Source: an uncultured Clostridia bacterium (GTDB lineage: Bacteria; Bacillota; Clostridia; Oscillospirales; Acutalibacteraceae). From it: a stretch of 64,000 bases of DNA. The notes under the pieces are model-generated. The model searched no databases. It was not told where the DNA came from and worked only from the letters and a program-made list of their open reading frames with translations. Within the stretch, counting starts at the first letter, position 1; each line of letters opens with the position of its first letter. The stretch spans positions 1-64,000 of the forward strand of contig CALZID010000002.1 of the NCBI GenBank assembly GCA_945787805.1, in the 5' to 3' direction. Positions 1-64,000 of this stretch are shown here, one piece after another. The position numbers and the translations under genes are program-made.

Positions 1-2297
1 GCAATGCAAAGCTCACCCATCACTCCGATAGGCGTGGGCTTCAAATATTTATCTACTATATATATCTGTGCATTTGCTATGGGTTTGCCGATAGTAACAT
101 CATTTTCATCGACTTCTGTATATGTAATCCATACTGTTGCTTCTGTCGGCCCGTATATATTAAATATCTTCGCATTTGTATATCCTTTTATCTCTTTTAC
201 AAGTGCACTGTCTAATGCTTCGCCGCCCAAAATTATTACCTTAATCGTTTTTAGATAATCTATTTGGTTTTTATCTGCAATAAGCGCTTTCATTTTTGTC
301 GGTGTTGTTTGGATAACATCTACCGAATGTGTTTTAAGCAATGTCACAAGCTTGCTTTGTATTTTTGTTTCGTTTTCATCTGCAAGAACTACTGTTAATC
401 CGTTACTGAGCGGCAAAATGCTTTCTGTTACAAAAATATCAAAGCCTATTGTTGTCAATGACAAGATGTTCTTATGCTCGTCCTTTATTATTCCGCCAAG
501 TACATTCTTTTCGTTTTTGTTCACATAGTTTGCAACATTTCTATGACTTAACAATGTACCCTTAGGCATACCTGTTGAACCCGATGTATAGATACAATAA
601 CAGGTACTTTCGGCTGATACCGATATGTCGGGGTTTTCTATTTTATTACAAGACAGCAGTTCATATATGTTTTCTTCTGTTACACAGAATTTCGCATCAC
701 TGTCTTTTAATATATATTCTATTCGCTCTTTCGGCAGCTCCGAGTCAATAGGCAAATATGCCGCACCGGTTTTTAAAATACCGAACAAAGCCGAAAGAAG
801 ATAGCTCTTTCTCGGCAGCATCAGTCCTACAATATCGCCCTTACCTATACCCTTTTCTATGAGCGCATTTGCTATTCTGTTTGCCTCTTCATTTAACTCT
901 TTGTATGTAAGAGTTTTATCTCTTGCTACAAGGGCGGTTTTATCGGGTGTTCTTTGTGCCTGCTCTTCAAAAAGTGTGTGAATACACTTGTCTTTCGGAT
1001 AATCGACGGCTGTGTTGTTGAAGTCATATAACACCTTTTGAAGCATTTCTCTTGAACACATTGGAATTTGCATGATATTTACATTTACATGGTCCACCAC
1101 ATATTCCATCATACTCAATATTGAGTCCGTCATTTCTTCGGCTTCGTTTCTGTCAAGATAGGCATTTCTGTAACGGACTTTAAATCTATGGTTTTCTTCG
1201 CTGAATTTTTGGAAATGCAATTCAACAGGCACAGACATGAGCTTGGGATATACAATATGCATTTCATAATCGTCGTTATGCGGAAATTCTTGCACATCAC
1301 AAGCAATATCGAAAAGCTGGTTTGTTGAAGTGCCTTGTTTCTCCAACAAACTCAAAATATTTTGTTGAGTAAATTTTTGATGCTTATAAAGAGTAATTTT
1401 TAAATCTTCAATCATTCTTGCATTGTCAATGAATGATTTTTCCTGTAAATCTATAACGGCAGGTACAATATGCATATAAAGGCCTATGGTGTTAAGCTCG
1501 GCCTGTGTAGTACGGTTAAGCACGGCGGCGCCCATGGTAAATCTGTTCACATCATATTTTTGAGCGATATAAGAAGCCGTGACCGTGTTAATAAATGTTG
1601 TTAATGTAATATCATTGATTTTACAATAGTTATCAATCTTTGAATAAAGGCTTTCGGGAACCCTCAAATTCACTTCGTCGGATGAAAAATCCAAGAGATT
1701 TCCGCGTGGCACAATAACATTGAATGTGGGATTATGACTGAACTGTTCTTCCCAGAATCCTTTATCGGTGTTATATCTTTTTGATGTTCTGTATTTTTCT
1801 TCTCTTTCTATATATTGTTCATAAGGCTGACATTCGGGCGGAGTTTCGCCTTTTATATATTGATTTGTATGGTCGCACAAAACAAAAGCGCTGAGGCCGT
1901 CACAAGCGATATGATGGCCGCTGACTAAAAATCCCGATTTGGTCGGCGACTGAAAAATTGCAAAACGAATTAACTCCCCGTCAAAAAATGTTGTGGGAGT
2001 ATTTAAAAACTCTTTTTCCGCTTTTAAAATATCATCATCCGAATCCAGCTTAAAAAACGGTCTTTCCGTATAAACAAATTCACTCACATAAGTGCTTAAA
2101 GTGTTGTCAGCTTCTCTTTTTATTCTTACACGCATTCCGACATTGTTTTTTATGAGCATATTGCATGCGTCATTGAGCTCCTTGCGGGAGTATACCTTCG
2201 GAAATATTTCAACAACGCCTTGATTCCACAAAAAACTGTCCAGAGTGGTGTCTTTTGTATAAAAATTTGATTGAGAAGAAGTTAAATTATATTTCAC
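1..2297 (-). CDS. Nonribosomal peptide synthetase, condensation-adenylation part (3' end outside window)
   Basis: Reading leftwards from a GTG at 2295-2297, an open frame runs through 765 codons and off the left edge without a stop. The GTG follows a GAGG Shine-Dalgarno about 8 bases upstream. Residues about 1-420 form a condensation domain with the catalytic HHIACDG at 128-134. From about residue 430 an adenylation domain follows, with the P-loop-like YTSGSTGMPKG near 565, FDIFVTE (core A4), NIYGPTEAT (A5) and GELCIA at the edge. Known for the family: C joins an acyl or aminoacyl chain to the amino acid that A activates. A pocket reading by eye (D-I-T-Q-I-L-I-V-W) partly resembles glycine codes; this is weak. 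Because C comes first and an acyl ligase plus carrier protein sit across the divergent promoter, I infer an N-acylating starter module. The carrier and release domains must lie to the left. Confidence 0.93.
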   Translation of the reverse strand, partial: MKYNLTSSQSNFYTKDTTLDSFLWNQGVVEIFPKVYSRKELNDACNMLIKNNVGMRVRIKREADNTLSTYVSEFVYTERPFFKLDSDDDILKAEKEFLNTPTTFFDGELIRFAIFQSPTKSGFLVSGHHIACDGLSAFVLCDHTNQYIKGETPPECQPYEQYIEREEKYRTSKRYNTDKGFWEEQFSHNPTFNVIVPRGNLLDFSSDEVNLRVPESLYSKIDNYCKINDITLTTFINTVTASYIAQKYDVNRFTMGAAVLNRTTQAELNTIGLYMHIVPAVIDLQEKSFIDNARMIEDLKITLYKHQKFTQQNILSLLEKQGTSTNQLFDIACDVQEFPHNDDYEMHIVYPKLMSVPVELHFQKFSEENHRFKVRYRNAYLDRNEAEEMTDSILSMMEYVVDHVNVNIMQIPMCSREMLQKVLYDFNNTAVDYPKDKCIHTLFEEQAQRTPDKTALVARDKTLTYKELNEEANRIANALIEKGIGKGDIVGLMLPRKSYLLSALFGILKTGAAYLPIDSELPKERIEYILKDSDAKFCVTEENIYELLSCNKIENPDISVSAESTCYCIYTSGSTGMPKGTLLSHRNVANYVNKNEKNVLGGIIKDEHKNILSLTTIGFDIFVTESILPLSNGLTVVLADENETKIQSKLVTLLKTHSVDVIQTTPTKMKALIADKNQIDYLKTIKVIILGGEALDSALVKEIKGYTNAKIFNIYGPTEATVWITYTEVDENDVTIGKPIANAQIYIVDKYLKPTPIGVMGELCI

Positions 2298-2354
2298 AAT
2301 TCAGACCTCGTTAAATATATTTAAACGCTATTATAGCATTATACAATTATAACT

Positions 2355-2383
2355 ATTATAGTTTAACGGTAGCATAAAGTCAA
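2355..2383 (-). promoter_or_regulatory. Sigma-A-type promoter for the NRPS gene
   Basis: Read on the minus strand: TTGACT (2378-2383), a 17-bp spacer and TATAAT (2355-2360), about 60 bp upstream of the GTG start. Its -35 lies 29 bp from the -35 of the opposite promoter, so both transcription units could share one regulator. Confidence 0.7.
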
Positions 2384-2412
2384 TGTTTATTAGCCTGTAA
2401 AAAAATACATAC

Positions 2413-2441
2413 TTGCATATTTCTGTCTAATAATGTATAAT
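2413..2441 (+). promoter_or_regulatory. Sigma-A-type promoter for the acyl ligase-ACP operon
   Basis: TTGCAT (2413-2418), 17-bp spacer, TATAAT (2436-2441), about 30 bp upstream of the ATG at 2473. Back-to-back with the NRPS promoter. Confidence 0.72.
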
Positions 2442-2472
2442 AATTTCAATAATTGAAAGAGGTGATAGAAAA

Positions 2473-4185
2473 ATGAGCAGAATTCGTACTATATGGAGTG
2501 ACAACCATAGCGAAGACAACTTTATAAGTGAATATCCGGATTTTTCCGCATTTGCTTATTTAAAACAAACTGCCGAAAAATATCCTAATAATACAGCTGT
2601 TGAATTCCAAAACAAAGAAACTTCTTTTGTTGAGATGATTGGTCAAATTGAAGATATTGCAAAATCTCTTTTGGCGATTGGTGTAAAAAAAGGCGATTAT
2701 GTTACTGTAATGGCGCCGAATACCCCTCAGGCAATCTTTACCATTTATGCAATCAACCGCATTGGTGCAATCGTTAATATGATTAACCCTTTACTTTCGG
2801 TAAACGAAGTTAAAACATTTGTTGAAAATGTAAACAGCACGGCAATACTTACATTCGATTTGCTTTATCATAAATTTGCAGGTATCAGCTGGACTGCGCC
2901 TTGCAATCCCACAATGATTATTGCGCATATTTCAGACGCATTGCCCGAACAGATTAAGTCTGTATATAAAAGTAACAACGAGCAGGAGATTACTCCTAAC
3001 CCGGCGCACAAGGTTATTGACTGGAACGACTTTTTAAGAGAAGGCGCTAAGCTTTCAAAAGATTTACCTGCCGATGACGGTAAGGGCGAAGATGACGCTG
3101 CTATTCTTTACAGCGGCGGCACAACCGGTCTTCCCAAAGGCGTTATTATTCAAAATAAATCCTTTAACGCCATGGTTGTTCAAACCGGTGAAGTTATGCC
3201 CCACGACCTTAAAGATATGCCGGGCAAAAAAGTGTTGGGACTTATGCCTTTGTTCCACGGCTTCGGTCTTGTAATGTGTATTCATGTTATGATAAATTTA
3301 GGCTGTCATATCATATTGGTTCCCAAGTTCGACCCGTTGGCTTGTATTGATTTGATATTCAAGAAAAAAATCGGCTATGTTTATGCTGTTCCCGCACTTT
3401 ATGAAGCAATGTCAAGAAGCGAAGAAATTGAAACAAACGACCTTTCTTTCTTGGAATTAGTTGCTGTTTCGGGTGACAAATGCAGTCAAAAGCTCATGGA
3501 CAGAATGAATAAATATTTAGAAAAAGGCGGTTCACCTGCCCGAATGACTGAGGCATGGGGATTAACAGAAAGTCTTTCTGCCGTTACATTAAACCCGTTC
3601 TTTAATCAGAAAAAGGGAAGCTGCGGTATTCCGTTATCGGGCAACGAGATCAAAATTGTTAGACCGGGTACACACGAAGAAGTGCCGTTCGGTGAAGACG
3701 GTGAAATTTGCGCAACAACACCTACATTGATGCGCGGATATTATCATAACGAAGAAGAAACCGCATTGGCATTGCAAAAACACCCCGACGGAAAAACATG
3801 GTTACATACCGGCGATATCGCTTATATGGATGAAGACGGATATATCTACTTCCGTCAAAGAGATTCAAAAATGGTAATCATTAACGGATTTAATGTATAT
3901 CCAATCCAGATTGAAGAAGTCATCAACAGATGCGAAGGCGTTGCAGTTTCATGTGTAGTTGGCGTTGAAAGCAGAGCGGGTACACATATTGTCGCAGTTG
4001 TTCAGCCTCTTAGTATGGATATGGATTTGGACGACCTTCAAAAGCGTATTTTGGAAAGCTGCAAGCTTGAAGTTGCGGAATATGCACAACCGAGAAAGGT
4101 TGTATTCCAAGAAGCTTTACCCCGCACAGCCCTAGGAAAGATAAACTTTAAGCAAATTACTGCGGATATGAATAAGAAAGGATAA
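2473..4185 (+). CDS. Acyl-AMP/acyl-CoA ligase (FadD-like)
   Basis: A 570-residue class I adenylate-forming enzyme. It activates a carboxylic acid with ATP and passes it to a thiol, either CoA or a carrier protein. Visible motifs are the phosphate-binding YSGGTTGLPKG (213-223), EAWGLTES, LHTGDIAYMDEDGY, and the C-terminal PRTALGKI with the catalytic lysine. The ATG follows GAGGTGAT. The next gene, five bases on, is a carrier protein, so I infer that the acyl-adenylate is loaded onto that carrier and handed to the divergent NRPS condensation domain. Substrate chain length cannot be read from the sequence. A general fatty-acyl-CoA synthetase is the alternative, but the neighbours argue for a dedicated loading role. 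Confidence 0.92.
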   Translation: MSRIRTIWSDNHSEDNFISEYPDFSAFAYLKQTAEKYPNNTAVEFQNKETSFVEMIGQIEDIAKSLLAIGVKKGDYVTVMAPNTPQAIFTIYAINRIGAIVNMINPLLSVNEVKTFVENVNSTAILTFDLLYHKFAGISWTAPCNPTMIIAHISDALPEQIKSVYKSNNEQEITPNPAHKVIDWNDFLREGAKLSKDLPADDGKGEDDAAILYSGGTTGLPKGVIIQNKSFNAMVVQTGEVMPHDLKDMPGKKVLGLMPLFHGFGLVMCIHVMINLGCHIILVPKFDPLACIDLIFKKKIGYVYAVPALYEAMSRSEEIETNDLSFLELVAVSGDKCSQKLMDRMNKYLEKGGSPARMTEAWGLTESLSAVTLNPFFNQKKGSCGIPLSGNEIKIVRPGTHEEVPFGEDGEICATTPTLMRGYYHNEEETALALQKHPDGKTWLHTGDIAYMDEDGYIYFRQRDSKMVIINGFNVYPIQIEEVINRCEGVAVSCVVGVESRAGTHIVAVVQPLSMDMDLDDLQKRILESCKLEVAEYAQPRKVVFQEALPRTALGKINFKQITADMNKKG

Positions 4186-4189
4186 TTTC

Positions 4190-4414
4190 ATGATAACTCG
4201 TATTGAAGATATTTATAAAGAAGTAACCGGATGTCAGGATGTTAAGGTTACCGAAGATACAAAGCTTGAAAATGAGTTCAACTCTTTAAGTCTTGTTCAA
4301 TTCATTTGTTGCATTGAAGATGAATTTGACATTGAAGTTCCGAATTCTGCAATCAAAAACATCAAAACAGTCGGAGATGCCATAAAGCTTATTGAACAAC
4401 TTATGGACGAATAA
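4190..4414 (+). CDS. Free-standing acyl/peptidyl carrier protein
   Basis: A 74-residue acidic four-helix carrier protein. The expected phosphopantetheine serine is Ser32 in EFNSLSLVQF. The residue before it is Asn, whereas most carriers have Asp (DSL). The acyl ligase ends four bases upstream, so the two are translationally linked. It differs from the fatty-acid ACP at 39859-40083 (LGADSIDL), so it is probably a pathway-specific carrier for the acyl starter of the NRPS. The Asn may alter recognition by phosphopantetheinyl transferase; that is inference. Confidence 0.9.
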   Translation: MITRIEDIYKEVTGCQDVKVTEDTKLENEFNSLSLVQFICCIEDEFDIEVPNSAIKNIKTVGDAIKLIEQLMDE

Positions 4415-4422
4415 ATTACGAA

Positions 4423-4455
4423 AGCCATTGGCAGAGATATTGTCAATGGCCTTTT
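4423..4455 (+). terminator. Rho-independent terminator after the carrier protein
   Basis: GCCATTG and CAATGGC arms (4423-4450) followed by CTTTTA, nine bases after the stop codon. It separates the ligase-carrier unit from panD. Confidence 0.7.
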
Positions 4456-4555
4456 ACTTATTGTCAATGCGCTCTTGCCATTAACAGAATCGTGTGGTAT
4501 AATGAGTTGTTTTTTGAAGATGATAAATCGTAATTCTCTAAAAAGAGGTGTGAAA

Positions 4556-4939
4556 ATGTATCTTACTATGTTGAAAAGTAAAATCCATCGTGCAACCGTT
4601 ACTCAATCAGATTTAAACTATGTCGGAAGTATTACAATCGACAAAGCACTTATGGACGCTGCGGGCTTGCTTGAATATGAAAAAGTGCAAATAGCGGATA
4701 TTGATAACGGCAACCGATTTGAAACCTATGTAATCGTCGGTGAAGAAAACAGCGGTTGCATTTGCCTTAACGGTGCGGCTGCAAAATGTGTTGAAGTGGG
4801 CGATAAAGTTATAATTATGGCTTATGCCCAAATGACGCCCGAAGAAATTGAACAGCATCTTCCAAAAGTGGTTTTTGTAAATGATAAAAATGAAATCACA
4901 GAAGTGGCGAACCGTGAAAAACACGGCGAGATTAAGTAA
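4556..4939 (+). CDS. panD: Aspartate 1-decarboxylase
   Basis: A 127-residue pyruvoyl enzyme that makes beta-alanine for pantothenate and CoA. The self-cleavage site Gly24-Ser25 (YVGSITID) is intact, and the length fits the family (about 120-140). The longer frame opens at 4475, but the ATG at 4556 is preceded by AAGAGGTG and gives the normal N-terminus [17 protein letters not shown], so I place the start there. panB and panC are not adjacent. Its position beside a carrier protein and an NRPS is suggestive, since beta-alanine is part of the phosphopantetheine arm and a possible NRPS building block. A terminator separates the units, so co-transcription is not supported. Confidence 0.95.
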
Positions 4940-4979
4940 AGTGTGCTTTTTCTGCATATTTAATTTTGTTATTTGATGC

Positions 4980-5027
4980 AAACAAGGATTAAAACAGTCT
5001 GTGCGACTGCTTTAATCCTTGTTTTTA
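4980..5027 (+). terminator. Strong terminator after panD
   Basis: A long hairpin with AACAAGGATTAAA and TTTAATCCTTGTT arms and an inner ACAGTC/GACTGC stem, ending in a T-run. Confidence 0.85.
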
Positions 5028-5042
5028 TGTTGATAAAACAAT

Positions 5043-5077
5043 AAAAAAAACAGCAGACAGCACATTTGCCATCTGCT
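5043..5077 (-). terminator. Terminator-like hairpin beside the tRNA-Leu remnant
   Basis: AGCAGA (5052-5057) and TCTGCT (5072-5077) arms with eight A residues at 5043-5050, which read as a T-run on the minus strand. It sits where a terminator would follow a minus-strand tRNA whose 3' end starts at 5082, supporting a lost second tRNA-Leu copy. Confidence 0.6.
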
Positions 5078-5081
5078 ATTT

Positions 5082-5246
5082 TGGTGCGAGAGACGGGACT
5101 TGAATGTCTGCTCGCGATTGCTCGCATACTGAACGCTTGGCGACCCAATTTCTTGCGAAATTCGGTACCCGCCAACCGCTTCTCACTAAAAACGATATAC
5201 TATATCGTTTTTTACGCTCGAACCCTCTCGGGTTCAAGTTCCCCGT
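5082..5246. repeat. tRNA-Leu 3'-end remnant and small element with T-arm-like inverted ends
   Basis: Bases 5082-5104 repeat exactly the CCA end, acceptor strand and T-arm of the intact tRNA-Leu (5297-5319), then diverge. The intervening DNA ends at 5233-5246 with TTCAAGTTCCCCGT, nearly the inverted complement of ACGGGACTTGAA at 5093-5104. A 25-bp palindrome (12-bp arms around C5200) lies at 5188-5212. No integrase or other gene is present. It may be a non-autonomous element inserted in a tandem tRNA copy, or the scar of a decayed tRNA-targeted integration. Confidence 0.55.
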
Positions 5247-5257
5247 ATATTTAGACA

Positions 5258-5295
5258 TAAAAAATAGAGAAACCACAAAAGTGATTTCTCTATTT
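5258..5295 (-). terminator. Terminator of tRNA-Leu
   Basis: Arms at 5262-5276 and 5281-5295 (GAGAAACCAC versus GTGATTTCTC, one mismatch) with an A-run to the left that is a T-run on the minus strand. Confidence 0.7.
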
Positions 5296-5296
5296 T

Positions 5297-5380
5297 TGGT
5301 GCGAGAGACGGGACTTGAACCCGTACGGGATTACCACACGCCCCTCAAACGTGCGCGTCTGCCGATTCCGCCACTCTCGC
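5297..5380 (-). tRNA. tRNA-Leu (anticodon GAG)
   Basis: On the minus strand the gene begins GCGAGAGTGGCGGAATCGG and ends CTCTCGCACCA, with the CCA encoded. The acceptor arms GCGAGAG/CTCTCGC pair fully. The anticodon stem is CACGT/GCGTG around the loop TTGAGGG, giving anticodon GAG for CUC/CUU codons. A variable arm of class II type is followed by the ACGGGTTCAAGTCCCGT T-arm. The 84-nt length is normal for tRNA-Leu. A terminator follows directly. Confidence 0.95.
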
Positions 5381-5466
5381 ATATCGGTCGTTTTCTCGAA
5401 CGCAAGAGATATTATAACAAAGGGAAATGGCGGTGTCAAGCATTTTTAAAAAATTTTTTTAGTTTT

Positions 5467-5709
5467 TTAAATTGAGTCCTTTTTTCTTTGTGCGCCCGGC
5501 TTTGTTGACGGTTTTTTTCTGTGTTTCGGTAATCCTTGTGCTATTGTGGGGAAGCTGTTTTCTGTTTCTGCCGTCGGCTGAATTTCATAGGTGCCGTATT
5601 TATTAACCATTTCATAAGGGGTTTCGGGGCTGTCGGGTAGATATGTCGCGCTTTCTTCAAGCACTTCATAATGTGGGAATTTTTCTTTTTTATCTTTTTT
5701 ATTATTCAT
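5467..5709 (-). CDS. Small hydrophilic hypothetical protein
   Basis: An 80-residue, highly charged, Pro/Glu/Lys-rich protein with no signal peptide or membrane segment, probably disordered. The frame can begin at a GTG (5718), but GGTGA lies five bases before the ATG at 5709 (MNNKKDKKEKF), so I prefer the latter. Its C-terminus is basic (KHRKKPSTKPGAQRKKD). I do not recognise a family. Its position between tRNA-Leu and a sugar symporter gives no hint of function. Confidence 0.5.
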   Translation of the reverse strand: MNNKKDKKEKFPHYEVLEESATYLPDSPETPYEMVNKYGTYEIQPTAETENSFPTIAQGLPKHRKKPSTKPGAQRKKDSI

Positions 5710-5809
5710 TTTTATCACCGATATTATTTTGGATTAAAAAATGAAAATAATACAAATGCGGTTGTAAAAAAAGCGGCTATAAAACTTTCGATTTACAGCC
5801 ACTTTGATT

Positions 5810-7336
5810 TTATGCGTCTTTTTGTGCCTCTGCTTCATGCTTTGCACGAAGGTCAGCATAAATAGGTTCAAGCTTTTCTTTTGTAAGGGGATAACCGAAA
5901 CGGAAGATAAGCCACACACCCGTATAAACGATTGCGGGAATAATTGTACAAATAAACATAATTTTATTACTTGTACCGTTTGCTTCAATAAATCCGTTAC
6001 CCGCAGTAGCGCTGTCATATTTTGCCCATTGTAGAAGGAAGAGTCCGCCTGCGTCGGCAACTGCCTGACCTAATTGGCGGCCGAAGGTATATGCCGAATA
6101 AACTGCACTTTCGTTTCTGACGCCTGTTTTCCATTCTTGATAGTCGATAACATCCATAACCACTGCCCAGCAAGTAAGACTGACGAATGTATAGCCGAAA
6201 CCGATTAAGAGCAAGCAGAGCATAAACAGCCAAGCGGGGTAAATGCCCTGTGACGGGTTAATCCATCTGATAAAGCTCTCGTTGTTTGCGGTAACTGCAA
6301 GGAATACGGATGCAATCGCTGCAAAAATTGACATTTTCCCGCAAAGCTCTTTTTTGCCGTATTTTGCGGCGAGTTTTGGTGTAAAGAAAATAAGCGCCGC
6401 CATCGGAAGATAGGTGCAAACCGTACCCAAAACATTTAAGCCTGTATTTGTAAAGTAGTTCTTATAAAGATAAGCGTTAAAGGAGTTAAACTGCAACTGA
6501 CCTGAAATAAGAATACCTGAAATAGTAATCATAACAAAAGGTCTTGATTTGAATAATCCTAAATATGTTGTTTTGAAATCTATTTTTTCGTCGTCAATTG
6601 CAGGAACACGCTCTCTTACCATACTGTTGCCCACAAGATAGAAAACTATTGACAGAGCGCCCATCAAAAGAGCATACAGGAACATTCTTCCACCGTCGGC
6701 AACTTCAATTTCTTTGCCTGTTGTGGGGTCCATTTTGCCCGTGCCGACATAGATAACAAACGGAGCAATAAGGGTAACAACCGCACCGCCGACACCGCTG
6801 CCTACCGAACGGGCGGTTGAAAGAACCGTTCTGCCCTTGGGGTCATCGGTAATAACCGATGCAAGCGAGCCGAAAGGAATGTTCATTGCGGTGTACATTG
6901 TACAGTAAACCAAATACAGAATAATAGCAATTGCAAATATCCAGGTGGGATTATTCGCTAAAAACTCATTATAAAAAATTGTATTCGGGTCATTAAACGG
7001 AATAAAGCAAAGTACCGTTGAAATTCCCAAAGGCACTGCCACGAGTCTTAAATACTGACGGAATTTACCGTCTTTACCCGGTTTTCTCTTTGCAATGACC
7101 GCACCCCAAATGGGGTCGTTCACAACATCCCATAGTCTTGTGATGATAAACATATAACCGACAAGCTTCGGAGCAATCTTTAAAACATCGGTCATAAAGA
7201 GTTTGAGATAGCTTGTAACATAAGTGAGGTTAAACATATTAGCCGCTTCGGCAATGGTATAACCCGAAATATCTTTCATCCCTATTTTATTAGGGTGGTT
7301 ATTTATCTCTTTCGGTGTTTTTTCTTTTTTCGCCAT
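5810..7336 (-). CDS. MelB-type sugar:cation symporter (GPH family)
   Basis: A 508-residue major-facilitator protein with about 12 hydrophobic helices and a charged C-terminal tail. It resembles the glycoside-pentoside-hexuronide:cation symporters: the early segment ITRLWDVVNDPIWG matches the family's conserved DxxxDP helix II signature, and RPFVMITISGILISGQ lies in the second half. Such proteins import di- or oligosaccharides or uronides with Na+ or H+. No glycosidase is directly next to it, so the substrate is unknown. A second member lies at 30982-32280. The ATG follows AAAGGGGATACTC. Confidence 0.88.
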   Translation of the reverse strand: MAKKEKTPKEINNHPNKIGMKDISGYTIAEAANMFNLTYVTSYLKLFMTDVLKIAPKLVGYMFIITRLWDVVNDPIWGAVIAKRKPGKDGKFRQYLRLVAVPLGISTVLCFIPFNDPNTIFYNEFLANNPTWIFAIAIILYLVYCTMYTAMNIPFGSLASVITDDPKGRTVLSTARSVGSGVGGAVVTLIAPFVIYVGTGKMDPTTGKEIEVADGGRMFLYALLMGALSIVFYLVGNSMVRERVPAIDDEKIDFKTTYLGLFKSRPFVMITISGILISGQLQFNSFNAYLYKNYFTNTGLNVLGTVCTYLPMAALIFFTPKLAAKYGKKELCGKMSIFAAIASVFLAVTANNESFIRWINPSQGIYPAWLFMLCLLLIGFGYTFVSLTCWAVVMDVIDYQEWKTGVRNESAVYSAYTFGRQLGQAVADAGGLFLLQWAKYDSATAGNGFIEANGTSNKIMFICTIIPAIVYTGVWLIFRFGYPLTKEKLEPIYADLRAKHEAEAQKDA

Positions 7337-7408
7337 AAAGAGTATCCCCTTTCATTTACTATAAAGGAATGATAACACTTTTTCGCGGTATTTTCAATAG
7401 TTTAAATT

Positions 7409-9721
7409 TTATTCTCGGTTTATCTTTACTTTTATAACCGCAACGGTTATATCGTCGCATTTGTCAATTGCTCTCGCTCTTGCGATTGCGCACAGCTTTT
7501 GCGGTAAGTCATAAGAAAATCCGTTTTCTTTTATATATGACTTTATTTCTTCAATATTGTTATCTGCCGCACCGTCGGACATCATAACAACCATATCGCC
7601 GTTTCTGAGTCCGCCGTGCACCGTGCCGAATTCTGCCTGCCTTAAAATTCCTATGGGCATTGCGCTCTTTTTTATCTCGCTTATTTTGCCCTGGCGTACT
7701 AACAGTGAAACCGTTGCTCCCGCTTTATAGATTATGGCTTGTCCCGTATATAAATTCAGCTTTAAAATGTCAAGCGTAGCCAAAGATTCGTCACGGCTTT
7801 TCACAAGCATTGCAGAGTTCACAAGGCGTAATGCGCAGGGAAATGAAAAGCCCGAAACTATGAGCCTTGAAAACATTGACGAAGCCATCGCACCGTCTAT
7901 TGCGGCACGGCTTCCCGTGCCCATTCCGTCGCTTAAAACTGCGATAAAATTGCCTTTTCCGTCATAAAACGAGTCAAAGCAATCTCCACAAATTTCTCCT
8001 TCTTCACCCGACATTTGATAGAAAAAACACTCCGCTGAAAAATCAGTTTTTTCCCAAAAGAGCAATATTTGTTCATCGCTGTTCTTGATGGCTGCGGGAA
8101 CGGCAAATTCTTTTTCCGTAACATTTTCAATGCAGCTTTTTATTTCACTTTCATCTATTATACTATCGGCTGAAACCGAAACATTGACAAAAACATTCTG
8201 TGTTTCGTCTTCATAGCAATTTACGGAAGCATTCAAGCCTAAATTGTCAATACTGCTTTTAATTATTTCCGACTTGCCGGGCAAAAGGACCGTATTGCTT
8301 TGTATATCGCAGAGCATATCCTCTAACATATCGCGCACATTTTCAAACTGGTCGGCAGTAATTTTTCTCATTTCGTTAATTCTCCCTTCGGCTCCCAGCT
8401 TTGCTGAATAAGACGAGTAGTTTTTATTGAAGCTATCACAGAGCGACATTATTCTGATACACCTGTTTTGTAATGAAGCAGGCGACGACGACGGTGTAAC
8501 GCAGCCGGTCTTACGGATTTCTTCAATGATTACATCGAACTCTCCCGCTGTGCCGGCAAAACCGCTTCGCCAACATTTTTCAAAGCTTGCACAGTCCGTA
8601 CACACATTGTCACGCACACGAAGATAAACTCCCGTGGTGTCCGGCACGGCTTTTTCTTTCAAAATTTCCGCAACCTTTGTCACCGTTCCCGACATATCCC
8701 CCACTGCGTTTTTGGCGAGCCTGAGCCTTGAAGCAAGCATTTTTTTCATTGCCTTACCCTCCCCCGAAAGTGCGGAGAGATAAATTTGTGTCTTTATTTT
8801 TACAAACAAGCTTTGCGGAGTTAAAATGAAGAGCGTTGATGCGAAGGCTGTTTCTATAAGCATGGGAAAGTCTGCTTTTGTACCGCCGAAATACATAAAC
8901 AACGCACCGAATGAAAAGATATAAGAAAATGCACAAAGCAGCCGTCCCGAATAAGAAAAAACTCCCGAAAAAAGCCCTGCCACGCAATAGCAGAAAGACA
9001 GGGGACTTGCCATACCCGTTACAGTAAAGCCCAAGGACGCACCCGTGCCTATTATTGCGCCCCCGCTCTCTCTGTAAAGAAACGAAGAGCACATAATTAT
9101 ATAAGAACAGGCAATGCCCGAAAGAGATACTCCCAGTATTTGAAAATTCTTTAACGATAAAATTAAAACCAGAGCCGCTATTACCGTTCCCGACAACTCT
9201 CTGACAGAAATATAATCTTTATTTTTTATCTTTCTTATAACTGAAAAACCTAAGGTAAAAAAGTATGCCGAGCCAAAGGACAGCACGGTTTCTGCAATAA
9301 ATAAAAACAGTTTTTTTGTATCAAAGGCAGATGTTATTGTTATAACAAGTCCTGTTGAAAATGTGGCAAAAAGCGAAATAATTGCCGGCACAAAAAGCTT
9401 TTCCCGCAGGGAATCAAAGGTATTGGTATAAACTTTTAGGATATATACGATTATGAGTGCCATTACATAACGGAAGGCTGTTAAATAATCATTTGAAATT
9501 ATGTATCCCAGCATTGCTCCTAAGCAAGAAAACAGAGTGTTTTTTCGGTTTGTGCCGCTGCAAAAAGCAAGACCTAAGGGTGAAAAATACGGCTCCTGTG
9601 ATACGGAAGCGGTCAGCACGCCCATTCCGAAATGCGCACATTGAATAAGCACCGATTTGCCCAACTCGGATATTTGTATTCTGTCGTTGTTCTCCAGAGT
9701 GCCGAATTCGTTGTTTTTCAT
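7409..9721 (-). CDS. spoIIE: Stage II sporulation protein E, membrane-bound PP2C phosphatase
   Basis: A protein of about 770 residues with a stretch of about ten hydrophobic helices in the first 320 residues and a C-terminal PPM/PP2C phosphatase domain. The phosphatase signatures are AVLSDGMGTGSRA and MMSDGAADNN, whose Asp residues bind the metals. Known role: it dephosphorylates SpoIIAA at the asymmetric septum to activate sigma-F in the forespore, and acts at the division site. The longest frame starts at 9772, but AGAGGTGGGAAA directly precedes the ATG at 9721 (MKNNEFGTLENN), which I take as the start. It implies an endospore former. It is divergent from a MinD-like gene. Confidence 0.94.
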   Translation of the reverse strand: MKNNEFGTLENNDRIQISELGKSVLIQCAHFGMGVLTASVSQEPYFSPLGLAFCSGTNRKNTLFSCLGAMLGYIISNDYLTAFRYVMALIIVYILKVYTNTFDSLREKLFVPAIISLFATFSTGLVITITSAFDTKKLFLFIAETVLSFGSAYFFTLGFSVIRKIKNKDYISVRELSGTVIAALVLILSLKNFQILGVSLSGIACSYIIMCSSFLYRESGGAIIGTGASLGFTVTGMASPLSFCYCVAGLFSGVFSYSGRLLCAFSYIFSFGALFMYFGGTKADFPMLIETAFASTLFILTPQSLFVKIKTQIYLSALSGEGKAMKKMLASRLRLAKNAVGDMSGTVTKVAEILKEKAVPDTTGVYLRVRDNVCTDCASFEKCWRSGFAGTAGEFDVIIEEIRKTGCVTPSSSPASLQNRCIRIMSLCDSFNKNYSSYSAKLGAEGRINEMRKITADQFENVRDMLEDMLCDIQSNTVLLPGKSEIIKSSIDNLGLNASVNCYEDETQNVFVNVSVSADSIIDESEIKSCIENVTEKEFAVPAAIKNSDEQILLFWEKTDFSAECFFYQMSGEEGEICGDCFDSFYDGKGNFIAVLSDGMGTGSRAAIDGAMASSMFSRLIVSGFSFPCALRLVNSAMLVKSRDESLATLDILKLNLYTGQAIIYKAGATVSLLVRQGKISEIKKSAMPIGILRQAEFGTVHGGLRNGDMVVMMSDGAADNNIEEIKSYIKENGFSYDLPQKLCAIARARAIDKCDDITVAVIKVKINRE

Positions 9722-9932
9722 TTTCCCACCTCTTAAACTTTTTTCGTACTCATTATTATATGCTTGTCCCATGTGTATTTTTTGGTATATTCGGTCAGTT
9801 TATTTTGTTTTGTTTTGTCACTTTTTATAAATTAAAAGCATAAACAGAAGAAAATGTAAAACAATGGATTTTTATCTTTTCAAACTACGGTTTTTGTGTT
9901 AAAATAAATTATTCTTAAAAAGGAGTGAGCTT

Positions 9933-10664
9933 ATGTCAAAGGTTTTTACCGTTGTGTCGGGCAAAGGCGGAGTGGGAAAATCCACATTCTGCGCCAATAT
10001 CGCAATCTCTCTTGCCGAGCAAAAGAAAAAGGTTCTGCTTATAGACGGCGACGCAGCTCTCCGCAGCCTTGACTTGCTTCTCTCGGTTGATTCAATGGTT
10101 GTCTATGACTGGCTTGACATTATAGAAAAGCGCTGTGATTACAGCAAAGCCCGTCTGTTTTATAACGATAATCTTCAGCTCTTGCCTGCTCCGCTTTGCT
10201 GCCCTGAGTCACTCACAAAAGAGATGTTTTCGGATATGCTTGATATTTTCAGGGAAGAATATGACTGTATAATAATTGACGCCCCCGCAGGTACGGGTAA
10301 ATTGCCGATGCTCTATGCTGCTCTAAGTGAAAATGTAATTGTTGTGGCAACCCCCGACGAAGTGAGTGCCAGAAGTGCTTGTGTTGTAGGCAACGCACTC
10401 ATCAAATCAGGAATTAAAGAAGACAATATGCGCCTTGTTATCAACCGTTTTGATGAAAAGGCCGTTAAAAAGGGCAAGCTGTTAAATATTGACGATATGA
10501 TTGACAAAACATATATCCGTCTTTTGGGGATTATTCCCGAAGACCGTAATTTGATGTATTTTTCTGTTTCTCAAAAACTGCTTCCGGATTATTCCGACAC
10601 AAAAAATGCTTTTCTGAATATCGCAAAACGGATTTTGGGAAAAGAAGTTCAAATTTTATTGTAA
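9933..10664 (+). CDS. MinD/ParA-type P-loop ATPase
   Basis: A 243-residue deviant Walker A ATPase: SGKGGVGKST at 9-18, LLIDGDAALRSLD (switch I region) and CIIIDAPAG (Walker B). It is closest in look to MinD and MinD-like septum-site or flagellar-placement ATPases. It is slightly shorter than MinD (about 265-270), and its C-terminus NIAKRILGKEVQILL could be a short amphipathic helix for membrane binding. minC and minE are not adjacent. Instead it faces spoIIE, a protein that works at the division septum, so a septum-positioning role fits. Exact orthology to MinD is not certain. The SD is AAAGGAGTGAG. Confidence 0.8.
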   Translation: MSKVFTVVSGKGGVGKSTFCANIAISLAEQKKKVLLIDGDAALRSLDLLLSVDSMVVYDWLDIIEKRCDYSKARLFYNDNLQLLPAPLCCPESLTKEMFSDMLDIFREEYDCIIIDAPAGTGKLPMLYAALSENVIVVATPDEVSARSACVVGNALIKSGIKEDNMRLVINRFDEKAVKKGKLLNIDDMIDKTYIRLLGIIPEDRNLMYFSVSQKLLPDYSDTKNAFLNIAKRILGKEVQILL

Positions 10665-10671
10665 AAAATTG

Positions 10672-10700
10672 TTGAAAAATTGTGTTTTTTTTGATATGAT
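10672..10700 (+). promoter_or_regulatory. Sigma-A-type promoter for mgsA
   Basis: TTGAAA (10672-10677), 17-bp spacer, TATGAT (10695-10700), about 65 bp before the mgsA start. Confidence 0.65.
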
Positions 10701-10765
10701 AAGGTGTAGTGATATACTGTCATACTATATGCGGTTTTTCAGCAAATGCGAAAGGGGTTATAATT

Positions 10766-11167
10766 ATGAACATTGCACTTATGGCGCACGATTCCAAAAA
10801 GGAGCTTATGACGCAGTTCTGCATTGCTTATTGCGGAATTCTTTCCCGTCATTCTCTCTGCGCTACCGGAACAACGGGTAAAATGGTTTCAGAAGCTACC
10901 GGCCTTAGAATTCAACAGTTTTTAAGCGGTTCTCAAGGCGGCGACCAACAAATAAGTTCAAGAATTGCCTGTAATGAAATTGACTTGCTTTTAATGTTCC
11001 GTGACCCCCTTAACCCCAAGCCCCACGAGCCGAAAGACAACACTCTTCTTCGTCTTTGCGATGTTCACAATGTTCCCGTTGCCACTAATATTGCAACCGC
11101 AGAAGCGCTTATCCACGCACTTGAGCGCGGCGACCTTGACTGGCGTGACATTATTAACCCAAAATAA
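10766..11167 (+). CDS. mgsA: Methylglyoxal synthase
   Basis: A 133-residue enzyme converting dihydroxyacetone phosphate to methylglyoxal and phosphate, a bypass that relieves sugar-phosphate stress. Visible signatures are [10 protein letters not shown] at the N-terminus, ATGTTG, the phosphate/active-site GGDQQI and FRDPL. The frame is open from 10709, but AAAGGGG precedes the ATG at 10766, which gives the family's standard N-terminus. It has its own promoter and a downstream hairpin, so it appears monocistronic between the MinD-like gene and hisS. Confidence 0.95.
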
Positions 11168-11179
11168 TAAAAAATGTAA

Positions 11180-11205
11180 TGCCTCACTTGTTTCAAGGTG
11201 AGGCA
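11180..11205 (+). terminator. Hairpin between mgsA and hisS
   Basis: TGCCTCACTTG and CAAGGTGAGGCA arms around TTT. It is not followed by a clear T-run, so it may be a weak terminator or an RNA-stability hairpin rather than a full stop. Confidence 0.5.
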
Positions 11206-11230
11206 CACCTAATATATAAGGAAGATTTTT

Positions 11231-12574
11231 ATGGCTTTACTTACAAATGCGATTAAGGGTACACAAGATACCCTGCCTAACGAAAGTTACAAAATTCAAT
11301 ATATTGAAGCTGCCGCAAGAGAAACCGCCGGTAATTTCGGCTTCCGTGAAATGCGCACTCCCGTTTTTGAACATACCGAGCTTTTTCAGCGCGGCGTCGG
11401 TGAAACAACCGATGTTGTTCAAAAAGAGATGTACACCTTTGAAGATAAGGGAGGCAGAAGCATTACACTTCGTCCCGAAGGCACAGCGGGAGCAGTCAGA
11501 GCATTTCTCGAACACGGTCTTTTCAACGAAGCGTTACCGCAGAAGATTTTCTATCTCACATCTTGCTACCGTTATGAAAAACCCCAGGCAGGCCGACTTC
11601 GTGAATTTCATCAATTCGGTATTGAATGTTTTGGTGCCGGAGCACCGAGCGCCGACGCAGAAGTTATTTCTCTTGCCCACGAATTCTTTAACTTTTTAGG
11701 AATTGACAATTTAAGTCTTGAAATCAACTCAATCGGCTGTCCCGAATGCCGAAAGAATTATCACAAGGCTCTTAAAGAATATTTTGAACAGTACAAAGGT
11801 GAGCTTTGCGAAACATGCTTAGACAGACTTGAAAGAAATCCTATGAGAATTCTTGACTGCAAGAGTCCTGTTTGCAGCAAAATCGCAAAAAATGCGCCTA
11901 CCGTAATCGAATTTCTTTGCGAAGACTGTCACAATCACTTTGAAAGCGTTAAGAAATATCTTGACGCTATGGAAATTTCATATACAGTCAATCCGCAGAT
12001 TGTCCGTGGTCTTGACTATTACACAAGAACGGTGTTTGAATTTGTTTCAAATGAAATCGGCGCTCAGGGTACGGTTTGCGGCGGCGGCCGTTATGACGGA
12101 CTTATTGCGGAAATGGGCGGTCAGCCGCTTCCCGCTTTCGGTTTCGGTTTAGGCCTTGAAAGACTTTTACTTTTAATGGAAGCGCAGGGCAGCGTATTCC
12201 CCGAGCCTAAAAAATGCGATTTATATATTGCGAGTATGGGCGAAAACGCAAACATTAAGGCTTCGGCTATTGCAAAAGACCTTAGAAACGAAGGGCTTTA
12301 TGTTCAGTTTGACACAGTTGGCAGAGGTCTCAAAGCCCAGATGAAATACGCAAATAAAATCGGTGCGCTTTATACTCTTGTTCTCGGTGACAATGAAATT
12401 GAAACAGGCAATATAAAGCTCAAAAATATGGAAACAGGTAACGAGACGGAAATGACACTTTCCGATTTTACCGATAATTTTCAGGCATTGATTATTAAAG
12501 ACGCTATGTCAGGCTTTGACTCTCTCGGAATTGACGGATTGGACCTTGGCAGTATTTTAGGAGGCACAAACTAA
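11231..12574 (+). CDS. hisS: Histidyl-tRNA synthetase
   Basis: A 447-residue class II synthetase that charges tRNA-His. Motif 2 is seen around RPEGTAGAVRAFLEHG and CYRYEKPQAGRLREFHQFG. The histidine-specific loop is VRGLDYYTRTVFE, and GGGRYDGL and GLGLERLLLL (motif 3) follow. An anticodon-binding domain ends the protein. Length and domain order are normal. Its stop overlaps the aspS start by one base, so the two are co-translated, a common hisS-aspS arrangement in Firmicutes. I see no T-box leader in the short upstream gap. Confidence 0.97.
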   Translation: MALLTNAIKGTQDTLPNESYKIQYIEAAARETAGNFGFREMRTPVFEHTELFQRGVGETTDVVQKEMYTFEDKGGRSITLRPEGTAGAVRAFLEHGLFNEALPQKIFYLTSCYRYEKPQAGRLREFHQFGIECFGAGAPSADAEVISLAHEFFNFLGIDNLSLEINSIGCPECRKNYHKALKEYFEQYKGELCETCLDRLERNPMRILDCKSPVCSKIAKNAPTVIEFLCEDCHNHFESVKKYLDAMEISYTVNPQIVRGLDYYTRTVFEFVSNEIGAQGTVCGGGRYDGLIAEMGGQPLPAFGFGLGLERLLLLMEAQGSVFPEPKKCDLYIASMGENANIKASAIAKDLRNEGLYVQFDTVGRGLKAQMKYANKIGALYTLVLGDNEIETGNIKLKNMETGNETEMTLSDFTDNFQALIIKDAMSGFDSLGIDGLDLGSILGGTN

Positions 12575-14355
12575 TGGATACAATGAACGGATTAAAAAGA
12601 ACTCATTACTGCGGTACGCTCAATGCAGAAAATATCGGCAGTGAAGCGGTAGTCTGCGGTTGGGTTCAGAAACAAAGGGATTTAGGTTCTCTAATATTTA
12701 TTGACTTGCGTGACAGAACGGGCGTTGTTCAGTTAGCCTTTGACGAAAATACCGATAAAGAGATTTTTGACAAGGCTTTTTCCGTGCGCAGTGAATATGT
12801 GCTTATGGCAAAAGGTACTGTCCGTGAAAGAAGTTCAAAAAACCTTGAAATTCCCACCGGTGAAATCGAAATTGAAGTTAAGGATTTGAGAGTTTTATCA
12901 GTCAGTGAAACACCGCCTTTTGAAATCGCAAAAGCCGATGAAGTGGGCGACGAAACAAAGCTTAAATATCGCTATCTCAACCTGAGAAATGAAAAACTTA
13001 CAAAGAATATCATCATGCGCCACAATATTGCAAGGATTGCCCGTGAATATTTCTACGCCAACGATTTCCTTGAAATTGAAACGCCCATGATGATTAAGTC
13101 AACTCCCGAGGGTGCCCGTGACTATGTTGTTCCCAGCAGAATTCACAACGGCAAATTCTATGCGTTGCCCCAGAGTCCGCAGATTTACAAACAGCTTTTA
13201 ATGGTTTCGGGCTTTGACAGATATATTCAACTTGCCCGTTGTTTCAGAGATGAAGATTTGAGAGCCGACCGTCAGCCGGAATTCACACAGATTGACCTTG
13301 AAATGAGTTTTGTTGATACCGATGACATTATGGATATGGCAGAGGGCTTTGTCAGAAAACTTATGAAAGAAACTATTGATGTTGAAATTCAGTCACCGCT
13401 CCCCCGCCTGACTTTTGCCGATGCAATGAACAAATATGGTTCGGACAAGCCGGATACCCGTTTTGATATGCTCATTGAAGATATTTCCGATTGGGCTGAC
13501 GGCACAGATTTTGTCGTATTCAAAAATGCTATCGAAAACGGCGGAAGCGTTAAGGCAATCGTTGCAAAAAATGCGGCGGCAACATACACAAGAAAGAAAA
13601 TCGACAAACTTACGGAGCAGGCAAAGGGTATCGGTGCCAAAGGCCTTGCATATATACGTTGGGCAGAAGAAGAACCAAACTGCTCTTTTGCGAAATTCTT
13701 AAAAGAGGGCGAGCTTCAAGCACTTCTCCACAAACTCAATGTCCAAAAGGGCGACTGTGTATTCATTGTCAGTGACAAGACAAGTCTTGCGCTTTCAATT
13801 ATGGGTGCGCTTCGTCTGACAGTGGCAAAAGAACTTAATATAATTCCCGAAAACAAATGGAATTTCCTTTGGATTACGGAAATGCCTTTCTTTGAATATG
13901 ATGAAGAATCCGGCGAATGGCTTGCAATGCACCATCCCTTTACAATGCCTCTTGACGAATGTATCGAGTATCTTGATACGGACAAGGCAAATGTCAGGGC
14001 AAAAGCATTTGACCTGGTTCTTAACGGTATTGAACTTTCATCGGGTTCGATGAGAATTACAAACCCCGAACTTCAAAATAAGATGTTCTCACTTCTCGGA
14101 ATGGAAAAAGAAGAAATCGACGCAAAATTCGGTTTCCTTGTTGAGTCATACAAATATGCTTCACCCCCACACGGCGGTATGGGTATCGGTCTTGACAGAC
14201 TTGCAATGCTTATCTGCGGCGCAGACAGTCTTCGTGATGTTACCGCATTCCCGAAAGTGCAGAACGCAAGCGAGCTTATGAGCGGTGCGCCATCATATAT
14301 TGACAGTATTCAGTTAACCGAACTGGGTATTGCCCTTACAGAAAACGAAGAATAA
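12574..14355 (+). CDS. aspS: Aspartyl-tRNA synthetase
   Basis: A 593-residue bacterial-type class II AspRS. An N-terminal OB-fold anticodon-binding domain precedes the catalytic core, which is interrupted by the bacterial GAD insertion at about 290-420. Motif 2 is seen as ARCFRDEDLRADRQPEFTQ, with HHPFTMP further on and the motif 3 segment GIGLDRLAMLICG. The ATG overlaps the hisS stop codon (TAATG). Whether it is discriminating or also charges tRNA-Asn cannot be told here. Confidence 0.97.
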   Translation: MDTMNGLKRTHYCGTLNAENIGSEAVVCGWVQKQRDLGSLIFIDLRDRTGVVQLAFDENTDKEIFDKAFSVRSEYVLMAKGTVRERSSKNLEIPTGEIEIEVKDLRVLSVSETPPFEIAKADEVGDETKLKYRYLNLRNEKLTKNIIMRHNIARIAREYFYANDFLEIETPMMIKSTPEGARDYVVPSRIHNGKFYALPQSPQIYKQLLMVSGFDRYIQLARCFRDEDLRADRQPEFTQIDLEMSFVDTDDIMDMAEGFVRKLMKETIDVEIQSPLPRLTFADAMNKYGSDKPDTRFDMLIEDISDWADGTDFVVFKNAIENGGSVKAIVAKNAAATYTRKKIDKLTEQAKGIGAKGLAYIRWAEEEPNCSFAKFLKEGELQALLHKLNVQKGDCVFIVSDKTSLALSIMGALRLTVAKELNIIPENKWNFLWITEMPFFEYDEESGEWLAMHHPFTMPLDECIEYLDTDKANVRAKAFDLVLNGIELSSGSMRITNPELQNKMFSLLGMEKEEIDAKFGFLVESYKYASPPHGGMGIGLDRLAMLICGADSLRDVTAFPKVQNASELMSGAPSYIDSIQLTELGIALTENEE

Positions 14356-14368
14356 TTGAGGTATCACA

Positions 14369-14614
14369 ATGAAAAGGTTTTTCCTTAAATTTAATTCTCT
14401 TGTTACGGTAACGGTGTTTTCTGTGATTTTCGGCATTTCTTCATTTGCCGCCGGGGATACTCCCGATATTCCGCTTACGCCTACAATTACGCCGTTAAGA
14501 ATTTTCTTTGCGGTGCTTGTGATTATTCTCTTTGTTGTTTCTGAAATTCTTTTTGAAAAGATTAGGGAAAAGCGTGTGGAAAAGAGAAACGGCAGTTACG
14601 AAAAAGACAAATAA
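14369..14614 (+). CDS. Small membrane protein
   Basis: An 81-residue protein with two hydrophobic segments: residues about 8-28, which could be a signal peptide ending SSFA-A, and about 44-64. A strongly charged tail follows (KIREKRVEKRNGSYEKDK). It starts 13 bases after aspS and ends 14 bases before the GH28 gene, so it may be in the same transcript. I do not recognise a family. If residues 1-27 are cleaved, the mature protein would have a single membrane anchor with a cytoplasmic basic tail. Confidence 0.6.
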   Translation: MKRFFLKFNSLVTVTVFSVIFGISSFAAGDTPDIPLTPTITPLRIFFAVLVIILFVVSEILFEKIREKRVEKRNGSYEKDK

Positions 14615-14628
14615 GCAGGAGATTTTAT

Positions 14629-15960
14629 ATGTTATATTTTTATCCCGAAGACTTCGGTGCAAAAGGCAACGGCAAAGACAATGACTGTATTGCCATTCAG
14701 TCTGCAATTGACAAAGCAGAAGAAAACGGCGGCGGCACAGTAGTGCTCACAAGCGGTAAAACATATTTTTCCGACTCAATAAGAATGAAAAAGAATGTTG
14801 AACTCCACTTGCAAAAGGGCTCTCGCCTTAAAGCCACCGACAATATTGACGGTTATATTCGTCCCTGCAATATGATTAACGACCCGAAAACCGCACTTAT
14901 CGGCAACCCGGTCACAGGCAAACCGTCCTTTGTATTTATCTACGGTTACGAGGCTGACGGCTGCACAATTTCGGGGGAAGGCGTTATTGACGCCAACGGT
15001 CACGCTTTTGTGGAGAGAAAAGACAGATATTATGTGACAGGGAACTTTTATCCTCGCCCCACGGTTATTTATATTGAAAAAAGCAACAACATTACTTTCA
15101 AAGATGTTACAATCGTTGACGCTCCTTTCTGGACACTTCACCCCGCAGGTTGCGATGATGTTCTTATTTCTCATATAAGAATTCTCAATAACCTTGATGT
15201 TGCCAATTCCGACGGAATTGACCCTGACCACTGCACAAATGTCAGAATTTTGGGTTGTCATATTGAATGTGCCGACGACTGTATCTGCCTTAAAACTTCA
15301 AAGGGAAATGCGGAATACGGTCCCTGCGAAAATATTATTATTTCGGACTGTACTCTCATTTCAACTTCCGCCGCTATTAAAATCGGCACTGAGGGTGTGG
15401 GCGATTTTCGAAATGTTATTGTCAGCAACTGTATTATTTCTCGAAGCAACCGAGGTATTTCTATACAAATTCGTGACGGCGGTAATGTTGAGAATGTTAC
15501 ATATTCCGACTGTATTATCGAAACCCGCAGATTTTGTCCTGACTGGTGGGGCACGGCAGAGCCTATCGTAATCACAACCTTTAACCGTGATGAAAACACG
15601 AAATCGGGTAAAATTAAAAATATCCGTTTCCGCAATATTACCTGCAAGGGTGAAAATGGTGTGCTTATTCACGGCACTCCCGAAAATATGATTGAAGATG
15701 TAACTTTTGAAAATGTCAGTGTTACCATTACCAAAACTTCAAAATGGGATTGCGGACTTTATGACCTTCGTCCTTGTCTTGACTACGGCGTTGAAAAATA
15801 TAAAAACAGCGGATTCTTTATCAGAAACGCCAAAAATGTGCTTATTGAAAAAACTTCTGTACAATGGGGCAATATTTGTGACGATTACAACAAAGCCATT
15901 GATGCAGAAAACGCCGAGAACCTTAAGCTTATCAGATTCAGCGGAAAAGACGCACAATAA
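14629..15960 (+). CDS. Glycoside hydrolase family 28-like beta-helix protein
   Basis: A 443-residue right-handed beta-helix protein of the pectinase fold, starting FYPEDFGAKGNGKDND as in GH28. Two of the four GH28 motifs are visible: N193-S-D195 and the DD pair at 216-217 (ECADDCICLKTS). Where GHG is expected there is STSAAIKIGTEG (246-256), so the usual histidine is missing, and RGISIQIRDGG replaces RIK. There is no signal peptide, so it probably acts on small imported oligosaccharides. Polygalacturonase activity is doubtful; a related uronide- or rhamnose-directed hydrolase is more likely. Confidence 0.85.
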   Translation: MLYFYPEDFGAKGNGKDNDCIAIQSAIDKAEENGGGTVVLTSGKTYFSDSIRMKKNVELHLQKGSRLKATDNIDGYIRPCNMINDPKTALIGNPVTGKPSFVFIYGYEADGCTISGEGVIDANGHAFVERKDRYYVTGNFYPRPTVIYIEKSNNITFKDVTIVDAPFWTLHPAGCDDVLISHIRILNNLDVANSDGIDPDHCTNVRILGCHIECADDCICLKTSKGNAEYGPCENIIISDCTLISTSAAIKIGTEGVGDFRNVIVSNCIISRSNRGISIQIRDGGNVENVTYSDCIIETRRFCPDWWGTAEPIVITTFNRDENTKSGKIKNIRFRNITCKGENGVLIHGTPENMIEDVTFENVSVTITKTSKWDCGLYDLRPCLDYGVEKYKNSGFFIRNAKNVLIEKTSVQWGNICDDYNKAIDAENAENLKLIRFSGKDAQ

Positions 15961-15984
15961 AAAATCCAATAATAAATAATATTA

Positions 15985-16026
15985 AAACTCCGTGTTTCTC
16001 ACAAGAGAGACACGGAGTTTTTGTTT
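15985..16026 (+). terminator. Terminator after the GH28 gene
   Basis: AAACTCCGTGT (15985-15995) and ACACGGAGTTT (16010-16020) arms followed by TTTTGTTTG. Confidence 0.85.
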
Positions 16027-16037
16027 GATTTTTTTGC

Positions 16038-16059
16038 GGGACGATGAGGGCATCGTCCC
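16038..16059. repeat. Short palindromic intergenic repeat
   Basis: GGGACGATG-AGGG-CATCGTCCC, a perfect 9-bp inverted repeat. The same GGGACGATG/CATCGTCCC words recur at 57263-57360 and 60013-60295, so it is a member of the mosaic repeat family that surrounds the surface protein gene. Confidence 0.65.
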
Positions 16060-16093
16060 CTACTCAAACGAGGGGGTATTTTTATTTGACCGC

Positions 16094-16651
16094 TTATTTA
16101 ATAACATTATAGATTGCAGGCACAAACCAGCCTAAAATTGTCGGTACTGCAAATGAAAATGCAATTGATGTTAATAGTGTCAAGCCGAATTTTTCAAGTC
16201 TTGCACCAACAAAGAAGATTGCATAAAAAGGAGCGACAAAAATCTTTGAGACCTTGTTTTTACCCTTTTGAAAGAAATTCTCTTTTATCATCATAACATC
16301 TTCAATTTGCGGAAAGAGATTTGTGCAAAGAGAAATTCCCAAATACAGACAGAGCCAGCCGAATATATCGCTGTATTTTCCGAAATAATAAACAGATGTT
16401 GCGCCGTTAGTGAGCAATAAAAAGCCAAGTGCCAAATTGAAAAAGAAAGGAATAAAGCAAACATCAAAGCTTGCGCCTTTGCGTTTAATCAGCTCGTGGT
16501 CAACATGGCCCAGCATTTCATTGAACTGAACTGTTCTCGCATCGTCAACAATTACTTTTGTCCATCTGCAGCTCATGTGCTCAAAGAAAGCGTGAAGAAT
16601 TGCACCCGGTATTGTGAGCACTTTTACGATTATATAAATTATTCTCATCAT
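16094..16651 (-). CDS. Multi-pass membrane protein resembling a degenerate zincin
   Basis: A 185-residue membrane protein with about four hydrophobic segments. The N-terminal pattern PGAILHAFFEHMSCRW followed by GHVDHE resembles, in position, the HExxH helix and later His of integral-membrane metalloprotease-like families, but the HExxH itself is not intact (HAFFEH). I therefore infer a catalytically inactive or non-classical relative. It overlaps the preceding gene by four bases (ATGA), so it is translationally coupled to the zinc-ribbon/TPR protein. Specific function is unknown. Confidence 0.6.
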   Translation of the reverse strand: MMRIIYIIVKVLTIPGAILHAFFEHMSCRWTKVIVDDARTVQFNEMLGHVDHELIKRKGASFDVCFIPFFFNLALGFLLLTNGATSVYYFGKYSDIFGWLCLYLGISLCTNLFPQIEDVMMIKENFFQKGKNKVSKIFVAPFYAIFFVGARLEKFGLTLLTSIAFSFAVPTILGWFVPAIYNVIK

Positions 16652-18156
16652 AATATATCATATCTCCCACTCATTGCAATTTCTTCAAGGGTGATTTTTC
16701 CTTCTTTATAATCCGTTACATCTTTGTCAAAAGGAATTCCGTAATCACCTGCATCTTTAATCTCTGCTTCAAGCTCATCATATTTTTCGGTATTATTTGT
16801 TGCGATTGCAAGAATTGCCCAAAGGTCTCTCGACTGAATATCGGTTGAGCCCAATGAATCCGTCTGATATGTGCAGCATTCTTCCGCTGATTCATAAGCG
16901 TCTGTATATTTGCCTAACATTATAAAGTTGAGTGTTTTTTGCATTGAAAGAGTATAACCGACACCGCCGACAAGGTCATAGGCATCGTCAAGCTCTGCCA
17001 AACCGTTAAGTCCGTCAATACAAATGTCAACTGCTCTTTGATAATCCTTATCACGATAACGGTAGAGCATGGACATAATCAAATCATCGTCAATGCCTTC
17101 TGCATTCATTTCTTTGAGTTTTACCGCAAGAGCTTCTGCTTTGTCATATTGCTTTGTGCTCACATAAGCACTTGCAAGAATCGGTGACCAGACACGGTCA
17201 ACATATTCTGTGTTGCCAATTGCCTTTTCAAGAAAATCAATCATAACCGATTCTTCTTTATTGTTAGACTGTGCATTTGCGTATTTGTAAATATTGAGCC
17301 AGCCCTCATCACAGATATAGACCTTTTCTGTTCCGTCGGGAACATATTGTGTATCTGTTTCATCATAATACGAGCCGTTTTTCTCATATATCTTTTTGCC
17401 TGAAAGTGACTCGAGCTCTGCAAGAATTTTGTCATATTCGTTTGCATCTATACCGTCAATATGCTGTTGAATAGCCATCATTGTTGCTTGCATAAACTCA
17501 ATTTCTTCGCTGATTTCTTTTGTTTCTTTAAATGCCGGCATTTTGAGATTTGACTCGCTGAAATATGAAAGGTCGCTGAGAACGGTTCCCATATCAACGG
17601 CTTTATAGCAAGCCGAAATTCTCTTTGCATAAAGATTTTTATAATCTTCTCTGACTTCTTCTTCAATGCAAACCTCTGCCGAGTCATAATCGCTTATTGC
17701 GGAATAGAGCTTGTTCTCTTTTAATTTCTTGTCGCCGTTTTTCATATATGAAAATGCGGGTGTGTCAATAGCAAAATTGACTATGCCGAAAATCACAACG
17801 CCCAACACAAGAACAATGGCAAGCAGTCCTTTCCAGTCATAAGGGTATTTTTCGAGAATTGCTTCACATTCTTCACAGAAAATACTGTCGGGATTTTTCT
17901 TTGTTCCCCTCGGTCTTTCACCGCAGCAATCGCAGTATTTCTCATAGTCGATTTCTGCTCTGCGGCTTTCGTCGAGAGAAACGGCTTTCGGGTCATAGCC
18001 CTCGACTTCTAAATTATCTGCATCAAAGCCGTTGTCTTCCGCTTCTTCTTGGGCTTTGCTAAGCTCTTCTTTGAAAATTCTGACAAGTTCATCCATCTCG
18101 TCACGATAATTATCGTTTTCGGGTGTATTGCCTTCAAGCTTTTTCTTATCGCTCAA
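16648..18156 (-). CDS. Zinc-ribbon membrane protein with repeat-rich C-terminal domain
   Basis: A 502-residue protein. Residues 1-70 are acidic and helical. Cysteines 75, 78, 94 and 97 (CDCC...CEEC) form a likely zinc ribbon. One transmembrane segment spans about 110-130. The remaining 370 residues look alpha-helical, with TPR-like stretches such as SAYVSTKQYDKAEALAVKLKEMN. The topology would place the zinc ribbon in the cytoplasm and the repeats outside. It lies downstream of secA on the same strand and overlaps the next membrane protein, suggesting a two-protein envelope complex. No named family is recognised. Confidence 0.65.
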   Translation of the reverse strand: MSDKKKLEGNTPENDNYRDEMDELVRIFKEELSKAQEEAEDNGFDADNLEVEGYDPKAVSLDESRRAEIDYEKYCDCCGERPRGTKKNPDSIFCEECEAILEKYPYDWKGLLAIVLVLGVVIFGIVNFAIDTPAFSYMKNGDKKLKENKLYSAISDYDSAEVCIEEEVREDYKNLYAKRISACYKAVDMGTVLSDLSYFSESNLKMPAFKETKEISEEIEFMQATMMAIQQHIDGIDANEYDKILAELESLSGKKIYEKNGSYYDETDTQYVPDGTEKVYICDEGWLNIYKYANAQSNNKEESVMIDFLEKAIGNTEYVDRVWSPILASAYVSTKQYDKAEALAVKLKEMNAEGIDDDLIMSMLYRYRDKDYQRAVDICIDGLNGLAELDDAYDLVGGVGYTLSMQKTLNFIMLGKYTDAYESAEECCTYQTDSLGSTDIQSRDLWAILAIATNNTEKYDELEAEIKDAGDYGIPFDKDVTDYKEGKITLEEIAMSGRYDIL

Positions 18157-18189
18157 CTTTATTCCTCCTTTGGAATATTGTTATTTTTA

Positions 18190-20919
18190 TTACTGCTCGT
18201 TCATTCCGCAGCACTTTTTATATTTCTTACCGCTGCCGCAGGGACAAGGGTCGTTTCTGCCCACTTTTTCGCCTTTTTTAACAGGACGCTTTTTATCGCT
18301 TCCGTCGTCGGCACCGCTTGTTGCAGTAATCTTTGCAGTCTGTTCACGCTTAACATCTTCTTCACTCTTTAAGCGGAAGGTGAGAAGTGTTGTAACCGTG
18401 CCTTCACGGATAAGGTCGTTCATTTCGTCGAACATATCATAGCTTTCCATTCTGAATGCAACAACGGGGTCCTGCTGAGCATAAGAACGCAGATAAATGC
18501 CTCGCTTTAATTCTTCCATAGCGTCAAGATGGTCCATCCAGCGCATATCAACATTGTGAAGAAGTACCTTGCGCTCTAATTCTGCCATAATCTGCTCGCC
18601 GTATTCTTCACTCTTTGCAGTATAGACATCCATTGCCTTTTTATAGAAATACTCTTTGAACTGCTCGGGATTACTGTAATTATTTTCAATATCGGTATCT
18701 GCAAGATATTGGAATTTGTTTATAAGTCCGTTTATGTTCCAATCTTCAACCGCATTTGTTGCGGGGCAATAGAAATCAACAGTTTCGTTTACATAATCGT
18801 TAATCATTTTAAGAATTGCGGAGTGAATGTCATAACCGTCAAGAATCTGGTTACGCTGACCGTAAACCTTTTTTCTTTGCTCGTTCATAACATCGTCAAA
18901 GCGAAGAACATTTCGACGCATTGCAAAGTTGTTGCCTTCAACCTTCTTTTGCGCACCCTCAATTGTGTTTGTAAAGAGCTTTGCTTCAACGGGAATATCA
19001 CCCATACTCTTGAATGAGTCAAGAATGTTATAAAAACGGTCGCCCGCAAACAGACGAAGCAGCTCGTCTTCTGCCGAAAGGAAGAATTTGCTTTGTCCCG
19101 GGTCACCCTGACGGCCCGCACGGCCACGCAGCTGATTATCAATTCGGCGTGACTCGTGACGCTCTGTACCGATAATGAAAAGTCCCCCTGCTTCGCGAAC
19201 CTTTTCGGCTTCGTCATGAAGCTGTTCTTTATATTTCTTTTCAAGCTCCTGATAGGTTTTTCTGGCTTCGAGAATGTCTGTATTATCTGTTTCGGCAAAG
19301 CCCGTTGCTTCTGCAATAAGCTCGTCTGAATAATCCATTCTTCTCATTTCGTTTCTTGCCATATATTCAGGGTTGCCGCCGAGAATAATGTCAGTACCGC
19401 GGCCTGCCATATTTGTAGCGATTGTAACTGCACCGAATTTACCTGCCTGTGCAATAATCTCTGCTTCTTTGTCGTGATATTTGGCATTGAGCACTTCGTG
19501 TTTAATTCCACGCTTTTTAAGAATTTTACTTAAAAGCTCACTCTTTTCTATGTTGGTTGTACCCACAAGCACGGGTTGCCCCTTTGCGTTACATTCAAGG
19601 ATTTGTTCGATAATCGCATTGAATTTTGCAGCTTCTGTTTTATAGAGCACATCATCTTCGTCATTGCGGATAACAGGCTTATTTGTCGGAATTTCAATAA
19701 CATCAAGCTCATAGATTTCTTGGAATTCGGCACTTTCCGTCATAGCGGTACCCGTCATACCCGAAAGTTTACTGTAAAGTCTGAAATAGTTCTGGAAAGT
19801 GATAGTGGCAAGAGTTTTTGACTCTCTTTCAACCTTGACATTTTCTTTTGCTTCAATCGCCTGATGAAGTCCGTCGGAATAACGGCGGCCAATCATAATA
19901 CGGCCTGTGAATTCGTCAACAATGAGAACTTCGCCGTCTTTTACAACATAGTCAACATCACGCTTCATAACGCCGATTGCCTTGATTGCAAGGTCAATAT
20001 GGTGCTGAATTGTAAGATTTTCAACATCTGCAAGGTTTTCGATACCGAAGAATTTTTCGGCTTTTTTGATACCGCTTTGTGTGAGTGAAGCGGTTTTTGC
20101 TTTTTCATCAACAACAAAATCGTCATCGTCTGCCGCAAAGCTTTCAACGCCTTGTTTTGAGTCAACTTCTTTTACCACGCACATTTTGAGGCGTTTTGCA
20201 AACTCATTTGCGATTTTATAAAGCTCTGTTGACTTGTCACCCATACCTGAAATAATAAGGGGTGTTCTTGCTTCGTCAATAAGAATTGAGTCAACCTCAT
20301 CGACAATTGCAAAATTGTGCCCACGCTGAACTCTTTGCTCTGCATAGATAACCATATTGTCACGAAGATAGTCAAAGCCCATTTCGTTGTTTGTGCCGTA
20401 AGTGATATCGCAGTCATAAGCGGCTCTTCTTTGTTCACCGTCTAAATCGTGGACGATAAGTCCGACCGAAAGACCTAAAAAGCGATAGAGCTTGCCCATC
20501 CATTCAGAGTCACGGCGAGCAAGATAATCATTGACCGTAACAATGTGAACGCCTTTGCCTGAAAGTGCGTTAAGGTATGCGGGAAGAGTTGCAACAAGAG
20601 TTTTACCTTCACCCGTTCTCATTTCGGCAATTCTGCCTTGATGAAGAACGATACCGCCTATTATCTGCACCGGGAAATGACGCATATTGAGAACACGGGC
20701 GGAAGCTTCACGGCAGGTTGCAAAGGCTTCGGGCAAAATGTCGTCAAGTGTTTCACCTTTTTCAAGCCTTTCTTTAAATTCAACGGTTTTTGCCTGAAGC
20801 TGTGCATCGCTCAGTGCCTTGTATTCTTCTTCAAGGGCTAAAACCTGTTTTTGAATAGGGATTATTCTTTTAACTTCTCTGGTTGAATAATCGCCAAAAA
20901 TCTTTTTAAAAATCGACAT
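18190..20919 (-). CDS. secA: Protein translocase ATPase SecA
   Basis: A 909-residue SecA, the motor that drives preproteins through SecYEG. Visible are the nucleotide site [32 protein letters not shown] (DEAD-type Walker B), the second motor domain with [13 protein letters not shown] and [17 protein letters not shown], and the C-terminal zinc-binding [16 protein letters not shown], which also contacts SecB or the ribosome. It is full length. The SD AAAGGATAAAAAT lies before the ATG. The downstream genes on the same strand encode two membrane proteins. Confidence 0.97.
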
Positions 20920-21163
20920 AATATTTTTATCCTTTCGGGTGTTTTTTTAGAAAACCGGTATAATTACAGAAATTTTTCTATAATCACCCATTATTATTAA
21001 AACATTATATCATACTATTTATAAAAAATCACTAACAAATTGTTAATTTTTGCAAGTTTTTTTCTTGATTTTATACATAAAATTTGGTATTCTTATATTA
21101 GGTTTATAGTTTTGGTGAAAACCTGCGCTGAAAGCGTAATATTTTTCGAAGGAGGAATCAGAA

Positions 21164-21928
21164 ATGACTGATTCAAGAACATTGGCCTACATAAATATGT
21201 ATGCTGTTCTCGGCACATTGGAAAATCTTTGTGAACTCGACGAAAAAGCTAAAGAAATTCTTTCTACTGTTGAAAAGCCTATTTCGGTAGCTTTCGATGT
21301 TAAAGGCGGTCCGAGTGCTACACTCACATTTTCTAAAAACGGTTGCCGTATGGACGATGGCGTAAAATCCGATTGCGACATCAAAATCCCCGTTGCCAAC
21401 TGTGACAAGTTTAACGGAATTATTGACGGTAAAGTTACACCCATTCCCACAAAAGGCCTTACAAAGGTTAATTTCCTTTTAAAGACCTTCACAGCTTTGA
21501 CCGACAGACTCACAGAAGTTATGCGCCCCACAGAAGAAGCTCTTAAAGACCCTGACTTCTTCCGTCTTAACACTCTCTGCACATTCTATACCGTTTCGGT
21601 TGCCATTTCACAAATCGGCAATCAGGACGCTATCGGTAAATTCAGTGCATCAAATATTGTTGACGGTGATGTCCAACTTGGAATTACAGATACAGTTTAT
21701 GCAACTATCCGTGTTAAAGACAATCATCTTATTACAATCAAGCAAGCCTCTGACAAGCCCCGCGCAATTATGGAATTCTGTGACCTTGAGCTTGCAAATG
21801 CTCTTTTCGCAGGCACAGTCAATTCAATCGACCATGTAGGTAACGGTAACATCACAATTCGCGGACTTATTTCAATGGTTGACAATGTAAACCGCATTCT
21901 TGACAGAGTTGCATTGTATCTTGCATAA
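21164..21928 (+). CDS. SCP2-like lipid-binding domain protein (first copy)
   Basis: A 254-residue soluble protein that appears to contain two SCP2-like halves. Residues about 40-120 have the pattern DCDIKIPVANCDKFNGIIDGK; residues about 165-250 have ELANALFAGTVNSIDHVGNGNITIRG. This is the usual SCP2 pairing of a substrate strand with a later helix after which a Gly-rich turn follows. SCP2 domains bind acyl chains or other hydrophobic ligands. It heads a five-gene operon, 14 bases before the aminotransferase, with an AAGGAGGAATC SD. A similar protein closes the operon at 25204-26010, so substrate carrier or chaperone roles are likely. Family assignment is by pattern only. Confidence 0.7.
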   Translation: MTDSRTLAYINMYAVLGTLENLCELDEKAKEILSTVEKPISVAFDVKGGPSATLTFSKNGCRMDDGVKSDCDIKIPVANCDKFNGIIDGKVTPIPTKGLTKVNFLLKTFTALTDRLTEVMRPTEEALKDPDFFRLNTLCTFYTVSVAISQIGNQDAIGKFSASNIVDGDVQLGITDTVYATIRVKDNHLITIKQASDKPRAIMEFCDLELANALFAGTVNSIDHVGNGNITIRGLISMVDNVNRILDRVALYLA

Positions 21929-21942
21929 GGAGGACACTGAAA

Positions 21943-23211
21943 ATGAGTAAATTTCCAACATTTGATACTACAAAAAGCCGTGAGATGTTCGAGCGTGCAA
22001 CAAAGGTTATCCCCTCAGGCATTTACGGTCACTTAGGTCCTGCCGAAGGTCAGTGGATTCCCGTAAACAGATGGCCGTCTTTCGCAGAAAAAGCTCAGGG
22101 CTCATATTTCTGGGATGTTGACGGTAACAAATATATTGACTTTATGTGCGCATACGGTCCTAATGTTTTAGGTTATAATGACCCCGATGTTGATGCCGCA
22201 GCACTTGCACAGTTAAAGCTGGGTAACTGCACAACCGCACCGGGTAAAGTTATGGTTGAATGTGCAGAAAATCTTGTTGATACAGTTGCTTGTGCCGACT
22301 GGGCATTCTTCTGCAAAAACGGTTCTGACACAACTACACTTGCAGTTATTACCGCCCGTGCACACACTCACAAGAAAAAGATTATCTTCTTAAAAGGCTA
22401 TTATCACGGCGACTTCCAGTGGGCACAGAAAATCGACTATCCGGGTATCACTCCCGAAGATGTCGCAAACAATGTGATTGTTCCCTGGTTTGACCTTGAC
22501 GCACTTCAAAAAGCCTATGACGATAATAACGGTGATATAGCAGGTCTTATCGCTCAGCCTTATGACCACGGTAACTTTAAAGACAATGAAGTCGCTTCAA
22601 AAGAATATTGGCAGGCAGTTCGCAAATGGTGTGACGACCACGGCGTAGTTCTTATTATTGACGATGTTCGTGCCGGTTTCCGTCTTGACCTTGCAGGCTC
22701 CGACCATTACTACGGCTTCAAGGCAGACCTTATCTGCTTCTGCAAAGCACTTGCCAACGGCTACAATATGTCGGCGCTCTGCGGCGGCGAACACATGAAA
22801 GCCACAGTTTCAGGTGTTACATACACAGGTTCGTATTGGATGAGCGCCGTTCCTTTTGCGGCTTGTATCGCTTGTATTAACAAGATGAAAGCCCTTGACA
22901 CACCCGCATTGTTCCGCCGTCTCGGCACAATGGTAACGGATGGCTTCAAAAAGGCCGGTGCAGAACACGGTTTTGACCTTGTGGTTTCAGGTGAGCCCGC
23001 ACTCTTCTATTTAAGAATAGCAAACGATGACAACCTTATGCTTCATCAGGAATGGGTTGCCGAATGTGTAAACCGCGGATTATTCATCACATCTCACCAC
23101 AACCATTTCATCAATGCTTCTCTCACGGAAGAAGACATTAAAAAGGCAGTTGAAATCGCAGAAGACGCATTCTCGGTTGTTGCTAAAAATCACCCCGAGC
23201 TTAGAGGCTGA
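21943..23211 (+). CDS. Class III PLP aminotransferase (glutamate-1-semialdehyde aminomutase-like)
   Basis: A 422-residue fold type I PLP enzyme. The pattern follows GSA aminomutases: IPSGIYGHLGPAEGQ at the N-terminus, CKNGSDTTTLAVITAR, VLIIDDVRAGFR (PLP-ring Asp), and the Schiff-base lysine in ICFCKALANGYN. hem genes are absent nearby, and the partner genes are a split transketolase, so a haem role is unlikely. Class III enzymes transfer amino groups to and from aldehydes or ketones, or move them internally. I infer action on the ketose-type product of the transketolase. The SD is AAGGAGGACAC. Confidence 0.9.
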   Translation: MSKFPTFDTTKSREMFERATKVIPSGIYGHLGPAEGQWIPVNRWPSFAEKAQGSYFWDVDGNKYIDFMCAYGPNVLGYNDPDVDAAALAQLKLGNCTTAPGKVMVECAENLVDTVACADWAFFCKNGSDTTTLAVITARAHTHKKKIIFLKGYYHGDFQWAQKIDYPGITPEDVANNVIVPWFDLDALQKAYDDNNGDIAGLIAQPYDHGNFKDNEVASKEYWQAVRKWCDDHGVVLIIDDVRAGFRLDLAGSDHYYGFKADLICFCKALANGYNMSALCGGEHMKATVSGVTYTGSYWMSAVPFAACIACINKMKALDTPALFRRLGTMVTDGFKKAGAEHGFDLVVSGEPALFYLRIANDDNLMLHQEWVAECVNRGLFITSHHNHFINASLTEEDIKKAVEIAEDAFSVVAKNHPELRG

Positions 23212-23274
23212 TTACACAAATTAACGGAGTTGGGGAACTCCGCACATTATAAAAATTTATAGGGAGGCAGTTTT

Positions 23275-24156
23275 ATGCATAATCTCACAAAAGCAGAATG
23301 GCTTGCACTCGAAAAGAAAGCCTATGACCTTCGTAAGCTCTGCGTTCAAACAACGGTTTGGGCGGGCAGCGGACACTTCGGCGGCGGTATGAGTGTAATG
23401 GACCTTCTCACAGTTCTTTATCACAAATATCTCAACATTAAGGTTGACGAACCCAAATGGGACGACAGAGACCGTTTCATTCTTTCAAAAGGTCACGCGG
23501 CAATCGCTTATGCTCCCGTGCTTTGCGACAAGGGCTTCAACGATATGGAGATGCTCAAATCTTTCAACCTTTCAGGCTCAAAGATGGGTATGCACCTTGA
23601 CTCAAACAAGGTTGTCGGCGTTGACGCTTCAACGGGTTCTCTCGGTCACGGTCCGTCAATCGCAGCCGGTACTGCACTTGCGGCAAGACTTCAAAACAAA
23701 GATTTTCTCACCTATGTTGTTACAGGTGACGGCGAGCTTGACGAAGGCTCATGCTGGGAAGGTTTTATGACAATTAACCACTATCAGCTTTCAAATTGTA
23801 TTGTATTCATTGACAGAAATCACAATATGATTGACGGTAACACAGAAGATGTTAAGAAGCTTGAACCCCTTGCCGACAAAATGACAGCATTCGGCTTCAA
23901 CACAATCGTAGTTGACGGTAACAATATCGGTGAGCTCTGTGACGCTATTGATGTTGCAATCGAGAGAGCAAAAACACCGCAAGCTCCAACTTGTATTCTT
24001 ATGGATACAAAGAAGGGCGCAGGTATTAAATCAATCGAAGGCGACTACACATGGCACTACGGCGCTATTGACGACGCACTCTTTGAAAAATTCAACAAAG
24101 AGCTTGACGAAGACTATGCAGCTCGTGTTGCAAGAGCAGAGAAGGAGGGCAAATAA
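23275..24156 (+). CDS. Transketolase, N-terminal (TPP-binding) subunit
   Basis: A 293-residue subunit of a split transketolase. It carries the thiamine diphosphate site GDGELDEG with DRNHNMIDG and the N-terminal GHFGGGMSVMDLL and SKGHAAIAY. The pyrimidine-binding half is encoded by the next gene, two bases on. A complete single-chain transketolase would be about 650 residues; 293 plus 335 gives that total. Split forms are common in Clostridia and often serve specialised pathways as well as the pentose phosphate cycle. No pentose-phosphate genes are adjacent, so the acceptor aldehyde is open. Confidence 0.93.
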   Translation: MHNLTKAEWLALEKKAYDLRKLCVQTTVWAGSGHFGGGMSVMDLLTVLYHKYLNIKVDEPKWDDRDRFILSKGHAAIAYAPVLCDKGFNDMEMLKSFNLSGSKMGMHLDSNKVVGVDASTGSLGHGPSIAAGTALAARLQNKDFLTYVVTGDGELDEGSCWEGFMTINHYQLSNCIVFIDRNHNMIDGNTEDVKKLEPLADKMTAFGFNTIVVDGNNIGELCDAIDVAIERAKTPQAPTCILMDTKKGAGIKSIEGDYTWHYGAIDDALFEKFNKELDEDYAARVARAEKEGK

Positions 24157-24158
24157 TT

Positions 24159-25166
24159 ATGGCAGGCGGATTTGTTTATACAGCAGTTGACCAAACTGCA
24201 CTTTCTACAGCTGAAATTTACGGCAAGGCTCTCGCTGATATTATTATGAGAGACCCCAAGGTTGTTGCTATTACAGCCGACCTTGCAAAATCAACAAAGC
24301 TCGGTGATGTTTTAAAGGTTTGTCCCGAAAGAGTTATAAATGTAGGTATCGCAGAACAGGATATGTTCGGTGTTGCCGCAGGTATGGCAAGGGCAGGAAT
24401 GATTCCGTTCCTTTCAGGCTTCTCCGCATTCACATCAATGCGTGCTTGTGACCAGCTTCATACCGACATTTGCTATCAGAATGTAAACGCAAAGATTATT
24501 GCTACTCACTCAGGTACATCATTCGGTCAGGCGGGCTCAACACACCACGCTATTACTGACCTTGCTATTACAAGAGCAATGCCGAATCTCACGGTTATTG
24601 TTCCCGCAGACGGCTTTGAAACCGCAAACGCAGTTAATGCCGCTTACGAAAACTTTGGCCCTTACTATATCCGTATCAACCGCGGTTTTGACCGTGTTCT
24701 TTATGAAAATCAGGACTACGGCTTTGAGGTTGGTAAAGCAGTTGAAGTTCACGAAGGTACAGATATCACGGTTATCGCTTGCGGTTCCTGTGTATTCCAG
24801 GCTCGTGAAGCTGCAAAATTCCTTAAAAATTCAGACGGACTTTCAGTTCGTGTTCTCAATATGCACACAATTAAACCTATTGATGTTGAAGCTATTCAAA
24901 AGGCAATTTCCGATACAAGAAGAATTATCACAGTCGAAGACCACTTGGTAACAGGCGGTTTGGGTTCGGCAGTTGCAGAAGTTATGGCTCAATACGGCAA
25001 GGGCTGTGCATTCAAGATGCTCGGTCATAAGGGCTTTGCCATGATTGGTCTTCACGAAGATATTATGTCTGATGCGGGAATTGACGCTAACGGTATTATT
25101 TCTGCAGTTCGTGAAATGATGCAGGCAGACTTTGAAGAAGACGACAACTGGGATGACGAAGTTTAA
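24159..25166 (+). CDS. Transketolase, C-terminal (pyrimidine-binding) subunit
   Basis: A 335-residue partner of the preceding gene. It shows the catalytic glutamate region VINVGIAEQDMFGVAAGMA, the histidine-rich STHHAITDLAITRAMP, and the C-terminal domain VRVLNMHTIKPID. With the N-terminal subunit it moves a two-carbon ketol unit to an aldehyde acceptor. The ATG follows GGAGGGCAAATAATT. It is tightly coupled to the upstream subunit. DXS is excluded because the halves are separate and the order and motifs match the transketolase pairs. Confidence 0.93.
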   Translation: MAGGFVYTAVDQTALSTAEIYGKALADIIMRDPKVVAITADLAKSTKLGDVLKVCPERVINVGIAEQDMFGVAAGMARAGMIPFLSGFSAFTSMRACDQLHTDICYQNVNAKIIATHSGTSFGQAGSTHHAITDLAITRAMPNLTVIVPADGFETANAVNAAYENFGPYYIRINRGFDRVLYENQDYGFEVGKAVEVHEGTDITVIACGSCVFQAREAAKFLKNSDGLSVRVLNMHTIKPIDVEAIQKAISDTRRIITVEDHLVTGGLGSAVAEVMAQYGKGCAFKMLGHKGFAMIGLHEDIMSDAGIDANGIISAVREMMQADFEEDDNWDDEV

Positions 25167-25203
25167 TTTCTAAACTCAGCCATTCAGAAAGAGAGTTGAT
25201 AAT

Positions 25204-26010
25204 ATGCACGAACAAAATGAACTTTATGCTTCAAAAATATTTTTCAATGCAGCATTGCCGCTTTTGAAAGTTATTGCTACCGATGTTCCGTCACTTAAAG
25301 CTCAGTTTGACAAGCTCACAACCGTTTTACAGGTCAGTGCTCTTGACGCAGAAGCTGAAGGTGGCAAATATGCAACACATTTCATCATCACAGAGGGCGA
25401 GTGGGAAACGAAGCTCAATTCTGCTCACGAAGCTCCCGATGTTGAGCTTGAATTCAAAACAATCGAAGCAATGAATGCATTCTTTAAGGGTAAAATCGGT
25501 CCCGCCACACTTCCTAAGATGAAAGGTATCATTAAGAACTTTTCCGCATTCAAAGCAATGCTTATGACGCTTCTTAAGCTTTCGGCACTTACGGGAGCTA
25601 CCGAGCCGCCGAAGGATGAAGAAACAAAAAAACTTATGGTTAAATGCTTCTTCTATCTTCTTTCAAGCGGTATCAGTCAGCTTAACAAAATGGGGCACAC
25701 CGAAATCAAAGATTGGACTACAAAGAGTCCCGACCGTGTTTATGCTTTCGCAGTTGACGGTTATCCCGAAGTTTCTGCGTTCATCCGCATTAAAGCGGGC
25801 AAATCAAGAGCAGGCCGCGGCGAATACAAGAGAGCAATGCCTTTCTTTACGCTTCGTTTCAACAACCTTGATTCAGCACTCGGTATTCTTTTGGGAACAG
25901 CCGATATGCTTGAATCGACAAAATCAGGTAAACTCATTATGGACGGTGGTCCTGAATTCGGCGCACAGCTGGGCGGCTTTATGCTTGAAGTCGGCGCATT
26001 GGCAAAATAA
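25204..26010 (+). CDS. SCP2-like lipid-binding domain protein (second copy)
   Basis: A 268-residue relative of the first gene of the operon. It has the same general plan: ATHFIITEGEWETK, then VELEFKTIEAMNAFFKGKIG, and in the second half RFNNLDSALGILLGTADM with a closing LIMDGGPEFGAQLGG. It starts 37 bases after the transketolase and ends just before a terminator, so it is the last gene of the unit. Two diverged SCP2-like proteins around two enzymes suggest binding of a hydrophobic substrate and product. The assignment rests on residue patterns and on similarity to the first copy. Confidence 0.68.
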   Translation: MHEQNELYASKIFFNAALPLLKVIATDVPSLKAQFDKLTTVLQVSALDAEAEGGKYATHFIITEGEWETKLNSAHEAPDVELEFKTIEAMNAFFKGKIGPATLPKMKGIIKNFSAFKAMLMTLLKLSALTGATEPPKDEETKKLMVKCFFYLLSSGISQLNKMGHTEIKDWTTKSPDRVYAFAVDGYPEVSAFIRIKAGKSRAGRGEYKRAMPFFTLRFNNLDSALGILLGTADMLESTKSGKLIMDGGPEFGAQLGGFMLEVGALAK

Positions 26011-26016
26011 AACAGC

Positions 26017-26055
26017 AAAAAATATGACCGTAGATTTTTTCTACGGTCATTTTTT
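26017..26055. terminator. Bidirectional terminator between the operon and the ligase fusion
   Basis: ATGACCGTAG (26024-26033) and CTACGGTCAT (26041-26050) arms with A-run before and T-run after, so it can stop transcription from both converging units. Confidence 0.85.
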
Positions 26056-26061
26056 GTGCCT

Positions 26062-28671
26062 TTATTTATTAAACTGTTTTTGCAATTCGAGAATTGCATT
26101 TTTTACTTCGCTCGTCACTTCGTCAACAGTCTTTCCGTCCGTAGATATTTCATCACCGAATGCAACATCTACTTTATGTTTGCCCTTATTCTTTCTGTCG
26201 TAGAAACTCATAATCGTTTTTCCTTTTGGAAAAATCTCAAAAGAGCCGTTGATATATACGGGAATAATGGGTACGCCCGCATCAAGTGCCAACACCGACG
26301 CACCGTTTTTCATTGTGCGGAATATTCCGTCTTTACTGCGAGTACCTTCGGGATGAATAAGCACGCACCAGCCTTCATGAAGTTTTTCTTTAAGACTGTT
26401 CATTGAGCTGACATTCATTCCACCGCGGTCAACGGGCACCATACCCGTTGTTTTAATGAGTTTTTTGCTTAAAATATCATTGTGAAAAGCTTCTTTTTTC
26501 GCCATACAGCAAAGCTTGTTGAACTGCTCTTTTGAAAATGCCATCGAAACGAAAAGATAGTCAATTTTTGAAGCGTGATTTGCGCAGATAATATATCCTT
26601 TATCTTTCGGTAAAGCTTCTGCATTCTTAATTGTAACATCATAGCAAGAATTTGCAAGATTTCTAACCGCATTATATATTCGATAGTCGCTTTCGGTTTT
26701 TTCAAAAGGATAATTATGAGTATTCGCACGCTCTTCCGCTTCGTCCGTTGCACCGTTTTCAACCACGGTTACAATGTCGGCAACCGTCATTGTTTTTGAA
26801 TAGACTTTTTCAACATTTATACCGTATTCTTCTTCGATTTCCATAGCCATATCAACCGAGCTTAACGAGTCAATTGAGAGTTCTTCAAAAATCTTTGTAT
26901 TCTCGGTGATTTGTGATGCGGGAGTGCCCGAAACCTTTGACACAATGGCAATAATCTTTGAAAGCAGGCTGTCGTCGGCAATTGTTTCTTCAACTGAATT
27001 TTCACCATTGCGAGCGTCTATTGCCATCTTTTTTAGCAGATATCTCTTCGGCTTTTGTAAAGATGTGCGGGGAATTTCATTTACAAAGTGAATTTTAAAA
27101 AGTCGCATATTTTGAGCAACCTGTGAGCTTTTCTCTTTAAGATACTGCTCAATTTTTGCCTTTAATTCTTCTCTTTCGGCTACTACAAAAGCGTGAATTT
27201 CATCATAATCTTTGTTTTCGGCAGGAACGCCGCTGATTACAAACTCTTTAACACCGTCAATCCCTTGGTATTTTTCTTCCAAATCATCGGGAGTAACTTT
27301 TTTGCCTGTTGCGAGAACAATGTTTTCTTTGCAGCGACCGACGATTTTTATGTATCCGTTTTCATCCATAACACCTAAATCGCCGCTCTTGAACCATCCG
27401 TCTTCAGTAAACGCTTCTTTTGTTGCTTCTTCATCACGGAAATAGCCTTTCATCATATAAGGTGACTTAACAAGAATTTCACCTTCATCGCTGAATTTGA
27501 TTTGAACATCGGGATATGGCTTGCCGCAGGAATCGGTTTGAATTGACTCTGCAACATTACCGATTGTAGGAATATTTGTTTCAGATGCGCCGTAAGTTAT
27601 AAGAATATTAAAGCCTGTTCCGTAATAAAAATCTGCAACCTCTTGACTTAAAGGCGCACCGGCGGAGCAAAGGAATGTAAGGCTTCCGCCGAATCCTTCG
27701 TGAATACTCTTAAACAATTTCTTGCCAAGTAACGAACCTTTTTCTCTTCTTAATTTTAAACAAATCGGAAAGAATTGTTGAAACATAATTCTTGTTGCGG
27801 GTTTTGAATTGATTTTGCGAAGCACCGCAGTTCTGAACAGTTCATAAACCTTTGGAACAGCAGGTAAAACCGTTGGGTGATATTCTGCAAAAGCACCTAA
27901 AATTGCTTCTGCCGCAACAGTTTCAATGTAATGTACATCACCACCGCAAAGGGCGGGGCCCAAAACAAGACAAATTACACCGTAAATATGACTGTTTGGA
28001 ATAATTGAGAGAAAACGGTCATTCTCTGAAAGCTTCTGCACACCGATAGTCATCTGTGTAGTCTTAATAAGACTGTCGTGGTAGTGCATAATTCCCGCTG
28101 ATTTACGGGTTGTGCCCGACGAAAAGATTATGCACGCCACATTCTCATCACCGTCTGCGGTTTGGGGCAAATCTGCCGAAACCCTTTCTGCAGAGCCTTC
28201 AAAGAGTGAGCAGTCAAGAATATTAAAGGCAGGGAACGGGAATTTTGATAAATCGCCTATTTTTTCACGGGAACTTTTTGACAAAAACATAGCGCGCACA
28301 TCTGAACGCTCAACAAACTCGCAAAGCTCTATGCCCGTTAAAGATGCATCAATTAAAGAGGCGGTACATTTAATTTTGCAAGATGCTAAAAATGCAATAG
28401 TCCATTCGGGGCTGCTTTCTGCAACAAAAGCAATTCTGTCGCCCGCCTTAATGCCTGCGTCAATAAGCTTTTCTGCATATTTTTCTGCTGCCGCAAAAAC
28501 TTTGCCATAGCTATAAATGCGTTTATCACCGTTATTCATAGTGATTGACATTGCACGCTTGTTTAAATGTTTTGAATTTAATTCATAAATAGAGTCAAAA
28601 ATATTCATCTCTCTGTGAGCAATCTGCTCCCCTTTCGTAAAATACATACTAAATTTTAACACATTCGCCAT
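26062..28671 (-). CDS. Three-domain acyl ligase-ACP-acyltransferase
   Basis: An 869-residue fusion. Residues 1-550 are an AMP-forming acyl ligase: IIFSSGTTRKSAG at 181-193, DGWFKSGDLG, and a C-terminal PRTSLQKPKRYLL lysine region. Residues about 565-640 are a carrier domain with phosphopantetheine Ser602 (SIDSLSSVD). Residues about 665-869 are a PlsC-type acyltransferase with H699-x4-D704 (NHASKIDYLF) and HPEGTRS (773-779). I infer that an acyl group is activated, held on the internal carrier and transferred to an alcohol or amine headgroup. The E. coli Aas fusion has the opposite order and no ACP. It is convergent with the SCP2/transketolase operon. The SD is AAAGGGG. Confidence 0.92.
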   Translation of the reverse strand: MANVLKFSMYFTKGEQIAHREMNIFDSIYELNSKHLNKRAMSITMNNGDKRIYSYGKVFAAAEKYAEKLIDAGIKAGDRIAFVAESSPEWTIAFLASCKIKCTASLIDASLTGIELCEFVERSDVRAMFLSKSSREKIGDLSKFPFPAFNILDCSLFEGSAERVSADLPQTADGDENVACIIFSSGTTRKSAGIMHYHDSLIKTTQMTIGVQKLSENDRFLSIIPNSHIYGVICLVLGPALCGGDVHYIETVAAEAILGAFAEYHPTVLPAVPKVYELFRTAVLRKINSKPATRIMFQQFFPICLKLRREKGSLLGKKLFKSIHEGFGGSLTFLCSAGAPLSQEVADFYYGTGFNILITYGASETNIPTIGNVAESIQTDSCGKPYPDVQIKFSDEGEILVKSPYMMKGYFRDEEATKEAFTEDGWFKSGDLGVMDENGYIKIVGRCKENIVLATGKKVTPDDLEEKYQGIDGVKEFVISGVPAENKDYDEIHAFVVAEREELKAKIEQYLKEKSSQVAQNMRLFKIHFVNEIPRTSLQKPKRYLLKKMAIDARNGENSVEETIADDSLLSKIIAIVSKVSGTPASQITENTKIFEELSIDSLSSVDMAMEIEEEYGINVEKVYSKTMTVADIVTVVENGATDEAEERANTHNYPFEKTESDYRIYNAVRNLANSCYDVTIKNAEALPKDKGYIICANHASKIDYLFVSMAFSKEQFNKLCCMAKKEAFHNDILSKKLIKTTGMVPVDRGGMNVSSMNSLKEKLHEGWCVLIHPEGTRSKDGIFRTMKNGASVLALDAGVPIIPVYINGSFEIFPKGKTIMSFYDRKNKGKHKVDVAFGDEISTDGKTVDEVTSEVKNAILELQKQFNK

Positions 28672-28688
28672 TTTGTGTCAATTTTTTC

Positions 28689-29555
28689 TTATTTTTTTGA
28701 TTTTCTGTATGATACGGGAGTTGTTCCCAAATATTCCTTAAAAATACGGTTAAAGTGACTTAAACTTGCATAACCGAGAATATTTGAAATCTCAATAATC
28801 GGAGTGTCCGTGTCTTTTAATAACTCACATGCCTTATTCATTTTAATACTTTTAAGATACTCAACTACGGTTTTTCCTGTGTGCTTTTTAAATTGCTCAA
28901 TAACAACGGGGGGACAAAATCCGGCAAGCAAATAAACATCGTTAGCCGAACAGCCAGAGTATTTCGGCGAGTGTATCTTATTGAGCACTTCCGTAAACCA
29001 TTTCGGACAGTCAAGGTCAGAAGAAATCTTATTTTTATAAAGAATACACACTGCTTCAACAATCATTTCACATATAAGAACACGGAATTTTTCGTCCGAA
29101 TTAAAATTGAGAAGGCTTATTCTTTCCGCAATTTTTACAAAGTACTCTAATTCGCTAACCGATAAATTTGTTGTTGCCTGTGCGTTTCCGATAAATTCAT
29201 CAATGGATAAATCCAAGGCATTACAAATCTTTTCAAGTTTTTCGGGAGTTACGCTGATATTTATATGAGTGCACTTTTTCGCCTGGGAAGAAACGATTTT
29301 GTGGCTGTCTTTCGGTTGAATCAGTTGTAGTGTGCCTTTGTGCAGCTCACGGCATTCCCCGTTTATTTTGTGAAGCGCTTCACCCGATGTTACAATAAAA
29401 AATTCATAAAAATTATGACAGTGCAAAGAAGTGGTTTCAGAATTCCACCAGTGACACGCAACACCATACTTATTTAAGGATTTATTATTATGATAATCCA
29501 CTAAAATTACTAAATTATCATTATCGTTTTTTTGAATTGTGTTCAATTTGCACAC
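28689..29555 (-). CDS. AraC-family transcriptional regulator
   Basis: A 288-residue regulator. The N-terminal half has the cupin-like effector pattern HCHNFYEFFIVTSGEALHKING. The last 100 residues are two helix-turn-helix motifs, with the typical IIEISNILGYASLSHFNRIFKEYLGTTPVSYRKSKK split over residues about 252-288. It lies divergent to the PHP-symporter-deacetylase operon and probably controls it in response to an oligosaccharide; this is inference from position. The start is a GTG at 29555 with a GGGG very close by; a TTG three codons further in is possible. Confidence 0.9.
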   Translation of the reverse strand: MCKLNTIQKNDNDNLVILVDYHNNKSLNKYGVACHWWNSETTSLHCHNFYEFFIVTSGEALHKINGECRELHKGTLQLIQPKDSHKIVSSQAKKCTHINISVTPEKLEKICNALDLSIDEFIGNAQATTNLSVSELEYFVKIAERISLLNFNSDEKFRVLICEMIVEAVCILYKNKISSDLDCPKWFTEVLNKIHSPKYSGCSANDVYLLAGFCPPVVIEQFKKHTGKTVVEYLKSIKMNKACELLKDTDTPIIEISNILGYASLSHFNRIFKEYLGTTPVSYRKSKK

Positions 29556-29716
29556 ATCCCCTGTCGAATTCTTTATATGAAAATTTTGCTGTTTTGAGTA
29601 TTATAATGTCAATTATACAGGAAAAAATTAAAAAAATCACCTATTTTCTTTAAATTATAGCAAGAATTAAATATAAATATGTTATAGAATAAAAATGAGA
29701 AATAAAATTAAAAGGG

Positions 29717-30970
29717 GTGATACTTATAATTCTTAACCACCACATTACAAAAGACAAAGAAGGCTTGTATTATACAATACCCTTTGATGTGCCCGATAAT
29801 GTTGAAAAAATCACTGTCAGCTATGACTATTTCCGTAAAGGCAAGGGATTTATTGCGGACTTAAAACCGTCAAACACAATTGACATTGGCCTTGAAGATG
29901 AAAAAGGCAATTTTTTGGGTTGGTCGGGCAGTGCTCATAAATCTGTCAGCGTAGGCGAATACTCTTCAACTCCCGGATACCTTTGCGGTGCAATTCGCCC
30001 GGGGAAATGGAAAATTATTGTAGGTGCTTATCATATAATGCCCGACGGCGTTGATGTTACATACAACATTGATTTCAAATTTAAGGGAGAGCGATTACTT
30101 TTCGGTGACTTGCATATTCACACAACTGCTTCTGACGGAAAGCTCAGCGCTTTTGAAGTGGGTACTCTTGCAAAGAGCAAAGGGCTTGATTTTATCGCCC
30201 TTGCCAATCACAACAATTTTTCGGAAAACTTTTTCTTACCCCATATTGACGGGTTAACATTTATCCCCGCAGTTGAGTGGACGCATTATAAGGGGCACAT
30301 AAACTTTTTCGGTGTTGCAAATCCATTTGAAAACTCCTTTGTTGCAAATACAAAAGAAGATATGAATAAGCTTATATCAAACGCTCGGTCAAAGGGTGCT
30401 GTTATTTCGATCAATCACCCCAAATGCAGAATTTGCCCGTATTTGTGGGAAGACGAAAATGCCTTTGATATGATGGAAATCTGGAACGGCCCTATGCGCA
30501 AAACCAACACCGACTCGATTAAGTGGTGGACTGAATTACTTTGTAAGGGAAGAAAAATTCCCGCCGTCGGGGGCAGTGATTTCCATAAACCTAAAAGCTT
30601 TGCAAGGCTTTCTAATCCCGTAACAGGCGTATACTCAAAATCACCTGCGCCCCATGATATTTTAGACGCAATAAAGAAAGGTAAAGCCTTTATAAGTAAC
30701 AGTGTTGACGGAGTTAGACTGAACCTTAAATACGGTGAATATTCAATGGGTGACACCGCCGAATACAACGCTGATATTCCCCTTGTTATAGAGAGTAATG
30801 CAAAGAATTTAATACTTGTAACCGATAAAGGCGAAAAGAGTATTAAACTTTCAAACGGCATTGCACAAATCAGGCAAGAAAAAGTGAATTTTGCCTATGT
30901 AAAAGCCGTTAAGGGCTTTGGCAATATAAAAACAATTACAGCGATATCAAATCCAATATATTTTGAGTAG
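29717..30970 (+). CDS. PHP-domain metal-dependent phosphoesterase-like protein
   Basis: About 415 residues. An N-terminal beta-rich domain (about 1-130) precedes a PHP domain with the metal motifs DLHIHTTASDG, ANHNNF, the later INHPKC and GSDFHKPK. PHP enzymes use three metals to hydrolyse phosphoesters or related bonds. It heads an operon with a MelB-type symporter and a ChbG-type deacetylase, so it probably acts on a sugar-phosphate or carbohydrate ester. The start is unclear: the frame opens at GTG 29717, inside the SD-like AAAAGGGGTGAT. Translation more likely begins at ATA 29726 or ATT 29729, both rare start codons. Confidence 0.85.
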   Translation: MILIILNHHITKDKEGLYYTIPFDVPDNVEKITVSYDYFRKGKGFIADLKPSNTIDIGLEDEKGNFLGWSGSAHKSVSVGEYSSTPGYLCGAIRPGKWKIIVGAYHIMPDGVDVTYNIDFKFKGERLLFGDLHIHTTASDGKLSAFEVGTLAKSKGLDFIALANHNNFSENFFLPHIDGLTFIPAVEWTHYKGHINFFGVANPFENSFVANTKEDMNKLISNARSKGAVISINHPKCRICPYLWEDENAFDMMEIWNGPMRKTNTDSIKWWTELLCKGRKIPAVGGSDFHKPKSFARLSNPVTGVYSKSPAPHDILDAIKKGKAFISNSVDGVRLNLKYGEYSMGDTAEYNADIPLVIESNAKNLILVTDKGEKSIKLSNGIAQIRQEKVNFAYVKAVKGFGNIKTITAISNPIYFE

Positions 30971-30981
30971 GAGATTTTATT

Positions 30982-32280
30982 ATGACTGAAAACAAAACAC
31001 TGCAAAAAACATCGCCGTTCCGTTACGGTATCGGTATGTTCGGCACATCAATGCCCATAAATATGTTCAAATCATTTGCCGCAATTTTTTATGTGGATAT
31101 GCTGGGGCTTGATATGAAGAAATATTCTCTTGTTCTGCTTATCTACACATTTGTTGACGCGATAGACAATCCCGTTTACGGATTTTTGTCAGACAGAACA
31201 CGCACAAAATGGGGCAGACGCAGACCTTGGCTCATTATCGGCGCACCCTTATTAGTGCTTTGTTTCATACTGTTTTTCAATGTCCCATCGTTTATCGAAA
31301 GCGAAAAAGGAATGCTGTTTATTTATATGCTTTTGATGTACATACTGACAGGTACACTTGATTCACTTGTAAACGCCAACTACGGTGCGTTGTTCCCCGA
31401 GCTTTTCCGAAGTGACGATAAAAGAGCAAAAACCAACGGTATTCGTCAGGTTTGTCAACTTTTCGCAATGGCAATAAGCATCGCTCTTACCCCTATGATT
31501 ACAGAAAAAATCGGCTATCGCCTGACTGCTTTGATTTACGGCGTGCTCGCCATTATTGTTATGATGTATTGCTTCGTGGGTTGCCGTGAAAGCACCGATT
31601 ACGAAGAGCTTGAAAAACCGAAGCTTGTTGACAGTATAGTAGCCCTTGTTAAAAATCCTCACTTCTGGATTTTCGGCTTTGCCGGAGCTTTTTATTCTTC
31701 TGCATTCGCTCTTATTTCACAGGCATTGCCTTTCTATGTAAAATACACCTTAGGTCTTGGCGGAAGCACTACCACAATAATGTTAGGTATAGTTCTGGGT
31801 GTTGCGGTTATAGGAATTTTGGTTTGGTCAAAAATTGCTAAAAAATTACCCGTTATGACAATTTGGAGAACGGGATTTATAATTATGGCAATCGGATTTA
31901 TTCCACTGTATTTTGCAAAGGTGCTTCCTTTGGCAATAGCCATTGCGGCGGTTATGGGCTTCGGTATAGCCGCTTGTCTTACAACTATGGACTGTATCGG
32001 TGCAAAGATTGTTGACGACGATTACCGCAGAAACGGAGTTAAGCGAGAAGGTATCATAAACAGTCTTATGGGTGTTATGAACAGACTTAACGGACTTTAT
32101 ACTTCTCTTGCGTTCTTTATTGCGTCTGAATACTTCGGTTTTATCAGCGGTGACGAGCCCGGTGATAATCCCGGTCTTGCCGCAAAGGTTCTGCTTTGCG
32201 TATTCCCCTGTGCGGCAATGGTTTTGGCAACCGTTATTTCTTTCTTCCTGAAGTTACCGGAGAGCAAGGAAAATGAGTAA
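30982..32280 (+). CDS. MelB-type sugar:cation symporter (GPH family)
   Basis: A 432-residue 12-helix symporter with the GPH-type helix II signature FVDAIDNPVYGFLSDRT and RTKWGRRRPWLIIGAP. It lies 11 bases after the PHP gene and overlaps the deacetylase gene by eight bases, so the three are one unit. It probably imports the oligosaccharide that is then deacetylated by the downstream ChbG/YdjC protein; the specific sugar is unknown. Length is typical (about 430-500). Confidence 0.9.
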   Translation: MTENKTLQKTSPFRYGIGMFGTSMPINMFKSFAAIFYVDMLGLDMKKYSLVLLIYTFVDAIDNPVYGFLSDRTRTKWGRRRPWLIIGAPLLVLCFILFFNVPSFIESEKGMLFIYMLLMYILTGTLDSLVNANYGALFPELFRSDDKRAKTNGIRQVCQLFAMAISIALTPMITEKIGYRLTALIYGVLAIIVMMYCFVGCRESTDYEELEKPKLVDSIVALVKNPHFWIFGFAGAFYSSAFALISQALPFYVKYTLGLGGSTTTIMLGIVLGVAVIGILVWSKIAKKLPVMTIWRTGFIIMAIGFIPLYFAKVLPLAIAIAAVMGFGIAACLTTMDCIGAKIVDDDYRRNGVKREGIINSLMGVMNRLNGLYTSLAFFIASEYFGFISGDEPGDNPGLAAKVLLCVFPCAAMVLATVISFFLKLPESKENE

Positions 32281-33109
32281 ATATCTTATAATCAATGCGG
32301 ACGATTTCGGTTATAACGAGCAGCAAAACAGCGCAATAATTGAGTTGTTAAATGAAGGCCTTATCACTTCAACCTCTCTGCTCACTGTTGCCCCGCAAGC
32401 AAAAGCCGCCGTCGATTTTTCAAAGAAAAACAATGTCTGTGTGGGAGTTCATCTTACAATCAATTCCGATAATGAAAACAATAAATGGCAAGGTCTTTCA
32501 AATGTAAAATCATTCAAAGACGGTTTGCCCCACAGTCAAAAGGATTTAATTTTTAAAACAACGAGAAAAGATGTCAGAAAAGAATTGGAAGAACAGTACC
32601 GATTTATAACCGACAACGGCGGTACTGTTGACCACGCAGATAACCATTGCGGAACTCTTTACGGAATTAACGGCAGAAGATTTTATATTGACGCCTTTGA
32701 TTTTTGTGCGGAGCATAAGCTTCCTTACAGATTTCCCAAAACAAGCGGTTTCCTTGAAAGACAACTTGGGAGAAGTGTTCCCGAGGTTATAAAAAAATAT
32801 CAGCAGATGATAGTGCGTTCAGGAGAAAAAAGGGGCGTGAAGCTGCTTGATGACTTAGTTTCAAACCCTTGGTCCATAAGCAGAATAGGTGACTGTAATA
32901 CTCTTGAAAAGTATTATCTTGACGCGGTTGACAACTGCATTGACGGTGTAACCGAAATATTTTTGCACCCGGCACTGCCCACCAATAACAATGATGCGGA
33001 ATGGCAAAAAAGAGTGTTTGAATATGAAATACTCAAAAGCGGTTGTCTTCTTGAAAGGGCAAAGCAAAAAGGAATAACCGTAGTCAGTTGGAAAATATTT
33101 GACACATAA
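32273..33109 (+). CDS. ChbG/YdjC-family carbohydrate deacetylase
   Basis: A 278-residue NodB-unrelated deacetylase family member. It has INADDFGYNEQQN at residues about 6-18, VGVHLTINS and VDHADNHCGTLYG, whose Asp and His residues bind the metal. ChbG removes one N-acetyl group from chitobiose- or chitotriose-type substrates so that they can be cleaved and used as inducers. It overlaps the symporter by eight bases. Together with the symporter and the AraC regulator this suggests uptake and deacetylation of an N-acetylated oligosaccharide, possibly of host-glycan or chitin origin. Confidence 0.88.
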   Translation: MSKYLIINADDFGYNEQQNSAIIELLNEGLITSTSLLTVAPQAKAAVDFSKKNNVCVGVHLTINSDNENNKWQGLSNVKSFKDGLPHSQKDLIFKTTRKDVRKELEEQYRFITDNGGTVDHADNHCGTLYGINGRRFYIDAFDFCAEHKLPYRFPKTSGFLERQLGRSVPEVIKKYQQMIVRSGEKRGVKLLDDLVSNPWSISRIGDCNTLEKYYLDAVDNCIDGVTEIFLHPALPTNNNDAEWQKRVFEYEILKSGCLLERAKQKGITVVSWKIFDT

Positions 33110-33110
33110 T

Positions 33111-33164
33111 AAAAAAAGACACACTTTCCGGTGCCGAGCGCCGACAAGGAAGTGTGCCTTTTTT
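33111..33164. terminator. Bidirectional terminator
   Basis: GACACACTTTCC and GGAAGTGTGCC arms, A-run on the left and T-run on the right. It separates the deacetylase gene from the convergent antiporter. Confidence 0.85.
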
Positions 33165-33165
33165 A

Positions 33166-34350
33166 TTAACATTTCTTTTCAATTTCTCCTGCTTTTGTGA
33201 GAGCCGTTTTTGTCAGCAGCGGTCCTATCAATTCATAGACAAGCGTTGCGCAAAGAATAACCGCTCTAATTTGTTCACCGTATTCGGGAATAACGGTTAA
33301 TGACAACTGTGCCATACCGATTGCCACACCCGCTTGGGGTAAAAGCGTTATGCCGAGATATTTTTTTACATTCTTTTCGGTTTTAACAAGAGCGCAGCCG
33401 AGCATTGCGCCGAAATATTTACCCGATGAGCGAAGCACTAAATAAAGCACCCCGATAAGTCCCACAGTTTTGAAAACTTCAAAATTAAACTCTGCGCCTG
33501 AAATCACAAAGAAGAGCATAAATAGTGGGGGCGTCCAACGGTCAGTACATTCCATAACCGCATCGCTGACCTTTGAGAAGTTAGCCATTGCCGCACCGAT
33601 TGCCATACAGAGCAAAAGCGACGAAAGCCCTAACATCTCCGAAAGTCCCACACCTAAAAATACTGCCGTAACTGCCAATGAAACTCTGTTTGCACGGGAT
33701 AAAAAGAATTTTGTTGCAACCGACAACACAAATCCCACCGCAAAACCGATTACCAGTGAGCCCAGAATTTCAGCTATGGGCATAACAAGAGTTTCTTTTA
33801 TGTTGAAGCCGCCGCCTTTGCCCAAGGTTTTTGCCACGCTTGACAGAATTGAAAACAGCATTAAGCAAACGGCATCGTCAACCGCTACAACGGGCAAAAG
33901 TGTTGATGTAACAGGGCCTTTTGCTTTGTATTGTCGCACGACCATCAAGGTTGCCGCAGGGGCAGTGGCAGATGCGATTGCACCTAATATAAGGGCTAAT
34001 GATATATCGACTTTTAATAAAATCATCACGGTTGAAACAAGGGCGGTTGCGCCTACCGCTTCAAAAAGTGTGATTAAAAATATTTTTGCCCCCAACTGTT
34101 TAAGTGACGACAATTTAAACTCGCCGCCGATTGAAAATGCAATAAAACCCAGTGCCGCATTTGTGAGTACAGTAAAACCTTCAACATTTTCCGTTGTAAA
34201 AATGTTTAGGCAATAAGGGCCTACCAAAAGTCCCGCAATAAGATAGCCCGTAACATTCGGCAAGTTTATTTTTTTCATAACTCTTGTCATCAGCAAGCCC
34301 ATAATCATTGCCAATGACAAACTAAAAAGTGTATTCATATTATTTTGCAA
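33166..34350 (-). CDS. Cation:proton antiporter (CPA2/KefB type)
   Basis: A 394-residue membrane protein with about 12-13 hydrophobic helices. It shows the CPA2 patterns TGYLIAGLLVGP near the N-terminus, SATAPAATLMVVRQYKAKGP and VVAVDDAVCLMLFSIL in the core, the latter carrying the acidic pair expected of a proton-coupled antiporter. It lacks the C-terminal TrkA-N nucleotide-binding domain of KefB/KefC. A PII-like gene overlaps its 5' end by 11 bases and probably encodes its regulator. Substrate could be Na+ or K+; not decidable. Confidence 0.88.
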   Translation of the reverse strand: MQNNMNTLFSLSLAMIMGLLMTRVMKKINLPNVTGYLIAGLLVGPYCLNIFTTENVEGFTVLTNAALGFIAFSIGGEFKLSSLKQLGAKIFLITLFEAVGATALVSTVMILLKVDISLALILGAIASATAPAATLMVVRQYKAKGPVTSTLLPVVAVDDAVCLMLFSILSSVAKTLGKGGGFNIKETLVMPIAEILGSLVIGFAVGFVLSVATKFFLSRANRVSLAVTAVFLGVGLSEMLGLSSLLLCMAIGAAMANFSKVSDAVMECTDRWTPPLFMLFFVISGAEFNFEVFKTVGLIGVLYLVLRSSGKYFGAMLGCALVKTEKNVKKYLGITLLPQAGVAIGMAQLSLTVIPEYGEQIRAVILCATLVYELIGPLLTKTALTKAGEIEKKC

Positions 34351-34684
34351 GTCCCTCTATTGTAAGAATCGGCAAAGTCATTAAAATACCTGTGTTTGCC
34401 TTGCCCAAGCCCCCGGTTACATCGTTGACTATTTTTTTAACAGTATCAACCTGTGACTCTTCAATGGCAGAAATAAGAATTTTATTCATTTCTCCGCGCT
34501 CGGGGTTAAGATATTGACGAAGTGAGCCGAAAATCGGAGGCGGCTCAACAGAATTGTGGCTCATAGCCTGCAAAACACCTTCACAGTCAAGCAAAGAGCC
34601 ACCGTGAATTCCCGCCTCAAGCATCAAGGCGAGAGCTTTATCCATGTGTCTTGAATTATTTAGAATTAGAATAAGCAATTGCAT
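34340..34684 (-). CDS. PII-like signalling protein associated with the antiporter
   Basis: A 114-residue protein of the nitrogen-regulatory PII superfamily pattern: MQLLILILNNSRHMDKALALMLEAG at the start, split into a strand and helix, then an insert with PPPIFGSLRQYLN and a final strand GILMTLPILTIEGL. The frame opens at 34717, but AAAGGGTGATTTT precedes the ATG at 34684. It is translationally coupled to the antiporter gene that follows. PII-like proteins are trimers that bind nucleotides and dock on transporters, so it may sense a nucleotide and gate the antiporter. Confidence 0.78.
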   Translation of the reverse strand: MQLLILILNNSRHMDKALALMLEAGIHGGSLLDCEGVLQAMSHNSVEPPPIFGSLRQYLNPERGEMNKILISAIEESQVDTVKKIVNDVTGGLGKANTGILMTLPILTIEGLAK

Positions 34685-34747
34685 AAAATCACCCTTTTTT
34701 CTGTTTTTCGTCTTCATATTATACTCTTTTTATGTTATAATTCAAGT

Positions 34748-35623
34748 ATGGAAAGATATTTGGAATATAAAATTACAGAAAAATATGACGGTGAAAGAGT
34801 GCTGACCTTTTTAAAAGAAGAAATTGAAGCGTCGGCACGGCTTATTCGTCACTTAAAAAACATACCTGACGGCTTGACCTGTAACGGTGAGCATATTCGC
34901 ACCGTAGACATTCTGCATTCGGGGGATTTGTTGTGTATTCATTTACCCGAGCAAGATGACTGTAAGCACAAAATCGTCGAGCCGCTCCCCTACGATTTAA
35001 CAATTCTCTATGAAGATGACGATTTGCTCGTTGTTGATAAGCCTGCGGGACTGCCCTTGCACCCGTCACACAATCATCAAGGCGATACCTTGGCAAACGC
35101 AGTATCATATCACCTTAAAAAGCAGGGCAAAGAAGCGGTCTTCCGTTCAATAGGCAGACTTGACCGAGGCACATCGGGTATAGTTATCTGTGCTCTGAAC
35201 AAATATACCTGCGCCAGACTTTCGGGCAAGGTTTATAAAGAATATATGGCGGTTTGCGAAGGAATTTATGAAGGTGAAGGAGTTATTGACAAGCCCATTT
35301 ACCGTCCCGACCCAGTCCTTACAATCCGCACGGTTGACGACCGTGGCGAAAAAGCCGTTACCAACTGGAAAGCGATTTCAAATTATAACGGCAGAACTCT
35401 TTTGCGTATTCATTTAATAACGGGCAGAACTCATCAGATAAGAGTGCATTTCTCTTCAATGGGTACGCCTTTAACGGGGGACACAATGTACGGCACTCCG
35501 AGAGAAGATATATCCCGTCAGGCGCTTCACTGCTGCTATTGCAGATTTAATCACCCCGTAACAAATGAAGAAATTGAAATACGCTCTCCGCTCCCCCAAG
35601 ATATTGCGCAATTTGTAAAATAA
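34748..35623 (+). CDS. RluA-family pseudouridine synthase
   Basis: A 291-residue enzyme of the RluA type. The catalytic Asp lies in IGRLDRGTSGIV, and GRTHQIRVHFSSMGTPLTGD follows as in all RluA members. Residues 1-90 resemble the S4-like RNA-binding region (YDGERVLTFLKEE). The frame opens at 34679, but the start at 34748 (MERYLEYK) fits family alignments better. It is divergent from the antiporter operon. The target is a uridine in rRNA or tRNA; which one cannot be told. Confidence 0.92.
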   Translation: MERYLEYKITEKYDGERVLTFLKEEIEASARLIRHLKNIPDGLTCNGEHIRTVDILHSGDLLCIHLPEQDDCKHKIVEPLPYDLTILYEDDDLLVVDKPAGLPLHPSHNHQGDTLANAVSYHLKKQGKEAVFRSIGRLDRGTSGIVICALNKYTCARLSGKVYKEYMAVCEGIYEGEGVIDKPIYRPDPVLTIRTVDDRGEKAVTNWKAISNYNGRTLLRIHLITGRTHQIRVHFSSMGTPLTGDTMYGTPREDISRQALHCCYCRFNHPVTNEEIEIRSPLPQDIAQFVK

Positions 35624-35699
35624 AAACAGTTTTTCAATTCTATTGTAAAAATGTGAGTGTTATGATAGAATACTCTCACATAAATTTGGCGGTGATTTT

Positions 35700-36986
35700 T
35701 TGAACGAAATTAAAGATTATATTGTTTATCCTGAAAACCTTGATACAAAAATGCCCGACAGCATTCCCGACATTCAAAGCGATTTTTATAAAAATGTTGT
35801 GCGTCTTATCAGTAACTTCGTTCTTAAATTTATTGTTCGCGGCGGAAGCACCATTGAAAAAATAGATATGGAAGGTCTTAAACCCCCATATATTGTTCTC
35901 GCAAACCACACGCAGTTTGCCGATTTCTTTGTAAGCTTTAAAGCGGTGCCTCCCCACAGATTTAACAATATTGCCACTCTCGACGGATTTGTGGGTTTAG
36001 AAAAGCCTATGGCAAAGTTAGGTTGTGCCTGTCACAGAAAATATACCACGGATATCAGTCTTGTCCGTGCTTGCCACAAGGTTCTTCACGAATATAAAGA
36101 TGTGCTCTTTATGTATCCCGAAGCACGGTATTCAAATGTGGGAACAACTGCAATTATTCCCGAAGTTGTGGGAAAACTCGTAAAGAAAAACAAGGTTCCC
36201 CTTGTTATTATGCTTCACCACGGCAACTATCTCAATGCACCTTTTTGGGATTTTTCTCAACACAGAAAAGTGCCTTTTCACTCCACAATGAAAAAAGTGC
36301 TGACAGCGGAGCAAATCGAAAGCCTGTCGGTTGATGAAATCAATGAAATCATTCGCACAGAGCTTTGCTATGATGAATATAAATGGCAGAAAGAGAATAA
36401 TATCAGAATTACCGAAGATTTCAGAGCGGATAATCTGAACAGAATTCTTTATAAATGTCCCCACTGTATGACTGAGGGCAAAACCGTGGGCAAGGGTATT
36501 AATCTCACCTGTGAAGAATGCGGAAAGGTTTGGGAAATGACCGAGCTCGGCGAGATGAAAGCGCTGGACGGTGAAACCGAGTTTTCGCATATTCCCGACT
36601 GGTATGAGTGGGAAAGAGAATGTGTTCGTCAGGAGCTTCTCGACGGTACATATAAATATGAAGAAACTCTTCGTGTTCACTCTTTGCCGGGTTCAAAATA
36701 TATCGACATAGGCGAAGCGCATGTTACCCATGACCTTGAAAACGGATTTGTTATCGAAGGCGAATATAATAAAAATAAATACAGAATTCAGCGCCGTACA
36801 AATACGCTCTATACTCTGCACAATGAATTTTCATTTATAAAGCTCGGCAGGGTTGACTGTTTTGATGTTTCGGTGAACGACAATTCTTTCTATTGTATTC
36901 CGTCACAGAAAGATGTTGTCACAAAGCTTATGCTGGCAACGGAAGAAGCCCATAAAATTGTAAATGAAAAGGTTGCAACGGTTTAA
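35700..36986 (+). CDS. PlsC-like acyltransferase with zinc ribbon (copy 1)
   Basis: A 428-residue protein beginning at TTG after GGCGGTGAT. Residues about 50-230 form a PlsC-type acyltransferase domain: H70-x4-D75 (ANHTQFADF) and MYPEARYS, a variant of FPEGTRS. A zinc ribbon CPHC...CEEC follows at about 245-275, then a beta-rich C-terminal domain. Acyltransferases of this family move acyl chains to glycerol-3-phosphate or other acceptors; a zinc ribbon is unusual there. The next gene six bases on encodes a close relative, so tandem duplication is likely. No transmembrane segment is obvious. Confidence 0.82.
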   Translation: MNEIKDYIVYPENLDTKMPDSIPDIQSDFYKNVVRLISNFVLKFIVRGGSTIEKIDMEGLKPPYIVLANHTQFADFFVSFKAVPPHRFNNIATLDGFVGLEKPMAKLGCACHRKYTTDISLVRACHKVLHEYKDVLFMYPEARYSNVGTTAIIPEVVGKLVKKNKVPLVIMLHHGNYLNAPFWDFSQHRKVPFHSTMKKVLTAEQIESLSVDEINEIIRTELCYDEYKWQKENNIRITEDFRADNLNRILYKCPHCMTEGKTVGKGINLTCEECGKVWEMTELGEMKALDGETEFSHIPDWYEWERECVRQELLDGTYKYEETLRVHSLPGSKYIDIGEAHVTHDLENGFVIEGEYNKNKYRIQRRTNTLYTLHNEFSFIKLGRVDCFDVSVNDNSFYCIPSQKDVVTKLMLATEEAHKIVNEKVATV

Positions 36987-36992
36987 AAGATT

Positions 36993-38294
36993 ATGAATAT
37001 AAACGAAAATTTTTCAACAGAAATTGTTTATCCCCCTGAGATTAAACGATATGACACATCTAATCAGCCATTAGTGCAATCCGGTTGGTTGACAGGTTTG
37101 GCTTGGTTTGCATCAAGTTTATTGCTTGCTTGTTTAAGAAAGGGATACAAAGTCGAAAAGACAAATATGAAAGGTTTAAAGCCTCCCTACATTTTACTTA
37201 TAAATCACATGCAACCCCTTGATTTTTGCTTTATGTATAAAATGTTTTTTCCGCATAAAGTCAGCACAGTGGCAGCTTATCATACATACACCGGCGTTTC
37301 TGACCTTATGGAAAAATTAGGCTGTATTATTACACGCAAACATATTGCAGATATCGGTCTTGTTCGTGCCTGCAAAAAAGTTTTACAAGAGCAAAAAGGT
37401 ATTTTCTGTATGTTCCCCGAAGCAGGATATTCCCCTGTGGGAACCTTGGGAATTTTGCCTGATTCTCTGGGTAAATTGGCAAAAAAAAGCGGTGTTCCCG
37501 TGGTGGTTATGCTTCAACGGGGCAGTTATCTCAATCTGCCTTTCTGGACAAATTCCAAGCACCGCAAAACGCCTGTTAAAATCGAGTTAAAACAAATTCT
37601 TACCCCCGAAGAATTAGAGTCAAAAAGCGCGGACGAAATCAATGAGATTATCCGCAAAGAAATGGACTATAATGAATATGAGTGGCAAAAAGAAAACGAT
37701 ATTCGCATTAAGTCAAAGGACCGTGCGCAGGGACTTCACAAGGTGCTCTATCAATGCCCCCACTGTATGCGTGAAGGCAAAATGAATTCAGACGGTATTC
37801 ACCTTTTCTGTGAAGAATGCGGTAAAAAGTGGGAAATGACTGAGCTTGGCGAAATGAAAGCGACGGACGGTGAAACAGAGTTTTCGCATATTCCCGACTG
37901 GTTTAATTGGCAGAGAGAAAATGTCCGTCGGCAAATACTTAACGGTGAATATCTCTTTGAAGACGAAGTTGAAATTTACTCTTTACCCGGTGTTGAAAGC
38001 TTTGTTAATTTAGGCAAAGCAAAGCTTACTCATTCCCTTGAAGACGGCTTTGTTATAACGGGTATTTTCAATGAGCACCCCTACCGTATTCAGCGTCTTC
38101 CGAAAGGGCATTACGATTTGCATGTTGAATATGAATTTCAAAGACTAAAGGGACCCGACTGTTTTTCTTTTTCAACCAAAAACGACACTTTTTTCTGCAT
38201 ACCGAGTAAAAAAGATGTTGTTACGAAACTCACTCTCGCAACGGAAGAAATATATAAAATCTTAAATGACAGTAAAGAAACCGTAAAAGCATAA
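36993..38294 (+). CDS. PlsC-like acyltransferase with zinc ribbon (copy 2)
   Basis: A 433-residue paralogue of the preceding gene with the same architecture: H-x4-D in INHMQPLDFCF, MFPEAGYSPVG in the FPEGTRS place, a zinc ribbon CPHCMREG...CEECGKKWEMTELGEMK, and the shared FSHIPDW and SLPG patches. A hydrophobic stretch near residues 35-50 (LAWFASSLLLACLR) may tether it to the membrane. The two copies differ in the substrate-binding blocks, so different acyl acceptors are possible. A terminator follows, so the two genes form one unit. Confidence 0.82.
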   Translation: MNINENFSTEIVYPPEIKRYDTSNQPLVQSGWLTGLAWFASSLLLACLRKGYKVEKTNMKGLKPPYILLINHMQPLDFCFMYKMFFPHKVSTVAAYHTYTGVSDLMEKLGCIITRKHIADIGLVRACKKVLQEQKGIFCMFPEAGYSPVGTLGILPDSLGKLAKKSGVPVVVMLQRGSYLNLPFWTNSKHRKTPVKIELKQILTPEELESKSADEINEIIRKEMDYNEYEWQKENDIRIKSKDRAQGLHKVLYQCPHCMREGKMNSDGIHLFCEECGKKWEMTELGEMKATDGETEFSHIPDWFNWQRENVRRQILNGEYLFEDEVEIYSLPGVESFVNLGKAKLTHSLEDGFVITGIFNEHPYRIQRLPKGHYDLHVEYEFQRLKGPDCFSFSTKNDTFFCIPSKKDVVTKLTLATEEIYKILNDSKETVKA

Positions 38295-38300
38295 AATAAA

Positions 38301-38337
38301 AGGTGTTGCAAAACTAAAATTTACAACACCTTTTTTT
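38301..38337. terminator. Bidirectional terminator
   Basis: GGTGTTG (38302-38308) and CAACACC (38324-38330) arms extended by AAA/TTT, T-run after and A-rich stretch before. It serves the PlsC pair and the convergent proS. Confidence 0.85.
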
Positions 38338-38345
38338 CTTTTGTT

Positions 38346-39782
38346 TTAATATGCCTTGCCCCAATAGAGCATTTTGTCTGCGGGCTTGCCGCAGCAAACG
38401 CATTTATCTGAAATCTTTTCTTGAACAAAAGGAATACAGCGAGATGTAACCCCTGCTCTATCTTTAAGAGCGTCTTCACATTCTCTGTCACCGCACCACA
38501 TAGCCTTGATAAATCCCGGCTTGTTTTCGGCAATGTCAATCATTTCGTCCATATCTTTTGCGGTATAGGTCATATTGCTTCTGCGTTCAAGCGCCGCATT
38601 ATAAAGACCGTCGTGAACCGTTTGAATAAGCTCGGGGATTTTTGTTTCAAGCTCGTCAAGAGATACAAAATATTTTTCTCTTGTATCACGGCGAACAATG
38701 ACGCACTGATTATTTTCAATATCACGGGGACCCAGTTCAAGTCTGAGCGGAACGCCCTTCATTTCATATTCCGCATATTTCCAGCCCGGTGAATTGTCGC
38801 TTAAATCAATCTTTGCTCTGCAAATCTTTTTAAGATTTTCATAAACTTCGGTTGCTTTTTCTTTAACCCCTGCCTTATGTGCGGCAACAGGAACAACAAC
38901 TACCTGAATCGGTGCGATTTTCGGCGGTAAAACAAGTCCGTTATCGTCACCGTGAGTCATAATGATAGCGCCGATAAGCCTTGTAGTACAGCCCCATGAT
39001 GTTTGGAAAGGATATTTCAGCTTGTTGTCTTTATCCTGGAACTGAATTCCGAAAGCCTTTGCAAATCCGTCACCGAAATAGTGGCTTGTACCTGACTGCA
39101 AGGCCTTACCGTCATGCATAAGAGCTTCGATTGTATATGTATCTTCTGCACCTGCAAATCTCTCTTTTGCGGTTTTAACGCCCTTTACAACCGGCATTGC
39201 AAGATAGTTTTCACAAAAGTCTGCATAAACATTGAGCATTTTGATTGTTTCTTCTTGTGCTTCTTCCGCTGTTGCGTGGATTGTGTGACCTTCTTGCCAT
39301 AAAAATTCTCTTGTTCTGAGGAAAGGTCTTGTTGTTTTTTCCCAACGGACAACCGAAACCCATTGATTATAAAGCTTCGGCAAATCACGGTATGATTGAA
39401 CAATATTTGCATAGTGTTCGCAGAAAAGAGTTTCGGAAGTCGGTCGAACACAAAGACGCTCTTCAAGTTTTTCACTGCCGCCGTGAGTCACCCAGGCAAC
39501 TTCGGGAGCAAAGCCTTCAACATGGTCTTTTTCTTTATTGAGAAGACTCTCGGGAATAAACATCGGCATACAGACATTTTCGTGCCCTGTTTCTTTGAAC
39601 ATCTCGTCAAGAGTTTTCTGAATATTCTCCCAAATTGCATAACCGTAAGGTCGAATAACCATGCAGCCTTTTACGCTGGTATATTCAACCAATTCTGCCT
39701 TTTTAACAACATCGGTGTACCATTTGGCAAAATCCACATCCATTGAAGTTATTTCTTCAACCATCTTTTTTTGTTCAGCCAT
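38346..39782 (-). CDS. proS: Prolyl-tRNA synthetase, short (archaeal/eukaryotic-like) type
   Basis: A 478-residue class II ProRS. The motif 2 region is [21 protein letters not shown] split with [18 protein letters not shown] follows, and the C-terminal end [18 protein letters not shown] is the zinc-type tail of the short form. The long bacterial ProRS has about 570 residues and an editing insertion; this one lacks it, a known type in Clostridia. A separate YbaK-like editing protein is not seen nearby. The SD is AAGGAAGAAGAAAA, eight bases upstream. acpP lies upstream on the same strand behind a terminator. Confidence 0.96.
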
Positions 39783-39798
39783 TTTTCTTCTTCCTTAT

Positions 39799-39842
39799 CT
39801 AAAAATAAAAGATACAGGGACATTTTTTAAAAGTGCCCCTGT
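39799..39842 (-). terminator. Terminator after acpP
   Basis: ACAGGG and CCCTGT arms (39814-39842) with one inner mismatch, followed on the minus strand by a T-rich run. Confidence 0.75.
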
Positions 39843-39858
39843 CAAAATAAATCAAAAA

Positions 39859-40083
39859 TTAGTTTTCTTCAACATATTTAACGATATCAGCAACTGTTTT
39901 AATATTTTCAAGAGCCTCGTCAGGAATTTCCATATTGAATTCATCTTCAAATGTCATAACAAGGTCAGCTAAGTCGATACTGTCTGCGCCAAGGTCTTCA
40001 AGAAGAATTGAGTTCATTGTAACTTGGTCTTCTTCTAATTCAAGCTGGTCGCAAATGATTTCGCGAATTTTTTCAAACATCAT
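39859..40083 (-). CDS. acpP: Acyl carrier protein of fatty-acid synthesis
   Basis: A 74-residue acidic carrier protein with the canonical LGADSIDLADLV; Ser35 receives phosphopantetheine. It carries growing acyl chains in type II fatty-acid synthesis. The GGAGGTG SD is strong. Fab genes are not in this window. It is the general carrier, in contrast with the NRPS-linked carrier at 4190-4414, which has Asn before the serine. Confidence 0.94.
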   Translation of the reverse strand: MMFEKIREIICDQLELEEDQVTMNSILLEDLGADSIDLADLVMTFEDEFNMEIPDEALENIKTVADIVKYVEEN

Positions 40084-40147
40084 TTAACACCTCCAATTAT
40101 TTTATCACCAAATATAGTAAAATCTTTTATCGGTTTTGTCAACACCT

Positions 40148-41671
40148 TTATTGTAAATTTATGAAATCTTTAAGCGGTGTAAAGTCAATATCCTTTACAT
40201 CTTTTACACTTTCATAAAAAGATTTACAAATTTCAACACATCCGCCCTGAGAATCGCTTTCTGTGTTAAAGGGCATAACAGGGTCATGCACCGAAAGACG
40301 AAGCAAAAACCAGCCGTTTCTCTTTTCGTCTTTGAACGATACTCTGACACCTTCATAATTATCGGGAGCTAAAACCATATCGCTGTCATTTTCGGCAAGC
40401 ACCTTGATTTTTCCGATGAGTTCTTCACCGATAGACCTGAAATCTTCTGCGGTTATATTAAAACGCAGTTCTTTCTCTTCTGTCGGTTTGCGAAGTGAAG
40501 CAATGCAATCACCAATATGTTTTTGCTCTTTTCTGAGATTTGCCGCTTTAATAATAATCTTTGTAATGAGATATGCGCCGTCATCGAGATAATAATTCTC
40601 TTTAAAAGCGGCATGGCCCGAAGTTTCAATCGCAAGGGGTGTGTTTTCGCCTGAATTTGTACGGCGGATTGCTTCATCAATTACATTTTTATATCCACGC
40701 TTGAAACGGATATGTTTGCCGCCTAAATTCTCTTCAATGAACTCACGAAGTCCGTCGCTTGTAACGGAATCGGTTACCACTGTGCCGCCCTTGTTATTTT
40801 CAAGGGCAATAACCGAAGCCAATGCTACGATTGAGTTTCTGTTGATTTCGTCACCGCGGAAATCCACGCAAGATGCACGGTCAACATCCGTATCAAAAAT
40901 AACCCCTAAATCACAAAGATTTTCAACTGTTGCCTTGCGAATAAAATCCATAGCAACTTTATTCTCGGGGTTTGGAATATGGTTTGGGAACATTCCGTCA
41001 GGCTCTAAAAACTGACTTGCGCTGATATCTGCACCCAATGGCTCCAACACTTGTGTTGCATAAAATCCGCCGACGCCGTTACCCGCATCAACTGCGATTT
41101 TGAAGCCCTTTAAAGGATAATCGTAATCCTTTGCGCCGACTTCTTCTTTTATCATATCACGAAGCATCTTGGAATATACCGAAATATAGTCAATTACTCT
41201 GATGCTTCCGTTATTTTGGAGTTCTCTCGGCTTTTCTTCTTCGGCATTTTTGAGAATGCTTTTAAGTTCATCACCTGAAAGCCCACCGTCACGGGTGAAA
41301 AATTTAAGTCCGTTGCGGTCAAAGGGATGATGACTTGCGGTAATTTGAACGGCACCGTCGCATTTTTCGGTGACAGTTGTCATGAACATTGCGGGAGTTG
41401 AGCAATATGAACAGTCAAGCACATTTACACCCATACCCACGAGAATATCAATAACCGCCTTTTTTATTCTGTCGGCAGAAATTCTTGAATCGTGGCCCAC
41501 CGATACCAAAAGGCTTGTGGGCTTTTTTCTCTGTTTTTCACAAAGAAAGTCAATAAATGATGCGCTGATTTCTCTGACAACTTCGTCGGTCAGCTGAATT
41601 TCGGGATATTGTTTAGTTGCAACCGCAACACCCCGAACATCAGTACCGCTTTTTAAATGCATAAGCTTCAT
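40148..41671 (-). CDS. Phosphohexomutase (phosphomannomutase/phosphoglucomutase family)
   Basis: A 507-residue alpha-D-phosphohexomutase. The phosphoserine loop is ITASHHPFDRNG and the metal loop GVIFDTDVDRASC. The sugar loop ETSGHAAF and a C-terminal phosphate-binding patch APDNYEGVRVSF follow. These enzymes interconvert sugar 1- and 6-phosphates through a bisphosphate; whether glucose, mannose or glucosamine is the substrate cannot be read. Its start overlaps the stop of the upstream PLP gene by one base, so the two are coupled. Confidence 0.9.
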   Translation of the reverse strand: MKLMHLKSGTDVRGVAVATKQYPEIQLTDEVVREISASFIDFLCEKQRKKPTSLLVSVGHDSRISADRIKKAVIDILVGMGVNVLDCSYCSTPAMFMTTVTEKCDGAVQITASHHPFDRNGLKFFTRDGGLSGDELKSILKNAEEEKPRELQNNGSIRVIDYISVYSKMLRDMIKEEVGAKDYDYPLKGFKIAVDAGNGVGGFYATQVLEPLGADISASQFLEPDGMFPNHIPNPENKVAMDFIRKATVENLCDLGVIFDTDVDRASCVDFRGDEINRNSIVALASVIALENNKGGTVVTDSVTSDGLREFIEENLGGKHIRFKRGYKNVIDEAIRRTNSGENTPLAIETSGHAAFKENYYLDDGAYLITKIIIKAANLRKEQKHIGDCIASLRKPTEEKELRFNITAEDFRSIGEELIGKIKVLAENDSDMVLAPDNYEGVRVSFKDEKRNGWFLLRLSVHDPVMPFNTESDSQGGCVEICKSFYESVKDVKDIDFTPLKDFINLQ

Positions 41672-42939
41672 TATATAAGTCCCCTTTTAAGCATTTCTTC
41701 TGCCGCTAACATTACGCCTAATTTACCGCTGTGAAAATTGAGTCCGCCTTGCATCCATACCGCAAAGGGCTCACGAAGGGGAGCGTCGGCAGAAAGCTCA
41801 ATTGACGAACCCGATGTAAATGCCCCTGCAGACATAATAACCTGACTGTCATAGCCCGGCATATCCCACGGCTCGGGGGTTACATAGGAGTCAACGGGTG
41901 CACCCTTTTGAAGTCCTTGGCAGAATGCAATAAGATTTTCGGGATTTTCAAGGCAGATTGCCTGAATAATATCGTGACGGGCTTCATTCACTTCGGGTGT
42001 AACCTTAAAGCCTAATTCTGTGAAAAGCGATGCGGCAAAAACCGCAGTTTTGAGCGCTTCACCCACAACATGGGGGGCATTGAAAAGTCCCATAAACACA
42101 CTTCTGTTTTGCCCGAGAGTTGCGCCCACCTCTGTGCCGAGTCCCGGAGTTGTAAGTCTGTAACCGCAAAGCTCAACTAAATCTTTGCGTCCTGCAATAT
42201 ATCCGCCGCAAGGGGCAATTCCGCCGCCGGCATTTTTAATGAGCGAGCCCGCCATTAAATCTGCACCGACTTGGGTGGGTTCAAGCTTTTCGGTAAATTC
42301 ACCGTAGCAGTTATCAACCATAACAACGGCTCTTTTATTTACTCTGTGCACAATTTCGCAAACCTTTTCAATCTCAGCTATAGAAATTGTATGACGCAGC
42401 GAATAACCTCGGGAGCGCTGAATATAAACCATTCTGACTGCCTTATCGCTTGCGGCACTTTCGATGGCTTCAAAGTCTAATTCGTCATTTTCCGTTAAAT
42501 CAACCTGTTGATAAGTAACGCCAAAATCCAGGAGTGTGCCGTCACCCACATTTTTGCCGTTGAGCCCGATTGTTGAATGAAGCGTATCATAGGGTGTACC
42601 CGAAACACAAAGCATTGCGTCGTTAGGTCTTAAAATTCCGTAAAGACACACCGCAAGAGTGTGTGTTCCGCTTGCCAACGCACCTGCACGGATAATTGCG
42701 CTTTCTGCACCGAAAATATCCGCAGTGAGCACATCAAGTTTTTCTCTGCCCTTGTCACCGTAGCCGTAGCCCGTTGTGGTGTTAAAATCGGTTTCGTCAA
42801 CACGGTTGCGAATAAACGCAGACAATACTTTTTGCTGATTGTATTCTGTTAATTCATCTATTCCCTTGAAAACGGGACTTGCTTTTTCTAAGGCTACGCT
42901 TGATAATTCTTGAATTTTGTCGCTTATTTCAAAAAACAT
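41671..42939 (-). CDS. PLP enzyme of the aluminium-resistance / methionine gamma-lyase-like family
   Basis: A 422-residue fold type I PLP protein of the ARP (YnbB) group: VDETDFNTTTGYGYGDKGREK, IIRAGALASGTHTLAVCLYG, VDNCYGEF and GSLIKNAGGGIAPCGGYIAG, where the lysine is expected to bind PLP. Its natural reaction is not well established in the family. It is common in Firmicutes. The gene is coupled by a one-base overlap to the phosphohexomutase and lies 12 bases after the GNAT gene. Confidence 0.88.
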   Translation of the reverse strand: MFFEISDKIQELSSVALEKASPVFKGIDELTEYNQQKVLSAFIRNRVDETDFNTTTGYGYGDKGREKLDVLTADIFGAESAIIRAGALASGTHTLAVCLYGILRPNDAMLCVSGTPYDTLHSTIGLNGKNVGDGTLLDFGVTYQQVDLTENDELDFEAIESAASDKAVRMVYIQRSRGYSLRHTISIAEIEKVCEIVHRVNKRAVVMVDNCYGEFTEKLEPTQVGADLMAGSLIKNAGGGIAPCGGYIAGRKDLVELCGYRLTTPGLGTEVGATLGQNRSVFMGLFNAPHVVGEALKTAVFAASLFTELGFKVTPEVNEARHDIIQAICLENPENLIAFCQGLQKGAPVDSYVTPEPWDMPGYDSQVIMSAGAFTSGSSIELSADAPLREPFAVWMQGGLNFHSGKLGVMLAAEEMLKRGLI

Positions 42940-42951
42940 TTTGATTTTCCT

Positions 42952-43650
42952 TTATATTTTATATTCGTATATTTCTTTTACTGTTTTAAAGCCTATTTTT
43001 TCATAGAATTTCACATTATAATCACGGGAAATTAAATAGACATCTTTTGCAGGGGAAAGCGTTAGTAATTTTTTAACTAATGCTTTTCCGTAACCTTGTC
43101 CACGGTATTTTTCTTTGGCAAAAACATCTGAAATAAATGCCAAATCTTTATTGAACGAAATAAATCCGCCGCTGATTGTTTGAAAAGGTTTTTCAATTAT
43201 CGCACCTTCACAACAACCGCTGAGATTTAAGAACTGTTTTATTTCTGTATTTTTAGGTGTCAGCTTGTCATTTAATTTTTCAATCTTATTATAATGTGTG
43301 TATTTAATGCCCTTTTCACCCATTATACAGTCCAACGAAATATGCATTAGATATTTTTTGTCTATTAGAGTGTACGGTAAATTGTCGGTTGAGAGAATAC
43401 AGCCGTTTAACACAAATGAAAGCTCTTCAAAATCGGCATTTTCACTTGCAAAGGCAACACATCTGTCATTGTCGCCCGATACAATTGCCGTAATTTCATT
43501 TTCTTCGTTAAACTGCGCCCACACAACTCCGTCGTTTAACTCACAATCTATAAACAAGCCTGTTTGTGAAAGCAAAACGGCGGTGTTATCTTTACCTAAA
43601 TAGTCAAAAATTAACTTATCAAGACGATTTACCGATTTAACCATTTGCAA
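42952..43650 (-). CDS. GNAT-family N-acetyltransferase
   Basis: A 232-residue protein whose C-terminal third is a GNAT domain: ISDVFAKEKYRGQGYGKALVKKLL (the acetyl-CoA-binding R/Q-x-x-G-x-G/A motif) and a final FYEKIGFKTVKEIYEYKI. The N-terminal half is not assigned. The substrate is unknown. Its start overlaps the first M42 peptidase gene by 14 bases, so it is the third member of that operon. Confidence 0.82.
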   Translation of the reverse strand: MQMVKSVNRLDKLIFDYLGKDNTAVLLSQTGLFIDCELNDGVVWAQFNEENEITAIVSGDNDRCVAFASENADFEELSFVLNGCILSTDNLPYTLIDKKYLMHISLDCIMGEKGIKYTHYNKIEKLNDKLTPKNTEIKQFLNLSGCCEGAIIEKPFQTISGGFISFNKDLAFISDVFAKEKYRGQGYGKALVKKLLTLSPAKDVYLISRDYNVKFYEKIGFKTVKEIYEYKI

Positions 43651-44662
43651 ATTCCTTTAAAAGCTCTTTTGTAAGTTTTTCAACGCTGTCAATATCATTT
43701 ATATTACAAACTGAAGAGCCCGAATGAATATATCTGCAAGGCAATGAAACCGCAATAGTTTTAATTCCGCCCACGGATTTGTGAATTGCGCCCGCATCGT
43801 TTCCCCCTGCCACAACTGTTTTGGTCTGGCAAGAAATATTGTTGTTTTTCGCAATTTCAAATGCTTTTTTATACAGCTCTCTATCATATAGAGTGGCTCT
43901 GTCCATAAAGGATACCACCGCACCGCCACCGGTTTTGCAAACCTTTTTGTGTTCGGGAGTATCGGGAATGTCGGAAGCGGTTGTGGTTTCAATTACAATG
44001 GCATAATCGGGGTTTACCGTGTATGCGCCCACGGTGGCGCCTCGTGTACCGATTTCTTCCTGAACGGTGAAAACACAGGTATAGTCAATTTTTGACTTCT
44101 CTTGTAAAAGTTCAAGCATTACTCCGCAGCCCACTCTGTCGTCAAGGGCTTTTGACTTTAACATATTATTGCCGAATTCAATAAAATCCGACTTGAAATA
44201 TCCAAAATCACCGAGAGAAATATATTTTTCGGCTTCTTCTCTGTTTTCAAAACCGAAATCCGCTGAAATATCGGTAATTTTCGGTATTTTTTTACTCTCA
44301 TCGGCACTGCATTGATGAATTGCTTTGCCGCCTGCAACACCTGTCAATCCGTTAATAGTTAATTTTTTACCAAAGAGCGCAGAGTCGTCAATTCCGCCTA
44401 CATTTGATACATAAATATACCCTTCGTCGCTGATATATGTGACAATAAATCCCACTTCGTCCATGTGAGCGAAAAGTGCAACCTTATTTTTTGGTGCAGT
44501 TTCACCTTTTTTGTCAACGATTAAGTTACCGAGTGGGTCAACTGAATATGAGCAATCGTCGGGCAGATGGGCAATTATAAATTCTCTCACTCTTTTTTCG
44601 TCGCCAGATGTACCGTTGAGCATACAAAGTTCATTAAGCAAATTCATATTCATAGCGTTCAC
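43637..44662 (-). CDS. M42-family metallo-aminopeptidase (copy 1)
   Basis: A 341-residue M42 peptidase of the glutamyl-aminopeptidase/FrvX group. Metal ligands are seen in LFAHMDEVGFIV (His), KALDDRVGCG (Asp), VQEEIGTRGA (Glu pair), VIETTTASD and YIHSGS (His). These enzymes form tetrahedral dodecamers and trim peptides. It overlaps the following GNAT gene by 14 bases and the second M42 gene by four bases (ATGA). Confidence 0.92.
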   Translation of the reverse strand: MNAMNMNLLNELCMLNGTSGDEKRVREFIIAHLPDDCSYSVDPLGNLIVDKKGETAPKNKVALFAHMDEVGFIVTYISDEGYIYVSNVGGIDDSALFGKKLTINGLTGVAGGKAIHQCSADESKKIPKITDISADFGFENREEAEKYISLGDFGYFKSDFIEFGNNMLKSKALDDRVGCGVMLELLQEKSKIDYTCVFTVQEEIGTRGATVGAYTVNPDYAIVIETTTASDIPDTPEHKKVCKTGGGAVVSFMDRATLYDRELYKKAFEIAKNNNISCQTKTVVAGGNDAGAIHKSVGGIKTIAVSLPCRYIHSGSSVCNINDIDSVEKLTKELLKEFANG

Positions 44663-45651
44663 ACCCTTTCAAGAAACCGTGCAATAAGTTTTGCACAATT
44701 TTCAATGTCACGAATATCAACCGTTTCAACGGGAGTGTGCATATATTTCTGCGGCAGCGATACCAAAGCAGACGGGATTCCGCCTTTTGAAATTGTAATA
44801 TGGTCTGCATTTGTGCTTGTTTTACCGCTCATAATTTCTTTTTGATACGGAATATGATTTTCTTTTGCAATTTCAACGAGTAAATCGGAATATTCACGGC
44901 TTAAAATCGGTGAGTAGCCAATCATCGGACCACCGTTCATTCTTCCGCATTCTTTCGGGTTTGAATCGGGCGTGAGTGCGAAGCTCACATCAACCGACAA
45001 GGATAAATCCGCATCTGCATTATATGACGCACAGACAGCACCCGTGCCGCCCGTTTCTTCCTGTGCGGAGCAAACAACTGTGATTTTGTTGTCGGTATTT
45101 GTATATTCAAGAGCCTTTAAAAGCACCGCAATTCCGCCACGGTCATCAATGTAGGGTGAAGAAACTCTGTTTTCGCCGAGAACGGAGAAGGAATTTTTGA
45201 AGCTTGCTCTGTCACCTATTGAAATTATCTTTTCAGCGTCGATTTTGCTCATACCGATGTCCACAACGCAAGTACCGTCTTTTGAAACTCGGCTCTCACC
45301 GTCTGAAAGATGCGGGGGAACAGTGCAAACAACACCGTAGATATCTTTTGTTCCGTGAACGGTTAGCTCTGCGCCTTCAACAATTCGCATATCAACACCG
45401 CCGACCTTTGTCACACGAAGAAAGCCGTCGTCGGTAATACCTGTTACAACAAAGCCGATTGTGTCAAGATGAGCGTCGAGCAAAATGTGTTTTCCGCTGC
45501 CCTTTCGCTCGATAATTATGTTCCCAACAGTATCGCAGGAAACATCTCCGTACGGTGAAAAAAGCCCCTTGAAAGTTTCAAAGGAGCATTTTTCATCCCC
45601 TGCAACACCTGCAAGGGATGTTAATTCTTTTAAAAGTTCAATAGTTGTCAT
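44659..45651 (-). CDS. M42-family metallo-aminopeptidase (copy 2)
   Basis: A 330-residue paralogue with the ligand set LLDAHLDTIGFVV, PYIDDRGGIA, SAQEETGGTG, SVDVSF and YMHTPVET. It differs from copy 1 in the third metal-region residue (Asp in SVDVS versus Glu in VIETT), so specificities may differ. Co-translation with copy 1 (four-base overlap) suggests hetero-oligomers or complementary peptide trimming. It lies 19 bases after the galactokinase gene. Confidence 0.92.
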   Translation of the reverse strand: MTTIELLKELTSLAGVAGDEKCSFETFKGLFSPYGDVSCDTVGNIIIERKGSGKHILLDAHLDTIGFVVTGITDDGFLRVTKVGGVDMRIVEGAELTVHGTKDIYGVVCTVPPHLSDGESRVSKDGTCVVDIGMSKIDAEKIISIGDRASFKNSFSVLGENRVSSPYIDDRGGIAVLLKALEYTNTDNKITVVCSAQEETGGTGAVCASYNADADLSLSVDVSFALTPDSNPKECGRMNGGPMIGYSPILSREYSDLLVEIAKENHIPYQKEIMSGKTSTNADHITISKGGIPSALVSLPQKYMHTPVETVDIRDIENCAKLIARFLERV

Positions 45652-45670
45652 TTAACTCAACCTTTGTTTA

Positions 45671-46954
45671 TTATATTTCATCGCCGCCGACCGGTCTGAT
45701 AATAAGAACATAGCAGGAGCCTTCGCCAAAAATACTCTCCATTGCGTTTTTGTAATCTGCAAGGATTTCGTTTGGTACGAATGCTTGAATTGTACCTGCA
45801 AATCCGCCGCCGTGAACACGCCATGCGCCCTTGCCCTTGAGAATACTCTCGCTGATTGCAAGCGCCAATGAAACGGGCTGTTCAAGGGGCTTTTTAACTG
45901 AGAACACATTTTGATTATACTTGTATGATGAGTCGCCGCTTTCAAGTATGTATGATTTAAACTCTTCAAAATCGCCTTTTTTGAGAGCGTCAACTTCTTT
46001 TAATACTCTTGCGTTATCTGCAAAGAAGTGAAGCGCACGAAGAACTGCCCTGTCGCCGACTTTTGCACGAACCGACGGAATATTCTTCTTAAATTCATCT
46101 TCATTTACTTCACGAAGAACATTTTTACCGAAGCAGCCCGCAACCGCTTCCATCTCGCTGCGGATTGCCGCATAGTCGTCTGTCAAATCAGAGTGACTGC
46201 CCTTTGTATCGACAATGCAAAGGGAATGTCCCGATGATGCGAAATCAAATTTAACTTCGTTTACTATCGGCTCCGACGGATTATTAAAGTCGATTGTAAC
46301 AAATCCGCCCACCGAACAAGCCATTTGGTCCATAAGTCCGCAAGGTTTGTCAAAATAAACATTTTCTGCATATTGTGCAATTTTTGCGATTGTTATTGCA
46401 TCAACTTGTCCGTCATTATAGAGATAGTTGAGCATTGTACCAACAAGCACTTCATATGCCGCCGATGATGAAAGTCCCGAACCTGAAAGAACACTTGACA
46501 TTGTGCAAGCGTCAAATCCGCCGATTTTGTAACCGTATTTTTTGAAACCTGCACACATACCTCGAACAAGTGCGGGTGAATGACCTTTTTCATCTTCTTT
46601 GATTTCAAGGTCGGTGATGTCGCAAACATCCATATCATATCCGCGGGATTTTACACGGACAATGTTCTCGTCGTTTTTTGCGGCAATTGCAATAGCGTCA
46701 AGATTGATACCCGCAGCCAAAACCCGACCGTGATTGTGGTCTGTATGGTTGCCGCCGACTTCTGTTCTGCCGGGAGCTGAAAACATTCTCGCAGCTCTGT
46801 CTTCACCGAAAAGAGCGGCAAAATCTTCTGCAAGGCTTAAATATCTTTCGTGCTGAGCCTTTACTGCTTCGTCCGTTACATAAACTCTCTTTAAGCGTGC
46901 GTCAAGCTCTCCGCTTGTTATATTGTTTTTAAGAATTTGAATTGACATTTTCAT
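45671..46954 (-). CDS. galK: Galactokinase-family GHMP kinase
   Basis: A 427-residue GHMP kinase. The N-terminal sugar motif reads APGRTEVGGNHTDHNHG, a variant of the usual GRVNLIGEHTDYN of galactokinases that is common in Clostridia. The ATP loop is SGLSSSAAYEVLVG and the catalytic Asp region CGLMDQMAC. It would phosphorylate galactose at C1. galT and galE are not adjacent, so another sugar is possible. The start (46954, or ATG 46948) overlaps the VTT gene end by about 20-26 bases, which suggests coupling. Confidence 0.85.
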   Translation of the reverse strand: MKMSIQILKNNITSGELDARLKRVYVTDEAVKAQHERYLSLAEDFAALFGEDRAARMFSAPGRTEVGGNHTDHNHGRVLAAGINLDAIAIAAKNDENIVRVKSRGYDMDVCDITDLEIKEDEKGHSPALVRGMCAGFKKYGYKIGGFDACTMSSVLSGSGLSSSAAYEVLVGTMLNYLYNDGQVDAITIAKIAQYAENVYFDKPCGLMDQMACSVGGFVTIDFNNPSEPIVNEVKFDFASSGHSLCIVDTKGSHSDLTDDYAAIRSEMEAVAGCFGKNVLREVNEDEFKKNIPSVRAKVGDRAVLRALHFFADNARVLKEVDALKKGDFEEFKSYILESGDSSYKYNQNVFSVKKPLEQPVSLALAISESILKGKGAWRVHGGGFAGTIQAFVPNEILADYKNAMESIFGEGSCYVLIIRPVGGDEI

Positions 46955-47678
46955 GTTCTCCTTTTCTTTTTTCCAAGGTGATATTTACAACACAGGTTAC
47001 AATCCCCGATAAAACCAACAGAATAACAACGGGCCCCATAAACTTCCATGTAAACGGTTGAGCAATGTTGCCACCCATTACGGTATATGTCCAAATTTTA
47101 GGGAAAAATCCGATAATTGACGCAATAATAAATCTAACCAGGGGGAAATTCATTCCGCCGTATATTTTACTAACTGCGTTTACGGGAAGCCCCGGCACAA
47201 TTCTCAGTGCCACCAGAACGCCAAATTTTGTTTTGCCGTGATGATTTATCATTTCCCGCACATTGTCATATTTTTTAAGGTTTTTAAGGGCAACTCCGCC
47301 ATCGGTAGTGTTGCCCAACCAATAGCCCGTAACAAGCACCGCCGTAAACCCGAAAATGTTTATTATGAGTGCCTCTTTTGAGTCAAAAATAACACCCGTC
47401 ATCATAAACAAAAACGGAAACGGAATGGGCACAAAGGTTTTAAGCAGATAAACAAGAGTAATCGCCGCCGCAATGAGCCATCTGTTGTCAAGGGACTGGA
47501 TTATCTCTTGCACCCTGTTGAGCGTTTCTAAAAATTCTGCCCAACCGCCCTCTGCGACCTTAGTACTCATCACTGCGGTAATCAAGGATAATATTACAGC
47601 TCCGGCAAAAAGTCCGAAAGTTGAAAGATTCAATGCGCCTTTTCTGTCAAGATTGCGTTTTTCCATTAGATTCTCCAT
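46929..47678 (-). CDS. VTT/DedA-like (TVP38/TMEM64 family) membrane protein
   Basis: A 249-residue membrane protein with about six hydrophobic segments and the VTT patterns FPFLFMMTGVIFDSKEAL and VALRIVPGLPVNAVSKIYGG, the latter with the conserved Arg-x-x-P-x-x-P core. Such proteins act as lipid scramblases or take part in envelope homeostasis. It is the first gene of a five-gene minus-strand run ending with the GNAT gene. Confidence 0.88.
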   Translation of the reverse strand: MENLMEKRNLDRKGALNLSTFGLFAGAVILSLITAVMSTKVAEGGWAEFLETLNRVQEIIQSLDNRWLIAAAITLVYLLKTFVPIPFPFLFMMTGVIFDSKEALIINIFGFTAVLVTGYWLGNTTDGGVALKNLKKYDNVREMINHHGKTKFGVLVALRIVPGLPVNAVSKIYGGMNFPLVRFIIASIIGFFPKIWTYTVMGGNIAQPFTWKFMGPVVILLVLSGIVTCVVNITLEKRKGEHENVNSNS

Positions 47679-47802
47679 TAAAATAAAATCTCATACCATA
47701 TAATTCTATAATATTTATTAAAAAAGGTCAATATTTTTGTTGTTATATTGTTACTGAATATGATACTATAATATATATACATAATTAAAGGCAGTGATTA
47801 CT

Positions 47803-48762
47803 TTGAAATTCGTAGTATTGGATTCTTTTGCTTTAAACCCCGGCGACTTGTCTTGGGATTGGCTTAAACTTCTCGGTGAATGTGAAATTTATGACCGTAC
47901 ACCAAAGGATAAAATCCTTGAAAGATGTATGGGTGCAGATGTTATTCTCACAAATAAAACTCCGCTGACAAGAGAAACACTCTCAAAGCTTGACACTCTT
48001 AAATATATTGCCCTGCTTTCAACGGGATATAATGTTGTGGACTGTGAATGCGCTAAAGAGATGGGTGTGCCTGTTTCAAATATCCCCGCATATTCAACCG
48101 GTGCGGTGGCACAGCTCACATTTTCGCTTATTCTCGAAATTACAAATGCCGTGGGAATACATAGTGAAAGCGTTAGAAACGGTGAATGGGCAAATTGTCC
48201 GGATTTCTGCTATTGGAAAACTCCGCTTACCGAACTCTGCGGAAAAACATTGGGCATTGTGGGATTCGGTCAAATCGGTCAAGCGGTTGCAGATATTGCC
48301 GAAGCATTTAAAATGAAAGTGATAGCGGTTTCAGGCCACGAAACAGACCAGAGTCACAGAAAAAATTTCTCGTGGACGGATATGGATACTCTTGCAAAAT
48401 CCAGCGATATTATTTCATTTCACTGTCCGCTGACCGAGAAAACAACGGGACTTGTAAATGAAGAATTTATCGCAAAATGCAAGGACGGTGCGATTATTAT
48501 CAATACAAGCCGCGGACCCGTTGTTGACGACAAAGCCCTTGCAGATGCGCTTAATAGGGGTAAGCTTCGTGCTGCGGGACTTGATGTGCTGACAGTTGAG
48601 CCGCCGGAGAAGGATAACCCCTTGCTCTCTGCTAAAAACTGTTTTATTACTCCCCATATCGCTTGGGCTGGGTTTGAAACAAGAGAAAGACTCATGAACA
48701 TTTTGGAAGAAAATGTAAAAGCATATCTGAACGGCAACCCGCAGAATGTGGTAAATAAATAA
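47803..48762 (+). CDS. D-2-hydroxyacid dehydrogenase
   Basis: About 319 residues, NAD-dependent 2-hydroxyacid dehydrogenase. The Rossmann loop is GIVGFGQIGQAVADIAEAF, the arginine lies in IINTSRGPVVDDKAL, the Glu in LTVEPPEKDNPL and the catalytic His in TPHIAW. It is close in look to glycerate dehydrogenase/hydroxypyruvate reductase. The frame opens at GTG 47794, but TTG at 47803 (giving KFVVLDSFAL) fits the family, with AAAGGCAGTGAT upstream as SD. The substrate is uncertain. The repeat array begins right after its stop. Confidence 0.88.
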   Translation: MKFVVLDSFALNPGDLSWDWLKLLGECEIYDRTPKDKILERCMGADVILTNKTPLTRETLSKLDTLKYIALLSTGYNVVDCECAKEMGVPVSNIPAYSTGAVAQLTFSLILEITNAVGIHSESVRNGEWANCPDFCYWKTPLTELCGKTLGIVGFGQIGQAVADIAEAFKMKVIAVSGHETDQSHRKNFSWTDMDTLAKSSDIISFHCPLTEKTTGLVNEEFIAKCKDGAIIINTSRGPVVDDKALADALNRGKLRAAGLDVLTVEPPEKDNPLLSAKNCFITPHIAWAGFETRERLMNILEENVKAYLNGNPQNVVNK

Positions 48763-49259
48763 GTTGTATGTATATACTGCAAGTCGGTGCCACAAAGCAT
48801 TGCGGAAAATATACAAATCAAAATCTAAATATTTTTTAGCAGATTTTTCGTAAGGCAATGTGTCGACGACGAAGCTGTATGTATATACTGCGAGTCAGTG
48901 ACACGAAGCATTGCGGAAAAGATGCAAATCAAAATCTAAATATTTTTTAGCAGATTTTTCGTAAGGCAATGTGTCGACGGCGAAGTTGTATGTATATACT
49001 GCGAGTCAGTGACACAAAGCATTGCGGAAAAGATGCAAATCAAAATCTAAATATTTTTAGCAGATTTTTCGTAAGGCAATGTGTCGACGACGAAGCTGTA
49101 TGTATATACTGCGAGCCGGCGCCACAAAGCATTACGGAGAATATGCAAACACAAAAGTATTATTTTTTAGCAGATTTTTCGCTAGGCGAAGTGTCATTGA
49201 CGAAGCTGTATGAATATACTGCGAGTCAGTGACACAAAGCATCGCGGAAAAGATGCAAA
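48763..49259. repeat. Tandem repeat array, about 4.5 copies of a 110-111-bp unit
   Basis: Copies begin at 48763, 48874, 48985, 49095 and 49205; the last is truncated. Each starts GYTGTATGTATATACTGC and ends near GTGTCGACGACGAA. Copies 1-3 are nearly identical; copy 4 has diverged. Each junction holds an inverted pair: GCAATGTGTC at the end of one unit pairs with GACACaaagCATTGC of the next, with the TATATAC segment in the loop. Stops interrupt the frames, so it is not protein coding. It lies between the dehydrogenase gene and the rpsU promoter. Confidence 0.9.
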
Positions 49260-49268
49260 AAATAACTG

Positions 49269-49297
49269 TTGACAGTTGACAAATGGTGTTGTATAAT
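49269..49297 (+). promoter_or_regulatory. Consensus sigma-A promoter for rpsU
   Basis: TTGACA (49269-49274), 17-bp spacer, TATAAT (49292-49297): a perfect match, as expected for a ribosomal protein gene. Confidence 0.85.
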
Positions 49298-49333
49298 TCA
49301 TAGTGTATCCCAGTGTAAAGGGAGGGATTTTTA

Positions 49334-49510
49334 ATGAGTCAGGTAAAAGTTAAAGAAAACGAGTCCTTGGAAAGTGCTCTCAGAAGATTTAAGAGACAGA
49401 CTTCTCGTGACGGCGTAATTCAAGAAGTGCGCAAAAGAGAGCATTACGAAAAGCCTTCTGTTAAGAGAAAAAAGAAGTCTGAGGCTGCCCGTAAGCGTAA
49501 GTTCAAATAA
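49334..49510 (+). CDS. rpsU: Ribosomal protein S21
   Basis: A 58-residue, very basic protein ([18 protein letters not shown] at the start, [13 protein letters not shown] at the end) matching bS21 in length and pattern. S21 binds near the anti-Shine-Dalgarno end of 16S rRNA and helps initiation. GGGAGGG precedes the ATG by nine bases. It has a consensus promoter and its own terminator, so it appears monocistronic. It is too short for many ORF filters. Confidence 0.95.
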
Positions 49511-49543
49511 TTAACTTAGGCTTTTTTGGCGTGTTTAAAAGTG

Positions 49544-49578
49544 AGTGGGCGTTCCCAAGGAATGCCCGCTGTTTTTTT
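49544..49578 (+). terminator. Terminator after rpsU
   Basis: AGTGGGCGTTCC and GGAATGCCCGCT arms around a three-base loop followed by GTTTTTTT. Confidence 0.9.
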
Positions 49579-49603
49579 ATTTTTGTAATTTAGGAGTTTA
49601 ATT

Positions 49604-50158
49604 ATGGCAAGAAAAAGTATTATGGATTTTTTGGTTCCGTCTTCACCCATGCCCAAATACAGATATCATTCCGTTTTGGATATTACTGCGGAAGATTTAA
49701 AAAAAATGGGTGCAAAAGCGGTTGCCCTTGATATTGACAACACAATATGTAATGACGGCAAGGAAAATTGCATTGACGGATTAACCGAATGGATTGAAAA
49801 AATTCAAATTGCAGGAATTAAACTCATCATTATATCTAACGCCATACCGCCGAGACCTAAAAATATTGCGGAAAAGCTTTCGCTGCCCTATCTTTGTTTT
49901 GCAAGAAAGCCCTTCGCTCACAAGCTTCGCAAAGCTGCTAAAATATTGGGCGTTGAAATAAACGAATTGGCAATGGTGGGCGACCAGCTTTTTGCGGATA
50001 TTAAGGCTGCAAACCGTTGCGGTGCCATTGCAATCAGAGTTGAACCTTTAAAGGGTGAAACCCGATTTGCTACATATTATGCAGTCCGCCGAAAAAAAGA
50101 AGAAGCAGTAATTAAAGAATTTGAAAAATTACATGGATTTGGTTTTTATGATGAATGA
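49604..50158 (+). CDS. yqeG: YqeG-family HAD phosphatase
   Basis: A 184-residue HAD-IIIA phosphatase. The nucleophile motif is ALDIDNTIC, motif II is IIISNA, and MVGDQLFADI is motif IV. Known relatives are YqeG of B. subtilis and mitochondrial Gep4, a phosphatidylglycerophosphate phosphatase, so PGP dephosphorylation is a fair guess but not shown here. It overlaps the M24 gene by about ten bases. Confidence 0.9.
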   Translation: MARKSIMDFLVPSSPMPKYRYHSVLDITAEDLKKMGAKAVALDIDNTICNDGKENCIDGLTEWIEKIQIAGIKLIIISNAIPPRPKNIAEKLSLPYLCFARKPFAHKLRKAAKILGVEINELAMVGDQLFADIKAANRCGAIAIRVEPLKGETRFATYYAVRRKKEEAVIKEFEKLHGFGFYDE

Positions 50159-51215
50159 TTTACAAATGCTTTTGAAAGACAAGGGCAAAAATTGTTGTGC
50201 TCTTATTATTTCACCTGAAAACAGAAAATATTTTACAGGATTTGAGTCAAGCGACGGATTTCTGTTAGTGTCACCCGACAGAGCGGTGTTTATTACTGAC
50301 GGACGATATATTGAAGCGGCAGAAAAGCAGATTACCGCCTGTGAAGTTATGCTTTTAGGCAAAGCATACCCGCAGATTGCAGAGATACTGAAAGAGATGA
50401 AATGCAATCAGTTGCTTGTTGAGTCAACAAGAATGACGGTTTCAACATATAATTCTCTTAAAGGTGTGCTTAAAAATATCAGCATTTCTACCGACGCAAC
50501 TCTTGACACTCTCATCAATTCTCTCCGTTGTGTTAAAACACAGAATGAGGTTGACAGCATTGTCAAAGCCCAGAGAATTGCGGAAGATGCGTTCCGGCAT
50601 ATTTTAAAATTCATCAAGGTCGGTGTTACCGAAAAAGAAATCGCACTTGAACTTGATTTCTATATGCTTCGTAACGGGGGAGAAGGATTATCCTTTGAAA
50701 CTATTGCGGTGAGCGGCAAAAATTCATCAATGCCCCACGGTGTGCCAAGTGACAAAAAGATAGAAAACGGTGATTTTATCACTCTTGATTTCGGCACGGT
50801 TATTAACGGATATCACAGTGATATGACTCGTACCGTCGCAGTGGGATTTGCCACTGATGAAATGAAGAATGTTTATGATACGGTGCTTAAAGCACAAAAC
50901 AACTGTCTTGAAAACATAAAAGCCGGAGTGGATTGCAAAACAGGTGACGAGTTTGCCCGTTCTGTTATCAAAGAATACGGATACGGTGAATATTTCACCC
51001 ATTCAACCGGTCACGGCGTAGGCGTTGAAATTCACGAATACCCCAACCTTTCCCCTGCCTCCGACAGTGTTTTGCAGGCAGGCAACATTGTAACCGTTGA
51101 GCCGGGTATTTATATTCCCGAAAAATTCGGTGTTAGAATTGAAGATATGGCACTCATTACAGAAAACGGATGTGTAAATCTCACTAACGCACCGAAAGAG
51201 CTTATCATTTTATAA
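50148..51215 (+). CDS. M24 metallopeptidase (Xaa-Pro aminopeptidase-like)
   Basis: About 355 residues: an N-terminal creatinase-type domain and a pita-bread M24 domain. The five metal ligands are visible in TLDFGTVINGYHSDMTRTV (two Asp), HSTGHGVGVEIHE (His), VEPGIYIP (Glu) and GVRIEDMALI (Glu). It removes N-terminal residues before proline in imported or internal peptides. The start at 50148 overlaps the yqeG stop, so the two are coupled; a longer frame from 50121 is less likely. The gene end overlaps the convergent small membrane protein gene by 11 bases. Confidence 0.92.
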   Translation: MMNDLQMLLKDKGKNCCALIISPENRKYFTGFESSDGFLLVSPDRAVFITDGRYIEAAEKQITACEVMLLGKAYPQIAEILKEMKCNQLLVESTRMTVSTYNSLKGVLKNISISTDATLDTLINSLRCVKTQNEVDSIVKAQRIAEDAFRHILKFIKVGVTEKEIALELDFYMLRNGGEGLSFETIAVSGKNSSMPHGVPSDKKIENGDFITLDFGTVINGYHSDMTRTVAVGFATDEMKNVYDTVLKAQNNCLENIKAGVDCKTGDEFARSVIKEYGYGEYFTHSTGHGVGVEIHEYPNLSPASDSVLQAGNIVTVEPGIYIPEKFGVRIEDMALITENGCVNLTNAPKELIIL

Positions 51216-51468
51216 TCAGCGCCGTTATTATTGACCCCGCTATTGCCGAAGATAAAAGCTGCACGATATAAAACACTTTACTTTTTACCTTTTGCTTTCG
51301 GGTTTTCGGTACAAATGAATTCGACTTAATGGATTTCAGCGCCTGATTTCTCAACTTGCTATCACTCTCACTGCTGTATTCGGGTTTCACGAAAAACAAT
51401 GCTTTTTCAAAATAATCACAACCGGGTTCGATAATTTCAAGTACTTGTCGATTGATGCCTTTTACCAT
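51205..51468 (-). CDS. Small membrane-anchored hypothetical protein
   Basis: An 87-residue protein. Residues 1-65 are charged and probably cytoplasmic (KSIKSNSFVPKTRKQKVKSK). A hydrophobic C-terminal helix spans about 66-86 (FYIVQLLSSAIAGSIITALI), so it is likely tail-anchored. The SD GTGAGGAC precedes the ATG. It converges on and overlaps the M24 gene by 11 bases. I do not recognise a family. Confidence 0.55.
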   Translation of the reverse strand: MVKGINRQVLEIIEPGCDYFEKALFFVKPEYSSESDSKLRNQALKSIKSNSFVPKTRKQKVKSKVFYIVQLLSSAIAGSIITALIIK

Positions 51469-51889
51469 TTATTTGTCCTCACATTTTTGTTTTTATTAGT
51501 GTGGGATTTTTTAGTCGGTTTTATACTGATTTGTCAATTGAAAACACAAGAAAAAATTGTCAATATGGGATTTTGTACAAAAATAATTACAAAGAAAATT
51601 ATACTAATAGTATAATCGACTTTTCAACGAAATTGTTGAAAACTCTGTTGAAAATGTTTATAACTTGCCCTATTTTCATTGAAAAATCAAGGTTTTTTCC
51701 GTTTTTCGACAGATTTACGAAAAGTTTGTTAAAATAATATCAAATACAAAACGTTGTAATTACTTGACAAATTATACACTTTGTTGCCTTGACTACTTAA
51801 AAAACTACTATAAATTTTGTGCAATTTTTTATTGGCGGTTTTTAACATAAAAGCTTTAAAATTTTTAGTTATTTTGTGAGATGATTTTT
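51469..51889. other. AT-rich intergenic region with several dyads
   Basis: No gene is supported here. It holds TTACAA-18 bp-TATAAT (51587-51616), whose -10 lies in a perfect palindrome ATTATACTA-A-TAGTATAAT (51598-51616). A TTTTCAAC/GTTGAAAA inverted repeat (51621-51642) has a third GTTGAAAA copy at 51647-51654. A Spo0A-box-like TTCGACA lies at 51705-51711. Any transcript from this promoter would read towards the 8-oxoguanine glycosylase gene and have a leader of about 260 bases. Confidence 0.5.
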
Positions 51890-52687
51890 ATGAATAAACA
51901 TTTTGAAATTATGTGTCCCCCGGCCTTTAATCTGGGGCTCACTTTGGATTGCGGTCAAGCCTTTCGCTGGACCGAAAAAGACGGAAAATGGCACGGCGTC
52001 GCTTTTGGAAAGCCTTTAACTGTGTATGCTTTTGAAAATAAAATAATTTTCGATTGTGACGAAAACGATTTCAACACGGTCTGGAAAAATTATTTTGACT
52101 TTGACTGTGATTATGAAAAAATCATAAAAAGCTATGACGACAAATATCTCAAAGAAGCGGTCAGAGAATATAACGGCATCCGAATTCTTCGTCAGGAGCC
52201 TTGGGAAGCCCTTTGCTCGTTTATTATTTCCGCTAATAACAATATTCCCAGAATTAAGGGAATTGTGGATAGACTTTGCGAAGCTTTCGGTGACGGTGAA
52301 ACGGGGCAAAAGTCTTTTCCGTCGGCAGAAAAATTATCAACTCTTACCGTTGAAGATTTAGCTCCCCTGCGCTCAGGATTCAGGGCAAAATATATAATTG
52401 ATGCGGCCAAAAAGGTTGCAAACGGAACAGTTGATTTTAAAGCCATAGAAGAAAACCCCATTGAATTCGGCAGAGAAGAATTGCAGAAAATCAACGGAGT
52501 GGGTGCAAAGGTTGCGGAATGTACATTGCTTTACGGATTTCACAAAATTGAGGCATTTCCCATTGATGTCTGGGTCAGGCGGATTATGGCAGAGATGTAC
52601 CCCGACGGACTTCCCGAATGTACAAACGGCACACAAGGAATTGCGCAACAATATTTATTTCATTGGAGAAGACAACAGGATAGATAA
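51890..52687 (+). CDS. 8-oxoguanine DNA glycosylase/AP lyase (OGG1 type)
   Basis: About 265 residues. It removes oxidised guanine from DNA and nicks the abasic site. The helix-hairpin-helix is LQKINGVGAKVAECTLLYG, in which the Lys of GAKVA corresponds to the OGG1 catalytic lysine. The Asp is in AFPIDVWVRR. The N-terminal half, with LDCGQAFRW, also matches the bacterial OGG1-like family. The frame opens at 51881; the start at 51890 (MNKHFEI) is equally possible. It stands alone, with a terminator after it. Confidence 0.9.
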   Translation: MNKHFEIMCPPAFNLGLTLDCGQAFRWTEKDGKWHGVAFGKPLTVYAFENKIIFDCDENDFNTVWKNYFDFDCDYEKIIKSYDDKYLKEAVREYNGIRILRQEPWEALCSFIISANNNIPRIKGIVDRLCEAFGDGETGQKSFPSAEKLSTLTVEDLAPLRSGFRAKYIIDAAKKVANGTVDFKAIEENPIEFGREELQKINGVGAKVAECTLLYGFHKIEAFPIDVWVRRIMAEMYPDGLPECTNGTQGIAQQYLFHWRRQQDR

Positions 52688-52689
52688 AC

Positions 52690-52718
52690 AAAAAAAGAGG
52701 CCGAGCAAGCCTCTTTTT
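52690..52718. terminator. Bidirectional terminator
   Basis: AAGAGGC (52695-52701) and GCCTCTT (52709-52715) arms with A-run before and T-run after, between two converging genes. Confidence 0.85.
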
Positions 52719-52719
52719 A

Positions 52720-53604
52720 TTATTTTTGCTGTTGCATTCCTGCCGACATCATTGACGACATAAAGCCTTTTTTGTCTTTCTTCGGTTTATATGCAGGCGG
52801 ATTTTCCAAAAGTTTTTTCGCTTTTTTGCCCTTTGAAGATGCAAGATACTGATTAACCGCAACAAGTGTTTCATAAAAATCTTCGTCGGTTATCTCTTCT
52901 CTGCACTTTGCAAGAATTTCTCGGTCGTTATCAATTTCGCCGAGAATTGTAACAACAACAAGGTCTTGCACATCATTTGTTCCGTTTTCATAGGTGTCGC
53001 TGAGAATTTTCATAAGCTTCTTGATTTTCTGCTTATCGTCTGAACGAAGTGTTTCCATAATATATTTATTTGCGTGGTTTACAAAGAAATCTTCACCTAA
53101 AAACTCATCATATCTTTGGAAATTGTCTTTATAAGCGTCTTTGAGTTCGGGATAAACCCCTGTAATTCTGTTAGCCAAAGTGTTGGCGTCATAAGACATA
53201 CCGTTTTTAACCGCCGACTTTGAAACGGTTGCCGGCGCTTTTTTGTTAGCGGCCGCTTTTCTTGCCTTTTTGCCGTAAGCAGTATCAAGAGTATCGGCAA
53301 GTTCGTTGCAAAGAGATTTAATATCTCTTTCTGTGAAATCTTCAAGGTCCAAAAGGTTTGAAGATACTTTTTTAAATTCACCGTCATCATTTTGCTCCAT
53401 AACATCGAGAATGTTATCGTGGCTTACAAGACGGACTGTGAGACTATTCTTTTCAATTTCAAGATAAGCTCTGTCTTCTTCACAGAAAACAGGTGCTTCA
53501 CCCTTTTCAATATTTTCAGGAATTTTTACTTTAAAGTCATTTGCTTCAAAATTAGCGCTGCAGCCTTTTAATACAAGCGCAAGAGCTTCTTTTCTTTCAA
53601 ACAT
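52720..53604 (-). CDS. Conserved-looking hypothetical cytoplasmic protein
   Basis: A 294-residue protein with no signal peptide or membrane segment. Residues 1-100 look like an alpha/beta domain (FEANDFKVKIPENIEKG). Residues about 115-135 are basic and Ala/Lys-rich. The rest is helical (YDEFLGEDFFVNHANKY; KIKKLMKILSDTYENG). The tail is Met/Gln-rich (MSSMMSAGMQQQK). A clear SD is not visible just before the ATG at 53604. I do not recognise the family; codon use looks like that of the neighbours. Confidence 0.7.
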   Translation of the reverse strand: MFERKEALALVLKGCSANFEANDFKVKIPENIEKGEAPVFCEEDRAYLEIEKNSLTVRLVSHDNILDVMEQNDDGEFKKVSSNLLDLEDFTERDIKSLCNELADTLDTAYGKKARKAAANKKAPATVSKSAVKNGMSYDANTLANRITGVYPELKDAYKDNFQRYDEFLGEDFFVNHANKYIMETLRSDDKQKIKKLMKILSDTYENGTNDVQDLVVVTILGEIDNDREILAKCREEITDEDFYETLVAVNQYLASSKGKKAKKLLENPPAYKPKKDKKGFMSSMMSAGMQQQK

Positions 53605-53763
53605 TTTAAATACCTCATATCTAAAATAATATATCCTATATAATATAACACATTTATTTTAGTTTGTCATTAAAAATTTGTGAATATTATAATTGATTAC
53701 TTAAATATATTGTGTTAAAATAACTATATCTGTGGCTGTGAGCCATTTACGGAGTGATTATTT

Positions 53764-54843
53764 ATGAAAAACGCACTTATTATTTTCGGCGGCGTTTCGT
53801 CCGAGCATGATGTTTCGGTTGTGTCTGCATCATCGGTTATCAGAAATATTCCGAAAGACAGATATAATGTAATAATGTTAGGCATTACAAAGCAGGGTGA
53901 AATGTTCCTTTATGACGGTGATTTTGAGAAATTACCCAAGGACAGATGGTTAGAAGATAAAGCTCATCTTAAAAAAGCCATTATCTCAACGGACCGCAAG
54001 GACCGTGGAATTATAGTATTCACCGATAACGGATATGAAAAAATCAAAGTCGATGTTTGCTTTCCCGTGCTTCACGGCAAAAACGGTGAGGACGGCACAA
54101 TGCAAGGTCTTTTAACTATTGCGGGAATTCCATTCGTGGGCTGTAACACTATGGCATCCGCAGTTTGTATGGACAAAGCAATGACAAATGCAATTTGTGA
54201 TGTTAACGGAATAGCCCAGGCAAAGTGGAAATACATTACCAAATATGATTTTGAGCGTCGAGGCAAAGAATTCGCAAAAGAATGTGAAGAATATTTAGGG
54301 CTCCCCGTATTTATAAAGCCCGCAAACGCAGGCTCATCAGTCGGTGTTGTCAAGGCGAAAACTCTTGAAGAAATTTATAGCGGACTTGACTACGCTTTGG
54401 GCTTTGACTCCCGTGTGGTTGTTGAAGAGGCAATCATAGGCGCAGAAGTCGAATGTGCGGTTATGGGTAACGACGAGCCTTTTGCCGGTGCAGTCGGTGA
54501 AATTGAACCTTGTAATGAATTCTATGACTTTGAAGCAAAATATGAGTCGGACAGCGGACTTCACATTCCCGCAAGAATAAGCGAAGAAAAAATCAAGGAA
54601 GTAAAGGAGCAGGCTGTCAGAGCATATAAGGCCTGGGGTTGCACCGGACTTACAAGAGTTGATTTCTTTGTCAGACACTCCGACGGCGCAGTGCTTCTCA
54701 ACGAGCCGAACACTCTCCCCGGCTTTACAAATATCAGTATGTATCCAATGCTTATGGATAAAGCGGGAATTTCTTACGGTGAACTGCTTGACCGTCTTTG
54801 CACTCTTGCAACGGATAAATGGGAAAAGGAATTTACTCAATGA
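53764..54843 (+). CDS. ddl: D-alanine--D-alanine ligase
   Basis: A 359-residue ATP-grasp enzyme making the D-Ala-D-Ala end of peptidoglycan precursors. It starts with IIFGGVSSEHDVSVVSA, has FPVLHGKNGEDGTMQG, the ATP-binding FIKPANAGSSVGVVKA, RVDFFVR and the metal loop LLNEPNTLPGFT. The last 30 residues are normal. Whether it prefers D-Ala or D-lactate/D-serine cannot be read safely. Its stop overlaps the DUF1934 start by four bases. Confidence 0.95.
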   Translation: MKNALIIFGGVSSEHDVSVVSASSVIRNIPKDRYNVIMLGITKQGEMFLYDGDFEKLPKDRWLEDKAHLKKAIISTDRKDRGIIVFTDNGYEKIKVDVCFPVLHGKNGEDGTMQGLLTIAGIPFVGCNTMASAVCMDKAMTNAICDVNGIAQAKWKYITKYDFERRGKEFAKECEEYLGLPVFIKPANAGSSVGVVKAKTLEEIYSGLDYALGFDSRVVVEEAIIGAEVECAVMGNDEPFAGAVGEIEPCNEFYDFEAKYESDSGLHIPARISEEKIKEVKEQAVRAYKAWGCTGLTRVDFFVRHSDGAVLLNEPNTLPGFTNISMYPMLMDKAGISYGELLDRLCTLATDKWEKEFTQ

Positions 54844-55259
54844 AAAAAGACGCAGTTATAAAAATTGTCAGTTTACAGCGCACCGAAAACGGCGACAATT
54901 CGGGCGAAATGTCAGTTATAGGCTCTGTTTCTTACGAAAACGAAAAAACCGTAATTGAATATATTGAAGACAACGAAGAAACAGGTCCCGAAGAAACCAC
55001 AATCACGGTTTTAAACGACCGCACAGTCAGTATTGTGAGAAACGGGCAATTCAGCTCTGAAATGACGGTTGAGCGAAACTCCCGCCATCTCACCTTTTAC
55101 AGAACGCCTTACGGAGAACTGACAATGGGAATTTACGGCACACAGGTTGACTTTTCAAAAAGCGAAAACGGTGCCGTACTCAAATTCAAATATGAACTTG
55201 ACTTCAACAACGGATTTGTATCGGAAAATACCATGAATATATATATTGAGGAGAAATAA
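54840..55259 (+). CDS. DUF1934 (YwiB-like) beta-barrel protein
   Basis: A 139-residue protein of predicted beta-barrel (calycin-like) fold. It has the characteristic end MNIYIEEK and the segment SSEMTVERNSRHLTFYRTPYG split about residues 72-94. The frame opens at 54819 but the ATG at 54840 overlaps the ddl stop (ATGA) and gives the family N-terminus. DUF1934 genes precede argS in Bacillus (ywiB-argS), as here (argS starts two bases on). Function unknown. Confidence 0.85.
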   Translation: MKKDAVIKIVSLQRTENGDNSGEMSVIGSVSYENEKTVIEYIEDNEETGPEETTITVLNDRTVSIVRNGQFSSEMTVERNSRHLTFYRTPYGELTMGIYGTQVDFSKSENGAVLKFKYELDFNNGFVSENTMNIYIEEK

Positions 55260-55261
55260 GG

Positions 55262-57007
55262 ATGTCAAAATTAGTTAAACAGGCAACTGACGAATTGCAT
55301 ACTCTTATTGTGAATGCTTTGGAAAAGGCTGTGGCAGACGGTGAAATCGCCAACGAGCCAATCCCCGCATTTAACATTGAAATCCCTGCAAACCGTGACA
55401 ACGGTGACTATTCATCAAACATTGCTTTTGTTTGTGCAAAGGCTTTTCGTTGTGCCCCGAGAAAGATTGCGGATTTAGTTGCAAAAAACATTGACCTTGA
55501 CGGAACATATTTTGAGTCTTGCACAGTTGCGGGTGCGGGCTTTGTAAATTTTACGCTTTCAAAGGATTTTTATGCGGATGTTTTGCTTGATGTTAAAACC
55601 TTGGGCAAGGATTACGGCAGAAGTGACTTCGGTGAAGGCAAGAAAATCAATGTAGAATTTGTATCGGCAAACCCAACAGGACCTATGCACATGGGTAACG
55701 CCCGCGGCGGCGCTTTGGGCGACTGTCTTGCGGCAGTGCTTGATATGGCAGGCTATGAAGTTGAAAGAGAATTTTACATTAACGATGCAGGTAACCAAAT
55801 TGAAAAATTCGGTCTTTCTCTTGATATTCGTTATCAACAGATTTTTAAGGGTGAAGATGCAATAGCACTCCCCGAAGACAGTTATCACGGCGAAGATATT
55901 AAAGAAAGAGCCCAACAGTTTGCCGATGTTTACGGTGACTCATATATCACTAAGAGCGAAGACGAAAGAAGAAAAGCGCTTGTTGAATTTGCTCTGCCCA
56001 AAAACATAGACAATATGAAAGCCAATATGGCAAAATATCGCATTGAATATGACACCTGGTTTAAAGAAAGTCAGCTTCACGACAGCGGTGCTGTAAAAGA
56101 AGTTATTGATTATCTCACAAATAAAGGTCTTACTTACGAAAAAGACGGCGCAGTTTGGTATAACAATATAAAAGTCCAGACCGAAATGCTCACTCGTCAG
56201 GGTAAAACCCAAGAAGATATTGACAAGCTTGAACTCAAAGACGATGTGCTTATCCGTCAAAACGGCAATCCCACATATTTTGCCGCCGATATTGCTTATC
56301 ACAGAAATAAACTTGTCACTCGTGGATTTGACAGGGCTATTGATGTTTGGGGTGCGGATCACCACGGTCATGTTGCCCGTATGAAAGGCGTTTTGGAAGC
56401 ACTTGACCTTGACAGCGACAGACTTGATGTTATTTTAATGCAGCTTGTTCGTCTTACCCGTGACGGTGAAGTTGTGAGAATGTCAAAGAGAACGGGCAAA
56501 GCAATCACGCTTGTTGACTTACTTGAAGATATTCCCGTCGATGCAGTCCGTTTCCTTTTCAATATGAGAGAACCGGGCTCACAAATGGATTTTGACCTTG
56601 ATTTAGCGGTTGAACAGTCATCGCAGAATCCTGTTTATTACTGCCAATATGCAAACGCCCGTATTCACAGCATTATCCGCAAAATCGAGAGCGACGGTGT
56701 TACTCTTCGTGACTGTACAAAAGAAGAATTAAAGCTTCTCACTGCTCCCGAAGAAATTGAACTTATTCGTCATCTTGCATCACTTACGGACGAAATTGTA
56801 AATTCCGCAAAGAACTATGACCCCGCAAAGATTACAAGATATTGCATCGACCTTGCAACGCTTTTCCATAAATTCTATAATGCCTGCCGTGTTGCGGTTG
56901 ACGATGAAGCGCTTATGCAAGCCCGCCTTTATCTTTGCACTTGCGTTATGAATGTGCTCACAAATATTTTAACAATGTTCAGAATTTCAACACCCGAATC
57001 AATGTAA
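55262..57007 (+). CDS. argS: Arginyl-tRNA synthetase
   Basis: A 581-residue class I synthetase. The HIGH-like motif is NPTGPMHMGNARGG and the KMSKS-like motif VRMSKRTGKAI. The N-terminal additional domain and the alpha-helical anticodon domain are both present. Last gene of the ddl-DUF1934-argS unit; a terminator follows. Codon choice and length are typical. Confidence 0.97.
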   Translation: MSKLVKQATDELHTLIVNALEKAVADGEIANEPIPAFNIEIPANRDNGDYSSNIAFVCAKAFRCAPRKIADLVAKNIDLDGTYFESCTVAGAGFVNFTLSKDFYADVLLDVKTLGKDYGRSDFGEGKKINVEFVSANPTGPMHMGNARGGALGDCLAAVLDMAGYEVEREFYINDAGNQIEKFGLSLDIRYQQIFKGEDAIALPEDSYHGEDIKERAQQFADVYGDSYITKSEDERRKALVEFALPKNIDNMKANMAKYRIEYDTWFKESQLHDSGAVKEVIDYLTNKGLTYEKDGAVWYNNIKVQTEMLTRQGKTQEDIDKLELKDDVLIRQNGNPTYFAADIAYHRNKLVTRGFDRAIDVWGADHHGHVARMKGVLEALDLDSDRLDVILMQLVRLTRDGEVVRMSKRTGKAITLVDLLEDIPVDAVRFLFNMREPGSQMDFDLDLAVEQSSQNPVYYCQYANARIHSIIRKIESDGVTLRDCTKEELKLLTAPEEIELIRHLASLTDEIVNSAKNYDPAKITRYCIDLATLFHKFYNACRVAVDDEALMQARLYLCTCVMNVLTNILTMFRISTPESM

Positions 57008-57020
57008 ATAACGCTATAAT

Positions 57021-57060
57021 AGGCTGTAAAAGACGAAAGTTTTTTGCAGCCCGTTTTTTT
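57021..57060 (+). terminator. Terminator after argS
   Basis: GGCTGTAAAAGAC and GTTTTTTGCAGCC arms around GAAA, then GTTTTTTT. Confidence 0.85.
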
Positions 57061-57070
57061 CGGAGTCAGG

Positions 57071-57267
57071 AAAAGTGTAGGGGCGATTCACGAATCGCCC
57101 GAAGCAAAAAATCACTTCAAAAACACAACAATTCTCGGCGCCCCTGAAAGGGGAGCTGTCTGCGGAGCAGACTGAGGGGTTTCAAAAATTTAATAATGCC
57201 ATTCTCTCCCTCCGTCACGGCAGAGCCGTGCCACCTCCCTCGTCAGAGGGAGGAAAAGTGTAGGGGA
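57071..57267. repeat. Mosaic of short intergenic repeat modules (left side)
   Basis: Three modules are seen: GTAGGGGCGATTCACGAATC with CGCCCGAAGCAAAAA (57071-57110, repeated exactly at 60441-60480); a CCCCTGAAAGGGG/GAGCTGTCTGCGGAGCAGAC module at about 57140-57180; and a module from 57203 with CACGGCAGAGCCGTG and CTCCCTC/GAGGGAG dyads (repeated at about 60212 and 60389). No gene lies here; open frames in it are accidental. Confidence 0.85.
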
Positions 57268-57427
57268 CGATGAGTCTCACTGCGGTTCGGTCACGGCTCG
57301 GCTCTGACAATCCACCGGATTGCCATTCACTACCTCGCCGCCGCTTCGCTACCCACATCGTCCCGCAAAATCGCATAATTCACATCAAAACCGTAACGGT
57401 GCGCCGAGTCGTCGCACCCTACAATTC
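57260..57427 (+). repeat. 168-bp direct repeat, left copy
   Basis: Identical base for base to 60010-60177, and similar for about 15 more bases. Together the copies flank the surface protein gene at a distance of 2750 bp. Confidence 0.95.
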
Positions 57428-57587
57428 ACTCCGTATAAAATTGAGCCGTAATTCCGCCCTACATAATTTATTTTCAGTCAACTTGAACAACAAAGCAACG
57501 AAAGCTTTGTGAAATACTGCAATTTAATATTTTTACAAAATGTGGTATAATGGATTACTTTTTAAAACACAAAAGGAGATGCAATGA

Positions 57588-59948
57588 ATGAAAAAAGCAT
57601 CATCAATCTTTTTAGCGGTTTTAATGGTGATAACCGCACTTCCCTTGACTGCAATCACATCATTTGCTGCAACAAGCGGAGATTTTAAGTATTATGTAAT
57701 TTCTGAAGAAGACAAAACCTGTGAAATTACCAAATACACAGGAACTGCAACCGAACTTGAAATTCCGGAAGAAATTGATGGGTATAGTGTTATAGGTATT
57801 GGTGGATATGAGACAAGCTTGGGTGAGTATGTCGGAGCTTTTTCATGGTGCGGATCACTAATTAGTGTTACAATCCCGGACAGTGTAACATCGATTGGCA
57901 AGAGGGCATTTTATAATTGCACATCACTTACAAGCGTAACAATCGGTAACAGTGTAACATCAATTGGTGATCGGGCATTTGAATATTGCACATCACTTGC
58001 AAGCATAAATGTATCAAATGATAATACAGCATATACATCTGTTGACGGAGTTTTGTTAAATAAGCGTAAAACCATACTTATACAATTTCCTATAGGTAAT
58101 GCAAGAACAACATATACAATCCCGGACAGTGTAACAATAATTGGTGGAGATGCGTTTCGCAATTGCACATCACTTGAAAGCATAACACTCCCTGACCGTG
58201 TAACATCAATTGATTCCTTTGCTTTTTCTGGTTGCACATCACTTGCAAGTATAACAATCCCTGACAGTGTAACATACATTCATTGGTCAGCATTTGAAGG
58301 TTGCACATCACTTTCAAGCGTAACAATCGGTAACGGTGTAACATCAATTGGTTATGGTGCATTTGAAGGTTGCACATCACTTGCAAGCATAACAATCGGT
58401 AACAGTGTAACATCGATTGGTAATTATGCATTTGCTCATTGCAAATCACTTACAAGCATAACAATCCCCGACAGTGTAACATCAATTGATAATAATGCAT
58501 TTTATTATTGCACATCACTTTCAAGCGTAGCAATTGGAAATGGAGTAAAATCAATTGGTTATCATGCATTTTATTATTGCACATCACTTGAATATGTATA
58601 TTTCGCAGGTGATAAAGCAACTTGGTGCAATATTAGCATAAGCAAAGAAAATTATTATGATAATTACGAACTAACAACATGTACAATACACTATAATGTC
58701 AGTGCTGGACAAGTGGATAGTCACTGGTCAGATCGGATAATAACTGAACCTACTTGTGAAACAACCGGCACAAAAATCCGCACTTGTTCTTGCGGTAAAA
58801 CAAAAACCGAAACAATTTCAGCACTCGGTCACGATTTTGATGATGAATTTACAGTTGACAAAGAATCTACTTGCACAACGTACGGCTCAAAGTCAAAGCA
58901 CTGTTCAAGATGTGATGAAATTACAGAAGTTACAGTAATTCCGGCAACAGGTCACACATTCGGCGAGTGGACTGTAACAATAGAGCCTACTTGTGAAACA
59001 ACAGGCACAAAAATTCGCACATGCCATTGCGATGAAACAGAAACCGAAACAATTCCGGCACTCGGTCACGATTTTGATGATGAATTTACAGTTGACAAAG
59101 AATCTACTTGCACAACGTACGGCTCAAAGTCAAAGCACTGTTCAAGATGTGATGAAATTACAGAAGTTACAGTAATTCCGGTACTCGGTCACGATTTTGA
59201 TGAAGAATTTACAGTTGATATAGAGCCTACTTATGAAAAAGACGGTTCAAAATCAAGACATTGTTCAAGATGCGACGAAGTTACCGATGTAACGGTTATT
59301 CCAAAACTCGAAATTCCTAAAAGCGGTTGGATACTCGAAAACGGCAAATGGGCATACTATGAAAACGGCGCAAAAGTCACAAATCAATGGAAAAAAGACA
59401 GCAAAGGTTGGTGCTATCTTGGTGCTGACGGCTATATGGCAACAAACAAGTGGATTAGAGATTCTGTCGGCTGGTGTTATGTAGGCGGAAACGGTTACTG
59501 CGTAACAAATCAATGGGTTAAAGATTCACACGGCTGGTGCTATCTTGACTCAGACGGCAGAATGGCAACTAATCAGTGGATTAAAGACTCAGTTGGTTGG
59601 TGCTATGTAGGTTCAAGCGGCTATTGTGTTACGAACTGCTGGAAGAAAGACAGCAACGGTTGGTGTTATCTTGACGCTGACGGCTATATGGCAACAAACA
59701 AATGGATAAAAGACAGTCAAGGTTGGTGTTATGTAGGCGGAAACGGATACTGTGTAACTGACCAATGGGTTCAAGACTCACATGGCTGGTGCTATCTTGA
59801 TTCAAACGGCAGAATGATGACAAACTCTTGGTTACAATGGAACGGTAACTGGTACTATCTTGACGAAAACGGATATATGGTAACCGGCACAAAGGTCATC
59901 AACGGCAAAACATACAAATTCAACTCCAACGGCGTTTGGATTGGATAA
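57588..59948 (+). CDS. Secreted BspA-type leucine-rich-repeat protein with cell-wall-binding repeats
   Basis: A 786-residue surface protein. Residues 1-28 are a signal peptide (cleavage near SFA-A). Residues about 84-345 hold about ten BspA/TpLRR-type repeats of the pattern SxxxITIPDSVTSIGxxAFxxCTSL. Residues 380-575 carry cysteine-rich modules (CETTGTKIRTC, CSRCDE) repeated. Residues 580-786 are about nine choline/cell-wall-binding-type repeats (WCYLDSDGRMATNQW), holding it on the wall. I infer adhesion to host or dietary matter. The SD AAAGGAGATGCA decides the ATG at 57588. TATAAT lies at about 57547. It is flanked by 168-bp direct repeats. Confidence 0.92.
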   Translation: MKKASSIFLAVLMVITALPLTAITSFAATSGDFKYYVISEEDKTCEITKYTGTATELEIPEEIDGYSVIGIGGYETSLGEYVGAFSWCGSLISVTIPDSVTSIGKRAFYNCTSLTSVTIGNSVTSIGDRAFEYCTSLASINVSNDNTAYTSVDGVLLNKRKTILIQFPIGNARTTYTIPDSVTIIGGDAFRNCTSLESITLPDRVTSIDSFAFSGCTSLASITIPDSVTYIHWSAFEGCTSLSSVTIGNGVTSIGYGAFEGCTSLASITIGNSVTSIGNYAFAHCKSLTSITIPDSVTSIDNNAFYYCTSLSSVAIGNGVKSIGYHAFYYCTSLEYVYFAGDKATWCNISISKENYYDNYELTTCTIHYNVSAGQVDSHWSDRIITEPTCETTGTKIRTCSCGKTKTETISALGHDFDDEFTVDKESTCTTYGSKSKHCSRCDEITEVTVIPATGHTFGEWTVTIEPTCETTGTKIRTCHCDETETETIPALGHDFDDEFTVDKESTCTTYGSKSKHCSRCDEITEVTVIPVLGHDFDEEFTVDIEPTYEKDGSKSRHCSRCDEVTDVTVIPKLEIPKSGWILENGKWAYYENGAKVTNQWKKDSKGWCYLGADGYMATNKWIRDSVGWCYVGGNGYCVTNQWVKDSHGWCYLDSDGRMATNQWIKDSVGWCYVGSSGYCVTNCWKKDSNGWCYLDADGYMATNKWIKDSQGWCYVGGNGYCVTDQWVQDSHGWCYLDSNGRMMTNSWLQWNGNWYYLDENGYMVTGTKVINGKTYKFNSNGVWIG
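58821..59181 (+). repeat. Internal 124-bp direct duplication in the surface protein gene
   Basis: 58821-58944 and 59058-59181 are identical at every base, offset by 237 bp (79 codons). They encode the GHDFDDEFTVDKESTCTTYG module with the CSRCDE motif. Exact identity suggests a recent duplication or gene-conversion hotspot. Confidence 0.9.
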
Positions 59949-60009
59949 ATAAGCAAAACGGGTGGTAGGATTTCTCCTATCACCCATTCTTAATGTATAA
60001 TCGTTTATC

Positions 60010-60177
60010 GTAGGGGACGATGAGTCTCACTGCGGTTCGGTCACGGCTCGGCTCTGACAATCCACCGGATTGCCATTCACTACCTCGCCGCCGCTTCGCT
60101 ACCCACATCGTCCCGCAAAATCGCATAATTCACATCAAAACCGTAACGGTGCGCCGAGTCGTCGCACCCTACAATTC
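60010..60177 (+). repeat. 168-bp direct repeat, right copy
   Basis: Identical to 57260-57427. No gene is supported in 59949-60700 apart from repeats; frames here mirror accidental ones in the left copy. Confidence 0.95.
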
Positions 60178-60211
60178 GCTCTGTATAAAATTGTGTGGTT
60201 TTGATGCGTTT

Positions 60212-60480
60212 TCTCTCCCTCCGTCACGGCAGAGCCGTGCCACCTCCCTCGTCAGAGGGAGAAAAGTGTAGGGGACGATGCCCACATCGTCCCGTAAAAT
60301 CACATAATTCATTTCAAAAGCATAACGGCGGGAGCAAGCCCCCGCCCTACAATTCACTCTGTATAAAATTGTGCCGTTTTGATATGCATTCTCTCCCTCC
60401 GTCACGGCAGAGCCGTGCCACCTCCCTCGTCAGAGGGAGGAAAAGTGTAGGGGCGATTCACGAATCGCCCGAAGCAAAAA
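60212..60480. repeat. Mosaic of short intergenic repeat modules (right side)
   Basis: Two copies of the CACGGCAGAGCCGTG plus GAGGGAG module (about 60212-60262 and 60389-60440), a GGGACGATGCCCACATCGTCCC palindrome split over 60273-60295, and the GTAGGGGCGATTCACGAATC module (60441-60480). The same modules flank the surface gene on the left. Confidence 0.85.
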
Positions 60481-60620
60481 GGCAATATACTGCTTTTCTG
60501 CACTCTCCGTGGAGCATGTTTCGGTGCTTTGTTTTTGTTTATTTAGTTTATTTTGGTAAATAATATAACTAAATGCCCATAAAAAGTGTTTTCATTGTCA
60601 ATCTTTTGTCAAAATTACTA

Positions 60621-60649
60621 TTGAAAAATCGGACAAGTAATTGTATAAT
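60621..60649 (+). promoter_or_regulatory. Sigma-A promoter for the NifU-like/GGGtGRT operon
   Basis: TTGAAA (60621-60626), 17-bp spacer, TATAAT (60644-60649), about 50 bp before the start codon. Confidence 0.8.
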
Positions 60650-60700
60650 TGTCAAGATAGGAATTATTCCGCTAAAATATGAAAGGAGTTTTCATTTATT

Positions 60701-61396
60701 ATGATTAACTACTCACATGAAGTTGAAAAAATGTGCTGTGTTAAAAAAGGTCCGCACCACGGTCCTGCTCCAATTCCTGAAGAAGGAAAATGGGTAAAGT
60801 CTTATGAAATCAAAGACATTTCAGGCTTTTCACACGGCATAGGCTGGTGTGCTCCGCAACAGGGCGCATGCAAACTCACACTTAACATTAAAGACGGCAT
60901 CGTTGAAGAGGCTCTCGTTGAGACTCTCGGTTGCTCAGGTATGACTCACTCGGCTGCTATGGCTGCTGAAATTCTTCCCGGCAAAACTCTTCTCGAATGC
61001 CTTAACACAGACCTTGTTTGTGACGCTATCAACACAGCTATGAGAGAAATTTTCTTGCAGCTTGTTTACGGCCGTTCACAGTCCGCTTTCTCAGAAGACG
61101 GTCTTGTTGTCGGTGCAGGCCTTGAAGACCTCGGTAAAGGTCTTCGTTCACAGGTTGGTACAATGTTCTCAACAAAAGTTAAGGGCGTTCGTTATATGGA
61201 AATGGCTGAAGGCTATATCACAAGAATGGCACTTGACTCTGACGACCAGGTTATCGGTTATGAGTTCGTTAAACTCGGCAAGATGATGGAAGATATCCGT
61301 CACGGTACTGCTCCTGATGTAGCACTTAAAAACAATACAGGCTCATACGGTCGTTTTGCAGACGCTGCAAAATATATTGACCCAAGAGAAGAATAA
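60701..61396 (+). CDS. NifU/IscU-like iron-sulfur scaffold family protein
   Basis: A 231-residue protein. The region GWCAPQQGACKLTL and ETLGCSGMTHSAAMAAEILPG resembles IscU/NifU N-terminal scaffolds, whose cysteines hold an Fe-S cluster. It is longer than IscU (about 130), with an extra C-terminal 100 residues. No isc/suf genes are near; its partner is a GGGtGRT protein 18 bases downstream, the known gene pairing. I infer a specialised Fe-S or metal role. The SD is GAAAGGAGTTTTC. Confidence 0.85.
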   Translation: MINYSHEVEKMCCVKKGPHHGPAPIPEEGKWVKSYEIKDISGFSHGIGWCAPQQGACKLTLNIKDGIVEEALVETLGCSGMTHSAAMAAEILPGKTLLECLNTDLVCDAINTAMREIFLQLVYGRSQSAFSEDGLVVGAGLEDLGKGLRSQVGTMFSTKVKGVRYMEMAEGYITRMALDSDDQVIGYEFVKLGKMMEDIRHGTAPDVALKNNTGSYGRFADAAKYIDPREE

Positions 61397-61414
61397 GAGA
61401 AGGAGGATACTAAA

Positions 61415-62422
61415 ATGGCTAATGATGTAAAATTCGAAGGCAAAGAAAGACGAATGGCTAAAATCGAGAAATGTCTTGCCGAATACGGTATTGCTTCTCT
61501 CGAAGACGCAAGAGCTCTTTGCGAATCAAAAGGTATTGATGTTGAAGGCATCGTTAAAGGTGTTCAGCCAATCGCATTTGAAAATGCTGTTTGGGCTTAT
61601 ACACTCGGTGTTGCCATCGCACTTAAAACAGGCGTAAAAACAGCTTCTGAAGCTGCTGCTACAATCGGTAAAGGACTTCAGGCTTTCTGTATCCCCGGTT
61701 CAGTTGCCGAACAGAGAGATGTCGGTCTCGGTCACGGTAACCTTGGCGCAATGCTTCTTAAAGAAGAAACAAAATGCTTCGCTTTCGTTGCAGGTCACGA
61801 ATCATTTGCAGCTGCAGAAGGCGCTATCGGTATCGCTAAAACAGCTAATAAGGTTCGTAAAGAACCCCTTCGTGTTATCCTTAACGGTCTCGGCAAAGAC
61901 GCTGCTATGATTATTTCAAGAATCAACGGCTTCACTTATGTTCAGACTGACTATGATTTCTACACAGGCGAGCTTAAAATCGTCAACGAAACAAAATATT
62001 CGGACGGCGAAAGAGCTGCAGTTCGTTGCTACGGCGCAAACGATGTCCTTGAAGGCGTTGCAATTATGAAGAAAGAGGGCGTTGATGTTTCTATCACAGG
62101 TAACTCAACTAACCCAACCCGTTTCCAACACCCTGTTGCAGGCACATATAAGAAATGGGCTATTGAAAACGGCGTGAACTACTTCTCAGTTGCTTCCGGC
62201 GGCGGTACAGGCCGTACACTTCACCCGGATAATATGGCTGCAGGTCCTGCTTCTTACGGTCTTACAGACACAATGGGCAGAATGCACGGTGACGCTCAGT
62301 TTGCAGGTTCATCTTCAGTTCCTGCTCATGTTGAAATGATGGGCTTAATCGGCATGGGCAACAACCCAATGGTTGGCGCAACAGTTGCCTGCGCAGTTGC
62401 AGTTGAAGAAGCAATGAAATAA
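61415..62422 (+). CDS. GGGtGRT-motif protein
   Basis: A 335-residue protein of the family named after its ASGGGTGRTLHPDNMAAG motif, here at about 265-282. It has no obvious membrane segment. Glycine- and Ala-rich segments (NLGAMLLKEETKCFAFVAGHE; GHGNLGA) recur. Function is not established in the family as far as I know; it occurs with NifU-like scaffolds in anaerobes. Strong AAGGAGGATAC SD, so it is probably abundant. Confidence 0.88.
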   Translation: MANDVKFEGKERRMAKIEKCLAEYGIASLEDARALCESKGIDVEGIVKGVQPIAFENAVWAYTLGVAIALKTGVKTASEAAATIGKGLQAFCIPGSVAEQRDVGLGHGNLGAMLLKEETKCFAFVAGHESFAAAEGAIGIAKTANKVRKEPLRVILNGLGKDAAMIISRINGFTYVQTDYDFYTGELKIVNETKYSDGERAAVRCYGANDVLEGVAIMKKEGVDVSITGNSTNPTRFQHPVAGTYKKWAIENGVNYFSVASGGGTGRTLHPDNMAAGPASYGLTDTMGRMHGDAQFAGSSSVPAHVEMMGLIGMGNNPMVGATVACAVAVEEAMK

Positions 62423-62443
62423 TCTATACAAACATTGAAAGTA

Positions 62444-62482
62444 GGAGCTGTAAAAAACTTTCGTTTTTTACAGCCCCTTTTT
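62444..62482 (+). terminator. Terminator after the GGGtGRT gene
   Basis: GCTGTAAAAAAC and GTTTTTTACAGC arms around TTTC, followed by CCCCTTTTT. Confidence 0.85.
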
Positions 62483-62483
62483 G

Positions 62484-63125
62484 TTAACCCTTATTCAGTT
62501 CGTCTTTCCAGTCTTCGTTTATTTCTTCACGGTTTCTCATTAGAGTTACTGCGCAATCCACTGCGTCATACAGATTTCTTGTACCCTTTTTTGAATAGTT
62601 ATATTTTGCGGCTCTTTCGCGGCGGATACCGATATGTGATGCAGTTTCGACAGCGTCGATATTTGCGGCTACGAACAGGAATTCCCAACCGTATTTTTCT
62701 TCTTGGCGCTTAATCATTTGCTTGACTTTTTCGCTTGTGTAACGGTGACTTGCATTTTCCATTCCGTCGGTTGTGATAACAAACATTGTATGCTCGGGCA
62801 CATCTTCGGGACGGGCATATTTGTGAATATTTCCGATGTGATGAATTGCGCCGCCGACGGCATCTAAAAGCGCTGTGCAACCCTGAACATAATATTGTTC
62901 GTCGGTCATGGGCTTGATTTTTTGAATATCGACTCTGTCGTGCAAAACTTCGATTTCATCATCGAACAAGACTGTTGACACATAAACCTTTCCGTCAAGT
63001 TTCTTCTGCTTTTCAAGCATTGCGTTAAATCCGCCGATTGTATCAGCTTCAAGGCCTGACATAGAACCGCTGCGGTCTAAGATAAATACTAATTCCGTAA
63101 TGTTGTTTTTGTTTGTCTTTTTCAT
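62484..63125 (-). CDS. von Willebrand factor A-domain protein
   Basis: A 213-residue soluble VWA domain. The MIDAS metal site reads FILDRSGSMSG (D-x-S-x-S), with CTALLDAVGG (Thr) and VITTDGMEN (Asp) completing it. The frame opens at 63215, but AGAGAGG precedes the ATG at 63125 (MKKTNKNNITELVF), which I choose. No signal peptide, so it is cytoplasmic. VWA proteins usually mediate metal-dependent protein binding, here with unknown partners. Confidence 0.88.
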   Translation of the reverse strand: MKKTNKNNITELVFILDRSGSMSGLEADTIGGFNAMLEKQKKLDGKVYVSTVLFDDEIEVLHDRVDIQKIKPMTDEQYYVQGCTALLDAVGGAIHHIGNIHKYARPEDVPEHTMFVITTDGMENASHRYTSEKVKQMIKRQEEKYGWEFLFVAANIDAVETASHIGIRRERAAKYNYSKKGTRNLYDAVDCAVTLMRNREEINEDWKDELNKG

Positions 63126-63204
63126 AATAGAAAACCTCTCTTTCATTTGATGTCTTAATTCTACACCAATAAAAGAGAGGTCAGGTCGCATAACAGGCGA
63201 CAAA

Positions 63205-63561
63205 TTATCTATCAAGTTTTTCTATCCACTCATTTTCTTTAAACCCCACAAGCACGAAATCGTCGCCGATTAAAAGAGGTCTTTTTACCAGCATACCGTC
63301 GGTTGAGAGAAGGGTGAGCATTTCATTTTCACTCATTTCGGGCAGTTTGTTTTTAAGGTCCAATGATTTATAAAGCAGACCGCTTGTGTTAAAGAATTTT
63401 TTGAGTGGCAGTCCGCTCTTTCTGTACCATTCGGTCAATTCTTCAAATGTGGGATTGTCAAGTTTAATATCCCTTAACTCATATTCGATTTTGTTATCAT
63501 CAAGCCACTTTTTTGCTCTTTGGCAAGTGGTACATTTAGGGTAGCAAATAAATTTCAACAT
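63205..63561 (-). CDS. ArsC/Spx-like thioredoxin-fold protein
   Basis: A 118-residue ArsC-superfamily protein: ICYPKCTTCQRAKKWLDDN with a CxxC at 10-13, and KRPLLIGDDFVLVGFKENEW near the end. The CxxC is Spx-like. It may be a reductase or a regulator; an arsenate reductase role is not supported by neighbours. The frame opens at 63714, but TAGGAGAAAAGTT precedes the ATG at 63561. It begins ten bases after the macro-domain gene. Confidence 0.85.
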   Translation of the reverse strand: MLKFICYPKCTTCQRAKKWLDDNKIEYELRDIKLDNPTFEELTEWYRKSGLPLKKFFNTSGLLYKSLDLKNKLPEMSENEMLTLLSTDGMLVKRPLLIGDDFVLVGFKENEWIEKLDR

Positions 63562-63571
63562 AACTTTTCTC

Positions 63572-64000
63572 CTATCGGTTTTTATTCTGATTATACCACT
63601 CCATAAAATCGGCGGTATTCTCTTCGCTGACATAGTTTTCGTCGATATATTCTTTGATATCCGCAAACAGCTTCTCGCTGATTTTATAAGCCGCCTTATC
63701 GAATATGACAACATAAACCGTCATATCGTTTTCAAGCAGAAAATCGCCGATTATATCAACGGCAACCTTTAATGCTTTATCTTTCGGGTACCCGTAAACA
63801 CCCGACGAGATAAGCGGAAATGCCACGGTATCACACCCGTATTCTTTGGCAAGGGACAAGGACTCCCGATAGCAAGCTTCGAGCAAGGCTTTTTCACCGT
63901 GATTGCCGTCCTCATAAACGGGACCGACGGTATGTATCACATATTTTGCGGGAAGATTATATCCTTTTGTGATTTTGGCTTGACCTGTTTTGCAGCCGCC
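63572..64000 (-). CDS. Macro-domain protein (5' end outside window)
   Basis: At least 142 residues, cut by the right edge. GGCKTGQAKITKGYNLPAKY at the edge and the following VIHTVGPVY are the ADP-ribose-binding loop and core of a macro domain (YmdB/O-acetyl-ADP-ribose deacetylase type); ISSGVYGYPK is the second loop. It hydrolyses ADP-ribose esters or binds ADP-ribose. Likely cotranscribed with the ArsC/Spx-like gene. Confidence 0.9.
   Translation of the reverse strand, partial: GGCKTGQAKITKGYNLPAKYVIHTVGPVYEDGNHGEKALLEACYRESLSLAKEYGCDTVAFPLISSGVYGYPKDKALKVAVDIIGDFLLENDMTVYVVIFDKAAYKISEKLFADIKEYIDENYVSEENTADFMEWYNQNKNR

What the first reader, a model, noticed from the sequence alone, without database searches (positions are those of the whole stretch)
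21164..26010. Five-gene operon: SCP2-like, class III aminotransferase, split transketolase, SCP2-like
Seen: five co-directional genes with short gaps, strong SDs and one terminator. Known: transketolase adds a two-carbon ketol unit to an aldehyde; class III aminotransferases aminate carbonyls; SCP2 domains bind hydrophobic ligands. Inference: a long-chain aldehyde plus a ketol unit would give a 1,3-dihydroxy-2-ketone, and transamination would give a 2-amino-1,3-diol, the sphingoid-base pattern, without serine palmitoyltransferase. An amino-polyol or amino-sugar is the alternative. I know of no described pathway with this gene set.
Basis: partly seen in the sequence, partly recalled or inferred. 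Interest (0 to 1): 0.85.

Follow-up and report, generated by a model that had tools for sequence, protein, structure and literature searches.

The report
Conserved lipid-type transketolase-aminotransferase operon
A conserved five-gene operon of gut Clostridia pairs a remodelled transketolase and a long-chain-amine-type aminotransferase with two lipid-carrier-like proteins, and may be a route to sphingosine-like lipids that does not use the usual first enzyme; no product has been tested here.

Summary
The operon is real and the annotations hold. All five genes are complete and colinear in 68 of 80 loci of one scan, with changing flanks, including Eubacterium coprostanoligenes ATCC 51222. It consists of two modules, A-AT and tkN-tkC-E, permuted in one genome and on different contigs in four others. 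In a 200-genome family sample all 45 genomes with E have A.

The aminotransferase's best solved relative is FumI, which deaminates C2 of a sphinganine-like amine (38% identity; 27% to one GSAM). The transketolase keeps its catalytic histidines, but the acceptor-site Asp/Arg pair is Ala/Asn in nearly all operon copies and kept in the same genomes' ordinary split enzymes. A and E are paralogues with remote SCP2 similarity. No strong serine-palmitoyltransferase-type match occurs in the 48 operon genomes.

Against: no aldehyde source found; direction undecided; a similar remodelled transketolase sits in a sugar-type context; A-AT can occur without the transketolase module. Best reading: SPT-independent 2-amino-1,3-diol lipid synthesis, probability about 0.4.

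The parts
21164..21928 (+). gene A: SCP2-like protein, probably tandem, partner of the aminotransferase
   Evidence: ORF; remote SCP2 similarity, halves alike at 80%; beside AT in the loci inspected, with one small ORF between them in G013
21943..23211 (+). gene AT: class III aminotransferase of FumI type; lysine in the motif CFCKALANGYN aligns with FumI's lysine in CWGKCFANGYP
   Evidence: Pfam Aminotran_3; best solved relative FumI 6hbs E 2.9e-96; 38% identity over 408 aa
23224..23243 (+). hairpin between AT and tkN, loop GGGG
   Evidence: similar hairpin with other stem bases in L034, L035, L040
23275..24156 (+). gene tkN: transketolase N-terminal (ThDP/Mg) chain
   Evidence: Pfam; best solved relative split transketolase 6yak; catalytic His residues kept, Arg91(Ec) equivalent is Asn
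24159..25166 (+). gene tkC: transketolase pyrimidine-binding and C-terminal chain
   Evidence: Pfam; best solved relative 6yaj; Asp469(Ec) equivalent is Ala
25204..26010 (+). gene E: SCP2-like paralogue of A, partner of the transketolase
   Evidence: A versus E profile probability 99.4%; follows tkC also where the module is unlinked from A-AT
26024..26050 (+). intrinsic-terminator-like stem, also fits the convergent gene

Best explanation
The operon makes a long-chain 2-amino-1,3-diol (sphingoid-type base) without serine palmitoyltransferase. E presents a long-chain aldehyde to the split transketolase tkN/tkC. The transketolase transfers a hydroxylated two-carbon ketol unit (from a ketose phosphate) onto it, giving a 1,3-dihydroxy-2-ketone. 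A presents that ketone to the FumI-type aminotransferase, which aminates C2. Shown here: gene set, conservation, two modules each with its own SCP2-like protein, intact transketolase catalytic histidines, remodelled acceptor site, FumI kinship. Inferred: the long chain, the order and direction of the steps, the carrier role of A and E. From the usual transketolase stereochemistry (recalled) the base would be 3S rather than the 3R of ordinary sphinganine.
For: AT: FumI is the best of 191 matched PDB sequences, 326 bits against 175 for the next; 38% identity to FumI, 27% to GSAM 4e77. Of 86 class III proteins in the 80 loci, 79 score closer to FumI (the operon ATs; L107's was not in the set) and 7 closer to GSAM (all of them the second, neighbouring ATs). 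FumI removes the C2 amine of hydrolysed fumonisin, and fumonisins resemble sphinganine (PMC9858248, passages). TK: Asp424 human (Asp469 E. coli) is Ala in 77 of 77 distinct tkC scoring as operon type and Asp in the 4 ordinary split TKs of the set. Arg101 human (Arg91 E. coli), its salt-bridge partner (PMC5073344, passages), is Asn in 82 of 83 operon-type tkN (1 masked X) and 6 of 6 intermediate ones, Arg in 5 of 5 ordinary ones; the catalytic histidines are kept in all 83. PMC10787763 (passages) calls D469T 'propanal-accepting', and its pyruvate-using variants carry H100L or H473N; the operon TK keeps both histidines, so a hydroxylated donor is expected. SCP2-like pair A/E with negative controls. 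Coupling: all 45 E genomes of 200 have A; modules on different contigs yet both present in G597, G598, G022, G359. Constraint: AT averages 85% identity to the window against 80% for SecA in 24 loci, which fits a housekeeping role. The own genome has no alpha-oxoamine synthase match; none of 14 strong matches in 200 genomes falls in the 48 operon genomes.
Against: No fatty-aldehyde source: LuxC family absent from the own genome; among the 48 operon genomes only G008 and G013 have a hit (26 bits, cut-off 21). No further gene family lies near the operon in more than 24 of 80 loci, so no acyltransferase or other lipid gene is constantly linked. Fumonisin transaminases such as FumI work in the deaminating direction. 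A split TK with a similarly remodelled site (Asn, Gly) lies in a GntR-SDR-alcohol-dehydrogenase-like context in G329 (L159), so the site change alone does not prove a lipid acceptor. Ser345, His416 and Arg474 (human) of the phosphate site are kept, so phosphorylated substrates are not excluded; the distant tkC of G022 and G359 also keep Arg318, and G022 has Ser, not Ala, at the Asp position. SCP2 similarity rests on A's C-half (92.2%) and E's N-half (62.9%); A's N-half (18.8%) and E's C-half (1.1%) do not reach it. G418 has A-AT but no operon-type TK and no E; G596 likewise. No lipid-regulator box found upstream.
Confidence: 0.4

Rival explanations
1. The same chemistry runs backwards: the operon breaks down dietary or host sphingoid bases. 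AT removes the C2 amine onto a keto acid, then the transketolase moves the ketol unit of the resulting dihydroxy-ketone to a sugar phosphate and releases a fatty aldehyde.
For: FumI, the nearest characterised relative, is a deaminating detoxification enzyme (in that paper the related FumUPTA is said to use pyruvate, for FumI I recall the same). Many records come from animal gut or rumen samples. In G022 an iron-type alcohol dehydrogenase lies next to A-AT.
Against: Apart from the five genes no gene family is near in more than 24 of 80 loci, so no importer, regulator, ceramidase or aldehyde dehydrogenase is constantly linked. AT is as conserved as SecA, unusual for an accessory catabolic trait. 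In one mouse study sphinganine assimilation was nearly exclusively by Bacteroides, and the unlabelled cells included Firmicutes (PMC7910519, abstract and passages), though that does not test this group.
Confidence: 0.2
2. The product is a water-soluble amino-polyol or amino-sugar; A and E are scaffold or activator proteins that no longer carry lipids.
For: Transketolase phosphate-site residues Ser345, His416 and Arg474 are kept. A similarly remodelled TK sits in a sugar-type context in G329. Teichoic-acid polymerase-like genes lie near the operon in 16 of 80 loci, but not adjacent.
Against: FumI kinship of AT and an SCP2-like protein paired with each enzyme both point to a hydrophobic substrate. 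No sugar-activating gene is constantly linked.
Confidence: 0.22
3. A-AT is a general module for amines or ketones of another hydrophobic class (for example sterol- or isoprenoid-derived), and the TK module supplies that substrate only in some lineages.
For: A-AT stands alone next to an APC-type amino acid permease in G418, without E or operon-type TK; also without E in G077, G188, G198 (their genomes were not searched for the TK).
Against: In 45 of 48 operon genomes of the family sample the E protein of the TK module is present.
Confidence: 0.13

Closest known systems
FumI, aminopentol (hydrolysed fumonisin B1) aminotransferase, PDB 6hbs
   Same: Same class III subfamily by sequence; 38% identity over 408 aa; shared motifs such as MCAYGPNxLGY, KNGSD, DDVRAGFR
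   Different: FumI belongs to a mycotoxin degradation route and works as a deaminase; no SCP2-like or transketolase partner is known to me (recalled)
Split transketolase of Carboxydothermus hydrogenoformans, PDB 6yaj/6yak (PMC7661550, passages)
   Same: Two-chain layout, same domains, best solved relative of both chains
   Different: It keeps the Arg91/Asp469-type residues and the GEDG motif; the window enzyme has Asn/Ala and GQAG
Sphingoid-base synthesis by serine palmitoyltransferase
   Same: The proposed product class, a long-chain 2-amino-1,3-diol
   Different: No alpha-oxoamine synthase match in the own genome; carbon from ketol plus aldehyde instead of serine plus acyl-CoA; different predicted C3 configuration (recalled stereochemistry)
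Laboratory transketolase-transaminase cascades for amino-diols (recalled; PMC10787763 passages mention pyruvate-derived TK products as precursors of spisulosine)
   Same: Same order of reactions as the proposed pathway
   Different: Engineered, no carrier proteins (recalled)
SCP2 carrier domains fused or paired with lipid enzymes (SCPx thiolase, UbiJ; recalled)
   Same: A carrier-like partner per enzyme
   Different: A and E are remote SCP2-like proteins below Pfam thresholds in the window

Membership tests
Transketolase | Transketolase_N, Transket_pyr and Transketolase_C domains | tested here: met
   Pfam hits above gathering scores
Transketolase | ThDP and catalytic residues (human His37, His77, His110, Asp155, Asn185, His258; Glu366 and the His428 position in tkC) | tested here: met
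   The six tkN positions conserved in 83 of 83 operon-type chains; Glu366 in 81 of 81 rows and His at 428 in 77 of 77. Phe389 is Met in the two rows of one genome
Transketolase | Acceptor-site Asp469/Arg91 pair (E. coli) | tested here: not met
   Ala in 77 of 77 distinct operon-type tkC, Ser in G022; Asn in 82 of 83 tkN (1 masked); ordinary split TKs keep Asp and Arg
Transketolase | Ketol transfer activity | not testable with these tools
   needs purified enzyme
FumI-type class III aminotransferase | Closer to FumI than to GSAM | tested here: met
   292 against 165 bits for the window protein; 79 operon ATs of the 80 loci (one GSAM compared)
FumI-type class III aminotransferase | Activity on C2 of a long-chain amino alcohol | not testable with these tools
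   needs assay
Glutamate-1-semialdehyde aminomutase (HemL) or GntE | NCBIfam equivalog cut-off | tested here: not met
   hemL 184.9 of 527.3 bits; GntE 212.4 of 525 bits
SCP2 family | Pfam PF02036 score for the window proteins | tested here: not met
   no hit for A or E of the window
SCP2 family | Profile-profile similarity to SCP2 proteins | tested here: inconclusive
   A 92.6%, E 69.4%, controls AT 0.1% and tkN 0.2%; but A's N-half 18.8% and E's C-half 1.1% (SCP2 profile of 7 of the 10 matches)
SCP2 family | Hydrophobic ligand cavity | not testable with these tools
Canonical sphingolipid biosynthesis | Serine palmitoyltransferase-type alpha-oxoamine synthase | tested here: not met
   no TIGR01825 match in the own genome; 0 of the 48 operon genomes among 14 strong matches

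The most novel reading that the evidence does not exclude
A natural, serine-palmitoyltransferase-independent pathway to sphingoid-type membrane lipids in gut Clostridia, built from a transketolase that elongates fatty aldehydes and a FumI-type aminotransferase, each served by its own SCP2-like carrier, probably yielding 3S bases.
Probability: 0.33. Interest if true: 0.92.

Novelty: new variant of a known kind. Interest (0 to 1): 0.72.

Why it matters
If true, gut Clostridia that I do not know as sphingolipid makers (recalled) have their own chemistry for sphingosine-like lipids, by a second, convergent route. Such lipids affect host immunity and metabolism in the Bacteroides case (recalled), would be missed by searches for serine palmitoyltransferase, and would differ in stereochemistry. 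Even if the direction is reversed, it would be a new route of sphingoid breakdown in the gut. The question is directly testable in Eubacterium coprostanoligenes ATCC 51222, whose genome record carries the intact operon (L091).

Tried and rejected
Glutamate-1-semialdehyde aminomutase or guanitoxin GntE as the identity of AT: rejected, equivalog cut-offs missed and FumI much closer.

Ordinary pentose-phosphate transketolase: rejected as the main role. The genome has another split transketolase with the canonical site.

1-deoxy product from pyruvate (FumI's own substrate type, recalled): thought less likely, because the His100 and His473 equivalents, changed in engineered pyruvate-using variants (PMC10787763, passages), are kept, and the N chain matches TK far better than DXS.

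LuxC-type reductase as aldehyde source: no co-occurrence. Lipid-regulator box upstream: none found among three patterns tried (patterns recalled). Conserved RNA structure in the gaps: not general, 15 of 76 AT-tkN gaps and 16 of 63 tkC-E gaps fold more than 3 kcal/mol below 30 mononucleotide shuffles. The convergent ligase-ACP-acyltransferase gene as part of the system: not detected beside the operon in the other loci (matches under 40% of the query were ignored). Link to teichoic acid genes: near, not adjacent, in 16 of 80 loci.

Paper searches for a prior description: (0 papers; 0; 0; 19 papers, 15 listed; 5 listed), listings only, titles unrelated. Searches (33 papers, 15 listed; 53 papers, 15 listed) looked for sphingolipids with E. 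coprostanoligenes or Clostridia; of these I opened only PMC7910519. Only open PubMed Central papers were searched; subscription papers and preprints were not.
Full report
Observation. The window carries five + strand genes at the given coordinates with gaps of 14, 63, 2 and 37 bp, Shine-Dalgarno sites (strong for four, weaker for the last; read) and a terminator-like stem at 26024-26050. Pfam names the middle three as class III aminotransferase, Transketolase_N and Transket_pyr plus Transketolase_C. The outer two have no Pfam hit in the window.

The outer genes. In relatives, Pfam SCP2 appears for 10 of 30 A proteins (best 4.2e-5) and 2 of 27 E proteins (best 0.0018). With larger alignments (117 A and 78 E sequences collected), profile comparison gives A against E 99.4%, A against a profile of seven SCP2 proteins 92.6%, E against it 69.4%; AT and tkN as controls give 0.1% and 0.2%. 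Cut at mid-alignment, A's C-half reaches SCP2 at 92.2% and E's N-half at 62.9%, but A's N-half only at 18.8% and E's C-half at 1.1%; A's halves resemble each other at 80%, E's do not (3.9%). With smaller alignments A against E gave 89.3%. So A and E are paralogues with remote SCP2 similarity, and A is probably tandem. No structure could be predicted.

Conservation. A scan of a collection of 84,980 species genomes with AT found 263 relatives, of which the best 80 were kept. Of these 80 loci 68 hold all five genes complete and in order. Of the other 12, I count: eight are cut by a contig end (L037, L039, L065, L077, L092, L098, L103, L105), L072 has A in two pieces, and L075, L106 and L107 have A-AT without the transketolase module beside it. 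Flanks differ between lineages: secA (24 loci), a fabG-like gene, a trpS-like gene (named by eye) and others; apart from the five genes no family is near in more than 24 of 80 loci. L091 is Eubacterium coprostanoligenes ATCC 51222. In 24 loci that also hold secA, AT averages 85.0% identity to the window, tkC 84.9%, tkN 81.1%, SecA 80.3%, E 75.5%, A 72.5%.

Distribution. In 200 genomes of the family A occurs in 48 and E in 45. Comparing the two lists, all 45 lie within the 48; the three without E are G077, G188 and G198. By the listed places A and E share a contig in 42 of the 45; they do not in G022, G043 and G063 (the last two not inspected). In 398 genomes of the phylum A occurs in 7 and E in 5 of those 7, the window's genome included in both.

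Two modules. A-AT and tkN-tkC-E are on different contigs in G597 (L075/L134) and G598 (L107/L135), and in the distant G022 and G359. In G166 the order is tkN-tkC-E-A-AT. In G013 and G167 other genes lie between the modules; G013 also has a small ORF between A and AT, and G167 a gene between tkC and E. Each enzyme thus keeps its own SCP2-like partner. A-AT without E or an operon-type TK is seen in G418, beside an APC-type permease, and in the draft genome G596. G329 is cut by a contig end inside tkC, and no E was found in it.

Aminotransferase. With the family profile, the best of 191 matched PDB sequences is FumI (6hbs, 326 bits), ahead of a glutamate-1-semialdehyde aminomutase (175 bits). The window protein is 38% identical to FumI over 408 residues and 27% to GSAM 4e77. 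Of 86 class III proteins in the 80 loci 79 score higher with FumI; these are the operon ATs (L107's was not in the set); the 7 that score higher with GSAM are the second ATs near some operons. FumI is one of two transaminases that the paper names as reported before it to act on hydrolysed fumonisin B1, removing the C2 amine, and fumonisins resemble sphinganine (PMC9858248, passages).

Transketolase. Both chains match best the split transketolase of Carboxydothermus. The equivalents of His26, His66, His100 and His261 (E. coli) are present in 83 of 83 operon-type tkN. The acceptor-site Asp469 equivalent is Ala in 77 of 77 distinct tkC scoring as operon type; the window's motif is GQAG instead of GEDG. 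Its partner Arg91 (salt bridge described in PMC5073344, passages) is Asn in 82 of 83, with one masked residue, and in 6 of 6 intermediate sequences; the residue before His100 is Met or Ile instead of Gly. Ordinary split transketolases, the window's own among them (4 tkC, 5 tkN), keep Asp, Arg and Gly. Arg318 (human) is lost in 76 of 77; Ser345 (one Thr), His416 and Arg474 are kept. PMC10787763 (passages) describes D469T as propanal-accepting and H100L or H473N in variants that take pyruvate; the operon enzyme keeps both histidines. Cautions: the distant tkC of G022 and G359 have Ser and Ala at the Asp position and keep Arg318; a remodelled split transketolase in G329 (Gly there, Asn at the Arg position) sits with genes that read by eye as a GntR regulator, an SDR and an alcohol dehydrogenase. 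The human-to-E. coli residue mapping is my own.

Missing partners. No alpha-oxoamine synthase (TIGR01825) match exists in the window's genome; 14 of 200 family genomes have a strong one (283 bits or more) and none of the 14 is among the 48 operon genomes. My rough estimate of that by chance is about 0.02, kinship ignored. Many genomes, operon genomes too, have weak matches of 43 bits or less, most likely other aminotransferases. LuxC-type reductases do not co-occur: none in the own genome, and among the 48 only 26-bit hits in G008 and G013.

Interpretation. Ketol transfer to an aliphatic aldehyde, then amination of the 2-ketone, gives a 2-amino-1,3-diol. FumI kinship, the remodelled acceptor site with intact donor-side histidines, and a carrier-like protein for each enzyme are three separate lines for this. 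The slow evolution favours biosynthesis over catabolism, but direction is inference. Usual transketolase stereochemistry (recalled) predicts 3S.

Literature. Searches for a prior description returned nothing relevant, within open PubMed Central papers only. PMC7910519 (abstract and passages) reports sphinganine assimilation nearly only by Bacteroides, and Firmicutes among the unlabelled cells; this neither supports nor excludes de novo synthesis here.

Noticed in passing
L037, L038, L058, L060, L062, L065, L086: A class II aldolase-like protein (FucA/AraD type) beside a second, GSAM-like class III aminotransferase lies near the operon in 7 of 80 loci, divergent and directly upstream of A in L037, L038 and L086.
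   Followed up: partly
window 26062-28671 (-): Fused AMP-ligase, acyl carrier and PlsC-like acyltransferase, convergent with the operon and sharing its terminator; not detected beside the operon in the other loci.
   Followed up: partly
window 23224-23243; gaps in L034, L035, L040: Hairpin between AT and tkN with a G-rich loop and differing but paired stem bases in close relatives; absent or different in distant ones.
   Followed up: partly
L159 7650-9480 (G329): A split transketolase with a similarly remodelled acceptor site in a cluster that reads like GntR-SDR-alcohol dehydrogenase, pointing to a wider subfamily of unknown acceptors.
   Followed up: partly
L085 (JAMPEQ010000001.1): Record titled Bacteroides sp. 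has the operon and the same upstream genes as the Eubacterium-labelled L082; the name is probably wrong.
   Followed up: no
L130 8846-12326 (G418, 6.4 Mb genome): A-AT core with an APC-type amino acid permease and no operon-type transketolase: possibly a different use of the same module.
   Followed up: partly
window 35700-36986 and 36993-38294: Two tandem paralogous proteins that look like PlsC-type acyltransferases with a cysteine-rich, zinc-ribbon-like segment; read by eye, not searched.
   Followed up: no
G000:C12:45528-45791: The genome has one separate small SCP2-domain protein above the Pfam cut-off.
   Followed up: no
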